Both the position numbers and the translations under genes were made by a program. A stretch of 42,887 nt of DNA from Archangiaceae bacterium (GTDB taxonomy: Bacteria > Myxococcota > Myxococcia > Myxococcales > Myxococcaceae). Position 1 is the first letter of the stretch. The number at the start of each line of letters is the position of its first letter. A model generated the notes under the pieces. That model saw nothing but the letters and a program-made list of their open reading frames with translations. It was not told the origin of the DNA and did not search any database. Positions 1-42,887 of the stretch are shown here, one piece after another. The stretch lies in NCBI GenBank assembly GCA_016879935.1, contig JAACJQ010000237.1, forward strand, positions 1-42,887, written 5' to 3'.

Positions 1-252
1 AATACGGGCAGGCAGGGCGGGCCCACGGAGATGAAGAGGCTCGAGCACGGGCAGATGCGCTCGTTGCTGGGGGCGTTGTCGGCGGCAGTCGCGGCGCGTT
101 CGGGTGACGACTTCTCGGGCGCGGCCGAGACGCTCCTGGTGTTGATGCAACAGCACAACCTGAAGGAGGAGAACATCCTCTACCCCATGTGCGATCGCGC
201 GCTCGACGACGCCGCGCTGCTCGAGACCATCACGCGCCAGCTCTCGTCATGA
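1..252 (+). CDS. Hemerythrin (HHE) domain protein, 5'-truncated
   Basis: The frame is open from the first base of the window, so the gene starts upstream and only the C-terminal part is present. The visible end has the hemerythrin pattern: a His in the LEHGQMR segment, then the helix MQQHNLKEENILYPM with the second H and E of the HxxxE iron-binding repeat. Hemerythrin-like four-helix proteins bind a di-iron centre and O2 or NO in the cytoplasm. Its stop overlaps the start of the DUF2249 gene by 4 nt (ATGA), so the two are probably co-translated. Hemerythrin, DUF2249 and NnrS-like membrane proteins recur together in bacteria that handle NO or low oxygen; that role here is inferred. The internal ATG at position 31 is unlikely to be the start because it would remove the first helices. 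Confidence 0.85.
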   Translation, partial: NTGRQGGPTEMKRLEHGQMRSLLGALSAAVAARSGDDFSGAAETLLVLMQQHNLKEENILYPMCDRALDDAALLETITRQLSS

Positions 253-464
253 GCGTCACCATCGACGCGCGTGGCCTGTTGCCGCCCGAGCCGATGGAGC
301 GGGTGCTCGAGGCCCTCCCGGCGCTGGCCCGGGGCGACACGTTGACCCTGCTGCTGCCGCGTGAGCCCTTTCCCCTCTACGCCGTGCTCACCCGCGAGGG
401 CTTCGTCTGGCAGACGCGGCTCGAGCCTGACGGCACCTACGTCATCACCATGCGCCACGCATGA
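249..464 (+). CDS. DUF2249 domain protein (TusA-like fold)
   Basis: A 71-aa protein that is almost entirely one DUF2249 domain. It begins with VTIDARGLLPPEPMERVL, followed by the PREPFPLY turn and a C-terminal strand containing FVWQTRLEPDG. The family has a TusA-like alpha/beta fold and is typically found beside hemerythrin and NO-related membrane proteins; its biochemical role is not settled. I chose the ATG at 249 because the family begins at this point and the ATG overlaps the upstream stop (ATGA). An upstream in-frame start at 189 would add a low-complexity Arg-rich stretch read through the hemerythrin gene. The stop again overlaps the next start by 4 nt, giving a tightly coupled three-gene run. 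Confidence 0.85.
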   Translation: MSVTIDARGLLPPEPMERVLEALPALARGDTLTLLLPREPFPLYAVLTREGFVWQTRLEPDGTYVITMRHA

Positions 465-1294
465 GCGCGCTCTCGTTCGAGCAGGCGCCGCCCGCGTCGG
501 TGCCGCTGCGGTTCTTCGTGACGGCTCCCTTCTTCGGAGTCGCCGCCGGCCTCGTGCTCGCGTGGAACTGGCAGGCCGTGACCGCCTCGCGCTGGGCGCC
601 AGAGACGGTGGCCGTCGTGCACCTCATGACCGTGGGCTTCATGCTGCAGGTGATGGCGGGCGCGCTGTTGCAGGTGATGCCGGTGGCCGTCGGCGCGAAC
701 GTCAGCCACCCGAAGCTGGTCGCTGCCATCGTGCACCCGAGCCTCACCCTGGGCGGAGCGCTGCTGCCGCTCGGCTTCCTCGGCGCGGGGCCGCTGGCGT
801 TGCAGGCCGCGGCGGTGCTGCTGGCCATCGGGGTCTTCGCCTTCGTGGTCGTCGCGGGGCTCGCGCTCGCCCGGTCTCCCGCGGTGGGGCCGCCGCTGCT
901 GGTGCTCCGGCTCGCGGTGGCGGGGCTGGCCATCGCGGCCGCGCTCGGCCTCGCCCTGGTCTCGGTGTTCGGGTTCTCGCTGGCGCTGCCGCTCGGCGTG
1001 CTCATCGACCTGCACGTCGCGTGGGCGTCGCTCGGCTGGGCGCTCATGCTGCTGCTGGGCGTCGCGTACCTCGTGGTGCCGATGTTCCAGCTCACGCCGT
1101 CGTACTCGGTGCGAACCGGGCGCGTGCTGCCCGCCCTGCTGCTGAGCGCGCTGGTGGGGTGGACGGTGGCGATGACGGCGCACCTCGAGCCGCTCGCCTG
1201 GCTCTCGACCGCGCTGGGCATCGCCGGCGTCTCGGGTTTCGCCATCGTCACGCTGCGCCTGCAGTCGAAGCGGCGGCGCAAGGTGACCGACTAG
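461..1294 (+). CDS. NnrS/CcoN-like polytopic membrane protein, N-terminal part (ends at in-frame TAG)
   Basis: A 277-aa hydrophobic protein with about eight predicted membrane segments. The segment HLMTVGFMLQVMAGALLQVM followed by PV, and a later LHVAWASLGW segment, place histidines inside helices as in NnrS and the CcoN/NorB superfamily of haem-binding membrane proteins. It starts with ATGA overlap on DUF2249. The reading frame stops at TAG (1292-1294) just after a basic RRRKVTD cytoplasmic loop. The same frame then stays open to 1738 and encodes more membrane segments, starting PLWAWRVAM, that look like the rest of the same protein. In relatives I recall the segment reading roughly D-x-x-L-W-x-W-R without a break. 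The gene is therefore probably disrupted by a nonsense mutation, or the base is a sequencing error. A role in NO or oxygen-related respiration is inferred from context. Confidence 0.75.
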   Translation: MSALSFEQAPPASVPLRFFVTAPFFGVAAGLVLAWNWQAVTASRWAPETVAVVHLMTVGFMLQVMAGALLQVMPVAVGANVSHPKLVAAIVHPSLTLGGALLPLGFLGAGPLALQAAAVLLAIGVFAFVVVAGLALARSPAVGPPLLVLRLAVAGLAIAAALGLALVSVFGFSLALPLGVLIDLHVAWASLGWALMLLLGVAYLVVPMFQLTPSYSVRTGRVLPALLLSALVGWTVAMTAHLEPLAWLSTALGIAGVSGFAIVTLRLQSKRRRKVTD

Positions 1295-1297
1295 CCG

Positions 1298-1738
1298 TTG
1301 TGGGCGTGGCGGGTCGCGATGGCGTGTCTGCTGTTGGCGGCGGTGAGCGAAGCCGTGGTGCGCGTGCTGCCGAACGACGCGCCCCTGCGCGCACGGCTCG
1401 AGTACCTGACGGGCGCCGCGCTATTCGCTGGAGCGTTCCCCACCGCCATCGCCGGCATGCTCTCGAAGATCGTAGGCTTCCTCGGCTGGCTGCACCTTCA
1501 GAAGACGTCGACCCAGGCGCCGACGATGCAGCAGGTGATGCCAGAGGCGCGCGCTCGCTGGCACCTGCGCCTCTCCCTCGTCGCCCTCGCCTTCAACCTC
1601 TTCGCTGCGGTGTGGCCGCTGCTCGCGGTGCCGGGCGGCGTGGTGTTCGCGGCGGCCTCGGCGGGTCTCGGGTGGAGCCTGGCGCTCGGCCTGGCAACGT
1701 GGCGGCGGCATCTCGTGACGAGCCGGCCCTCCGCCTGA
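1298..1738 (+). CDS. NnrS/CcoN-like membrane protein, C-terminal part after in-frame TAG
   Basis: This frame is identical to that of 461-1294, separated only by TAG and one Pro codon. The nominal TTG start at 1298 has no Shine-Dalgarno, so independent translation is doubtful. The 146 residues contain about four hydrophobic helices, including YLTGAALFAGAFPTAIAGML and HLRLSLVALAFNLFAAVWPL, with a cytoplasmic linker LHLQKTSTQAPTMQQVMPEA. Fused to the upstream part it would make a protein of about 425 residues, a normal size for this superfamily. I treat it as the 3' portion of one broken or misread gene. It ends 3 bp from the convergent lipoprotein gene. Confidence 0.6.
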   Translation: MWAWRVAMACLLLAAVSEAVVRVLPNDAPLRARLEYLTGAALFAGAFPTAIAGMLSKIVGFLGWLHLQKTSTQAPTMQQVMPEARARWHLRLSLVALAFNLFAAVWPLLAVPGGVVFAAASAGLGWSLALGLATWRRHLVTSRPSA

Positions 1739-1741
1739 ACC

Positions 1742-2992
1742 TCACCAGCGCACGGACCACGTCTGGTTGGCGAACGTGGCGGTGGGAAGCTCGCCCGCAG
1801 CGAACCGCGCGAACACTGCGAACTGACGTTGCTCGGTGTTGCCCGTGCCGTACGACTGGTTCGACGTGTTCGACACGGCCCACAGCGCGCCCGGCGTCAC
1901 CTTCACCTGGCCATAGGGGAAGTAGAAGCAGGTGTCGTACGAGCCGCGCGACACCGCGTTCACGCACTCGGTGTGGGTGTACGTGCTGAGGGTGCTGTAG
2001 AGCAGCACGTTGTCGACGTTCCACGCGTTGGCGATGGCAAGGTTCATCAGGTAGCCGCGGTTGGTCTGACCGAGATCGAAGCGAAACGGCAGCTGCGCGA
2101 TCGACGGGAGCACCGACATCTTGCTGTCGAGCGTGGTGTTCGTCGATGCCGTCCACGGGCCGCAGCCGGTGACGGAGTTGCAGACCCGACGACGCTCGAC
2201 GAGCACCGCCTTGAACGCGCTCGACTCGTTCGCGCCCGGCGTGAAGTACGGCAAGAGCTCGTTCGCGGCCGCCTGACGAAGCCCGTCACGAACGCCCGTG
2301 TCGAAGAGGTCGGCGACGTCGCGCGCGGGAGGAGGCGGCGGCGGGGGCGTGACCACCTTCGGCGTCACCACCAACTGCACCGCGCCACTCGCGGTGAGGC
2401 CCTGCAGATCGAGCACCGACACCTTGAGCGTCAACGCTCGGCCGCGGGGCAGCAAGGGCGCGAGGTCGAAGGCCGGAGCGACGTGCCCGTTGCGCGCGTT
2501 GTCCCAGCTCGACGGTCGAGACGGCACTTCGGTCGTCTTGTCGGCGAGGAAGAGCCGGGGGCCGGCGAGGATTTGACGAGCCAACACCGAGCCCGAGCTG
2601 CTGCGAACCTCGACGAGTAGAATGTCGTCGGCAGCGAGCGGGCCCTGGCCATCGGTGGTCGACGACAGCCACACCGAGAGATCGTCACGCTCCAGGCGAA
2701 GGCCCGAGAGGGTCACCGTCTTCGCCACGCGTGGCACGTTGCGGCCTGCAGGCGCGTCGGGCGACCAATAGGTGGCGTTGTTGGTGCTCGCCGACGGGCC
2801 CGTCTTCGGCGCGAACGCGGTGATGACCGGAATGACGGGGGCGCAGTTGGTGCCCAGTACGCATGACAGCGAGAGCGGGGCTTCGTTCGAGTCGACCTCG
2901 TCGAACGAACCGTCGTCGACGACCGCGACCTGCCCACCGCAGGCGGTGAGGCCGAGAAGAACCAGACTGCAGACGAACTTGAACGGCGACAT
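1742..2992 (-). CDS. Hypothetical lipoprotein with Pro-rich linker
   Basis: A 416-aa protein starting MSPFKFVCSLVLLGLTACGG, a clear lipoprotein signal with lipobox LTAC. After an acidic linker comes a beta-rich segment (about residues 50-210, containing VTLSGLRLERDD and KVSVLDLQGLTASGAV) that resembles an Ig-like or IPT-like fold. A seven-proline linker separates it from a C-terminal domain of about 190 residues. That domain has a Cys pair (VCNSVTGCGPW), another in YTHTECVNAVSRGSYDTC, and ends NQTWSVRW. I do not recognise the C-terminal domain. Upstream in-frame codons to 3298 read through dacB and lack signal character, so the ATG at 2992 is the start. A 10-bp inverted repeat (3000-3043) lies directly before it. 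Confidence 0.8.
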   Translation of the reverse strand: MSPFKFVCSLVLLGLTACGGQVAVVDDGSFDEVDSNEAPLSLSCVLGTNCAPVIPVITAFAPKTGPSASTNNATYWSPDAPAGRNVPRVAKTVTLSGLRLERDDLSVWLSSTTDGQGPLAADDILLVEVRSSSGSVLARQILAGPRLFLADKTTEVPSRPSSWDNARNGHVAPAFDLAPLLPRGRALTLKVSVLDLQGLTASGAVQLVVTPKVVTPPPPPPPARDVADLFDTGVRDGLRQAAANELLPYFTPGANESSAFKAVLVERRRVCNSVTGCGPWTASTNTTLDSKMSVLPSIAQLPFRFDLGQTNRGYLMNLAIANAWNVDNVLLYSTLSTYTHTECVNAVSRGSYDTCFYFPYGQVKVTPGALWAVSNTSNQSYGTGNTEQRQFAVFARFAAGELPTATFANQTWSVRW

Positions 2993-2999
2993 GACGACC

Positions 3000-3043
3000 C
3001 TCGAGACGTGAGAAGTGAGCCTGCTGCCGGCTGACGTCTCGAG
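3000..3043. repeat. 10-bp inverted repeat in the leader of the lipoprotein gene
   Basis: CTCGAGACGT at 3000-3009 and its exact reverse complement ACGTCTCGAG at 3034-3043 enclose a 24-nt loop, which holds a smaller AGCC/GGCT stem. The repeat sits in the 122-bp gap between dacB (stop at 3115) and the lipoprotein gene (start codon 2992), and its inner edge is 7 nt from that start. In the minus-strand transcript it would form a strong hairpin just before the initiation codon. No T-run follows, so it is a poor intrinsic terminator. A leader hairpin or an operator is more likely. Confidence 0.6.
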
Positions 3044-3114
3044 CGGGGTCGGTTTTGCGTTCTGGTGTGAAGGTGTGGAGAAGCGGGCGAACAGGCCCGG
3101 AGCGGGGAGGAGAA

Positions 3115-5328
3115 TCAGCCGCCAGGCGAGGTGGGCGTCGCAGGCGTGGGCGCCGAGGGCGTCGGGGTGACGATGGGGTCCACCGGCTTCGGCGCCTTCG
3201 CCTCGGCGATGCGCTGGCTCAGCATCACCTCGAGCGACTTCGCGAAGGAGGCGACGCTGGGGTCGACGCTGCCCTGAGAGGTCTTGATGGCGGCCCACAG
3301 CGGCGCGTCGGCCTGCGACTGCTTCACGAGGCCCGTGACGAGCGAGTCGAGGGCAGCGGCGCGGTCGGGCTCCGAAGCGGTGCGCAGGGCAGAGAGCAGC
3401 TCCATCGGGGCATCGTGCGCGACGACGGCGAGCTGCTCGGCGAGGAAGGCCGCGTTCAGCTCGTCACTCGCGTTGAAGCGCACGAACTCGAAGAGCCGCG
3501 AGACGGCCTCGAGGTGACCCGACGCCGCGAGCTCCACCAGGCTGGGCAGTACGGGCACGTCGAGCTGCGCTTTCTTCGCCGAGTCACGCAGCCGGCCGAA
3601 CACCTCGTCACTCGCGACCGCGCTGTCGAGGAAGATGCGCACGTTCGCCGGCTCCTTCGGGTCCGAGAGAATGAGCGCGTCGGCGATGACGGCGCGCACG
3701 GCCGGGTCTTTCTCGCTGCGCCACGCGGTGCGGAGGAATGGTGCGTTGCGTTTGTCGCCTTTCTGGCCCATCGACACGTACGTCTTGAGGCGCGACTCGA
3801 GCTCGGCCTGCGACGAGACGACCGACGGAGGCCGCATCATCGAAGCGACCGCCGACGCCGGGCCCTCGCTGCTGCCGAGCGCCGCGACCGCCGCGCCGAG
3901 CGCGTCGATGTGCTGCACCACCGACGACGCTCGCCCGGGGAAGTCGTTCACCATCACCGAGAAGACGAAGCGCTCCGAGCCCACCGACTGCACGTAGCCA
4001 GAGAGCGCCGACACGTTCTCGAGCGTGCCCGTCTTCGCGCGCAGGCGGCCGACGGCCTCGCTGCCCTCGAAGCGGTACTTCAGGGTGCCGTCCTTCGCGG
4101 CGATGGCGAGCGCCGACAGGTACTCGGGCGCGATGGGGAAGCGCTGCACCATGTGCGTGAGCAGCTGCGTCGTCTGAGAGGCCGAGAAGCGGTTCGAGTC
4201 GTTGAGGCCCGAGCCGTTCTTCATCACGTAGGTGCCACGGGGAATGTGCACGTCGCGCTCGAGAAAGTCCTCCACCGCCTCGATGCCCTTCACGTGGCTG
4301 CCCGGCACGCCCTTCACCTCGGCGCCGACGGTCTTGATGAGCTGCTCGGCCACGAAGTTCGACGAGTTCTTGTTGAGGCGCTTGAGCACGATGTCGAGCG
4401 TGTCGCTCGCAGCGGCCGTCAGCATCTTCGCGTTGCCCGGAACGGTGCCGGTGCGAATGCGCCCCTTCACCTTCACGCCGCGCTGCTGCAGCAACTGCTT
4501 GAGCGTGAAGCCGAAATAGAGCGCGGGTTGATCGACCTTCTTCCACTGGCTCCACACGCCCTTCTCGAGCGGCACGACGCCCTTCACCTCGAGCTTCTGG
4601 CGAATCTTGTCCTTGTCGACGCCGCTGGTGACGGTGAAGCGGCGCTGCGTCTTGGTGCCCGTGGTGAGCTCGGACTCGACGACGAAGAAGTCGGAGGGCG
4701 GTTCGATCTCCGCCACCGCCGCAGCGCCCACCGTCTCGCCGGGCCGCAGGTACACGCCGACCGAGTTCCAGTTGAGCGAGAGCGCTCCCGTCGGGGCGAG
4801 GTACGCCTTGTCACCGCTCTCCTGGTCGAAGCCCGGCGCGGTGCGCTCGCCGTCGAAGTACGACTCGTCGAGCACGATGCCATCGGAGATCTCCTTGAGG
4901 CCCGCGTGCACGATGTCGGCGACGATGCCGTAGAGCCGCTCGGTGGTGATGGTCGGGTCGCCGCGGCCACGCACGAAGAGCACCTTGGCCTTGCCCTCCT
5001 TGAAGTCGTGGTCTGTGAGGAAATCGGTCTCGAAGCGGAAGTCGGGGCCGAGCGCGGTGAGCGCCGTCGCGGCCGTGAAGAGCTTCACGTTCGAGGCCGG
5101 GTTGAGCAGCTCGTCGCCGTCGCGCGAAAAGACGATGGAGCCGTCGTCGAGGCTGCGCACCTGCACGGTCACGCGCGCGCCCTTCAACGTCGAGGTCTCG
5201 ATGACCGAGGTCAACGCGCGGCGGAGCGCCTCACGATCTTTCTCTTTCGCCTGCGGTGCCGGCTGCGCCGCGACCGACAGCGCGAACAGCACCACCACGC
5301 CCACCCCCACACACCCGAGTCGTCTCAC
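3115..5328 (-). CDS. dacB: D-alanyl-D-alanine carboxypeptidase/endopeptidase PBP4 (peptidase S13) with helical C-terminal extension
   Basis: A 737-aa periplasmic penicillin-binding protein that trims peptidoglycan cross-links or stem peptides. It starts at GTG 5328 with a signal peptide (MRRLGCVGVGVVVLFALSVA, cleavage near A-QPAP); there is no in-frame ATG nearby. The S13 domain covers about residues 30-480. The catalytic SxxK is S79-N-V-K82 in NPASNVKLFT, and KTG is at 432-434 in LRAKTGTLENVS. The block between them reads NGSGLNDSNRFSA, where many DacB proteins have GSGLSRxN, so the second motif is variant. Beyond the domain are about 245 extra residues, Ala/Leu-rich and helical with a repeat-like look, ending in a Pro/Thr/Ser-rich tail (PTPSAPTPATPTSPGG). 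E. coli PBP4 lacks such an extension. It is divergent from the SRPBCC gene, with 84 bp between starts. Confidence 0.9.
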   Translation of the reverse strand: MRRLGCVGVGVVVLFALSVAAQPAPQAKEKDREALRRALTSVIETSTLKGARVTVQVRSLDDGSIVFSRDGDELLNPASNVKLFTAATALTALGPDFRFETDFLTDHDFKEGKAKVLFVRGRGDPTITTERLYGIVADIVHAGLKEISDGIVLDESYFDGERTAPGFDQESGDKAYLAPTGALSLNWNSVGVYLRPGETVGAAAVAEIEPPSDFFVVESELTTGTKTQRRFTVTSGVDKDKIRQKLEVKGVVPLEKGVWSQWKKVDQPALYFGFTLKQLLQQRGVKVKGRIRTGTVPGNAKMLTAAASDTLDIVLKRLNKNSSNFVAEQLIKTVGAEVKGVPGSHVKGIEAVEDFLERDVHIPRGTYVMKNGSGLNDSNRFSASQTTQLLTHMVQRFPIAPEYLSALAIAAKDGTLKYRFEGSEAVGRLRAKTGTLENVSALSGYVQSVGSERFVFSVMVNDFPGRASSVVQHIDALGAAVAALGSSEGPASAVASMMRPPSVVSSQAELESRLKTYVSMGQKGDKRNAPFLRTAWRSEKDPAVRAVIADALILSDPKEPANVRIFLDSAVASDEVFGRLRDSAKKAQLDVPVLPSLVELAASGHLEAVSRLFEFVRFNASDELNAAFLAEQLAVVAHDAPMELLSALRTASEPDRAAALDSLVTGLVKQSQADAPLWAAIKTSQGSVDPSVASFAKSLEVMLSQRIAEAKAPKPVDPIVTPTPSAPTPATPTSPGG

Positions 5329-5412
5329 GATGCCGTCGAGTAAACTCCGGAATCGGGCTTCACCGATAGTTTGTGACGTGGTCGCTACACCCACCAGATG
5401 AGGGGGCCTCAC

Positions 5413-6162
5413 ATGGCTGAACGAACGGAAATGTCGCGGGTCATCAAGGCGCCAGCGCGCCGCATCTACGAAGCCTGGCTCGACCCCGAAGAGCACGCGC
5501 TGATGACGGGTGCCTCGACCTCGGCCGGAGAGAACGGCGCCTACACCGCGTGGGACGGCTACATCGAAGGCCGCACCATCAGCTCCGAGCCCTTCACGCG
5601 CATCGAGCAGACCTGGCGCACCACCGAGTTCCCCGACGGCGCGCCCGACAGCAAGCTCGTCATCGAGCTGACCGAGGTCGACGGTGGCACCGAGGTGAAG
5701 CTGGTGCACACCAACATTCCCGACGGGCAGGCGGGCGACTACGACAAGGGGTGGCACGACTTCTACTTCGAGCCGATGGAGAAATACTTCTCGAGCCCGC
5801 GCGAGAAGCTGCGTGAAGGCGTCGAGGCGCTCGAAGAGGCAGCCGAGCGTGCAGGTGATGCCATCGAGGGTGCCGTCGAACAGGCCGGAGAGGCCATCGA
5901 GACCGCAGCGAAGTCGGCGGCGAAGAACGTCGGCAAGGCGTTCGACCGCACGAAGAAGCAGGCGAAGCGGCAGGCCGAGAAGGCCGTGAAGAAGGGCAAG
6001 CAGGTGCAGAAGAAGGTGGCAGCGCAGGCGAGGTCCCTCGGCAAGAAGGTGCGTGCGCTGGTCAAAGGCAAGAAGGCGGCCACGCCGAAGAAGCCCGTCG
6101 CGAAGAAGAAGGCTGCGCCCGTGAAGATGAAGGCGAAAGCGAAGAAGAAGTCGAAGCGCTGA
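5413..6162 (+). CDS. SRPBCC (AHSA1-like) domain fused to a Lys/Ala-rich histone-H1-like tail
   Basis: A 249-aa protein with three parts. Residues 1-126 form an AHSA1/START-like domain: MSRVIKAPARRIYEAWLDPE at the start, the TWRTTEFPDGAPDSKLVIEL strands, and the family's closing GWHDFYFEPMEKYF. Residues 130-175 are an Ala/Glu/Gly-rich amphipathic helix region (EEAAERAGDAIEGAVEQAGE). Residues 176-249 are extremely basic, with repeated KK, AKKK and PKK motifs, ending KAKAKKKSKR, as in histone H1 tails and bacterial H1-like proteins. The start at 5413 is set by a Shine-Dalgarno AGGGGG 6 nt upstream and by the domain boundary. The tail predicts nucleic-acid or polyphosphate binding; the SRPBCC cavity predicts a small hydrophobic ligand or a chaperone role. 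Linking the two functions is inference. The zinc-ribbon gene follows after 3 nt. Confidence 0.88.
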   Translation: MAERTEMSRVIKAPARRIYEAWLDPEEHALMTGASTSAGENGAYTAWDGYIEGRTISSEPFTRIEQTWRTTEFPDGAPDSKLVIELTEVDGGTEVKLVHTNIPDGQAGDYDKGWHDFYFEPMEKYFSSPREKLREGVEALEEAAERAGDAIEGAVEQAGEAIETAAKSAAKNVGKAFDRTKKQAKRQAEKAVKKGKQVQKKVAAQARSLGKKVRALVKGKKAATPKKPVAKKKAAPVKMKAKAKKKSKR

Positions 6163-6165
6163 AGC

Positions 6166-6774
6166 GTGGGCGAGCTGCCACTGCGCGTCTTCTTCCACCC
6201 ACAGCGCGGCGCGTTCCTCAGCGACGAGGCCATCAACGCTCGCGTTGCCCGCTACCGGGGCGGCGCAGATGGCGGGTGGCGCGAGCTGAAGGGCGTTCAG
6301 GTCGAGCAGCAGAAGGACGGCAGCTTCTCGACGTCGGGAAGGCTGCCTGCGGGATTCGTCTGGGGTGACCCTTCACGGCAGGTGTTCGGGCTCGGAGGAC
6401 CAGCGCTCGTCTACGGCCCGCTCGAGAAGCGCTGTCGCGACTGCAAAGTGGACTTCGTGTTCACGGCCGAGGAGCAGCGTCATTGGTACGAGACGCTGGG
6501 GTTCTTCCTCGACGCGACGGCGGTGCGCTGCAGCTCGTGTCGGACGAAGCGGCGACGGCTCGAGCAGGCCAGGCGCGCGTGGGAGCTGGCGTCGAAAGCC
6601 GTGGACTCGACGGCGAAGTCGCACGTGGCTGTCGTGGAGGCGGGCCTCACGCTGCTCGAGCGGGGTGGGCAGGTGAAGCGCGAGAAGCTGATGATGCACG
6701 TCGCGCGCGCAGAGAAGCTCGGAGCGAACGTGCGTGCACTCCGCGAGAGACTCGGCGCTCCGTTGCGGCGGTGA
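6166..6774 (+). CDS. Zinc-ribbon (zf-trcl type) domain protein
   Basis: A 202-aa protein starting at GTG 6166, only 3 nt after the upstream stop, so probably co-transcribed with the SRPBCC-H1 gene. Residues 88-128 match the probable zinc-binding domain seen in many small bacterial proteins: C90-R-D-C93, then VDFVFTAEEQRHWYETLGF, then C122-S-S-C125-R-T-K-R. The FxFTxxEQ and CxxCRxxR features are family hallmarks. The N-terminal 80 residues (FFHPQRGAFLSDEAINARVA) are unfamiliar, and the C-terminal 75 residues are helical and basic. Such ribbons often bind nucleic acid or rRNA. With its H1-like neighbour, a nucleic-acid-associated role is plausible but unproven. Confidence 0.75.
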   Translation: MGELPLRVFFHPQRGAFLSDEAINARVARYRGGADGGWRELKGVQVEQQKDGSFSTSGRLPAGFVWGDPSRQVFGLGGPALVYGPLEKRCRDCKVDFVFTAEEQRHWYETLGFFLDATAVRCSSCRTKRRRLEQARRAWELASKAVDSTAKSHVAVVEAGLTLLERGGQVKREKLMMHVARAEKLGANVRALRERLGAPLRR

Positions 6775-6796
6775 AGGGCAGCGCTGCCCGCCCTTC
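6773..6796. terminator. Candidate bidirectional terminator between convergent genes
   Basis: GAAGGGC (6773-6779) pairs with GCCCTTC (6790-6796). The interval also holds the perfect palindrome GGGCAGCGCTGCCC (6776-6789), giving two alternative GC-rich hairpins. It starts at the TGA of the zinc-ribbon gene and ends 3 nt before the stop of the convergent cysteine desulfurase gene. The flanking T-run is minimal, so termination strength is uncertain. Confidence 0.55.
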
Positions 6797-6799
6797 CGT

Positions 6800-7921
6800 T
6801 CAACGCGTCAGCTGCTTCCACGCGGTGACCAGCGCGGCGGCAGCTTCGACGACCTGCGCTTCGGTCGTCATTCTGCCGAGGCTCAAGCGCACGGTGCCTT
6901 CGACGTCGGCGGCTGGCAGCCCCATCGCGAGGATGATGGACGACGCCGTCTCGTGACCGTCGTGACAGGCGCTCCCGGTGCTGGCGGCGATGGTCGGCGT
7001 CGCGGCGAGCAGGGCGCTGCCCGTCACGCGGGGGAACCGAACGCTCAACGTGTTCGGCAGCCGTGGCGCGCGCGAGCCATTCACACCGAGCCCCGGAATC
7101 TGGTCCGAGAGCAGTTGAAAGAGGCGATCGCGCAGCAGACCGACACGTTTCGCCTCGGCCTCGAGCGTCTTGCTCGCGATGGCTGACGCGACACCGAGCC
7201 CCACGATGGAGGCGACATTCTCGGTGCCGGGCCTCAACCCGCGCTCGTGGTTCGCGCCGAGCAGATACGGCTCGAGCTCGAGTCCGCTGCGAACGAACAG
7301 GGCGCCGACGCCTTTCGGCGCGTAGAGCTTGTGGCCGCACACCGTCAGCGCATCGACGTCGAGCGCACGCACGTTCACCGGCACCTTGCCGACGCTCTGC
7401 GACGCATCGGTGTGCATGAGGCCGTTCGCTGCGCGAGCGAGGCGCGCGAGCCCTGCGATGGGCTGCAGCACGCCCGTCTCGTTGTTCGAGTGCATCACCG
7501 AGACGAAACACGCGCTCGGCAGTTCGGAGGGAAGCGCGGTGAGCCCGTTGCGGTCGACGGGCAATCGCTCGACCTTCCAGCCTTCGGCTTCGAGCGCGCC
7601 GACAGGCCCACTCGTCGCGGGGTGTTCGACGACGCTGGTGACGAACGTGCGGCTCCCCGCGTGTGCGCGCGTGAGGCCGAGAATGGCGAGGTTGTTCGAC
7701 TCGGTGCCGCCCGAGGTGAAGAGCAACTCCTTCGCGTCGCAGTGGAGCAACGCAGCCACCTGCGCGCGCGCGTGCTCGACCGCCTCCTTCGCGCGTTTGC
7801 CGTACACGTGACCGCTCGACGGGTTGCCGAAGTGCTCGCGCAGGTACGGAATCATCGCGTCGACGACTTCGGGCAGCAGCGGCGTGGTGGCGTTGAAGTC
7901 GAGATAGAGCGGGTCGGTCAC
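6800..7921 (-). CDS. Cysteine desulfurase (NifS/IscS family, class V aminotransferase)
   Basis: A 373-aa PLP enzyme that moves sulfur from cysteine to an enzyme persulfide for Fe-S, thiouridine or other sulfur pathways. It shows the family order: LYLDFNATTPLLPEV at the N-terminus, GNPSSGH, the TSGGTESNNLAILG phosphate-binding region, the catalytic His in VVEHPATSG, HTDASQSVGKVP, the PLP lysine in GHKLYAPKG, the RPGTENVASIVG arginine segment, and the active-site Cys loop STGSACHDG. The start is GTG 7921, overlapping the PhyH gene's stop by 4 nt (GTGA). No scaffold (iscU) or iscR lies beside it. Its operon partners are a PhyH-like dioxygenase and an aldo/keto reductase, so this is probably not the housekeeping isc locus. 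The assignment to IscS or NifS subgroup is open. Confidence 0.93.
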   Translation of the reverse strand: MTDPLYLDFNATTPLLPEVVDAMIPYLREHFGNPSSGHVYGKRAKEAVEHARAQVAALLHCDAKELLFTSGGTESNNLAILGLTRAHAGSRTFVTSVVEHPATSGPVGALEAEGWKVERLPVDRNGLTALPSELPSACFVSVMHSNNETGVLQPIAGLARLARAANGLMHTDASQSVGKVPVNVRALDVDALTVCGHKLYAPKGVGALFVRSGLELEPYLLGANHERGLRPGTENVASIVGLGVASAIASKTLEAEAKRVGLLRDRLFQLLSDQIPGLGVNGSRAPRLPNTLSVRFPRVTGSALLAATPTIAASTGSACHDGHETASSIILAMGLPAADVEGTVRLSLGRMTTEAQVVEAAAALVTAWKQLTR

Positions 7922-8670
7922 GGGAACACCTCGAAGAACTGGCGCGGCGCGCGCTTCTTGCGAACGCACTTCACGCGATCGTTCAGGTAGCAGGCCGAGA
8001 AGCCGAGGCGACGGTGCCCCGTGTGCGTCTTGCCCGAGCGGTGCCAGACGAAGTTGTGCAGCAGCACGCTCTCTCCAGCCTTCACGGGAACGGCGACGGG
8101 CTCGAACTGACGCTCCGCGACGCGGTCATCGGGCACGACTCCGCCCAGCGGCGTGGCGAGGCCCCAGCGATGCGAGCCGGGCACGAACTCGAGACAGCCT
8201 CCGTTCTCGGGAGCGTCGTCGAGCGCCGTCCACACCTGCACTTCGGGGTTCTCACTGAGGCCCCACAGCTTGCCCGCGTCTTGATGCCACGGAATCTCGG
8301 TGCCACCTCCGGCGGCTTTGTTGAAGACGATGGCGCGGTAGAGCGTGACGCGCCCGGGAATGAGCGTGCGCACGAGCGGCTCGAGCGCCGGGTGTCGAAT
8401 CAGCGCGCGGAACGTGTCGTCGAGCTCGAGCTTCTCCATCTTGCGATAGTTCAGTGACGGGCCCTGCCAGCCGAGGCCGAGCGGCGCGTCGCGGTAGTCG
8501 CCGGTCGTCGCGTCCATCTGGAAGAACATGCCGGGCCAGGTGACGCGACCGAGCATCAACGCCTCGGAGCGCGCACGCAGTGACTCGAGCATCACGTCGT
8601 CGACGACCTGGCCCAGCTTCGCGAAGCCGTGCTCCCGGTACTGCGCGATGGCGGTGGTCACGTCGATCAT
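7918..8670 (-). CDS. Phytanoyl-CoA dioxygenase (PhyH) family protein
   Basis: A 250-aa Fe(II)/2-oxoglutarate-type oxygenase. The facial triad is visible as H129-x-D131 in EIPWHQDAGKLWG and H210 in LLHNFVWHRSGKT, with the oxoglutarate-binding Arg probably in GHRRLGFSACY. The segment NGGCLEFVPGSHRWG is the usual PhyH jelly-roll strand. The substrate cannot be read from sequence; relatives hydroxylate lipids, small alcohols or secondary metabolites. The start ATG at 8670 overlaps the stop of the upstream aldo/keto reductase (ATGA), and its own stop overlaps the cysteine desulfurase start (GTGA), so all three should be made together. The C-terminus is basic and ends in QFFEVFP. Confidence 0.88.
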   Translation of the reverse strand: MIDVTTAIAQYREHGFAKLGQVVDDVMLESLRARSEALMLGRVTWPGMFFQMDATTGDYRDAPLGLGWQGPSLNYRKMEKLELDDTFRALIRHPALEPLVRTLIPGRVTLYRAIVFNKAAGGGTEIPWHQDAGKLWGLSENPEVQVWTALDDAPENGGCLEFVPGSHRWGLATPLGGVVPDDRVAERQFEPVAVPVKAGESVLLHNFVWHRSGKTHTGHRRLGFSACYLNDRVKCVRKKRAPRQFFEVFP

Positions 8671-9581
8671 CGGGCGTAGCTCGCGTCGGTGCCGGTGAAC
8701 TCGCGGTGGGCGGTGTCGATGGCCGCGAGGAGATTGGCAGGGAGCGCCTTCGCAGCGGCGTCGATCGATTCGGTCAGCTGCGCTTCGCTCGCCGGGCCCA
8801 GCAGCACGACGTCGACGCCTTCGCGTTGCGCGACCCACGCGAGCGAGAGCTGGAAGAGCGACAAGCCCGCCTGACTCGCGAGCGCCGCGCACTTCATCGC
8901 GAACCCGCGCATCGTCTCGGAGCCGTCGCGCTTGCGATAGAGCCCGTTCGTCTCGAGCCGCGCTGACTTCGGAACTGGCGCCGACGGCTCTCTCGCGAGC
9001 AACCCGCCAGCGAGCGGGTTGTAGATGACGGTCTGAATCGGGAACCGGCGCGTGAAGGCGAAGTACTCGAGGTCGAGCTGGCGAATGGCGAGGTTGTAGA
9101 GCACCTGTGACTGCACCGGCTTCGGCAGCCCACGCGCGTCGCAGAGGTGGTTCAGCTCGCCGAGCTGCCAGGCAGCGAAGTTCGAGACGCCCCACGCACG
9201 CGCCTTCTTCGACTCGAGCACCGTCGAGAGGCCCTCGAGCGTCTGCTCGAGCGGCGTCGCGTGATCGGGCACGTGGAGCAGGTACACGTCGACGAAGTCG
9301 GTCTTCAGTCGAGCGAGCGATTCGTCGAGTGACGCGACGACACGCGCGGCGCCGAGCCCTTCCTTCTTCCACGCGCCGACCTTGGTGGTGATGGTGACAC
9401 TCTCGCGACGGGCGCCGAGCGCGCGGCCGAGCACCTGCTCCGAGAGGCCTTCGTTGTAGAGGTTCGCGGTGTCGAAGGCGGTGAGGCCGGCGTCGAGGGC
9501 ACGCTCGACGATGCGTCGCGCCTCGGGCTCGGCCGTCCGCTTTCCGAAGTTCATCGTTCCGACGGCGAGGCGAGCGCGCAC
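8667..9581 (-). CDS. Aldo/keto reductase
   Basis: A 304-aa NAD(P)H-dependent TIM-barrel oxidoreductase. The catalytic tetrad is present: D37 and Y42 in AFDTANLYNEG, K67 in ITTKVGAW, and H103 in YLLHVPDHATP. The usual GVSNFAAWQL segment and a C-terminal nucleotide-binding helix (LLGPASEAQL) follow. It is first in a three-gene minus-strand operon with PhyH and cysteine desulfurase. The GTG start at 9581 faces the start of the carbon-nitrogen hydrolase gene across at most 36 bp, so both promoters lie in that space or overlap coding DNA. No Shine-Dalgarno is visible; TATGAA sits 5 nt upstream of the start. The substrate is unknown. Confidence 0.92.
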   Translation of the reverse strand: MRARLAVGTMNFGKRTAEPEARRIVERALDAGLTAFDTANLYNEGLSEQVLGRALGARRESVTITTKVGAWKKEGLGAARVVASLDESLARLKTDFVDVYLLHVPDHATPLEQTLEGLSTVLESKKARAWGVSNFAAWQLGELNHLCDARGLPKPVQSQVLYNLAIRQLDLEYFAFTRRFPIQTVIYNPLAGGLLAREPSAPVPKSARLETNGLYRKRDGSETMRGFAMKCAALASQAGLSLFQLSLAWVAQREGVDVVLLGPASEAQLTESIDAAAKALPANLLAAIDTAHREFTGTDASYAR

Positions 9582-9588
9582 ACCGCTT

Positions 9589-9605
9589 CATACGACGCGC
9601 GTATG
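9589..9605. promoter_or_regulatory. Inverted repeat in a minimal divergent intergenic region
   Basis: CATACG (9589-9594) and CGTATG (9600-9605) are exact reverse complements around a 5-bp spacer. The element lies between the divergent starts at 9581 and 9618, the only space available for control of both genes. It covers the alternative ATG at 9603 and overlaps the TATGCT hexamer at 9602-9607. It could be an operator or part of both promoters; six-base arms are short, so chance is not excluded. Confidence 0.35.
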
Positions 9606-9617
9606 CTGACCGCAGCG

Positions 9618-10331
9618 ATGTCGCTCAACGTCACCATCGTCGAGCCCCCTGCCCTGTTCGGTGAGCCGGGAAAACAGCTCCAGCGCATCGACACCATCCT
9701 CGACATGGCGCCCGTCGGTGACGTCATCGTGCTGCCCGAGACGACGCTGACTGGCTACGTCTCTCCGCAGGGTCTGTTCGACCTGAGCGCCTTCGCGGAG
9801 CCGTTCGAGAGTTCACAGCTCGCCGGGCTTCGGGAGCTCGCCGTTCGTCGCCGCGCGGCCGTCATCGGTCCCGTCATCGAGCGTGATGGAGAACGGCGTT
9901 TCAACACGCAGGTCGTGCTTGCGGCCGATGGTTCGCTGCTCGCGAAGTACCGCAAACGTCACCCCTGGTACCCCGAGACGTGGGCGACGCCGGGCGACCT
10001 TCCATTTCCCCGGTTTCGCCTCGGCGAGCTCGAGTGCACTCTGGCCATCTGCTTCGACGTGCACTTCCTGGCCGAGGAGGCGATGCACGAGCTCGGCGAA
10101 TCCGACGTGCTGTTCTTCTGCTCTGCCTGGGTCGACAGCGAGTTCGACTCGAGGCCAGACCATCTGGTGCCGCTCGCGCGCGACTTCGGCCTCGTCGTCG
10201 TGAACGCGAACTGGGGCCGTGGTGACCCTGCGCTCCCGGGCCAGGGAGGCTCGATGGTGGTCGGCCCGACGGGAGCGATTCTCTCGCGCGCCACCGAACT
10301 CCACCGCCGCCTCGACGTGCGCATCGATTGA
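9618..10331 (+). CDS. Carbon-nitrogen hydrolase (nitrilase superfamily)
   Basis: A 237-aa enzyme from ATG 9618 (242 aa if the ATG at 9603 is used). The Glu-Lys-Cys catalytic triad is clear: Glu in VLPETTLTGY, Lys in KYRKRHPWYPE, and Cys in LAICFDVHFLAEE. These enzymes hydrolyse amides, nitriles or carbamoyl groups in the cytoplasm. The substrate is not evident; ICFDVHF rather than ICYDxRF suggests a divergent branch. I prefer 9618 because the first five codons of the longer form overlap the inverted repeat and the family core starts at SLNVTIVEPP. No Shine-Dalgarno precedes either start. The methyltransferase gene follows after 31 bp. Confidence 0.88.
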   Translation: MSLNVTIVEPPALFGEPGKQLQRIDTILDMAPVGDVIVLPETTLTGYVSPQGLFDLSAFAEPFESSQLAGLRELAVRRRAAVIGPVIERDGERRFNTQVVLAADGSLLAKYRKRHPWYPETWATPGDLPFPRFRLGELECTLAICFDVHFLAEEAMHELGESDVLFFCSAWVDSEFDSRPDHLVPLARDFGLVVVNANWGRGDPALPGQGGSMVVGPTGAILSRATELHRRLDVRID

Positions 10332-10362
10332 CCTGCGGCGACACGTGGGTCATGGGCCAGCC

Positions 10363-11373
10363 ATGAGCTCCCTCGCCACGCTGTTGCCGGCCTGCATCGA
10401 CGCCCGGGCTTCACTGCTCGATGAGAAGCACCTCTCGGGCTGCCGCCTCTTCAACGGCTTCGTCGAAGGCCTGCCCACGCTCGCCCTCGATCTCTACGGC
10501 ACCACGCTCGTCATTCACGATCACTCCAGCGCGAAGACGGGCGACGAAGCGCTCGCGAAAGAGGCGCTCGAGCTGACGAAGCAGAAGCTGCCGTTCATCA
10601 CGACCGCGCTGTGGAAGGTGCGCAGCTCCGACAACACCGAGCTTCGCAATGGCGTGATGCTGCTCGGCGAAGAGAAGCAGCTGTGCCGCCGCATCGTCGA
10701 AGACGGGGTCTCGTATGCGCTGGCGCTTCGCCTCAACCGCGACGCGAGCCTCTACCTCGACACCCGCGGGCTGCGGGCGTGGGCGAAGGCGAACCTCGCC
10801 GGCAAGCGCGTGCTCAACACGTTCGCGTACACGGCGAGCCTGGGCGTGGCGGCGAAGGCGGGCGGCGCGAGCGAGGTGCTCAACACCGACCTGAACAACG
10901 CGTTCCTCACCGTGGGCCGTGACTCGTGGTCGATGAACAAGTGGCTCGTGAAGCGCCCCGAGTTCCGGCCTGGTGACTTCTTCGACGTCGTCGGCCAGCT
11001 CAAGCGCGAGCGCCGCACCTTCGACTGCGTGTTCGTCGACCCGCCGCTGTTCTCGGTGACCGAGCAGGGCCGCGTCGATCTCGTCGCCGACATGGAGCGC
11101 CTGCTCAACAAGGTGCGCCCGCTCATCGCGCACGACGGCTACCTCGTCGCGGTGAACAACGCCGTGTTCGTGCCCGGCAGCGACTTTCAGGCCGTCATCG
11201 ACCGCATCTGCAGCGACGGCTTCCTCACGCTCGAGACCCGCGTCGACGCGCCGCTCGACTTCGTGGGCACCGAGGCCACCCGCCGTGGCCAGGCGCCAGC
11301 CAGCCCTGCGCCGTTCAATCACTCGACGAAGATGGCGGTGCTGCGCGTCACCCGGAAAGACGGGAAACGCTGA
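10363..11373 (+). CDS. Class I SAM-dependent methyltransferase, RlmI/RlmK-like
   Basis: A 336-aa protein resembling the 23S rRNA cytosine-C5 methyltransferase family (RlmI, and the C-terminal half of RlmKL). An N-terminal region with CRLFNGFVEGLPTLALDLYG resembles the accessory domain just after the PUA domain of RlmI. The Rossmann core follows, with motif I at RVLNTFAYTASLGVAAKAGG, an acidic strand end VLNTDLNNAF, and motif IV FVDPPLFS. RlmI carries an N-terminal PUA domain and a catalytic Cys; no full PUA domain fits here. Target and specificity are therefore uncertain. The start ATG at 10363 fits the domain start; earlier in-frame codons read through the hydrolase gene. Confidence 0.8.
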   Translation: MSSLATLLPACIDARASLLDEKHLSGCRLFNGFVEGLPTLALDLYGTTLVIHDHSSAKTGDEALAKEALELTKQKLPFITTALWKVRSSDNTELRNGVMLLGEEKQLCRRIVEDGVSYALALRLNRDASLYLDTRGLRAWAKANLAGKRVLNTFAYTASLGVAAKAGGASEVLNTDLNNAFLTVGRDSWSMNKWLVKRPEFRPGDFFDVVGQLKRERRTFDCVFVDPPLFSVTEQGRVDLVADMERLLNKVRPLIAHDGYLVAVNNAVFVPGSDFQAVIDRICSDGFLTLETRVDAPLDFVGTEATRRGQAPASPAPFNHSTKMAVLRVTRKDGKR

Positions 11374-11429
11374 GAGGTCGTGCTAGCAGCGGCTCGCCTC
11401 ACTCCCCCCGCGGTCCATTCGAGGAAGCC

Positions 11430-12059
11430 ATGCTCAAGAAACTCGCTCTCGGTCTGGGCGCCGTCGTCGCTGTGCTGGTCATCATCATCGCGACGCGGCC
11501 GTCGGAGTTCGCCATCAAGCGCTCGCTCGCGATCAACGCGCCGCCTGAGATCGTCTACGCACACGTCGTCGACTTCCACGAGTGGGCAAGCTGGTCTCCG
11601 TGGGACGCGTTGGACCCCTCGATGAAGAAGACCTACACTGGCGGGCCCGGCGTCGGCGCGAAGTACGAGTGGCTGGGCAACGACAAGGTCGGCAGCGGTG
11701 CGATGACCATCGCCGACGCGAAGCCCAACGAGGCCGTCGGCATCACGCTCGAGTTCAAGACGCCCATCGAGGCCACCAACCGCACCGACATCACCTTCGC
11801 GAAGTCGGCGACCGGCACCGACGTGACGTGGTCGATGTCGGGCAACAACAACTTCATGAGCAAGGCGTTCTCGCTCGTGGTCGACATGGACAAGATGGTC
11901 GGCGCCGACTTCGAGAAGGGCCTGGGGTCGCTCAAGAGCGTGAGCGAGACCCACGCGAAGAAGGCGGCCGAAGAGAAGGCGGCTGCCGAGAAGGCCGCGG
12001 CTGAGGCTGCTGCCGCCGCCGCTGCTGCTGCTGCGACCGTCGACGCCGGCACGCCTTGA
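11430..12059 (+). CDS. Membrane-anchored SRPBCC (polyketide cyclase-like) protein with Ala-rich tail
   Basis: A 209-aa protein with an N-terminal membrane anchor (KKLALGLGAVVAVLVIIIA), then an SRPBCC domain from about residue 25 to 165: FAIKRSLAINAPPEIVYAHV, the FHEWASWSPWDALDP loop, and VTWSMSGNNNFMSK. These features match the polyketide cyclase/dehydrase branch, a hydrophobic-cavity fold. The last 45 residues are a Lys/Glu/Ala helix that turns into an uninterrupted Ala run before VDAGTP. A Shine-Dalgarno (GAGGAA) lies just before the ATG. It is one of three SRPBCC proteins in the window, each with a different added module. Function is not known; the domain would face the periplasm if the anchor is a signal anchor. 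Confidence 0.8.
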   Translation: MLKKLALGLGAVVAVLVIIIATRPSEFAIKRSLAINAPPEIVYAHVVDFHEWASWSPWDALDPSMKKTYTGGPGVGAKYEWLGNDKVGSGAMTIADAKPNEAVGITLEFKTPIEATNRTDITFAKSATGTDVTWSMSGNNNFMSKAFSLVVDMDKMVGADFEKGLGSLKSVSETHAKKAAEEKAAAEKAAAEAAAAAAAAAATVDAGTP

Positions 12060-12087
12060 CGTCGCACGCGCGTGAGGTGAAAGCGAC

Positions 12088-12699
12088 GTGGTGACTTCAC
12101 GATCGTTCGCCTTCGACGCCGAGTACTACCGCCGGTACTACGAAGACCCGAAGACCCGCATCTACGACCGCGCCCGGCATGCCCACCTCATCGAGGGCGT
12201 GCTGGGGTTGTTGTCGTGGTTCGGGTGGCCGGTCGACTCGGTGCTCGACGTCGGCGCGGGCGTCGGCTGGTGGAACGATTGGCTGAAGAAGCACCGCAAG
12301 CACGTTCGGTACGTCGGCACCGAGATGGACGCGGCCATCTGCAAACGCTTCGGCCACACGCAGGCCGACATTCGCTCGTTTCGCCTGCCCGAGCGCTTCG
12401 ACCTCGTCGTGTGCCACGGCGTGCTCCCGTACGTCGACGACGCGGGGCTGCCCGACGCCATCGAGAACCTCGCGGCGATGTGCGGCGGGTTTCTGTACCT
12501 CGAGGCGATCACGAAGCGTGACGTCGCGGGCAACGTCGACACCGAGCTGACCGACACGCGCGTGCATCAGCGGCCTGGCGCGAAGTACCGCAAGCTGCTC
12601 GCGCCGCACTTTCGGCAGGTGGGCGCGGGGCTGTGGGCGAAGCGTGATGCGCCGGTCGTCTTCTACGAGCTCGAGGCGGGGCTCGACGCGAAGCGGTGA
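12088..12699 (+). CDS. Class I SAM-dependent methyltransferase
   Basis: A 203-aa protein with a SAM-binding motif I, SVLDVGAGVGWWNDWL, an acidic residue at the end of strand 2 (YVGTEMDAA), and motif IV FDLVVCHGVLPYVDD. It begins with an aromatic-rich segment (FDAEYYRRYYEDPKTRIYD) typical of a small-molecule methyltransferase group. The start is GTG 12088, or the adjacent GTG 12091, with AGGTGA about 8 nt upstream. It ends 1 bp from the convergent carboxylesterase gene. The substrate is unknown. Confidence 0.82.
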   Translation: MVTSRSFAFDAEYYRRYYEDPKTRIYDRARHAHLIEGVLGLLSWFGWPVDSVLDVGAGVGWWNDWLKKHRKHVRYVGTEMDAAICKRFGHTQADIRSFRLPERFDLVVCHGVLPYVDDAGLPDAIENLAAMCGGFLYLEAITKRDVAGNVDTELTDTRVHQRPGAKYRKLLAPHFRQVGAGLWAKRDAPVVFYELEAGLDAKR

Positions 12700-12700
12700 C

Positions 12701-14383
12701 TCAAGGAGGCGCCGGCACCGTCGTGCCGACCAGCGCGTCCCAGAAGTCGCACTCGGCGCTGCGCCACCCCGTGCCCGTGGCAGGCGTCGCGTCGATGCGC
12801 ATGAACGGCTCGGAGTTGCCGTAGGCGGGCCAGGCGATCGACCCGACCCCGTTGGGGTCTCCTGTCGCAGCGAAGCGCGTCCACCAGCCCAGCATCGAGG
12901 CTTCGACGGCGACGTCTCCCGCAGGCAACGCGGGCGCCGTCTCGCTCAGCTTCTGAAACAGGTAGCTCAGCTCGATGCCGTGAAACGCGCCGCGGGCAGG
13001 CTGCAGGGCTCGGGTGAACAGGTAGCGATAGACGGGCGTGCCTGGCTGGCCGATGGCGGCCGCTCTCGCGCTGAGCCGGGCCGTGCACCCGAAGAAGCCG
13101 TCGGTCGTCACTTGAATGAGGGCCTTTCGCGGCGTGCCGTACGTGGCGGTCGGGTAGAGCTGCTGGGTCACGCGGTCGACGAGGCCTGGCGCGAGCAGAG
13201 CGCTGACGGCGGCGCGGTACTCGGCTTCGGTGGTGATGAGCGGCATGGTGAGCGCGGTCTCGTCGAGGTTCGAGCCGACGACGAGCGGCACCTTGTGATG
13301 CCGCCCGTTCTGCATCGCGACGTACGGCACCTCGGGCAGCACGCGGCCATCGACCACGGGGCCCCAGCTCACCGACGGCCGGCGACCGCCCACCACCACG
13401 GGCACCGGGTACGCGCGAATCAGCGCCTCGGGAGACAGCGAGCGCAGACAAGCGGCGACGTCGGCCACGCCCGCACAACCGGTGCCCTGGAGCCAGAGCG
13501 CCGCCTCGTTGCGACGAAGCTCTGGCGTGAGCGCGGCCGAGCAGGCGCCCGACTCGATGACGGCGCGCTGAAAGAGCCCCGCCGACCCGGGCGTCGCGAG
13601 CTGCGTGCAGGTGTTCACGGCGCCGGCCGACTCTCCGAAGAGCAGCACGCGTGACGGGTCGCCGCCGAAGCTGCGCACGTTGCGCTGCACCCACCGCATG
13701 GCGGCGTGCTGATCCATCAACGCGTAGTTGCCCGAGACCCCGCCGTCGGTCTCTTCGTCGAGCGCGGGTGTCGAGAGGAAGCCCAGCACGCCGAGGCGGT
13801 ACTGAAGCGTCACCACCACCACGCCGCCCCGTTGCGCGAGCCGGGTGCCGTCATAGAGCGCGATCGACTGCCCGCCGATCAGCTCGCTCGCAGAACCGAC
13901 CGTGTTGCCGCCGCCATGAATGAAGAGCATCACCGGAAGGCCGGCGTCGGGGCTCGCCTGCGCGGGCGTGAAGACGTTCACCGTGAGGCAATCTTCGTTG
14001 CCCTCGAACGGAGCGCCCGCGTCGAAGGGCATGCCCTGCTGCTGGTCGAGCTGCGGGCAGCGCGAGCCGAACTGCTGCGCCTCACGAACGCCAGACCAGC
14101 ACGCGTGCTCCTCTTCGGGCGGGCGCCAGCGGAGCGAGCCGACGGGCGGCTTCGCGAAAGGAATGCCACGAAACGCACGGCCCTCGGCCGAGACCTGCCC
14201 ACGCACCGGGCCGCGCTCGGTGAAGACGACGTCGACCGAGGCCTCGACCCCCGCGTTGCAGTCGACTCCGGCGTCGAGGGCCTCCCCGGCGTCGCCCGCG
14301 TCACTGGTTGAACCACTGTCGACGACCGGGGGAGCGACCCCGCACGCAAGACCGAGACACACGACCGGAAGCAGAGCGCGCAT
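12701..14383 (-). CDS. Type B carboxylesterase lipoprotein
   Basis: A 560-aa alpha/beta hydrolase of the cholinesterase/carboxylesterase family, predicted to be exported and lipid-anchored (MRALLPVVCLGLACG, lipobox Cys14). A short Asp-Ala-Gly linker precedes the catalytic domain. The oxyanion hole is HGGG (156-159), the nucleophile is S252 in LLFGESAGAVNT, the acidic member is in SNLDETAL, and the His is in GAFHGIELSYLF. Cysteine pairs such as C95-C109 and those in CAGVADVAAC suit an oxidising compartment. It hydrolyses carboxylic esters; the natural substrate is unknown. It is divergent from the FGE-domain lipoprotein (68 bp between starts), and the pair may share a control region. Confidence 0.92.
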   Translation of the reverse strand: MRALLPVVCLGLACGVAPPVVDSGSTSDAGDAGEALDAGVDCNAGVEASVDVVFTERGPVRGQVSAEGRAFRGIPFAKPPVGSLRWRPPEEEHACWSGVREAQQFGSRCPQLDQQQGMPFDAGAPFEGNEDCLTVNVFTPAQASPDAGLPVMLFIHGGGNTVGSASELIGGQSIALYDGTRLAQRGGVVVVTLQYRLGVLGFLSTPALDEETDGGVSGNYALMDQHAAMRWVQRNVRSFGGDPSRVLLFGESAGAVNTCTQLATPGSAGLFQRAVIESGACSAALTPELRRNEAALWLQGTGCAGVADVAACLRSLSPEALIRAYPVPVVVGGRRPSVSWGPVVDGRVLPEVPYVAMQNGRHHKVPLVVGSNLDETALTMPLITTEAEYRAAVSALLAPGLVDRVTQQLYPTATYGTPRKALIQVTTDGFFGCTARLSARAAAIGQPGTPVYRYLFTRALQPARGAFHGIELSYLFQKLSETAPALPAGDVAVEASMLGWWTRFAATGDPNGVGSIAWPAYGNSEPFMRIDATPATGTGWRSAECDFWDALVGTTVPAPP

Positions 14384-14451
14384 GGCGGCACCAACCCGTG
14401 AGGTGGCGGAAAGTTGTGTCGACCCCTCACTTCCTGCAACACCTCGTATTG

Positions 14452-15564
14452 ATGCGTCGAACGTGCTGGGTCGTGATGTGTGTCATGGCCGCCTGCGGGC
14501 CTGATGAGTCGCGGGTCGACGCGGGGGCGCCACCTGATGCGGGCACACCGCTGGCAGATGGTGGAGCCGTTGGTGATGCGGGCGCCGCCGATGCAGGAGA
14601 CGTCGATGGCGGAGCGCTCGACGCTGGTCCGGGTGACGCGAGCGTGCCAGGCGATGGCGGGTTCGACGGCGGCTTCGATGCGGGGCTGCGCGATGCCGGG
14701 GTCGTCGATGCCGGCCCGATGGACGCAGGGGTTCGTGACGCTGGCGTCGTCGTCACCTGCACCGCTGGCGGCCTTCCTGGAACCTGCCTCGACGTGTCGG
14801 AGTGCCGCGACACACGGCAACCCACGGCGGGACTCTGCCCCGGCGCTGCGAACATTCAGTGCTGCACGCCGCGGTACACGAACGCGTGCGACCCGAACGC
14901 GCGCCCACGGCCCAACGAGGGCCTCATCGAAGCCGCCGGTACCGGAGGCTGCCCCGCCGGCATGGTGCGCGTGAGCACCTTCTGCATCGACCGCTACGAG
15001 GCGTTCCTCGAAGAGGCCGACGGCGGTACGTGGTGCCCCTTCGTGAACCCGGGCACCCGGCCGATGCGAGCGCGTTCGGTCGAAGGCGCGGTGCCTCAGG
15101 GCTACATCACCCAGGTGCAGGCGACCGCGGCGTGTGTCGCGGCGGGCAAACGGTTGTGCACCGACGCCGAGTGGCTGCGGGCGTGTCGTGGGCCGACGAA
15201 CACGACGTACCCCTACGGCAACACGCGCATGACGGGCGTGTGCAACGACCGGCGCTCCGTGCACCCGGCCATCGAGCTGTATGGAACCGGCGCGAGCTGG
15301 ATCTACAGCCACATCGACAGCCCGTGTCTCAACCAGCTCGACGGTGGGCTCGCGCGCAGCGGCGACTTCTCGGGCTGCTCGTCAGCCGAAGGCGTCTTCG
15401 ACCTGATGGGCAACCTGCACGAGTGGACGGCCGACCCCGCGGGCACGTTCCGCGGCGGCTTCTACGTCGACACCGTCATCAACGGGAACGGCTGCCTCTA
15501 CGCGACGACCGCGCACGACGTCTCGCACTGGGACTACTCGACCGGCTTCCGCTGCTGTCAGTGA
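14452..15564 (+). CDS. Lipoprotein with Cys-rich CLIP-like module and formylglycine-generating-enzyme (SUMF1) fold
   Basis: A 370-aa protein. The N-terminus MRRTCWVVMCVMAACG is a lipoprotein signal (lipobox Cys15). About 85 residues of Asp-Ala-Gly-rich linker follow. Then comes a compact Cys module with GTCLDVSECRD and GLCPGAANIQCCTP, matching the C..G.C....C....CPG....CC pattern of small extracellular modules. The C-terminal 230 residues form an FGE-sulfatase (SUMF1) domain: CPAGMVRVSTFCIDRYEAFL, ACVAAGKRLCTDAEWLRACR, FDLMGNLHEWTADPAGTFRG and a final GFRCC. True FGE oxidises a sulfatase Cys, but most bacterial relatives of this form are extracellular binding or structural domains, and no sulfatase lies nearby. 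The start at 14452 is set by the signal peptide. Confidence 0.82.
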   Translation: MRRTCWVVMCVMAACGPDESRVDAGAPPDAGTPLADGGAVGDAGAADAGDVDGGALDAGPGDASVPGDGGFDGGFDAGLRDAGVVDAGPMDAGVRDAGVVVTCTAGGLPGTCLDVSECRDTRQPTAGLCPGAANIQCCTPRYTNACDPNARPRPNEGLIEAAGTGGCPAGMVRVSTFCIDRYEAFLEEADGGTWCPFVNPGTRPMRARSVEGAVPQGYITQVQATAACVAAGKRLCTDAEWLRACRGPTNTTYPYGNTRMTGVCNDRRSVHPAIELYGTGASWIYSHIDSPCLNQLDGGLARSGDFSGCSSAEGVFDLMGNLHEWTADPAGTFRGGFYVDTVINGNGCLYATTAHDVSHWDYSTGFRCCQ

Positions 15565-16238
15565 CGCTCGAAGAGCGGCTTCACTTCGGCGATGGGCTTG
15601 CCGCCATACAGCGCCTTCACCTGGGGCAGCGTGCCGAACGAACGGCTCACCATGCGGTCGATGTAGAGCGTGCCGTCGAGGTGATCGACCTCGTGCTGAA
15701 GAATGCGCGCCGGCCAGCCACGCACGCGCCAGGTCTGCGGTTGCCCCTTCTCGTCGAGCCCTGACACTTCGACCTCTCTCCACCGCTCGACCAGCGCCGC
15801 GTAGCCCGCGACCGAGAGACAGCCTTCGAAGAAGGTGGCGCGGTCGTCTCCGATGGGGGTGAGCGTCGGGTTGATGAAGACGCGCAGCGGCACCGGCTTG
15901 CGCTCTCGCTCCTCGAGTTCCTGCGGCGTGAGCGACGTCTGCAGCTCGGCGCGATCTTCGAGCACCAGCACCCGCAACGAGACGCCCAGCTGTGGCGCCG
16001 CGAGCCCCACACCAGGAGCCTTTCGCATCGCATCCGTCATTCGAACGATGAGGGCCTGGAAGTCGGGCGTGGCGATCTGCTCGGGCGACACGTCTTTCGC
16101 GCGAGCGCGCAGCACCGGGTTGCCGGTCTGCACGATGGGGTTGGCGGTCGTGTCCATCGGAGGGACTCCTGACGAGAGCGCGCCCGAGCTGGTGGCGCAG
16201 GCGGTGGCGAAGACGGCGATGATGATGACGAGTCTCAT
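15558..16238 (-). CDS. def: Peptide deformylase with a predicted lipoprotein signal
   Basis: All three metallo-motifs of active deformylases are present: GVGLAAPQLG, EGCLSVAGY (metal Cys) and LQHEVDHLDG (two His and catalytic Glu). The enzyme removes the formyl group from new N-terminal Met residues, normally in the cytosol. From the ATG at 16238, which overlaps the GH31 stop (ATGA), the 226-aa product begins MRLVIIIAVFATACATSS, a convincing lipoprotein signal. A second in-frame ATG at 16157 has a perfect AGGAG 8 nt upstream and gives a 199-aa product starting MDTTANPIVQTGNPVLR, exactly where cytosolic deformylases start. Both forms may be made. An exported deformylase would be odd. It ends in a 7-nt overlap with the convergent FGE lipoprotein gene. 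Confidence 0.88.
   Translation of the reverse strand: MRLVIIIAVFATACATSSGALSSGVPPMDTTANPIVQTGNPVLRARAKDVSPEQIATPDFQALIVRMTDAMRKAPGVGLAAPQLGVSLRVLVLEDRAELQTSLTPQELEERERKPVPLRVFINPTLTPIGDDRATFFEGCLSVAGYAALVERWREVEVSGLDEKGQPQTWRVRGWPARILQHEVDHLDGTLYIDRMVSRSFGTLPQVKALYGGKPIAEVKPLFERH
16166..16170 (-). promoter_or_regulatory. Shine-Dalgarno for an internal deformylase start
   Basis: On the minus strand AGGAG (16170-16166) lies 8 nt before the in-frame ATG at 16157. It is one of the better Shine-Dalgarno matches in this region and favours a leaderless-peptide, cytosolic deformylase in addition to, or instead of, the lipoprotein form. Confidence 0.6.
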
Positions 16239-18640
16239 GGTGCGGTGACGACCTCGACGTCGATGGTGCGCGAGCCGCCGGTGATGGTGAGCGAGCCCTG
16301 CGCTCCGGTGAGCGGGCCCTGCCCTGCGAGGCGAACGGTCACCCGGCCGTTGCTGCGCGCGACGCACCCTCGCTGCGTGGCAGTGGTGCAGTCGGGCAAC
16401 GCGCTCCCGCCTTCAGAGAACGCGGTGTCTGCCGACGCAGTCGAGCGATACGTCGTGCCGTCACGCTCGACGAACGTCTCGTCACCACCTGGAGCCCACA
16501 GCAGCACGCGCTCGTTCTTCACGTCGTCGAGATCGACCGTCGGCGCATCGGCAGGAACGAGCGTGTCGACGCGTTCAGGCAAGCGGGGAACGACCGCGCC
16601 GCGACGGAGCCAGAGCGGAACGTCGCCCATCGCGGCGGTCGCGGTGAGATCGGCCGGCCCCGCGACCGTCGCCGAGCCATCGAGCGCGACCCACGACCCC
16701 GAAGGCACGTGCACCGCGCGCGTGTTGCCCGAATCGACGATCGGCGCGACGAGCATCGAACGCCCGAGCACGAACTCGTCTGCGATCGTCCACGTCGCCG
16801 CGTCTTCCGGCGCCTCGAGGAAGAGCCCACGCATGATGGGCAGGCCGCTCGTCTCGGCCTCTTTTGCGAGCCCGTCGAAGAACGGGACCAGCTGCGTGTG
16901 GAACTTCGCCCAGCGCCGGTAGTGCGCGAGCGTCTCGGCGTCCTTCTCGAGGTTCCAGTTGTCGCGCGGGTCGATGCCGTGGTGCGTGCGCATGACGGGC
17001 GAGAGCGCGCCGAGCGAAGTCCACCGGAAGAAGAGCTCCTTCGTGGAGTTCGGGTTCGTCGTCGACTGATAGCCCGCGATGTCGTGGCCGTACGTCGAGA
17101 CGCCCGAGAGGCCGAGGTTGATGCCGATGGGCAGCACCGTGAAGAGCCCGTCGTCGCGCTGAAAGCTCGTGCGTTGATCGCCCGCCCACACGACTGGCGC
17201 ATACGCGTTCGCGCCGTACCAGCCAGCGCGCGAGAAGAAGACGAGCCGCTCGCCGTTCGGGTCGCGCTCCTTCAGCACCTCGGCGTTCAACTTCACCCAC
17301 TCGGTCGCGTAGCGGTTGTGCGCCTCGAGCGCCGACTCTCCGCTCGCGAGCACCGCGTCGTGCGGCAGCCATTCGCCGTAGTCCGCCATCCACCCCTTGA
17401 AGCCGACGTCGAGCGCCTGCCGCAGGTAGCCCTTCACCCATTCGCGCGTCTCGGCCCGCGAGAGATCGGCCATGCCCGTCGGTTTGAAGGTGACACCGTC
17501 GAACAGGTACGGCGCGCCCTTGTCGTTCTTGACGAAGTGATTGCCCGCCATCGCCTCGCCGAAGATGCGCTCGTCTTGAACGATGAAGGTGTTGAAGTAC
17601 GCGTGCCAGTCGATGCCGGCGCTCGCGAGTTCGCGCGAGATGACCTCGGCGTCTGGGTACAACGAGCGGTCGAGATCCCACTCCTCTTTCAAGCGGTAGG
17701 TCGTCGCGTTCTCACGGCCACCGCGGAAGTCCTCGGTCCAGATGGCAGACGACGGAATGTCGTTGTCGCGGAGCAGCTTCGCGATGCGGCGCACCTCGGC
17801 GGGCCCGAAGATGGCGTCGTTCCACGGAGCGAACGCCATCGGCGGTGGCTTCGCGGGGCGCCCGAGAATTCCCGCCGTCGCGCGCGTGAGCGTCTTCGCG
17901 GGCGTGCCGTCGGCGTACACGTGCAGCGTGAGCGTGTTGCTCCAGGCTTCGACGCGCCACGCGGCGGTGTTCACGTTGCACAGCTCGAAGACCGAGCGGG
18001 CGTCGACCTGCGCGGCGGCGATGAAGCCACGGTTCGAGAGGAACGTCGGCAGGCCGTAGCTCGACGCGTGCCGCGTGCCTTCGAGCATCCACGCTTCGGG
18101 GTACTCGTCGTCGACCATGCGTTTGCCGATGCCGGGCTCGCTCATCCAGAAGCCGAGCGTGTGGCCACGGTGATCGACCGCGTCGGCCTGCGCTCCGAAC
18201 CCGAGGAAGCGGTCGCCCTCGGCGCAGGTGAACGCGAGCGAGAGCCGATTCACCGACGGATCCTTCGCGGTGTACGTGAGCTGAAGGGCGCCGTCGGAGC
18301 CCTTCGCCTCGACGCTCACCACTACGTTGCCGGCGCCGTCGCGGAACGCGCCCTTCGCGAGCTCGGCCGTGACCGAGTCCCACGAGAAGGTGTTCGCTTC
18401 GGTCCACGGCTGCGTGCCTTCGGTGAACTTCCACGCGCCGAACTGCATCTCGGTGCGCGCGCGAGACGTTCTCACAGCGGCCTGTGCGTACGCCTGCGTT
18501 CCCGAGAAGCCACGGAGCAGCTCGGTCGTTCCGACCTTCACGACCTGCGCCTTCGCTTCGACAGGCAATTCGAACGTGGCCAGCTTCGGAGCAGCGGGCG
18601 CACAGGCGACGGCGAACACGAGCGGGAGCAGGCGGCGCAT
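16235..18640 (-). CDS. Glycoside hydrolase family 31 lipoprotein (alpha-glycosidase)
   Basis: An 801-aa retaining alpha-glycosidase, predicted to be exported (MRRLLPLVFAVACAP, lipobox Cys13). The GH31 N-terminal beta domain covers about residues 20-260 and the (beta/alpha)8 barrel about 270-610, with beta domains after that. The nucleophile is D420 in GFKGWMADYGEWLPHDA and the acid/base is D488 in VVWAGDQRTSF. The WMADYGE and WAGDQ motifs and a later RTHHGIDPRDNW are close to the YihQ sulfoquinovosidase branch. By my alignment from memory, the YihQ sulfonate-binding Gln (AQDW) is Glu303 here and the key Trp is Glu319, so sulfoquinovoside specificity is doubtful. The gene overlaps the deformylase start by 4 nt and is divergent from the NUDIX gene across 20 bp. 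Confidence 0.92.
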   Translation of the reverse strand: MRRLLPLVFAVACAPAAPKLATFELPVEAKAQVVKVGTTELLRGFSGTQAYAQAAVRTSRARTEMQFGAWKFTEGTQPWTEANTFSWDSVTAELAKGAFRDGAGNVVVSVEAKGSDGALQLTYTAKDPSVNRLSLAFTCAEGDRFLGFGAQADAVDHRGHTLGFWMSEPGIGKRMVDDEYPEAWMLEGTRHASSYGLPTFLSNRGFIAAAQVDARSVFELCNVNTAAWRVEAWSNTLTLHVYADGTPAKTLTRATAGILGRPAKPPPMAFAPWNDAIFGPAEVRRIAKLLRDNDIPSSAIWTEDFRGGRENATTYRLKEEWDLDRSLYPDAEVISRELASAGIDWHAYFNTFIVQDERIFGEAMAGNHFVKNDKGAPYLFDGVTFKPTGMADLSRAETREWVKGYLRQALDVGFKGWMADYGEWLPHDAVLASGESALEAHNRYATEWVKLNAEVLKERDPNGERLVFFSRAGWYGANAYAPVVWAGDQRTSFQRDDGLFTVLPIGINLGLSGVSTYGHDIAGYQSTTNPNSTKELFFRWTSLGALSPVMRTHHGIDPRDNWNLEKDAETLAHYRRWAKFHTQLVPFFDGLAKEAETSGLPIMRGLFLEAPEDAATWTIADEFVLGRSMLVAPIVDSGNTRAVHVPSGSWVALDGSATVAGPADLTATAAMGDVPLWLRRGAVVPRLPERVDTLVPADAPTVDLDDVKNERVLLWAPGGDETFVERDGTTYRSTASADTAFSEGGSALPDCTTATQRGCVARSNGRVTVRLAGQGPLTGAQGSLTITGGSRTIDVEVVTAP

Positions 18641-18648
18641 GGAGCCCG

Positions 18649-18654
18649 TATATA
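18649..18654. promoter_or_regulatory. TATATA hexamer shared by two divergent starts
   Basis: The whole GH31-NUDIX divergent gap is 20 bp (18641-18660). TATATA at 18649-18654 is self-complementary and lies 8 nt from the GH31 ATG and 6 nt from the NUDIX ATG, the spacing expected of a -10 element for leaderless transcripts in both directions. No -35 consensus or Shine-Dalgarno is seen on either side. Confidence 0.4.
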
Positions 18655-18660
18655 GGCCGC

Positions 18661-19266
18661 ATGTCATGGCTGAAGTGGGTTCAGACGCTCACTACCGTCT
18701 CGCAGCGCGGGCTCGCCTATTCGAAGGACCCGTACGATCTCGAGAACTACACGAAGGTGCGCGAGGTCTGCGCCGAGCTGGCAGAGCACGGCGCGCCTGA
18801 AGGAACGCCGTCGGTGCGCCCGATTCTCGACGCGCAAACCGGCTACCCGACGCCGCAGGTCGACGTGCGCGCGGTGGTGGTGAAAGACGGCAAACTGCTC
18901 TTCGTGAAGGAGACGCAGGACGGAAGGTGGGCGTTGCCCGGAGGCTGGGCCGACATCGGGGTCTCGCCTGCCGAGATGGCCGCCAAAGAGGTGCACGAAG
19001 AGTCGGGCTTCGAGGTGAAGGCGACGCGACTGCTCGGCGTGTTCGGAAAGCAGCTCGACAGTCAGCGCGTGTTCAGCGTGTACAAGTTGATCTTCCACTG
19101 CGAACTCGTCGGCGGAGCGGCGACGACGAGTCACGAGACGAGCGAGGTCGCGTTCTTCGCGCGCGATGGGTTGCCACCGCTGTCGATGAACCGCACGCAC
19201 CCGAGACACCTCGAGCAGATCTTCCTGCGCCTCGATGACCCGACGCTGCCGGCCTACCTCGAGTGA
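18661..19266 (+). CDS. NUDIX hydrolase with N-terminal Nudix_N_2 domain
   Basis: A 201-aa protein. The first 60 residues (WVQTLTTVSQRGLAYSKDPYDLENY) match the helical N-terminal domain of ADP-ribose/nucleoside-diphosphate-X NUDIX enzymes. The NUDIX box is GGWADIGVSPAEMAAKEVHEESGF: the core EVHEE is intact, while the first box Glu is Val and the Arg is Lys, which is usual in this subfamily. It hydrolyses a nucleoside diphosphate linked to another group; the substrate is unknown. The start at 18661 fits the domain start, and TATATA lies 6 nt before it. It leads a run with the FAD oxidoreductase (45-bp gap) and the SDR gene. Confidence 0.88.
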   Translation: MSWLKWVQTLTTVSQRGLAYSKDPYDLENYTKVREVCAELAEHGAPEGTPSVRPILDAQTGYPTPQVDVRAVVVKDGKLLFVKETQDGRWALPGGWADIGVSPAEMAAKEVHEESGFEVKATRLLGVFGKQLDSQRVFSVYKLIFHCELVGGAATTSHETSEVAFFARDGLPPLSMNRTHPRHLEQIFLRLDDPTLPAYLE

Positions 19267-19311
19267 CGGTTTTTCCCGGAGCACGGGCGAGGTGACGTAA
19301 GCACCGCGCCG

Positions 19312-20913
19312 ATGCCCTGGTACTTGTGGACCCCGTTCATCATCGCCGCGCTGCTCATCGCCATTCCGCCCATCGTCCGCGGGCTCATCAAGCAGCGCCT
19401 GCACGACTACCGAATTCAGGTGAACGAGGTCGACGCGACGCGGCCGAAGCAGCTCGAAGGCAAACGCCGCGTGGCCGTGCTCGGTGGCGGAGTCGCCGGC
19501 CTCACCGCCGCCATCACACTCGCGAGACGCGGCTTCGAGGTCGAGCTGTTCGAGTCGAACGCGTACCTGGGCGGCAAGCTGGGCAGCTGGAAGGTGCAGC
19601 TGGCTCCGGGTGAAGACGCGTGGGTCAGCCACGGCTTTCACGCCTTCTTCCCGAACTACTTCAACCTCGATCGGTTCCTGAACTCGCTTGGGCTACGCAC
19701 GGGGTTTCAGAGCATCGGCGAGTACGTGATTCTCGGAACCGACGGAGCGCAGGTGCGCTTCGGCAAGCTCGACACGACGCCGGTGTTCAACCTCGTCGCC
19801 CTCGCGCGGGCGGGCGTGTACCGCTTTCGTGACGTGCTGAAGGCTCCGGCGCGCGATCTCTTCGGCGTGTTCCTCGAGTACGACGCGAAGGACACGTTCG
19901 AGCGGTACGACCACGTCTCGTTCGCCGACTTCGATCGCCTCGCGCAGCTGCCGCCCCGCCTCAAGCTCGCCTTCAACACCTTCGCGCGCGCGTTCTTCTC
20001 CGACGAAGACAAGCTCTCGCTCGCCGAGCTCATCAAGTCGTTCCACTTCTATTACCTGAGCCAGGACGGCGGCCTCGTCTACGACTTCCCCACGCACGAC
20101 TACGAGCCGGCGTTCCTCGCGCCGATGCGCAGCGAACTGGCGAAGCATCACGCCCGCGTGCACCTCTCGACGCCGGTGACGTCACTCACGAAGACGGACC
20201 TGGGCTTCACCGTGAACGGCGCTCCCTTCGATCGCGTCGTGCTCTCGACCGACATCGTCGGCGCGCGGAGCATCATGACGAAAGCCGAAGGCGTGACCGA
20301 CGAGGTGAAGGCTCGCTTCGAGGCGCTCACGCCCGGCCAGCGCTACGCCGTGCTCCGCATCTGGATCGACAAGGACGTACGCGAAGGACTGCCGCCGTTC
20401 GTCATCACCGATCGCGTGAAGGTGCTCGACGCGTTCACCACCTACCATCGCTTCGAAGCCGAGGCGCAACAGTGGACGAAGCGTCACGGCGGCGCGGTGC
20501 TCGAGCTGCACTGCTACGCGGTGCCCGAGGCGCTCTCTCCCGAGCAGGTGAAGCAGGCGCTGCTCGACGAGTTCCTCGAGTTCTTCCCCGAGGCGAAGGG
20601 CTTCACCGTCGCGCACGAGGTGTTTCAGTTGAACCGCAACTTCACCGCGTTCCACCTCGGGATGAACGCGAAGCGGCCCGAGACCGACAGCGGCGTGCCC
20701 GGTCTCGTTTGCGCGGGTGACTGGGTGAAGCTGCCCTTCCCCGCGATGCTGCTCGAGGCGGCGTGCGCGAGCGGCTCCGTCGCGGCGAACGTGCTGTTGC
20801 GTGAAGCAGGGCTGCAAGAAGAACCGGTCGACTCGGTTCCGCTGCGTGGGCTCATGGCGGGCATGCCGCAGCCGCCTGCGCGAAAGATGCTCGCTCCGAA
20901 GGGAAGTGCGTGA
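19312..20913 (+). CDS. FAD-dependent oxidoreductase, carotenoid desaturase/cyclase-like, membrane-anchored
   Basis: A 533-aa flavoprotein. It starts with a membrane segment (YLWTPFIIAALLIAIPPIV), then a Rossmann FAD motif VAVLGGGVAGLTAAITLARR, an acidic strand end, and YLGGKLGSW. The signature HGFHAFFPNYFNLDRFL is typical of the CrtU/CruE and zeta-carotene-desaturase group, and the C-terminal FAD segment is GLVCAGDWVKLPFPAMLLEA. Relatives desaturate, cyclise or aromatise carotenoids or other polyprenoids at membranes. No phytoene synthase or cyclase lies in the window, so the substrate is unproven. Its stop overlaps the SDR start (TGATG), so the two probably act on the same hydrophobic substrate. 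The start at 19312 precedes the membrane anchor. Confidence 0.82.
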   Translation: MPWYLWTPFIIAALLIAIPPIVRGLIKQRLHDYRIQVNEVDATRPKQLEGKRRVAVLGGGVAGLTAAITLARRGFEVELFESNAYLGGKLGSWKVQLAPGEDAWVSHGFHAFFPNYFNLDRFLNSLGLRTGFQSIGEYVILGTDGAQVRFGKLDTTPVFNLVALARAGVYRFRDVLKAPARDLFGVFLEYDAKDTFERYDHVSFADFDRLAQLPPRLKLAFNTFARAFFSDEDKLSLAELIKSFHFYYLSQDGGLVYDFPTHDYEPAFLAPMRSELAKHHARVHLSTPVTSLTKTDLGFTVNGAPFDRVVLSTDIVGARSIMTKAEGVTDEVKARFEALTPGQRYAVLRIWIDKDVREGLPPFVITDRVKVLDAFTTYHRFEAEAQQWTKRHGGAVLELHCYAVPEALSPEQVKQALLDEFLEFFPEAKGFTVAHEVFQLNRNFTAFHLGMNAKRPETDSGVPGLVCAGDWVKLPFPAMLLEAACASGSVAANVLLREAGLQEEPVDSVPLRGLMAGMPQPPARKMLAPKGSA

Positions 20914-21752
20914 TGCGTGGAAAGACCGTGATCATCACCGGCGCCAACACCGGCATCGGCAAGGCGACCGCGACCGAGCTCGCGAAGCAGGGAGCGCGCG
21001 TCTTCTTCGCCTGCCGCTCGCGCGCGAAGACGATGCACGTCATCGAGGCGCTGAAGCGCGAGACGGGGAATCAGGAGCTGCACTTTCTCGAGCTCGATCT
21101 CGCCGACCTGTCGCAGGTGAAGGCCGCGGCGAAGGCGTGGCTCGCGACGAACGAGCGCCTCGATGTGCTGATCAACAACGCCGGGCTCGTGCGCATTCGA
21201 ACGCTGACCGCGCAGGGCTACGAGATGACGTTCGGCGTGAATCACCTCGGGCACATGCTGCTGACGTTGTTGCTCGAGCCGGCGCTGATGAAGGCGACTC
21301 CGTCTCGCGTCGTCACCGTGGCGAGCCGCGCGCACGAGCGCACGAAGCAGCCGATCGACTACGCCGATCTGCAGAACCCGCTCGATTCGTTCTCGGGCTT
21401 CCCCGAGTACATGCGCTCGAAGCTGGCGAACATGTTGTTCAGCTTCGCGCTCGCACGCCGGTGGAAAGACCGCGTGAACGTCTACGCCGTGCACCCGGGC
21501 GTCATCGCGTCGGAGATCTGGCGGGCGGCCCCGACGCCGCTGCGGCAAATCGCGATGCTCTTCATGCGCACGCCAGAAGAAGGCGCGCGCGCGAGCTTGC
21601 ACTGCGCGACCTCGGAGGCCGCGGGCAAGGAGACGGGCCTCTATTACGACGAAGATGGGAGTCGACGCCCCGCGAGCAAGCTCGCGCTCGACGAAGCGGC
21701 GCAGGAGCAGCTGTGGAGCTGGTCGATGGAGAAGCTCTCGAGCTTTCTCTGA
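20913..21752 (+). CDS. Short-chain dehydrogenase/reductase (retinol dehydrogenase-like)
   Basis: A 279-aa Rossmann enzyme. The cofactor motif is VIITGANTGIG, followed by ARVFFACRS (basic residues suggest NADP), NNAGLV, an active-site Ser region in VVTVASRAHE, and YxxxK in PEYMRSKLANM. The overall pattern, including MTFGVNHLGHMLLT and VYAVHPGVIASEIWR, matches the retinol dehydrogenase/WW-oxidoreductase group of SDRs, which act on retinoids, sterols or other lipid alcohols. It is coupled by TGATG to the carotenoid-type FAD oxidoreductase, which suggests a shared isoprenoid substrate. GTG 20910 is an alternative start three bases earlier. It ends 3 bp from the convergent lipoprotein gene. Confidence 0.9.
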   Translation: MRGKTVIITGANTGIGKATATELAKQGARVFFACRSRAKTMHVIEALKRETGNQELHFLELDLADLSQVKAAAKAWLATNERLDVLINNAGLVRIRTLTAQGYEMTFGVNHLGHMLLTLLLEPALMKATPSRVVTVASRAHERTKQPIDYADLQNPLDSFSGFPEYMRSKLANMLFSFALARRWKDRVNVYAVHPGVIASEIWRAAPTPLRQIAMLFMRTPEEGARASLHCATSEAAGKETGLYYDEDGSRRPASKLALDEAAQEQLWSWSMEKLSSFL

Positions 21753-21755
21753 ACG

Positions 21756-22079
21756 TCAGAAGCCGCCGTCTGCGAGACAGCCCGCGTCGCGGTCGGCGTC
21801 ACACTCGGCACGGCGCGCGAAACCGCACTTCACCTTGCCCTCGGGCGTGTCGATGAGCCGGCAGTCACAGGCCTCGACGAGCTCGGCGCAGCGGGCGTTG
21901 TCGGTGGCCGTCAGGGTGACGGTCGACTCCTGGGTGGCCGCGCGCTGCAGGCAGGTGTTGCGGTCGAAGCTGCTGGCCTGACACTCGCACTGCCGCTCCG
22001 AGAGTTGGCGGCACGGGCTCTTGCACCCGCCCAGCATGACGGAGGCTGCGATGACGATGACGGCGAACAGCGGCTTCAT
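21756..22079 (-). CDS. Small cysteine-rich lipoprotein
   Basis: A 107-aa protein with signal MKPLFAVIVIAASVMLGGC (lipid Cys19). The mature part has ten further cysteines (23, 31, 33, 43, 64, 71, 73, 85, 93, 101), with CEC and CDC pairs, suggesting about five disulfides in the periplasm or on the cell surface. I do not recognise the family. The start at 22079 is the ATG of the signal peptide; a GTG at 22091 would add only four residues. Its convergent neighbour ends 3 bp away. A 99-bp gap upstream contains no gene that I can see. Confidence 0.75.
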   Translation of the reverse strand: MKPLFAVIVIAASVMLGGCKSPCRQLSERQCECQASSFDRNTCLQRAATQESTVTLTATDNARCAELVEACDCRLIDTPEGKVKCGFARRAECDADRDAGCLADGGF

Positions 22080-22178
22080 GGCGGCGCGCACCCTGCCACA
22101 GGTCTTCGTGGGAACCGAGTGTTCCTGTGACGGAGAAGCGCGAGTTCGATTGCTGGGCTGGGTCGATTCGCGAGCCGG

Positions 22179-23276
22179 TCACCCGAGGGCGGCCGCGAGG
22201 GTCTCTCGCAGATAGCGGGCGGCGAGGCCCACCGTTCGACGAGCGCTGTCGGGCTTTCGCGTGAGCGACGGAGCGACCTCCATCACGTCGCCGCCGAGCA
22301 GCCCGACCTCGGCGCCCAGCCGCTTGATGAGCGCGCTCAGCCAATCAGGCTCGAGGCCATCGGGCTCCGGCGTTCCCGTCGCGTCGGCCCACGCGGAGTC
22401 GGTACCGTCGATGTCGTTCGAGAACAGCACGCCCTTCACCCCGCTCGCCTTCACGTGGGCAATGACCTCATCGAGCGCACGGTCGGGGTTCTCGCGAATG
22501 TGCTTCGCCCAGAACTGGCGCACGCCGGTGGTCGACTCCCAGTGCTCCTGCGTGCGAGCGGTCGCGCGAATGCCGACCTGCGTGAGCCGCCCCTGCCGGC
22601 CGAGCACCTCGTTCGCGTGCCAGCTCCAGGTGGCGAAGCAGTACTTCACGCCGAGCCGCTCCTGCAGCAGGTCGGTGTGCGCGTCGGACTGAACGATGCC
22701 CCAGGGAGCGCCCGCTCGCGATTGGTTCAATGGTTGAACCACTGGCCAGGCGGTCGAGTGATCGCCGCCGATGGTGAAGGGCTTCAGCGCCGGGTTGAGC
22801 TGGAGCATCAGCGTCCACGCGCGCTCGGCGATCGAGAGGCACGAGACAGGCAATGGCTGCGCCACGAATGGATAGAGCGCGGCGCGGCTTCGCGAGAGCT
22901 GCTCTGGCGACAACATCGAGTCGTGCAGCAGCTGCGGCACCACGAAGACGTCTCCGACATCGACCACGCCCATCGCGTCGAGCTTCGCGGGCCAGTCGGT
23001 GTCGTCTTCGAGCAACCGCGACCGAATCGCCTGCGGCCCCAGGTTCGCGCCTCGCTGAAACCCCGCGCCCACGTCCGACGGAATGCCGAGCAACACGCCA
23101 CGCGCCGAAGCGACGCGCTCGAGGTTCTCGCGAAAGACCCGCTGCACGTCGTCGTCCGACGACACCCGGTAGAGCGAGCGCTGCAGGGCCTGCTGCTCGG
23201 CCTTGCCCGTCGAGACGAGATACAGGCCCGCGCCGGCCGGTTTGAGAATGGTGGCGAGCTCGTCGAGTGGCGTCAT
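22179..23276 (-). CDS. Arginase/agmatinase/formiminoglutamase (ureohydrolase) family protein
   Basis: A 365-aa Mn-dependent hydrolase. The metal motifs are in order: FTIGGDHSTAWPV, QSDAHTDLL (DAHxD) and FSNDIDGTDSAWA (DxD), with LGGDVMEVAPSL near the end. An extra N-terminal region of about 70 residues (ELATILKPAGAGLYLVSTGK) precedes the core, which begins with GVLLGIPSDVGAGFQRGANL. The enzyme cleaves a guanidino or formimino group; the exact substrate cannot be fixed. I prefer ATG 23276; the frame is open up to a GTG at 23378 (34 more residues), but that stretch is Arg/Pro-rich and unlike the family. It is divergent from the LigD-like gene across 201 bp. Confidence 0.85.
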   Translation of the reverse strand: MTPLDELATILKPAGAGLYLVSTGKAEQQALQRSLYRVSSDDDVQRVFRENLERVASARGVLLGIPSDVGAGFQRGANLGPQAIRSRLLEDDTDWPAKLDAMGVVDVGDVFVVPQLLHDSMLSPEQLSRSRAALYPFVAQPLPVSCLSIAERAWTLMLQLNPALKPFTIGGDHSTAWPVVQPLNQSRAGAPWGIVQSDAHTDLLQERLGVKYCFATWSWHANEVLGRQGRLTQVGIRATARTQEHWESTTGVRQFWAKHIRENPDRALDEVIAHVKASGVKGVLFSNDIDGTDSAWADATGTPEPDGLEPDWLSALIKRLGAEVGLLGGDVMEVAPSLTRKPDSARRTVGLAARYLRETLAAALG

Positions 23277-23477
23277 GGGTGCGTCGTGAGCCTCGCACGG
23301 CCGGCGCCTCCCCGAGAGCCCTTCCGTGACGGACGGACGGGCCAGTGGAAATGAGCCGAGGCGCTCGAGGACGATCACCTTGAAGCCGTGCGCGGATTCG
23401 CGATTTCACGATGGCGGGCGGCTGAGCTGAACGCGTCGCCATCGTGACAAGCCACGACCGGCGAGTAGCGTCGTCAC
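23277..23477. other. Longest intergenic region; no gene seen
   Basis: This 201-bp divergent gap separates the ureohydrolase and LigD-like genes. I see no RNA gene, long inverted repeat or riboswitch-like structure in it. The right-hand end holds the promoter-like element described at 23444-23471. If the ureohydrolase starts at GTG 23378, half of the gap would be coding. Confidence 0.4.
23444..23471 (+). promoter_or_regulatory. Putative sigma70-like promoter for a leaderless LigD-like transcript
   Basis: GTGACA (23444-23449) and TAGCGT (23466-23471) are separated by 16 bp, and the GTG start codon lies 6 nt after TAGCGT, where a transcript would begin. No Shine-Dalgarno precedes the GTG. Confidence 0.4.
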
Positions 23478-24983
23478 GTGGCCGTTCGCAAACGAGAGCG
23501 AGTTCCGCAAGACACGAGCGGCGCGCTCACGGCGTGGAAGCTGGGCTCACGGCTCCGACTGCCCGCGCTCCGTCATCGCAACGAGACCGAGACTCTCGAC
23601 GGCCGCCAGCTCGAGGTCGCGTGGGACGGGCATCGCATCATCGCCGTGAAGGCCAACGGAGAAGCACGCCTCTTCGCCGACGATCTGCGCGAGTGGACCT
23701 CGCAGTGTCAGAACATCGCGCTCACGCTGAAGGATCTTCCGCCGCGCAACTTCGCCCTCGAAGGCACGCTGTGTGTCCTCGATGAGCACGGCCGACCTGA
23801 CTTCGAGGCGCTGAAGAAGCGGGTCACGCAGGGCACGGGTCCCGCGGCGGTGCTGATGATCTCCGACGTGCTGTTCCTCGACGACGAAGATCTTTCGTCG
23901 CTGCCTCGCACCGAACGTCGCGAACGGCTCCGCGCGACCAGCACGCTCTCGACGCCGCTCATCTGGTCCGACCCGCTGCAGGGAACGCTCGAGACCGTGC
24001 TCGATCAGGTGCGCGCCCTCGGTCTTCCAGGCGTCATCGCGTTCAAGAGCACCGGCGTCGGAGACGCGATCGCGCTCTCGACGACCACGACTCCGCTCCC
24101 CATTCGCCGCTCGCTCTCGAACCCGCCGAAGCTGACGAGCCCCGACAAGGTGCTCTTCCCTGTCGACGGCGTCACCAAACGCGACGTGCTCGACTGGTAC
24201 CAGGCGGTGGCCCCCGTCTTCCTGCCGCACCTGCGCGACCGCCCCGTCGTCTCTCAGCGTTGGCCCGACGGCATCACCGAGTTCATGTGGTTTCAGCACC
24301 GCCCGCCGCCACGCGCGCCTGACTACCTCGAAGCGCTCACCATCGATGGCGATCGCCGGCTGCTCATTCAGAACGCTGACGCCCTGTTCTGGATGGTGAA
24401 CCAGGCCGCGCTCACCTTTCACACCTGGGCGACGCGCACTCACTCGCTGATGAACCCCGACTGGGCGGTCATCGATCTCGACCCCGGGCCGGCGACGACG
24501 TGGCCGCAGGTCATCGAGGTCGCGACCGCGGTGCGAAAGCTGCTCGAGCTGCTCGAGGCCCCCAGCGTGGTGAAGACCAGCGGGCAGAAGGGGCTGCACG
24601 TGCTGGTGCCGCTCGCCGAGAACCAGTCACTCGATGACGCGCACCGCTTCTCGTACGGCGTCTGCTCGATGGTCGCGCAGCTGCTCCCGAATCTGGTGGT
24701 GCTCTCGCACGACGAGAAAGATCGCCGCGGCCGGCTCTTCCTCGATCACCTGCAGAACTTCCGCGGCAAGACGTTGGTCGCGCCCTACTCGCTGCGTGCG
24801 GTCGATGGAGCGCCCGTCTCGACGCCGCTCCGCTGGGACGAAGTGACGCCAACGCTCGACCCGAAGTCGTTCACGCGCGCCGTCGTGCTCGACCGGCTCG
24901 CGAAGCACGGAGACCTCTTCGCGCCCGTGCTCACCAACGGCATCTCGCTGAAGGCCGCGCTCGCCCGCCTCGGCGGTGGTTGA
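23478..24983 (+). CDS. LigD-type primase-polymerase with degenerate N-terminal ATP-ligase module
   Basis: A 501-aa protein. Residues 215-470 are a LigD/archaeo-eukaryotic primase polymerase domain: LTSPDKVLFPVDGVTKRDVL, RPVVSQRWPDGI, metal site D333-L-D335 in VIDLDPG, nucleotide site KTSGQKGLHVLVPL, and third Asp D423 in RLFLDHLQNFRGKT followed by VAPYSLR. Residues 1-205 look like a ligase nucleotidyltransferase domain, but the lysine of the K-x-D-G motif is Ala48 (LEVAWDGHRI) and no OB-fold domain follows, so ligation should be impossible. A later piece, NFALEGTLCVLDEHG, still resembles ligase motif III. LigD serves Ku-dependent end joining; neither Ku, a phosphoesterase domain nor an intact ligase is in the window. 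The order ligase then polymerase is as in Pseudomonas LigD. The start is GTG 23478. Confidence 0.87.
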   Translation: MAVRKRERVPQDTSGALTAWKLGSRLRLPALRHRNETETLDGRQLEVAWDGHRIIAVKANGEARLFADDLREWTSQCQNIALTLKDLPPRNFALEGTLCVLDEHGRPDFEALKKRVTQGTGPAAVLMISDVLFLDDEDLSSLPRTERRERLRATSTLSTPLIWSDPLQGTLETVLDQVRALGLPGVIAFKSTGVGDAIALSTTTTPLPIRRSLSNPPKLTSPDKVLFPVDGVTKRDVLDWYQAVAPVFLPHLRDRPVVSQRWPDGITEFMWFQHRPPPRAPDYLEALTIDGDRRLLIQNADALFWMVNQAALTFHTWATRTHSLMNPDWAVIDLDPGPATTWPQVIEVATAVRKLLELLEAPSVVKTSGQKGLHVLVPLAENQSLDDAHRFSYGVCSMVAQLLPNLVVLSHDEKDRRGRLFLDHLQNFRGKTLVAPYSLRAVDGAPVSTPLRWDEVTPTLDPKSFTRAVVLDRLAKHGDLFAPVLTNGISLKAALARLGGG

Positions 24984-24989
24984 ACCAGT

Positions 24990-25711
24990 TCAGATGTTCG
25001 GCAGCATCGCGTTGCCCTCGTCGAGCAGCTTCGCGACTGCGTCGTGCGCCTCGAGCGTCAACCGCTCCCGCGCCTCGATGCCAAGGCCCTTCGTCTCGAT
25101 GGGCTTGCCGATGACGAGCGCCGCCGGCTTCGGGCGAATCGCGACGGTTCCCTTCGGGAGAATCGCGTACGTGCCCGCGACGGCAGCGGGAACCAGCGGA
25201 ACCTGCGCCTCGAGCGCCATGATCGCCGCGCCCTTCTTGAAGGGCTTGAGCACGCCGTCGTCGCTCCGCGTGCCCTCGGCGAAGAAGACGACGCTCACGC
25301 GATCACGCACGGCGACGCCCGCTTCCTTCAGCTTCTGCTTGTCGCCGTCACCGCCGGTGCGATCGACGAAGACGTTGCCCGCACGCTCGAGCGCGTAGCC
25401 GAACACCGGCACCCGCCGCAGCTGCTGCTTGGCCACGAAGCGCATGTGCCGGCGAATGTGACGAAACAACACCAGCGCGTCGAAGTTCGACTGGTGGTTC
25501 ACGCACAACACGAAGTTGCCAGTCGGCAGGTTCTCGAGCCCGCGGCACTCGGTACGAACGCCCGAGACCTTCAGCGTCGTGTCAGCCCACAGCTGGAGCA
25601 CCGGGTCGGGCGCGCGCTCGTCGAGGTACGTCAACGCGCTCACCGCGACCGAGGCCGAACCCGTCAGGCCCACCACGCCAGCGCCAGACACGAGCGTTCT
25701 CAGAATCTCTT

Positions 25712-25715
<4 letters not shown>
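24990..25715 (-). CDS. plsC: 1-acyl-sn-glycerol-3-phosphate acyltransferase (PlsC family)
   Basis: A 241-aa membrane-associated acyltransferase that makes phosphatidic acid from lysophosphatidic acid. The catalytic HxxxxD is in VLCVNHQSNFDAL, followed by the glycerol-phosphate binding block VVFFAEGTRSDDG and LVPAAVAGTY. Hydrophobic segments at the N-terminus (VVGLTGSASVAVSALTYL) fit membrane attachment. The start is GTG 25715, overlapping the epmA stop (GTGA), so translation is likely coupled. It ends 6 bp from the convergent LigD-like gene. Other PLSC-domain proteins (ornithine-lipid or lysophospholipid acyltransferases) cannot be excluded. Confidence 0.9.
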
Positions 25716-26704
<989 letters not shown>

Positions 26705-26728
26705 GGCGCCTCCTTCGCACGAAGCGGG

Positions 26729-27895
26729 TCACTTCACGAGCAGCGCTCGCAGCTCGTCTCGTGTCGTCGGCAGGCCGTGCGCGCGAAAGACGTCGTTCTG
26801 ATTTCCGAAGATCATGCCCTCGCGCCAGATGGCGTGCTCGACGCTCGCTTCGATGGCCTGCCGCTGGAGCGCCGAGAGCGAGGCGCCCAGCCGCTCCGGG
26901 AACGCGAGCTTCAACAGCCGGTCGAGTACGCCGAGCTTCTTGTAGCCCTTCGCGCTCACCAGCAACGACTCGAGCTGCTTGAAGGCGAGCGCGCCGTCAC
27001 TCGGGGGCGCCTTCTCGACACACCACGCGACCAGGTTCGTCACCGAGCCGCTGAAGGCGCACTCGGTCTCGCCAACGCCTTCTGGCAGCTGCACGAGTCG
27101 GCGCCGCGCGATCTCCGAAGGGTCCGCAGCGCCGATGATCTCGGCGCAGGCCGCGTACAGCCCGTCGAGGCCCTCGTCCGCGTCCATCAATACCCGCGCA
27201 GGCTCGACGACGTCGACGCCCAGCCTCGCCAGTGTCACCAGCGCCTTCCCACGCAGACCGACGGCGCCCTGCTCTTTCGCGAGCGCCCAGAGCTCCGGAG
27301 CGCTCACCGCGCGCTGACCGGGAAATGACGAGAGCAGCGCGAGCGCCTCACTCACGAGGGCGTCGTCGTCGGAGTGGAGCAGTTGCAAGAGGGTCGGCAC
27401 GCTGCGTTCGACCGCGAGAAAACAGTCGCGCTCCCAGACCGCGCCGACGCGATCCTGCACGGCACGCACGGCCTCGGGCAGGGCGTCGGCGAAGATGTCT
27501 CCGTCGAGCGCCTGCTGTGGAATGCCAATGGACTCGAGCTCGGTCGCGATGGCCATCACTTCGCCCAGGGGAAAGTGGCCGGGGAACACGCTCTCGGGGT
27601 ACCCGAGCGCCAGGTGGTGCAGGTAGGTGACGAGAAAGCGCTTCGCACGCACCGCGCGCGGCCCCGTCGTCAGCAGCTCGATGAAGAACGGCACCGTCTT
27701 CGACGTCACGCCCCAGCGAGTGCCCTGATGAAACACGTTGCCCCACAACGCGCTCGTCGCGCTCGAGAAGGCCTCGATGTCGTGGTCTGCGTTCGCAATG
27801 GCCAACAGCAGGTCGGGCACGTCGTCGGCAGGGCCGTACGCGTGGTGATACCGGGACCAGTCGACGCTTCGGAGTCTCTGCTCGAACGAATCCAC
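26729..27895 (-). CDS. HEAT-repeat-like helical protein
   Basis: A 388-aa soluble protein, Leu/Ala-rich and predicted all-helical with alternating hydrophobic helices throughout, for example VPTLLQLLHSDDDALVSEAL. The N-terminus (RLRSVDWSRYHHAYG) and the segment SALWGNVFHQGTRWGVTSKT followed by VPFFIELL resemble a widespread family of HEAT-like proteins in actinobacteria and myxobacteria, some of which occur near polymorphic toxins. I cannot name a function. The start is GTG 27895 with no Shine-Dalgarno; TACGCT lies 7 nt upstream. The divergent M3-like gene starts 63 bp away with an identical 7-nt leader, GCCCGCC. epmA follows 24 bp downstream. Confidence 0.75.
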   Translation of the reverse strand: MDSFEQRLRSVDWSRYHHAYGPADDVPDLLLAIANADHDIEAFSSATSALWGNVFHQGTRWGVTSKTVPFFIELLTTGPRAVRAKRFLVTYLHHLALGYPESVFPGHFPLGEVMAIATELESIGIPQQALDGDIFADALPEAVRAVQDRVGAVWERDCFLAVERSVPTLLQLLHSDDDALVSEALALLSSFPGQRAVSAPELWALAKEQGAVGLRGKALVTLARLGVDVVEPARVLMDADEGLDGLYAACAEIIGAADPSEIARRRLVQLPEGVGETECAFSGSVTNLVAWCVEKAPPSDGALAFKQLESLLVSAKGYKKLGVLDRLLKLAFPERLGASLSALQRQAIEASVEHAIWREGMIFGNQNDVFRAHGLPTTRDELRALLVK

Positions 27896-27958
27896 GGCGG
27901 GCAGCGTAGCGAAACGTTGTCGGCTCGCAGCTCTCTCGCTGAGGGTACAGTGCCCGCC
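27896..27958. promoter_or_regulatory. Symmetric divergent promoter region
   Basis: This 63-bp gap is bounded by an exact 8-bp inverted repeat, GGCGGGCA (27896-27903) and TGCCCGCC (27951-27958), each arm touching a start codon. In each direction a TANNNT hexamer lies 7 nt before the start: TACGCT (minus strand, 27908-27903) for the HEAT-like gene and TACAGT (27946-27951) for the M3-like gene. No Shine-Dalgarno is present on either side, suggesting two leaderless transcripts. Confidence 0.45.
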
Positions 27959-29800
27959 ATGTCGTTTCGTCTTTGCCTCGTCGCAGCGCTCGTCACCTTC
28001 AGCCTCGTCGCCTGCCCGAAGTCCGAGAGCAGCGTTCAGACCGATCGTTCGGCGCTGGTCGATGCAGGTGTCATCGACCCTGCCCGCGTGCGGCTCGAGG
28101 CCCAGCTCGCGTCGCTCTCGAAAGACACCGCCGCGTGGTCGCGTGCCGTCGACGAGAAGCTGTGGCAACACTGGACGACAGGGGCGGCGTTCGATCTCGC
28201 GCCACTCGAGGCCAGCCACGACGCGCTGCTGACACCCGAGCGCCGGGCCCTGCTCACCGAGGCCACCGCGCAGGCCATCGACGACCCGCGCGCGCTCGAG
28301 CACCTCGCGCTCTTCCTCGACGCCGAGCGGCTCACGAAAGAGACCGCCGCCGAGAGCCAGGCCATCGCCACGCTCGAGTCGACCCTCACCTTCCCCTTTG
28401 GCGGCAAAGAGGTTCGCTGGCACGACCTGAACCGATTGCTCGCGACCGAGCAGAGCGCCCTCAAGCGCAAGGCGCTGTGGACGGCGTCGCTGCCTGCCGC
28501 CGAGAAGCTCGACGCGGCGCTGATGGCTCGCGACGCGAAGGCCGCGCAGGTGCTCGCGCCGCGCACGCCTTTTCAGTTCTCGGCGGAGCTGCGTGACGTC
28601 GACACCGAAGCGCTGCGCAAGGTGGCCGAGGGCGTGCTCACGGTGACGAGCGAAGCGTGGCGCCTGACGCTCGAGCGCCTCAACGCGGCCGACACGAAGC
28701 TGCCGGTGGGCTCGCTCACCCGCGCCGATCTTCCACGGTTGCTGCGCGTACCCGCCGACGTCGACCTCGCCTTCGGCAAGAAGGAGCTCGCGAGCCGGGC
28801 CGTCACCACGCTCGGCGCCATTGGGCTGTACGGGCAGAAAGGGCTCACGCTCGATCTGTCAGAGGCGGTGAAGAAGAACCCGCTCCCGCTCACGGTGACG
28901 CCCGGCGGGCCAGCCGACGTGCGCACCAGCTTTCGTCCGCTTGGAGGCATGAAAGACCAGCAACTCCTCTTCTCGGAGCTGGGGGTCGCGCTCGCGCTGC
29001 AGCACGTGACGGCTGGGCGTTTCGAGTACGAGCGGCTGGGCGACTCCTCTCTCGCGCAGACGTCGGGCGAGCTCTTCGCGACGCTCGTGGGAGAGCCGCA
29101 GTGGCTCGAAGCGCAGGCCCTTCAGGAGCCGGCGCGCAAAGCCATCATCGACGCGTGGCAGGTGCAGCGGCTCTTCCAGGTGCGTCGGGCGGCCGCGGTG
29201 TTCCTCGTGCGGCTCGATTGCGTCGAGAAGTCCGACGAAGGCTCGAGGGCGCGCGCCGCGGCCATCTTCACGCGCGCGTTCGGCGTCACGCACACCGAGG
29301 CCGACCTCGTTCGTCTGCACCTCGACACCGACGACGCGCTCCGCTCGGCGACGACGTTGCGCGCGATGCTGCTCGCCGAACACCTGCGCGTGCAGCTGAA
29401 CACCAGCCTCGGAGCGCCCTGGTTCACCTCCCAGCTGGCCGGCCACGCACTCACCGAGCTGTTGAGCACCGGCTCGGCCATGCCAACCGAAGCGCGCCTG
29501 GTGCCGCTGGGAGATGCGCTGACGAGCTTCTGGAAGCGCACCATCGAGCTGACGCCCGTCGGGAAGAACGATGGCGCGCTCACCGTCGGCGAGTGGCCCG
29601 CGCCGAAGTCCGCCGAGCGCCCCATGTCGACCAGCCGACCGTGGCCGCGCACGCGCATCATGGAGCAGCCGATTCGCGACGGCGGGTGGATGCCGAAGGA
29701 CTGGCCCCAGCCCAGGAAGCTCGAGACCTGGGTGCCGAAGGCGTGGCCTCAACCAAAGACGGTGGAGCCTTCGGACGCTGGCGTCACTTCCGCCCCATGA
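27959..29800 (+). CDS. Lipoprotein related to M3 peptidases, catalytic zinc site lost
   Basis: A 613-aa lipoprotein (signal MSFRLCLVAALVTFSLVAC, Cys19). The long helical body is like M3-family oligopeptidases. Near residue 320 it reads VRTSFRPLGGMKDQQLLFSE, then LGVALALQH, where M3 enzymes have the zinc motif HExGH: both His are replaced (S339, V343) and only the Glu (E340) remains. The downstream SGELFATLVGEPQWLE corresponds to the region holding the third zinc ligand. It is therefore probably a pseudoenzyme, perhaps a binding or scaffold lipoprotein. The C-terminal 70 residues form a Trp/Pro-rich tail with a 14-residue tandem repeat. Its 3' end overlaps the convergent zinc-finger gene by 17 nt. 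The start at 27959 is set by the signal peptide. Confidence 0.75.
   Translation: MSFRLCLVAALVTFSLVACPKSESSVQTDRSALVDAGVIDPARVRLEAQLASLSKDTAAWSRAVDEKLWQHWTTGAAFDLAPLEASHDALLTPERRALLTEATAQAIDDPRALEHLALFLDAERLTKETAAESQAIATLESTLTFPFGGKEVRWHDLNRLLATEQSALKRKALWTASLPAAEKLDAALMARDAKAAQVLAPRTPFQFSAELRDVDTEALRKVAEGVLTVTSEAWRLTLERLNAADTKLPVGSLTRADLPRLLRVPADVDLAFGKKELASRAVTTLGAIGLYGQKGLTLDLSEAVKKNPLPLTVTPGGPADVRTSFRPLGGMKDQQLLFSELGVALALQHVTAGRFEYERLGDSSLAQTSGELFATLVGEPQWLEAQALQEPARKAIIDAWQVQRLFQVRRAAAVFLVRLDCVEKSDEGSRARAAAIFTRAFGVTHTEADLVRLHLDTDDALRSATTLRAMLLAEHLRVQLNTSLGAPWFTSQLAGHALTELLSTGSAMPTEARLVPLGDALTSFWKRTIELTPVGKNDGALTVGEWPAPKSAERPMSTSRPWPRTRIMEQPIRDGGWMPKDWPQPRKLETWVPKAWPQPKTVEPSDAGVTSAP
29687..29770 (+). 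repeat. Tandem 14-residue Trp/Pro repeat inside the M3-like lipoprotein gene
   Basis: Two 42-nt units encode WMPKDWPQPRKLET and WVPKAWPQPKTVEP. Nine of the 14 residues are identical, while the codons differ (for example CCC/CCT and CAG/CAA), so selection seems to act on the peptide. The preceding RPWPRTR segment is a possible degenerate relative. Confidence 0.6.
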
Positions 29801-30176
29801 GGAAGCGCACGGCGTCGAGCAGCGCCGACACGAAGCCCTTCTCTTGAATCGCGTGCAGCTCGCCACCATCGAGCCACACGCCGTGACAGTGCTCGCACGC
29901 GTCGAGCACCACCTTGCGATCACGATCGCTCTGCACCTTGTTGAGGTGGCGCGCGGGTGAACACCTCGGGCACGTGAGCAGCTCGGCCTGAATCTCAGGC
30001 GGCGGAATGTGCCGCAGCTCGACCCAGCTCACGTCGACGACCTGCTCGAGGCGGTGCAGATCGTTCTGCGACAACCAGTGGCCACCACACTGCGCGCAGC
30101 CCAGCCCGTGCACGTCGGGCATGTTGAGGTCGGGCGTCACGTCACGCAGCGGCAGCGAGCAGCGCGGGCAGTTCAT
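29784..30176 (-). CDS. zf-TFIIB-like zinc-ribbon protein
   Basis: A 130-aa protein with two treble-like zinc ribbons. The first is MNCPRCSLPL ... GLGCAQCGGHWLSQNDLHRL; the second is LTCPRC ... LDACEHCHGVWLDGGELHAI. The pattern CPxC...C.xC.GxWLd..EL is the hallmark of the zf-TFIIB (PF13453) family, small proteins of unknown function often linked to membranes or proteases. It ends in FVSALLDAVRFLMGRK, a short amphipathic segment. The start at ATG 30176 matches the family. It lies 75 bp downstream of the SPFH gene on the same strand, with two inverted repeats between. Its 3' end overlaps the convergent M3-like gene by 17 nt. Confidence 0.82.
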   Translation of the reverse strand: MNCPRCSLPLRDVTPDLNMPDVHGLGCAQCGGHWLSQNDLHRLEQVVDVSWVELRHIPPPEIQAELLTCPRCSPARHLNKVQSDRDRKVVLDACEHCHGVWLDGGELHAIQEKGFVSALLDAVRFLMGRK

Positions 30177-30195
30177 GAAGCTCCAGATACACGAA

Positions 30196-30224
30196 CGCCA
30201 CGCCTCCGGTGAGGAAGCGTGGCG
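30196..30224. terminator. GC-rich hairpin downstream of the SPFH gene
   Basis: CGCCACGC (30196-30203) pairs exactly with GCGTGGCG (30217-30224), with a small CTC/GAG stem inside the loop. It lies 28 nt beyond the SPFH stop on the minus strand and before the zf-TFIIB gene. Without a T-run it may act as a weak terminator, a transcript-stabilising hairpin, or a device that lowers expression of the second gene. Confidence 0.45.
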
Positions 30225-30233
30225 CGTGCGCTC

Positions 30234-30249
30234 CACGTCACGTGACGTG
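30234..30249. repeat. Perfect 16-bp palindrome next to the SPFH stop codon
   Basis: CACGTCACGTGACGTG is its own reverse complement and starts 2 nt after the SPFH stop codon. With no loop it is a poor RNA hairpin, so a dimeric DNA-binding protein site is as likely as a transcript structure. It contains the CACGTG core. Confidence 0.55.
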
Positions 30250-30251
30250 AA

Positions 30252-31304
30252 TCACAGCATCTTCATCAGCTCGGCCTTCTTCGCCGCGAACTCCTCGTCC
30301 GTGAGCAGGCCGGCCGTCTTCAGCTCGTTGAGCTGCTTCAAGCGATCCATCACCGACGGACCGGCAGGAGCCGCCGCCTGCTGAGGCGCCTGCTGCGCGT
30401 GCTGCTGCTGCTGGCCCTGCTGGTTCATGAACATCTGGGCCATGCCGAAGCCCATGCCCATGCCCATGCCGCCGAGCGCGTTGCCCGAACCCGAACCTTC
30501 ACCGCCGCCCTTGGCCATGCCCTCGGCCGCGCCGAGCATCGCCTGGCCCTGCGCGTACTGCTGGAAGCCGCCGGCGAGGCGCGAGTACGCGACGTCTTTC
30601 GACAGCTTCTTCAGCGTCGCCTCGTCTTCGGGCTTGATGCTGATGGTGAAGTTGCCGAACGCGGTAATCTTCACACCGTAGTTGTTGGTGTGCTTGTCCA
30701 TGCCGCCGACGACTTCTTCTTCGATCTCTTCGGTGTACGCGCCCGACGTGACGTCGAGCAGCGGCCACTTCTTCTTCACGAGCAGCTCGGCGATGCGGTC
30801 CTTGATGACCTTCATCACCTGGCTCTTGAACCAGCCGACGAAGCTCTCGTTGTCGGTCTTCTGAAGGCCGACCATGCCGACGATGAGCTTCTCGGGGTCG
30901 ATCACGCGCAGCGCGAAGTCGCCGTACACCATGGTGCCGATGGCGAGGCCCGTCTCGGGGTCGCGCGCGTCGCCGATGGGGCCGCCGAACTTCACCTGCG
31001 TGATCTCACGCGTGCTGACGAAGTAGATCTCGGCGATGAACAGGTCGCCGCCGGTGACCTTCTCGAGCAGCTTCGAGAGGAACGGAATGTTGTTCGTCTC
31101 GAGGTTGTGACGGCCCGGCCCGAGCTTGCCGACCACCACGCCGTCCTTCACGAACATCGCCATCTCGTCGGCCTGGACCGTGAGCTGGGTGAAGGTGCGA
31201 ATGTTCCGCTCGGGGACCTTGTAGATGATCTGATCTTTGGCGTCGTCGGCGCGAGCGACGAAGTTGCGCTTCGCCTCGGTCTTCAAGCTATCGAGAAATC
31301 CCAT
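30252..31304 (-). CDS. SPFH/Band 7 domain protein with C-terminal SHOCT domain
   Basis: A 350-aa protein of the YdjI/virion-core-like SPFH group. The N-terminal part (IIYKVPERNIRTFTQLTVQA, VVVGKLGPGRHNLETNNIPF) and the long domain to about residue 245 match that family. It has no N-terminal membrane segment. A Gly/Met/Gln-rich linker (GGMGMGMGFGMAQMF, then Q runs) joins a C-terminal SHOCT motif, LKQLNELKTAGLLTDEEFAA. SPFH proteins form large membrane-associated oligomers; SHOCT is an oligomerisation helix pair. GGAGG lies just before the ATG at 31304. The zf-TFIIB protein follows on the same strand, a pairing that fits membrane-quality or stress functions, though this is inference. Confidence 0.87.
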   Translation of the reverse strand: MGFLDSLKTEAKRNFVARADDAKDQIIYKVPERNIRTFTQLTVQADEMAMFVKDGVVVGKLGPGRHNLETNNIPFLSKLLEKVTGGDLFIAEIYFVSTREITQVKFGGPIGDARDPETGLAIGTMVYGDFALRVIDPEKLIVGMVGLQKTDNESFVGWFKSQVMKVIKDRIAELLVKKKWPLLDVTSGAYTEEIEEEVVGGMDKHTNNYGVKITAFGNFTISIKPEDEATLKKLSKDVAYSRLAGGFQQYAQGQAMLGAAEGMAKGGGEGSGSGNALGGMGMGMGFGMAQMFMNQQGQQQQHAQQAPQQAAAPAGPSVMDRLKQLNELKTAGLLTDEEFAAKKAELMKML

Positions 31305-31454
31305 CCCATCCTCCAGCGTGGGCGCCCGGGGAAACCGTGGCACCGGAAGTGACACTGCAAGGCTCTTCAACGATCAAGCGCGCGAACCATTGCATGCGCC
31401 TGCCCACCCGGAAAGCACGGGAATCGAAGGGCTCCCCATGGTGGGATTGGTCGT

Positions 31455-32084
31455 ATGGACGAGCGGCTCCACAAGCACGGCCGGTTCTTCGACGTCTGGT
31501 CGAAGTTCTATCGGAACAACCTCTTCGGTCAGGCGTTGCGGCGGGTGCAGCGCATGGCCATCGAGAAGCTGCGCGTGGTGCCCGGGCAGGTGGTGCTCGA
31601 TCTCGGCTGCGGGCCCGGTGACGGCGCGGCCCAGCTCGCGGCCGCCGGAGCCATCGCCATCGGCCTCGACTACTCCGAGGGCATGCTGACGACCGCGAAG
31701 CGCGAAGAGCAGCTGGCGGGCCGGCTGCTGCGCGGTGACGCGGGTCGGCTGCCGTTTCGTGATGGCGCGTTCGACAAGCTCGTCTGCACGAACTCGTTTC
31801 ATCACTACCCCGATCACTTCAAGGCGCTGTGTGAGATGCGCCGGGTGCTGAAGCCGGGCGGGCTGATGGTGCTCGTCGACCCGCGCCGCGATCACCTCTT
31901 TGGCTGGGGTGCGATCGATCTCGTCGAGAACGCGGTCTTCGGCCTCGAAGAGGTGCGCATCTTCTCGGTGACGCAGTGGTGTCAGCTGCTCGGCGAAGCG
32001 GGCTTCTCTGACTTCCGCGTCGAGCCCGGGAAGGTGTGGAGCCCCGTCGAGTGGGCCGAGGTCTTCGTCGAAGCGCGCGCCTGA
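31455..32084 (+). CDS. Class I SAM-dependent methyltransferase (UbiE/MenG-like group)
   Basis: A 209-aa enzyme with motif I VVLDLGCGPGDGAAQL, acidic strand end GLDYSEGML, GDAGRLPFRDGAFDKLVC (motif II/III region of the UbiE-like group) and the MRRVLKPGGLMVLVDP segment. The target is probably a small molecule or lipid; it cannot be fixed. The ATG at 31455 has no clear Shine-Dalgarno. The DUF6683-like gene follows after 14 nt. The 150-bp gap upstream, divergent from the SPFH gene, shows no gene or strong repeat. Confidence 0.85.
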   Translation: MDERLHKHGRFFDVWSKFYRNNLFGQALRRVQRMAIEKLRVVPGQVVLDLGCGPGDGAAQLAAAGAIAIGLDYSEGMLTTAKREEQLAGRLLRGDAGRLPFRDGAFDKLVCTNSFHHYPDHFKALCEMRRVLKPGGLMVLVDPRRDHLFGWGAIDLVENAVFGLEEVRIFSVTQWCQLLGEAGFSDFRVEPGKVWSPVEWAEVFVEARA

Positions 32085-32098
32085 GGGAGACTCGAACC

Positions 32099-32893
32099 AT
32101 GAACCTGCTCCGAATCGTCGTCGTGTTGCTCGCTGCGCCTGCGTTTTCCCAGACGTGGAACTCGAACGCCGGCGGGTGGAACACGGGCTACGGCACCGTC
32201 TACGGCTCGTTCGGTTCGGCGATGGCGACGCAGAACATCTACAACTCGATGCAGCTGAACATGCAGCGCACGATGATGCGGCAGGCGATGATCAAGAAGT
32301 TCGGTCTCGCCGCCGTCGAGAAGGCCGAGCGCGAGGCGAAGAACGGGCAGCCGGCGAAGGCGCCCGAGGGGCTGACCGTCAACACGCCGCCGCCCGCGCC
32401 GAAGAACCTCGGCGCCTTCAAGCCCACGAAGGCGAACGGCGTCGCGAAGCAGCTGGGCGACTCGCTGGGCACCACCCCTGAAGAGAAGGCGGCCATCACC
32501 CTGCTCACCACCGCGACGAAGGAGGCGTTCGAAGCGCAGCCCGAGACGAAGCCGTGGCGCAACAACGTGGCCGGCGCGCTCGCGTTCTTCATCATTGGCA
32601 ACACCACCATCGCCACCGGCGCCGACGAGCCGAGCGACGAAGCCACCCAGGCGCTCTTCGTGGCCATCAACCAGACGCTCGACGAGTCGCCCGACTTCGC
32701 GAAGGCGACGGCGAAGGAGAAACAGCAGCTCTACGAGACGCTCATCGGCTTCACGGGCCTGCCGCTCGCCATCTTCACCGAGGGCAAGGACCGCAACGAC
32801 GAGGCCCAGATGAAGCAGGCGCAGGAGCTCTCGGCGAAGCTGCTCGAGCTCGTGCTCAAGGTCGACGCCTCGAAGGTGAAGCTCGCGCCTTAG
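32099..32893 (+). CDS. Exported protein, DUF6683-like
   Basis: A 264-aa secreted protein with signal MNLLRIVVVLLAAPAFSQTW. The mature N-terminus is Asn/Gly/Tyr-rich (SNAGGWNTGYGTVYGSFGSA), then a Met/Gln-rich helix and a Pro-rich linker. The C-terminal 150 residues, with NVAGALAFFIIGNTTIATGA and KQQLYETLIGFTGLPLAIF, resemble DUF6683, an all-helical family common in myxobacteria; I assign this from memory of the pattern. Function is unknown. GGGAGA lies 8 nt before the ATG. Its stop overlaps the convergent amine oxidase gene by 4 nt. Confidence 0.65.
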   Translation: MNLLRIVVVLLAAPAFSQTWNSNAGGWNTGYGTVYGSFGSAMATQNIYNSMQLNMQRTMMRQAMIKKFGLAAVEKAEREAKNGQPAKAPEGLTVNTPPPAPKNLGAFKPTKANGVAKQLGDSLGTTPEEKAAITLLTTATKEAFEAQPETKPWRNNVAGALAFFIIGNTTIATGADEPSDEATQALFVAINQTLDESPDFAKATAKEKQQLYETLIGFTGLPLAIFTEGKDRNDEAQMKQAQELSAKLLELVLKVDASKVKLAP

Positions 32894-34377
32894 TCGAGCA
32901 GCTCGCGAAGCTCTCTCGCGGCCCGAACGCCGCTGCGCACCGCGCCCTCCATGAAGCCCTGCGCCTCGAGGCTGGTGTGCTCGCCGGCGAAGAAGAGCTT
33001 CCCTTCGCGCTCGCCTTCGCAGCCACGCATCGTCGTCACCTGGCCGGGAGCGTAGAGGGCATAGCCGCCCTTCGCGAACGGCTCGTCGGCCCACGTCACC
33101 AGCACATTCTCGGCGCGCGCCGCGGAGCGAACGCCGGGGAACACGCGGTTGAGCACCTCGAGCAGGCCGGCACGCTGAACGTTGAGGTCGACCTGCGCGA
33201 GCACGCGGCCCTCGTAGCCACCGGTGAAGAACGTGATGACGCCGTTCTCGCTGTCCTGCATGCGCGTCTCGTCCCAGCAGTAGGGGAACGCGGAGTCGGA
33301 GAGCACGGTGCCCGACGAATCGAGCGCGCGCCACGGCTTGCCGGTGAAGCCGACACACAGCTTGCTGCCAGCGCCGTAGTGCAGCTTCGCGATGGCGTTC
33401 TTCTTCGCGGCCGACAACGGCGCGTCGATCTCGACGTCACGGAGCGTGCTGAAGGGCAACGCGAGCACCACCGCTTCGGCCGTCTCGACCTTCTGCGTGC
33501 CCGCGACGTCGAAGGTGAGCTGCACCTTGCCATCGGCGAGCTGCTTCAACTTCGTGAGCTTGTGCTCGAGCTTGAGCACCTCGGCGGGGAACCGCTGGGC
33601 GAGCAGCTCGGCCACCTGCCCTGCTCCACCGCGCACGAGGAACCGTTCGTCGCTGTCGGCGCCCGAGCCGATGATCTCCTGCAGCATCACGAGCGCGCTC
33701 GCCTCTTCGAGGCCGCCGCCGTACAGCGAGAGGAAGCCCGCTTCGAAGATGCTGCGAACCTTGTCTCGCTCGATGCCGGCGCGATCGAGCCACTCGGCAG
33801 CCGACATCGCGTCGAGCGCGCGATCGAACGCGTCTGACTTCTTGTAGGTGACGTCTGCGGGATCGAACGGGTGTGAGGCGAGGGCCAGCGAGACCTGCTG
33901 CTTCATGCGCTGCTCGAACAGCTCGAGTTCGTCTTCGGTGAGAATGTCGCCGTGCACGTAGGCGAGCGTCTCGCTCACCGCGTCGTCTTCCCACGTGTCT
34001 TCGAGCTCGAGCCCGAGCGCCGTGACGAGGCCGCGCAGCTGGTCGTGCCAGGAGTCGATGAACTCTCCGCCGAGATCGACCGTGCGACCGGGGAAGCTGG
34101 TGCGATCGGTGAACGTGCGGCCACCGACGCGCTTGTTCGCTTCGTAGACGGTGACGCCGATGTCCTTCGTGAGCAGGCGCGTGGCGCACGAGAGGCCCGC
34201 GAGCCCGGCGCCGACGATGGCGACGCGAGAGGGCGCATCGGTACGAATGAGGCCGTCACGCTTCACGCAGGCGAACAGCGACGAGGCGCCGAGACCGGCC
34301 AGCACCGTGCGGCGATCGAGCGTGGTGGGACGAACACCAGCGAGTCGCTTCAGACGAGGGAACAGTCGACGAGTCAT
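32890..34377 (-). CDS. Flavin monoamine oxidase family protein, Tat lipoprotein-type
   Basis: A 495-aa FAD amine oxidase. The N-terminus has a twin-Arg plus lipobox-like signal, DRRTVLAGLGASSLFAC (Cys37), so it is probably exported folded by Tat and lipid-anchored. The FAD-binding motif is VAIVGAGLAGLSCATRLL, then NKRVGGRTFTDR, DLGGEFIDSWH, and the C-terminal FAD block GKLFFAGEHTSLEAQGFMEG followed by AVRSGVRAA. It would oxidise an amine or amino acid to imine with H2O2 release; the substrate is unknown. A Shine-Dalgarno GGGAGG precedes the ATG at 34377 and lies in an inverted repeat (34379-34419). tatC lies at the end of this window, but any functional link is only general. Confidence 0.9.
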   Translation of the reverse strand: MTRRLFPRLKRLAGVRPTTLDRRTVLAGLGASSLFACVKRDGLIRTDAPSRVAIVGAGLAGLSCATRLLTKDIGVTVYEANKRVGGRTFTDRTSFPGRTVDLGGEFIDSWHDQLRGLVTALGLELEDTWEDDAVSETLAYVHGDILTEDELELFEQRMKQQVSLALASHPFDPADVTYKKSDAFDRALDAMSAAEWLDRAGIERDKVRSIFEAGFLSLYGGGLEEASALVMLQEIIGSGADSDERFLVRGGAGQVAELLAQRFPAEVLKLEHKLTKLKQLADGKVQLTFDVAGTQKVETAEAVVLALPFSTLRDVEIDAPLSAAKKNAIAKLHYGAGSKLCVGFTGKPWRALDSSGTVLSDSAFPYCWDETRMQDSENGVITFFTGGYEGRVLAQVDLNVQRAGLLEVLNRVFPGVRSAARAENVLVTWADEPFAKGGYALYAPGQVTTMRGCEGEREGKLFFAGEHTSLEAQGFMEGAVRSGVRAARELRELLD

Positions 34378-34378
34378 G

Positions 34379-34419
34379 AGGCCTCCCGGGTGAAGACATC
34401 GCGCCACCGACGGAGGCCT
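34379..34419 (-). promoter_or_regulatory. Leader inverted repeat covering the amine oxidase Shine-Dalgarno
   Basis: AGGCCTCC (34379-34386) and GGAGGCCT (34412-34419) are exact reverse complements separated by 25 nt. In the minus-strand transcript the arm next to the ATG contains the GGAGG ribosome-binding sequence, so pairing would hide it. This could give temperature- or factor-dependent translation control, or be coincidence favoured by the palindromic AGGCCT core. Confidence 0.4.
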
Positions 34420-34441
34420 GCAAGGTTTCTTCAGGGCGCCG

Positions 34442-34447
34442 TACGCT
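34442..34447 (+). promoter_or_regulatory. TACGCT -10-like hexamer before the Uma2 gene
   Basis: TACGCT lies 7 nt before the ATG at 34455 and there is no Shine-Dalgarno. The same hexamer and spacing precede the HEAT-like gene at 27895. It is consistent with a leaderless transcript. Confidence 0.35.
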
Positions 34448-34454
34448 CGCCACG

Positions 34455-35033
34455 ATGCACGTTCCCGATGAACTGCCAGTCCGCTTCCCCGTCGAGCTGC
34501 GCATGCCCCGCGGCTTTCGGGCGAAACAACTCTCGACCTGGCCGCGAGTCGAAGGCCAGATGGAATTCGTCGATGGGAAGCTTCTCTACACGCCGCCGTG
34601 TGCTGATGAGCAGGCCGAAGTGGTCTCGGGCGTCGTCTTCGAGCTCGTGTCGTGGTCGCGCAACCACCCTGACTTCGTCGTAGGCACCAACGAGGCGGGC
34701 ATGCTGCTCGGCAAGTCCGTACGCGGAGCCGATGCTGCCGTATGGCGACGCGACGAGCACCACGTCGCCGGAACACTTCGTCGGACGCCACCCGTGCTGG
34801 CCGTCGAAGTCGCCGGCGAAGAAGACGAAGTCGAGAGCCTCAAGGCCAAGGCTCGCTGGTACCTGAAGCACGGCGTCGAGATGGTGTGGCTCGTCTTCCC
34901 GAAGACCAGAAACGTCTCGGTGGTGACCGGTTCGCGCACGCGCTCGTTCCGCAACGGAGATCGGCTGCCCGCGCCGAAGGCACTCAAAGGTCTCGAGCCA
35001 CGCGTTCGCGACCTGCTCTTCCAACTGCGGTGA
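34455..35033 (+). CDS. Uma2 family (DUF820) restriction-endonuclease-fold protein
   Basis: A 192-aa PD-(D/E)XK-fold protein. The family landmarks are MEFVDGKLLYTPP at the N-terminal strand, VRGADAAVWRRDE with the catalytic Asp, PPVLAVEVAGEEDEVESLKA with the E-x-Glu of the nuclease core, and the GVEMVWLVFPKTRNV strand. Uma2 proteins are abundant in cyanobacteria and myxobacteria; a nuclease activity is predicted, but the cellular role is not established. It stands alone between the divergent amine oxidase and the convergent ABC permease gene (3 bp). Confidence 0.85.
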   Translation: MHVPDELPVRFPVELRMPRGFRAKQLSTWPRVEGQMEFVDGKLLYTPPCADEQAEVVSGVVFELVSWSRNHPDFVVGTNEAGMLLGKSVRGADAAVWRRDEHHVAGTLRRTPPVLAVEVAGEEDEVESLKAKARWYLKHGVEMVWLVFPKTRNVSVVTGSRTRSFRNGDRLPAPKALKGLEPRVRDLLFQLR

Positions 35034-35036
35034 GCG

Positions 35037-35834
35037 TCAGCCCCAGCGACTCATCAGCCGCTCGCGATCGAACAACCTGCGCGCGACGACCACGATGACG
35101 AGATCGAGCAGCAACACCAGGCCGCCGATGAGCGCGTAGTAGGTGGTGCCCGCCTTGAGCCAGCCGGCGAACTGCCCCGCCGCGAGCCCGATGAGTGGCA
35201 ACACCATCAACCCTGCGAGTTGCTGCGCGAGCCGTGAGTCTCCGACGCGGGCGCTCAGCAGCACCGCCACCCCGTTCCCGAAGAACGCGAACAGCGGCGC
35301 GATGACGAACACGCCGAACAGCCACATGCCGTTGGGCAGCACGAGCTCTTTCGCGAGCGGCCACGCCACGATGTCGACGCCCGCACACAACAGGAAGAAC
35401 GCCAGCGTGCAGAGAATGACGCTCGGCACCAACGACGCGAGCGACTTGCCGATGACGAGCTCGAGCGGCGTGACTGGAGACGCCAGCAACGGCTCCAGCG
35501 TGCGCTTCTCCTTCTCTCCGGCCACCGCGTGCGACGAGATGAGAATGGGCACGAACACCGGCATCACCAGGTAGATGACGAACCAGTCGGCCAGCACCTT
35601 CTCGACCAGAAAGCGCGCCGTGTTCGCGAGATCGACCGTGAGGTCGTAATAGAGCGCGATGGCCTTCAGGCTCGGGTCGTTCGGGTTGCGCACGTAGGCG
35701 AACACGACACCGAGCGGCGTCACCACGATCACCAGCGGCAGCGCGAGCATCGACCACAACAGCCCGCGGTTCTTCCGCAGGTCGAGCAGATCTTTCCGGT
35801 ACACGGCGAGCGCTCGCGAGAGGCGAAAGCTCAT
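35037..35834 (-). CDS. ABC-2 type transporter permease (NatB-like)
   Basis: A 265-aa integral membrane protein with about six transmembrane segments. An N-terminal amphipathic segment (AVYRKDLLDLRKNRGLLWSM) leads into TM1, and the conserved GEKEKRTLEPLLASPVTPLE coupling region precedes the LVIGKSLASL segment, as in NatB and other ABC-2 exporters. It pairs with the ATPase gene, whose stop overlaps this start by 4 nt (ATGA at 35831-35834). The substrate is unknown; NatAB-type exporters move sodium, antibiotics or polymers. With the GT39 gene upstream on the same strand, an envelope substrate is possible. Confidence 0.88.
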   Translation of the reverse strand: MSFRLSRALAVYRKDLLDLRKNRGLLWSMLALPLVIVVTPLGVVFAYVRNPNDPSLKAIALYYDLTVDLANTARFLVEKVLADWFVIYLVMPVFVPILISSHAVAGEKEKRTLEPLLASPVTPLELVIGKSLASLVPSVILCTLAFFLLCAGVDIVAWPLAKELVLPNGMWLFGVFVIAPLFAFFGNGVAVLLSARVGDSRLAQQLAGLMVLPLIGLAAGQFAGWLKAGTTYYALIGGLVLLLDLVIVVVARRLFDRERLMSRWG

Positions 35835-36766
35835 GGAGCCTCCTGCTCTTCGCGCACGAGCTCGAGGTACGCCTCTTCGAGCGGCCGGGCGGCGCGCTGA
35901 GCGGAGTGAATGCGCGCTCCGGCCTGAACGAGACACGTGATGACGTCGGGCGACTGCTCTTCGCGATCGAGCATCACGCGCAGCCGGCTCCCTTCGGCCT
36001 GATGGCCGACCTGGAACGACAATTTCGCGAGCGCGCTGCCAAACGCCGAGGCGTCACCGTCGACCTGCACGTCGAGCGCGAGCCCTTCCCTGCGCAGCTC
36101 GGTCAAGCTCGCCACCGTTCTCAGCCGGTTCTTGATGACGGCCACGCGAGAACACAGCCGCTCCACCTCGGGCAGGTTGTGACTGCACAGCACCATCGTG
36201 CGGCCTTCCTTCGCGAGCTCGGCGATGGCGTCACGCACCACGCGCCCCGATTGGGGATCGAGCCCCGACGTGGGCTCGTCGAGGAACACCACCTCAGGCG
36301 AGTGCACCAGCGCGCGCACGATGGCGAGCTTCTGCCGCATGCCCTTCGAGAACCCGCCCACCGGCTCGTCTTCGCGCCCTTTGAGCCCGAACCGCTCGAG
36401 CAGCGCGTTCGCCAGCTTCCACGCAGCGACTTCGTCGACCTCGTTGAGCCGCATGAAGAACTCGAGGTTCTCGCGGGCGCTCAGGCGGTCGTAGAGCCCG
36501 GGCTGCTCCGTCAGCAGACCCACCTTCTTGCGGAGCGCCACGCCGTCGTCGTCGGACTTCAGCGGCAGCTCGACGCCGCACACCGACGCGTGGCCCTTCG
36601 AGGGCGTGAGCAGCCCCGTGAGCATGCGCACCGTCGTCGTCTTGCCTGCGCCGTTGGGCCCGAGCAGACCGAACACCTCGCCCGGGCGAACCTCGAACGT
36701 CAGGCCTTCCACGGCCGTGCGCGCGCCGAAGCGCTTCTCGAGTCCCTCGACGCGAATGCCTGACAT
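35831..36766 (-). CDS. ABC transporter ATP-binding protein
   Basis: A 311-aa ATPase. Walker A is LLGPNGAGKTTTVRML, the Q-loop is GLLTEQPGLYDRL, the signature is GGFSKGMRQKLAIVRAL (the variant usual in ABC-2/DrrA-type exporters), Walker B is VVFLDEPTSGLDP, and the switch His is in LCSHNLPEVE. A C-terminal regulatory region of about 90 residues follows. It energises the adjacent permease, with which it overlaps by 4 nt. The ATG at 36766 lies 45 bp downstream of the GT39 gene's stop on the same strand. Confidence 0.93.
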   Translation of the reverse strand: MSGIRVEGLEKRFGARTAVEGLTFEVRPGEVFGLLGPNGAGKTTTVRMLTGLLTPSKGHASVCGVELPLKSDDDGVALRKKVGLLTEQPGLYDRLSARENLEFFMRLNEVDEVAAWKLANALLERFGLKGREDEPVGGFSKGMRQKLAIVRALVHSPEVVFLDEPTSGLDPQSGRVVRDAIAELAKEGRTMVLCSHNLPEVERLCSRVAVIKNRLRTVASLTELRREGLALDVQVDGDASAFGSALAKLSFQVGHQAEGSRLRVMLDREEQSPDVITCLVQAGARIHSAQRAARPLEEAYLELVREEQEAP

Positions 36767-36811
36767 GGACCCTTCGAACTGCTCCGGGCGCCGCGCGATT
36801 CCCGCTCGCGG

Positions 36812-39118
36812 CTACTCGATGGTGACGAGCACGAACTTGTTGTTCAGGTCTTTGTCGATGAGCGTGACGTTCTTGTCGGGCCCGACCGCGCCCTTGAGAA
36901 TGCCGAGGCGCGCGTGTTCGACGAGCGCCCACTCACGGCCGGGCTGCGCCGCGTAGTTGCACATGCCGACGTTCGCGTTGTCCTTGATCTGCTTGACCTG
37001 GTTACGCGAGTAGAAGGTCTCTCCGCGCCAGTTCATGAGGAAGGCGGCGATGGGCTCTCCGGGGCGGCGGTTCGTGTAGTAGCGCCAGAACTGATCTCGC
37101 TGCGTCCAGTGGTGCGAGAGATCGACCCAGTGGCCCCAGTTGAACCACAGGGCGAAGACCAACGCGGTCGCCAGGCCTGTGGTGAACATCGACACCTTCG
37201 AGCGCCAGTAGGCGAAGAGGCCGGCGATGAGCCCCGCGAACGCGAACGCGTAGCCCATGGTCGTCTTGAGCGGCGTCGACCCGAAGGCCGGAGCATCCAT
37301 GATCATCTGCGGGTACGGACGGTCGTAGTTGTAGACGAAGAGATCGGTGAAGTTCTTGGGCGTCGTCGCGAGGTCCTTGCCGACGAGAATGGCGAACGGC
37401 ACGCCGAGCAGAATCACCATGGCGTGCTGCTCGATGCCCTCTTCCCACACGCGGTCGATGAACATGCCGATGAGGATCGCGATCGGCGGGAGCATCGGAA
37501 TCACGTAGTGGTGGAACTTGGTGGCCGAGGCGCCGATGAGGCCCCACGCGACCGCGAACCAGAGCACGCCGACGAGGCCCGTGAGATCGGCAGCCGTCGC
37601 GTAGCGCAGCTTGAGGCGACCGACGGTGGCGAAGGCTCCGGGAATGAGCAGCACCCAGGGGAACGACGCGTAGCCACCCTGGAGGATGAAGTACGTGAAG
37701 TCACCGCCCGGCGTGGTCGTGTGCACGCCCGAGCCCAGACGCGCGAAGTGGTCGTGAATGATGAAGCGGAACCAGAAGAGCTTCCCTTCGTCGTCAACCG
37801 AGCCGAAGGTGAACATGCGGTAGTACCAGGGCAGCGCGATGGCCAGGAACAGCAAGAGGCCCGTGCCCAGGCGCATCTCCCACATGAGCGCGAACAGCGC
37901 GGGCGGGCGCTCGGTGATCTTCTTGAGCTCGAGGCCCAGCAGCACCGTGGCCGCCGCCCAGAACGCCAGCGAGCCCCACATGATGCCGAGCCACTGCGGC
38001 GCCGAGAGCATCGCGGTGTTGTTCTCGCGAATGGGCACCGCCATGAACACCGTGCGCTGCGAGTCGCCGATGCTCATCGCGATGAAGCCGACGACGAGGC
38101 CCACGCCCGCAGCCATGCCGACCGGCCTGGCCGCGTACTTCACGGCCCAGTCGACGTGCGCCTTGAGGCTGAAGTGCTCCGGCGTGTCAGACGGCGCCCA
38201 GCCCAGCCAGATGGCCGCGAGCAGGCCCATCGTCACCATCGGCAGGCCGAAGCCGAGCAGGCCCTTGGCGAGCGTCGCGATGGCGAAGAAGGCGTAGGCG
38301 GCGTACCAGAACTCGGAGCGGTACTTCGACTCGCGGTCGAGCAGCCCCACCATCGTGCAGGCCATGCCGGCGATGAGCGCGCTGACGAAGGGCGTGTCGG
38401 TGACGGCCTGACGCGAGATCAGGAAGTAGAGCGGCATGGTGACGAGCACCACGGCGGTCGCGAGCGCGGCGCGGGCGCTCACGGTGCGCGTCATCGCGTA
38501 CGTCAGCAGCGAGACCGCGACGATGGAGAAGCCCGCGAACGGCAGGCGAAAGCCCCACTCGGTGAACAGCGGCATCGCGCCGTCACCACCGGCGACGCCG
38601 GCGAACTTCCACGGGCTGGTCGCCACGAGGCCCCACACGCCGAGCAGGAGCACGAACGAGCCTGGCAGTGCGAACACCGAGCCCCAGAACTCCTTGAGCT
38701 GCGACTTGCCGTTCACCTTGCCGAGGAAGAGCGCGAGGCCGAGCGCCAGCAACGCGCCACCGACGAGCACGCCGACGATGGGGCCGCCGTTCGCCGCCTG
38801 CAGCCCGAGCGCCATCATCCACATGGTGAAGGCGGGCTTCGAGAAGAACCACGCGTTTTCCCAGTACGGGTGCACGTAGTCGTTGCGCTGCACCATCTCG
38901 CGCGCGACCTCGCCGTAGTGCGTCTCCCATGGGTCCCAGAGGCCGACGGCGCCGAGGTACGGGAGCAGCACCAGCGACGCCATCAACGCCGCCACGAGCG
39001 TGGTGCGGTACTCGACCGGCCACGCCTTGAACTTCGCGAGCAACGGCAGGTTGAGCAGCTCCTTGCCGAGCAGCGCTTCGGTCAGGGTGTCGGGTTCCTT
39101 CACGGCGTCGGTAGACAC
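36812..39118 (-). CDS. Glycosyltransferase family 39 (ArnT/PMT-like) membrane protein
   Basis: A 768-aa polytopic protein with about 12 membrane segments and a soluble C-terminal domain. The first extracytoplasmic loop, LWDPWETHYGEVAREMVQ then HPYWENAWFFSKPAFTMWMM, matches the ArnT/PMT catalytic loop, in which a DE pair is usual. Here the Glu is kept but the preceding residue is Trp. These enzymes transfer sugars from polyprenyl-phosphate to lipid A, proteins or other acceptors in the periplasm. The start is GTG 39118 with GGAG 6 nt upstream; codons further 5' overlap kdsD. It is divergent from kdsD and followed by an ABC exporter, which suggests a lipopolysaccharide or surface-glycan role. 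Confidence 0.87.
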   Translation of the reverse strand: MSTDAVKEPDTLTEALLGKELLNLPLLAKFKAWPVEYRTTLVAALMASLVLLPYLGAVGLWDPWETHYGEVAREMVQRNDYVHPYWENAWFFSKPAFTMWMMALGLQAANGGPIVGVLVGGALLALGLALFLGKVNGKSQLKEFWGSVFALPGSFVLLLGVWGLVATSPWKFAGVAGGDGAMPLFTEWGFRLPFAGFSIVAVSLLTYAMTRTVSARAALATAVVLVTMPLYFLISRQAVTDTPFVSALIAGMACTMVGLLDRESKYRSEFWYAAYAFFAIATLAKGLLGFGLPMVTMGLLAAIWLGWAPSDTPEHFSLKAHVDWAVKYAARPVGMAAGVGLVVGFIAMSIGDSQRTVFMAVPIRENNTAMLSAPQWLGIMWGSLAFWAAATVLLGLELKKITERPPALFALMWEMRLGTGLLLFLAIALPWYYRMFTFGSVDDEGKLFWFRFIIHDHFARLGSGVHTTTPGGDFTYFILQGGYASFPWVLLIPGAFATVGRLKLRYATAADLTGLVGVLWFAVAWGLIGASATKFHHYVIPMLPPIAILIGMFIDRVWEEGIEQHAMVILLGVPFAILVGKDLATTPKNFTDLFVYNYDRPYPQMIMDAPAFGSTPLKTTMGYAFAFAGLIAGLFAYWRSKVSMFTTGLATALVFALWFNWGHWVDLSHHWTQRDQFWRYYTNRRPGEPIAAFLMNWRGETFYSRNQVKQIKDNANVGMCNYAAQPGREWALVEHARLGILKGAVGPDKNVTLIDKDLNNKFVLVTIE

Positions 39119-39242
39119 GTTCGGCTCCGAGGAAAAAGGCCGGGCGGGTCCTACACTGGAGGCTCCACGGACGCACGCGGGCAGATGGGGAATTCGGAGC
39201 GTTGTGGAAACCCGCGCGCAGGAGTCGTACAGGCCCCTCAAG

Positions 39243-40238
39243 ATGGCCGCTTCCCGACGACGTTCGACGCGCAGGGCGCAGCTCACCTGGGCCCGCACGG
39301 TGCTCGACACCGAGGCCCGCGCGATCGCCTCGCTCTCGTCGAAGCTGGGTGACTCGTTCATCGAGGCGCTCGAGCTGCTCGGCGCCTGCAAAGGCCGCGT
39401 GGTGACGATGGGCATCGGCAAGCCCGGCTTCATCGCGCAGAAGCTCTCGGCCACGCTGGCCTCGACCGGCGTGCCGTCGTTGTACCTGCACCCGGCAGAG
39501 GCCGCGCACGGCGATCTCGGCCGCGTGGCGACAGGAGACGTCGTGGTGGCGCTCTCGAACTCGGGCACCACCGAAGAGATTCTGCGCCTGCTCGTTCCAT
39601 TGAAGCGGCAGCGCGTGAAGGTGGTGGCGCTCACCTCAGACCCGAAGTCGCCGCTCGCACGCGGCAGTGACGTCGTCGTCGACATCGGCGCCATCGACGA
39701 GGCCTGCCCCATCGGGCTCGTGCCGACCGCGAGCTCGGCCGCGCTGCTCGCGATGAGTGACGCGCTGGCGATGACGCTCGCCTGGCAACGGGAGCTGACG
39801 CCCGAGCGCTACGCGCACTTTCACCCCGGCGGGAAGCTCGGGCGCAGCGTGCTGAAGGTGAAGGAAGTGATGCGCGCGGGAGACGCCAACCCGCTCGTGC
39901 GTGACTCGGCCAGCATCTCGAAGGCGCTCGTGGTGATGACGAACACGCCCGGCCGCCCCGGAGCGACCAACGTCATCGACCGCGCCGGCAAGCTCGTCGG
40001 CATCTTCACCGACGGCGATTTCCGCCGGCTCGCCGAGCAGGGTCACATCGAGCTGGGCAACGCCGTCTCGTCGGTGATGGCGAAGCGGCCACGCACCATC
40101 GGCCCTGACGAGCTCGTGCTGACGGCGGCGGCGATGATGCGTGAGACGAAGGTCGATCAGCTGCCCGTCGTCGACTCGCATGGCCGGCCAGTCGGGCTCG
40201 TCGACGTGCAGGATCTGCTCGCCGCCCGCGTGGTGTAA
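39243..40238 (+). CDS. kdsD: Arabinose-5-phosphate isomerase (KpsF/GutQ/KdsD family)
   Basis: A 331-aa enzyme that converts ribulose-5-phosphate to arabinose-5-phosphate, the first step of Kdo synthesis for lipopolysaccharide. The SIS domain (about residues 30-170) has MGIGKPGFIAQKLSATLAST, HPAEAAHGDLGRV, and ALSNSGTTEEILRLL. Two CBS domains follow, ending DQLPVVDSHGRPVGLVDVQD. KdsD, KpsF and GutQ cannot be separated by sequence alone. I use ATG 39243; an in-frame GTG at 39204 with a nearby GGAG would add 13 residues and is a real alternative. The divergent GT39 gene supports an envelope role. The DUF2378 gene follows after 11 bp. Confidence 0.92.
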   Translation: MAASRRRSTRRAQLTWARTVLDTEARAIASLSSKLGDSFIEALELLGACKGRVVTMGIGKPGFIAQKLSATLASTGVPSLYLHPAEAAHGDLGRVATGDVVVALSNSGTTEEILRLLVPLKRQRVKVVALTSDPKSPLARGSDVVVDIGAIDEACPIGLVPTASSAALLAMSDALAMTLAWQRELTPERYAHFHPGGKLGRSVLKVKEVMRAGDANPLVRDSASISKALVVMTNTPGRPGATNVIDRAGKLVGIFTDGDFRRLAEQGHIELGNAVSSVMAKRPRTIGPDELVLTAAAMMRETKVDQLPVVDSHGRPVGLVDVQDLLAARVV

Positions 40239-40249
40239 GCAGCCGCTTC

Positions 40250-40783
40250 ATGGCCGAGCCGCGCGTCGCGTTCTCCTCCCTCATTCAGAGCCTCGAGCGC
40301 ATTCTGTCGCCCATCGACGTCGAGACGATGAAGCGACTCAACGCGCTGGGCATCGACCCCGACAACCTGCTGCCCGCCTACCCCGTCGAGACCTGGTACG
40401 CCGGCATCGAGCTGGCGATGAGCCGCTTCGACCCGTCGCTCTCGCACGAGCAGCGCCAGAACCACTTCGGGGTGCGGCTCGTCGAGGTGTACGGCGAGAC
40501 GCTCGTCGGCAAGGCGATGTACGCGATGATGCGGCTCATCGGCCCCGAGCGCAGCATTCAGCGCGCGACCCGCAGCTTCCGCACCGCCACCAACTTCCTC
40601 GACACCTCGTACGTCGTGCACGGCCCGAAGGACTGGGAGCTGACGATGAACGAAGTGGTGCTGCCCCACCGCTACCCGGGCTTCTTCGAGACGGCGCTCT
40701 CGGTGGCGGGCGCCAGGAACGTGAAGGTGCGGCTGACCGGGCTCACCGACACGCACTCGAGCTTCCGCGCGACCTGGGCGTAG
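40250..40783 (+). CDS. DUF2378 (TIGR02265) family protein
   Basis: A 177-aa protein that covers the myxobacterial paralogous family known as DUF2378/TIGR02265. Landmarks are LGIDPDNLLPAYPVETWYAG, the YGETLVGKAMYAMMRLIGPE segment, RSFRTATNFLD, and a C-terminal strand reading VRLTGLTDTHSSFRATW. The family is strongly expanded in myxobacteria and of unknown function, so this is the best taxonomic marker here. It has no signal peptide. It starts 11 bp after kdsD with no Shine-Dalgarno and ends 1 bp from a convergent gene. Confidence 0.85.
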   Translation: MAEPRVAFSSLIQSLERILSPIDVETMKRLNALGIDPDNLLPAYPVETWYAGIELAMSRFDPSLSHEQRQNHFGVRLVEVYGETLVGKAMYAMMRLIGPERSIQRATRSFRTATNFLDTSYVVHGPKDWELTMNEVVLPHRYPGFFETALSVAGARNVKVRLTGLTDTHSSFRATWA

Positions 40784-40784
40784 T

Positions 40785-41711
40785 TCAGAGCACGCGCTTC
40801 AACAGGCGCTGCTCGGTGCCCTTCGGAAACGCGAGCTCGATGTGCAGCTCGTCGCCCTTGCGCGTGTACGTGAGCACGAGGCCGTTCTGCTTCGTCTCGA
40901 CGAAGCGCGCCGTCTGCTCGTCGAGTTCTTCCAGCACGAAGCGGGCGCGGTCTTTCGGGTGATTGCCGAGCCCCACGCCGAGCATGCGAACGCTCAGGTA
41001 GACCTCGTCACCCGCAGGCTCGAGCTCGCCCACCTCGGTGAAGTCGGCGAGGCCTTGATGGTCGGGAGGAACATCCTTCGCTCCGACCGTTCGTTCGCGC
41101 GCCCACATGCCGCCGCTCGAGCCATCGAGGAGCCACGTCTCTTCGGTGATCTCCTTCGCGCTCGTCGATCGCCACGCCCCCTGCAGAAACGCCAGCTCGT
41201 TCACCTTCACGGGGCGCCACGCGTGCTTCCAGTCGATGGAGCCGCCCGCCATCACGCGCGCGAGCCTGGCCAGCACGATGCTCCACGCGCGCTCGAAGTA
41301 CGCCCGGCCCGCGACCCAGTCGGCGCCCTCTTTCCACCCGCGCTGGGTGAGCGTCACCTTGGTGCCCGGGCCCTGCGCGACGAACGTCACCTCGACCTCG
41401 GTGCGCGCGTTCGTGTCACGGAGCGTGGGCAGCGACGGAGGGAAGTTCCACGTGAAGGTGAACGACTTGCCGTCGACCCACGACTTCACGAGGCAGCCTT
41501 CTCCGCCTTTCTGGCCGGCTGGCGCGTCAGGCACGAAGAGCGCCTCGAACGGGCCATTGGGCGTGAGCGAGAACCGAACGTCTGGGGCGAGGAAGCGCAC
41601 GAGCCCGTCACGGGTGGTGAACGTCTTGAAGACCTCGACGGGTGGCGCCTGCACGAGCCGCGACACCTCGAGCGGCGCAGGTACGGCGGCGAGCACGGCC
41701 AGCAACACCAT
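40785..41711 (-). CDS. SRPBCC (AHSA1-like) domain plus DUF6265-like domain, exported
   Basis: A 308-aa two-domain protein with a short hydrophobic N-terminus (MVLLAVLAAVPAPLEV) that may be a signal peptide. Residues 12-165 are an AHSA1/activator-of-Hsp90-like SRPBCC domain: VSRLVQAPPVEVFKTFTTRD and the closing LTQRGWKEGADWVAGRAYF. Residues 170-308 resemble DUF6265: LAFLQGAWRSTSAKEITEET at the start and VLTYTRKGDELHIELAFPKG at the end, a lipocalin-like barrel. Both domains bind hydrophobic ligands in relatives. GAGGAGG lies 4 nt before the ATG. It follows tatC by 9 nt on the same strand and probably shares its transcript. Confidence 0.82.
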   Translation of the reverse strand: MVLLAVLAAVPAPLEVSRLVQAPPVEVFKTFTTRDGLVRFLAPDVRFSLTPNGPFEALFVPDAPAGQKGGEGCLVKSWVDGKSFTFTWNFPPSLPTLRDTNARTEVEVTFVAQGPGTKVTLTQRGWKEGADWVAGRAYFERAWSIVLARLARVMAGGSIDWKHAWRPVKVNELAFLQGAWRSTSAKEITEETWLLDGSSGGMWARERTVGAKDVPPDHQGLADFTEVGELEPAGDEVYLSVRMLGVGLGNHPKDRARFVLEELDEQTARFVETKQNGLVLTYTRKGDELHIELAFPKGTEQRLLKRVL

Positions 41712-41720
41712 GAGGCCTCC

Positions 41721-42887
41721 TCAGGTGGTGGTGAGGTTCGAATCTGGCGGCGTCTGCTTCTTGCGGCGCTTCTCGACGAGCCACACCAGCACGACGCCCA
41801 GCTCGTAACAGAGCAGCATCGGGCCGGCCATGAGCGCCAGGTTCACGGCGTCTCCGGTGGGCGTGAGGATGGCCGCGGCGACGAGACAGAGCACCAACGC
41901 GTGCCGCTGGTACTTGAAGAGGAACGCCGACGACACGAGCCCCACCATGCCGAGCACCATCATCACCAGCGGCAGCTCGAAGATGAGGCCGAAGGCGAGC
42001 TCGAGCACCAGCACCAGCGACAGCTGCTCGCTCATCGAGAGCATCGGCTTCGTCCAGTTCATGCTCTCGATGGTGGCGGTGCCGACGCTCAGGGTGCGCT
42101 CCAGCTTCCACAGCTCGGCGAAGTCGGTCGCGCGCGCGCTCGCCACTCCGGCCAGAATTGCAGCGGCTTCGTCGGCGAGTGACTGCGCCTTGTCGTACTC
42201 ACCGAGCCCGAAGGCTGCGACCGCCTCGAGCCGCTTTCCCATCACCTGCGCGAGCACCGGTCGCGACGCCTCGCCATACCCCGAGCGAGTCGCGTCGATC
42301 AGCCGGCCGAGGCCATCGAGGCGCGCGAGCACGTCGACGCTGCGCTTGCTGATGAGCGACAGGCCCATGCCCTGATCGGTCGTCTTGCCTTCACCCGCCG
42401 CTTCGAGATCGCCCACCGCGGTTCTCGCGAGCGCGCTGGCGTGGTCGAGGTCGCCGAGCGAGAGGTAGCGCATCGCGTCCTGCTCGCGCAGCCGGCCGGT
42501 GTCGATGCGCTGGGTGATGACCGCGACGTCTTCACGCTGCAGCAGGAACTGGAACATCTGCGGCAACAACACGAAGTAGCAGAACGCGGCTCCGGCGATG
42601 AAGGCCAGCGTGCCGAAGACGATGAAGGGCGCGGCCAGCTTCTTCTCGTTGTCGTAGAGGCCGGGCGCCACGAAGCTCCAGATCTGCCAGAGCAGCACCG
42701 GCGTGCTCATGAACACGCCGGCGTAGAGGCCGATCTTCATCAGCACGTTCAGCTCTTCGATGGCCGACGTGTAGATGAGCTGCGCCGACGCCGACGGCAG
42801 CGACATGAGCACCGGCCGCATGAGGAAGCCGTAGATCTCCCGCGCGAAGCTGAGCGAGAGAATGCCGAGCACCACGACGGCGATGGT
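41721..42887 (-). CDS. tatC: Twin-arginine translocase subunit TatC, 5'-truncated, with long insertion
   Basis: The frame is open to the window edge, so the first residues (usually ExLR...) are missing. The core of the Tat export channel is recognised: QIWSFVAPGLYDNEKK between TM2 and TM3, TM3 FIAGAAFCYFVLLPQMF, TM4 LVLELAFGLIFELPLVMM, and the C-terminal LTPTGDAVNLALMAGPMLLC followed by YELGV. Between TM3 and TM4 about 150 extra residues are inserted (about 42045-42536); E. coli TatC has a loop of about 12. The insert is helical with TPR-like pieces (YLSLGDLDHASALARTAV and AAFGLGEYDKAQSLADEAAA) and would be periplasmic. The C-terminal tail is KRRKKQTPPDSNLTTT. It is followed by the SRPBCC-DUF6265 gene. 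Confidence 0.92.
   Translation of the reverse strand, partial: TIAVVVLGILSLSFAREIYGFLMRPVLMSLPSASAQLIYTSAIEELNVLMKIGLYAGVFMSTPVLLWQIWSFVAPGLYDNEKKLAAPFIVFGTLAFIAGAAFCYFVLLPQMFQFLLQREDVAVITQRIDTGRLREQDAMRYLSLGDLDHASALARTAVGDLEAAGEGKTTDQGMGLSLISKRSVDVLARLDGLGRLIDATRSGYGEASRPVLAQVMGKRLEAVAAFGLGEYDKAQSLADEAAAILAGVASARATDFAELWKLERTLSVGTATIESMNWTKPMLSMSEQLSLVLVLELAFGLIFELPLVMMVLGMVGLVSSAFLFKYQRHALVLCLVAAAILTPTGDAVNLALMAGPMLLCYELGVVLVWLVEKRRKKQTPPDSNLTTT

Follow-up and report, generated by a model that had tools for sequence, protein, structure and literature searches.

An AHSA1 domain fused to a histone-H1-like basic tail, a widespread architecture in the phylum of a myxobacterium

The gene at 5413 to 6162 of the window (the window being the whole stretch of 42,887 nucleotides of Archangiaceae bacterium DNA that was analysed) encodes an acidic AHSA1-type SRPBCC domain followed by two predicted amphipathic helices and a basic, histone-H1-like tail, and this fusion is a real and widespread architecture made from known parts, of which no earlier description was found in the literature searched. 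The reading of its function to which we incline, by a little, is that the basic tail tethers the AHSA1 domain to a polyanion, chromosomal DNA being the likeliest. In the incomplete literature collection that was searched no paper joining SRPBCC with a lysine-rich tail, nor AHSA1 with SRPBCC, was found and, judged by titles in that same incomplete collection, no myxobacterial SRPBCC protein of this kind has been treated. The features of the locus and the evidence on which each was placed are these:

3115 to 5328, minus strand: divergent dacB-type S13 D-Ala-D-Ala carboxypeptidase (Pfam Peptidase_S13, E 7e-91), with its start probably at the GTG at 5328
5329 to 5412, no strand assigned: divergent intergenic region of 84 bp with conserved blocks, namely AGTAAACT and a GGGG that precedes the start codon (seven genus members aligned)
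5413 to 6162, plus strand: whole coding sequence of the fusion protein, 249 aa, ATG start, stop at 6160-6162 (translation, homologues)
5413 to 5796, plus strand: AHSA1/SRPBCC domain, residues 1-128, net charge -12 (Pfam, PDB profile search, Foldseek, VIA)
5797 to 5925, plus strand: predicted acidic amphipathic helix, residues 129-171, net charge -5 (AlphaFold2 helix, hydrophobic moment)
5926 to 6066, plus strand: predicted basic amphipathic helix region, residues 172-218, net charge +15 (AlphaFold2 helix 176-218, hydrophobic moment, alignment)
6067 to 6159, plus strand: predicted disordered Lys/Ala/Pro tail, residues 219-249, net charge +15 (pLDDT, charge)
6166 to 6774, plus strand: zf_Tbcl zinc-ribbon protein (Pfam zf_Tbcl, E 1.1e-12)

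The fusion gene and its distribution

The ATG at 5413 and the GGGG of the Shine-Dalgarno-like stretch upstream of it are invariant in the alignment of the seven genus members, in which an in-frame ATG at 5398 is not conserved, and so the ATG at 5413 is taken to be the right start. The same frame and a basic tail are kept in tblastn homologues from many families. Such comparisons of sequence confirm the predicted ORF as a genuine gene and place its joining of domain and tail beyond chance. On the minus strand a frame from 3115 to 6198 is open across the whole fusion gene and continuous with dacB, and therefore an automatic caller could pick a dacB of 1027 aa and miss the fusion gene.

Homologues were compared from the window's order, from other classes of its phylum, from a second phylum (that of the genome with locus L039) and from Chloroflexota. 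Going by its named relatives, the window's genome is a Myxococcaceae-like MAG. A match at E up to 1e-10 occurs in 43 of the 145 genomes of the order. Across the window's phylum, 38 of 47 complete homologues carry a basic tail after the domain and tailed members come from 12 families, which answers in the positive the question raised by the sequence-only reading, namely whether the fusion is conserved across genome collections. The tail is seen in 8 of 25 complete homologues of the second phylum and in none of 30 from Chloroflexota, each of these two sets being the best 30 or so matches, and all such counts depend on score cut-offs and on sampling. Two outcomes had been named beforehand as counting against the idea, that homologues mostly lack the tail and that the tail both fails to bind nucleic acid or polyphosphate and is a variable low-complexity end, and what emerged is mixed: homologues of the same phylum are mostly tailed, those of Chloroflexota are not, and the tail varies in sequence but not in charge.

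On a tree of 109 domains (128 columns) parsimony gives 14 changes of the tail (12-15 in bootstraps), at least three being forced by well supported branches, against 36.6 with shuffled labels. The tail is present throughout the main family clade (18 rows) and the clade of family f2 (8 rows). Gain or loss of the tail is frequent across the broad tree, so that the domain can manage without it, and the number of tail origins is unsure because 128 columns leave many deep forks unresolved. The tail is not a habit of the neighbouring genes, since 598 kb of related DNA (a redundant sample, all of it around homologue loci) holds 37 distinct tailed ORFs, all 37 of which are this AHSA1-tail protein, and none among about 1,100 other GC3-biased frames. 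Within its own genome a query made from the window's tail returns itself and three weak matches (E 0.13 or worse); a generic K/A/P tail query missed the window's own tail and is not used as evidence.

The domain, its helices and its tail

Pfam AHSA1 (PF08327) matches residues 12-126 (E 7.2e-15, 55.8 bits against a gathering cut-off of 22.1) and an AlphaFold2 model of the 249-aa protein, built from ten homologues, is confident over residues 1-128 (pLDDT 81-96 per 10-residue block), in agreement with the AHSA1/START-like domain that had been placed at residues 1-126 from the letters alone. A subfamily profile searched against the PDB finds the human AHSA1 C-terminal domain at the top (E 1e-18) and Plasmodium next (1.7e-11), the bacterial AHSA1 structures being weaker (E 5e-7 or worse). 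Structure comparison agrees, with an rmsd of 1.9 over 128 columns: Foldseek ranks the C-domain of human Aha1 at the top (TM 0.87 by target length), and VIA-align gives it a Z of 18.6, whereas the Aha1 of yeast and Plasmodium score about 17 and the bacterial AHSA1 structures 14-17. By profile and by predicted fold the nearest solved relative of the domain is the eukaryotic Aha1 C-terminal domain, by a margin over bacterial structures that is modest, and a common fold shows no function. The likeness to the Aha1/AHSA1 C-terminal domain (PDB 8z3h, 1x53, 6xle) is one of fold and profile, whereas identity is only about 20%, the myxobacterial protein has a basic tail and Hsp90 is absent from most of the host genomes. 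A Pfam scan finds no Aha1 N-terminal domain, with nothing else above cut-off and no room before the start of AHSA1 at residue 12.

Aha1 is a eukaryotic helper (co-chaperone) of Hsp90 and its C-terminal domain binds protein. Because the nearest solved relatives are these protein-binding C-domains, the ligand-responsive role proposed from the sequence is only one option among others, and the target of the domain may be either another protein or a hydrophobic ligand. Proteins of PF08327 belong to COG3832, the Aha1-domain (START superfamily) group that occurs in ArsR-COG3832 gene pairs (PMC2701414); in the window itself no ArsR-type gene was seen beside the fusion gene, which, unlike the members of those pairs, carries a basic tail.

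Beyond the domain the model has two helices, 129-171 and 176-218, at a pLDDT of about 50-69, and residues 219-249 stay below 50 throughout. Whole-segment hydrophobic moments are 0.48 for the acidic helix and 0.56 for the basic one, against 0.14 and 0.16 in shuffles (p below 0.001), and both modelled helices are thus strongly amphipathic, a feature that the sequence-only reading had given to a helical linker. Its description of the tail as H1-like holds too, the composition being Lys/Ala/Pro-rich, disordered and basic, but the extent it gave, about 74 residues of Lys/Ala/Pro repeats, has to be shortened: the low-complexity end is real and covers about 31 residues (219-249), and the remainder is basic amphipathic helix. 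By alignment the basic helix is recognisable also in genera g4 and g13, and both helices are absent from most other families, where the tail adjoins the domain directly. The helical stretch also gives matches to NCBIfam ZorA (E 0.0096), which lie far below cut-off and were set aside as noise of a coiled-coil kind.

Identity within the genus is 77% for the domain, 76% for the acidic helix, 69% for the basic helix and 55% for the tail, and the corresponding pN/pS values are 0.43, 0.35, 0.59 and 0.82. The helices are thus under almost the same constraint as the domain; the tail, given its pN/pS of 0.82 against 0.43, is constrained mainly in composition and weakly in exact sequence. Among homologues the tail runs from 23 to 294 residues, its sequence varies freely and its repeat units shift (KKPAA, TAAKK, RKPAR, STRAGAKAT). 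Net tail charge is +14 to +96 in complete tailed members, with a domain median of -8; every one of the 28 lineage representatives has a tail that is less positive in its first third than in its last, and acidic residues fall across these representatives from 13% in the first third to 0.2% in the last. The charge pattern (an acidic domain, a weakly charged or acidic linker and an increasingly basic C-terminus with a predicted disordered end) is conserved, though the sequence and length of the tail are not. The longest tail, of about 290 residues (L063:4810-6033, G143), has KATTARSTRAGA-like repeats after a strongly acidic stretch and belongs to a one-contig genome of 4.35 Mb.

Neighbouring genes and competing readings of the function

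By Pfam the window neighbours of the fusion gene are the S13 peptidase, zf_Tbcl and an aminotransferase V. The dacB-type S13 gene is head-to-head with the fusion gene in at least 18 genomes of family f1 and is the sole conserved neighbour there; an S13 gene is found in 90 of 91 f1 genomes, and where an f1 genome has no fusion, what lies opposite dacB varies. As judged from the alignment, the shared 84-bp promoter region with its conserved blocks allows co-regulation of the fusion gene and dacB, and conserved gene order within one clade is weak functional evidence. Outside f1 no common neighbour was seen, the neighbours differing among the loci listed, and a conserved operon is rejected on this ground together with the variable gene divergent from dacB in fusion-less f1 genomes. 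The co-oriented zinc-ribbon gene does begin 3 nt past the stop, with a GTG at 6166, as had been noted earlier, but the partnership proposed for it falls away: tblastn finds zf_Tbcl beside no other homologue, the six other genus members included, and with adjacency conserved at no relative's locus examined the gene is rejected as a functional partner. The zf_Tbcl (treble clef) family is single copy in the genome, and the protein has a long N-terminal part without a family match.

In the tethering that we somewhat favour, the basic C-terminal end would bind DNA (or RNA or polyphosphate) without sequence specificity and would concentrate the domain there, as precedents suggest. The acidic linker and the domain might loosen or gate this binding by competing for the tail, and the domain, in what is the weakest step, may recognise either another protein or a small hydrophobic compound; the partner would not be Hsp90 in most of these genomes. 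Tethering is supported by the retention of the tail in 38 of 47 homologues of the phylum and 8 of 25 of the second, by the net positive charge of the tails, by the charge gradient in all 28 lineages, by the fully tailed state of the 18-row and f2 clades and by the lack of such tails on neighbouring ORFs. Against it stand the higher pN/pS of the tail and its frequent gain or loss, and a basic tail as such does not tell DNA from RNA, polyphosphate or acidic membranes.

Among the precedents CarD of Myxococcus xanthus (PMC8156234) is itself myxobacterial and has a globular protein-binding domain, an acidic stretch and a disordered basic DNA-binding tail, and it is functional with its basic HMGA-like tail swapped for an H1 C-terminal region (PMC8156234); in contrast to the fusion protein its globular domain (CarD_CdnL_TRCF) is unrelated and its tail has AT-hook repeats. 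AlgP and PhaF of Pseudomonas (PMC9239181) have a Lys/Pro/Ala repeat tail of H1-like composition, PhaF also an amphipathic helix, and KPAA-repeat peptides of AlgP bind DNA whilst PhaF has been proposed to anchor granules on the chromosome (PMC9239181), but both are without an AHSA1 domain, the N-terminus being phasin or unknown helical. The basic C-termini of bacterial Ku are variable in length and sequence and yet affect DNA binding and bridging (PMC9638933), the Ku core domain and pathway being unrelated to those of the fusion protein.

The PhaF precedent can be taken further, into an organiser of granules or lipid whose amphipathic helices would lie on a polymer or lipid granule, with the basic tail anchoring the granule to the nucleoid and AHSA1 adding a lipid or polymer function. 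This is unlikely, even with two strongly amphipathic helices, weak matches, both below cut-off, to Apolipoprotein (E 0.009) and to Phasin_2 (E 0.074), a class I PhaC in the assembly itself and, in other members of the genus, class-III-like PhaC (TIGR01836 at E about 1e-82 to 1e-84, which does not reach the curated cut-off): no phasin profile passes (the best, Phasin_2, reaches 13.7 bits against a cut-off of 24.9), and PhaC-like genes occur also in genera without the fusion, so that PhaC distribution does not discriminate. A granule role is possible in the window's genus, since class-III-like PhaC is present there, but it cannot be the shared function, since the helices are missing in most other families. 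The class I PHA synthase (G000:C313:1-318 and G000:C396:12839-13024, L197) is apparently split over contig ends and does not occur in the genus mates, which have the class-III-like PhaC only; it may have been acquired recently, or the contig may be a contaminant.

The same charge logic that would take the tail to DNA would serve a polyphosphate- or RNA-binding protein, AlgP-like on polyphosphate or associated with ribosomes or RNA, with a tail not acting on DNA, and KPAA-tailed AlgP does associate with polyP granules (PMC9239181). We hold this, too, to be improbable; outside family f1 no neighbour recurs and hence none points to polyP or RNA metabolism. The tail might also have no dedicated function and be low-complexity sequence, almost neutral, that repeat slippage has added in GC-rich genomes. 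This reading fits lengths of 23-294, shifting repeat units and a high pN/pS, and we give it little credence: charge and gradient are retained in 28 of 28 lineages despite changing sequence and length, other ORFs in the same DNA are tailless, and no loss occurs within the 18-row family clade.

The closest solved relatives, the Aha1 C-terminal domains of human, yeast and Plasmodium, could suggest a bacterial counterpart of the Hsp90 co-chaperone Aha1 that acts on HtpG. This is very improbable indeed. In a profile search Hsp90/HtpG (PF00183) was not detected in the own genome nor in any of the seven genus genomes, and of the 37 genomes in the order that have a strong homologue (a match at E 1e-25 or better) 5 gave a match to it and 32 none; the Aha1 N-terminal domain is missing as well. 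A literal Aha1 role on Hsp90 is ruled out for most members by these missing PF00183 genes. In the order as a whole PF00183 occurs in only 69 of 145 genomes, E. coli and the other control genomes being positive.

A possible family of tethered domains

A wider proposal, and a tentative one that we think rather doubtful, is that AHSA1 proteins tethered to the nucleoid make up a family spread over the phylum, in bacteria that lack Hsp90, and that in it a relative of the Aha1 C-domain would work as an independent chaperone or ligand sensor, bound to the chromosome by its H1-like tail and gated by its own acidic linker. To our knowledge few kinds of globular head have so far been seen with an H1-like tail in bacteria. 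The fusion adds to these a widespread H1-tailed head, whose nearest solved relative is a eukaryotic co-chaperone domain and whose host genomes are mostly without the client machine of that domain. It offers a straightforward way to ask what an Aha1-type domain does where Hsp90 is missing, and whether interchangeable basic tails serve bacteria to anchor unrelated domains on the nucleoid.
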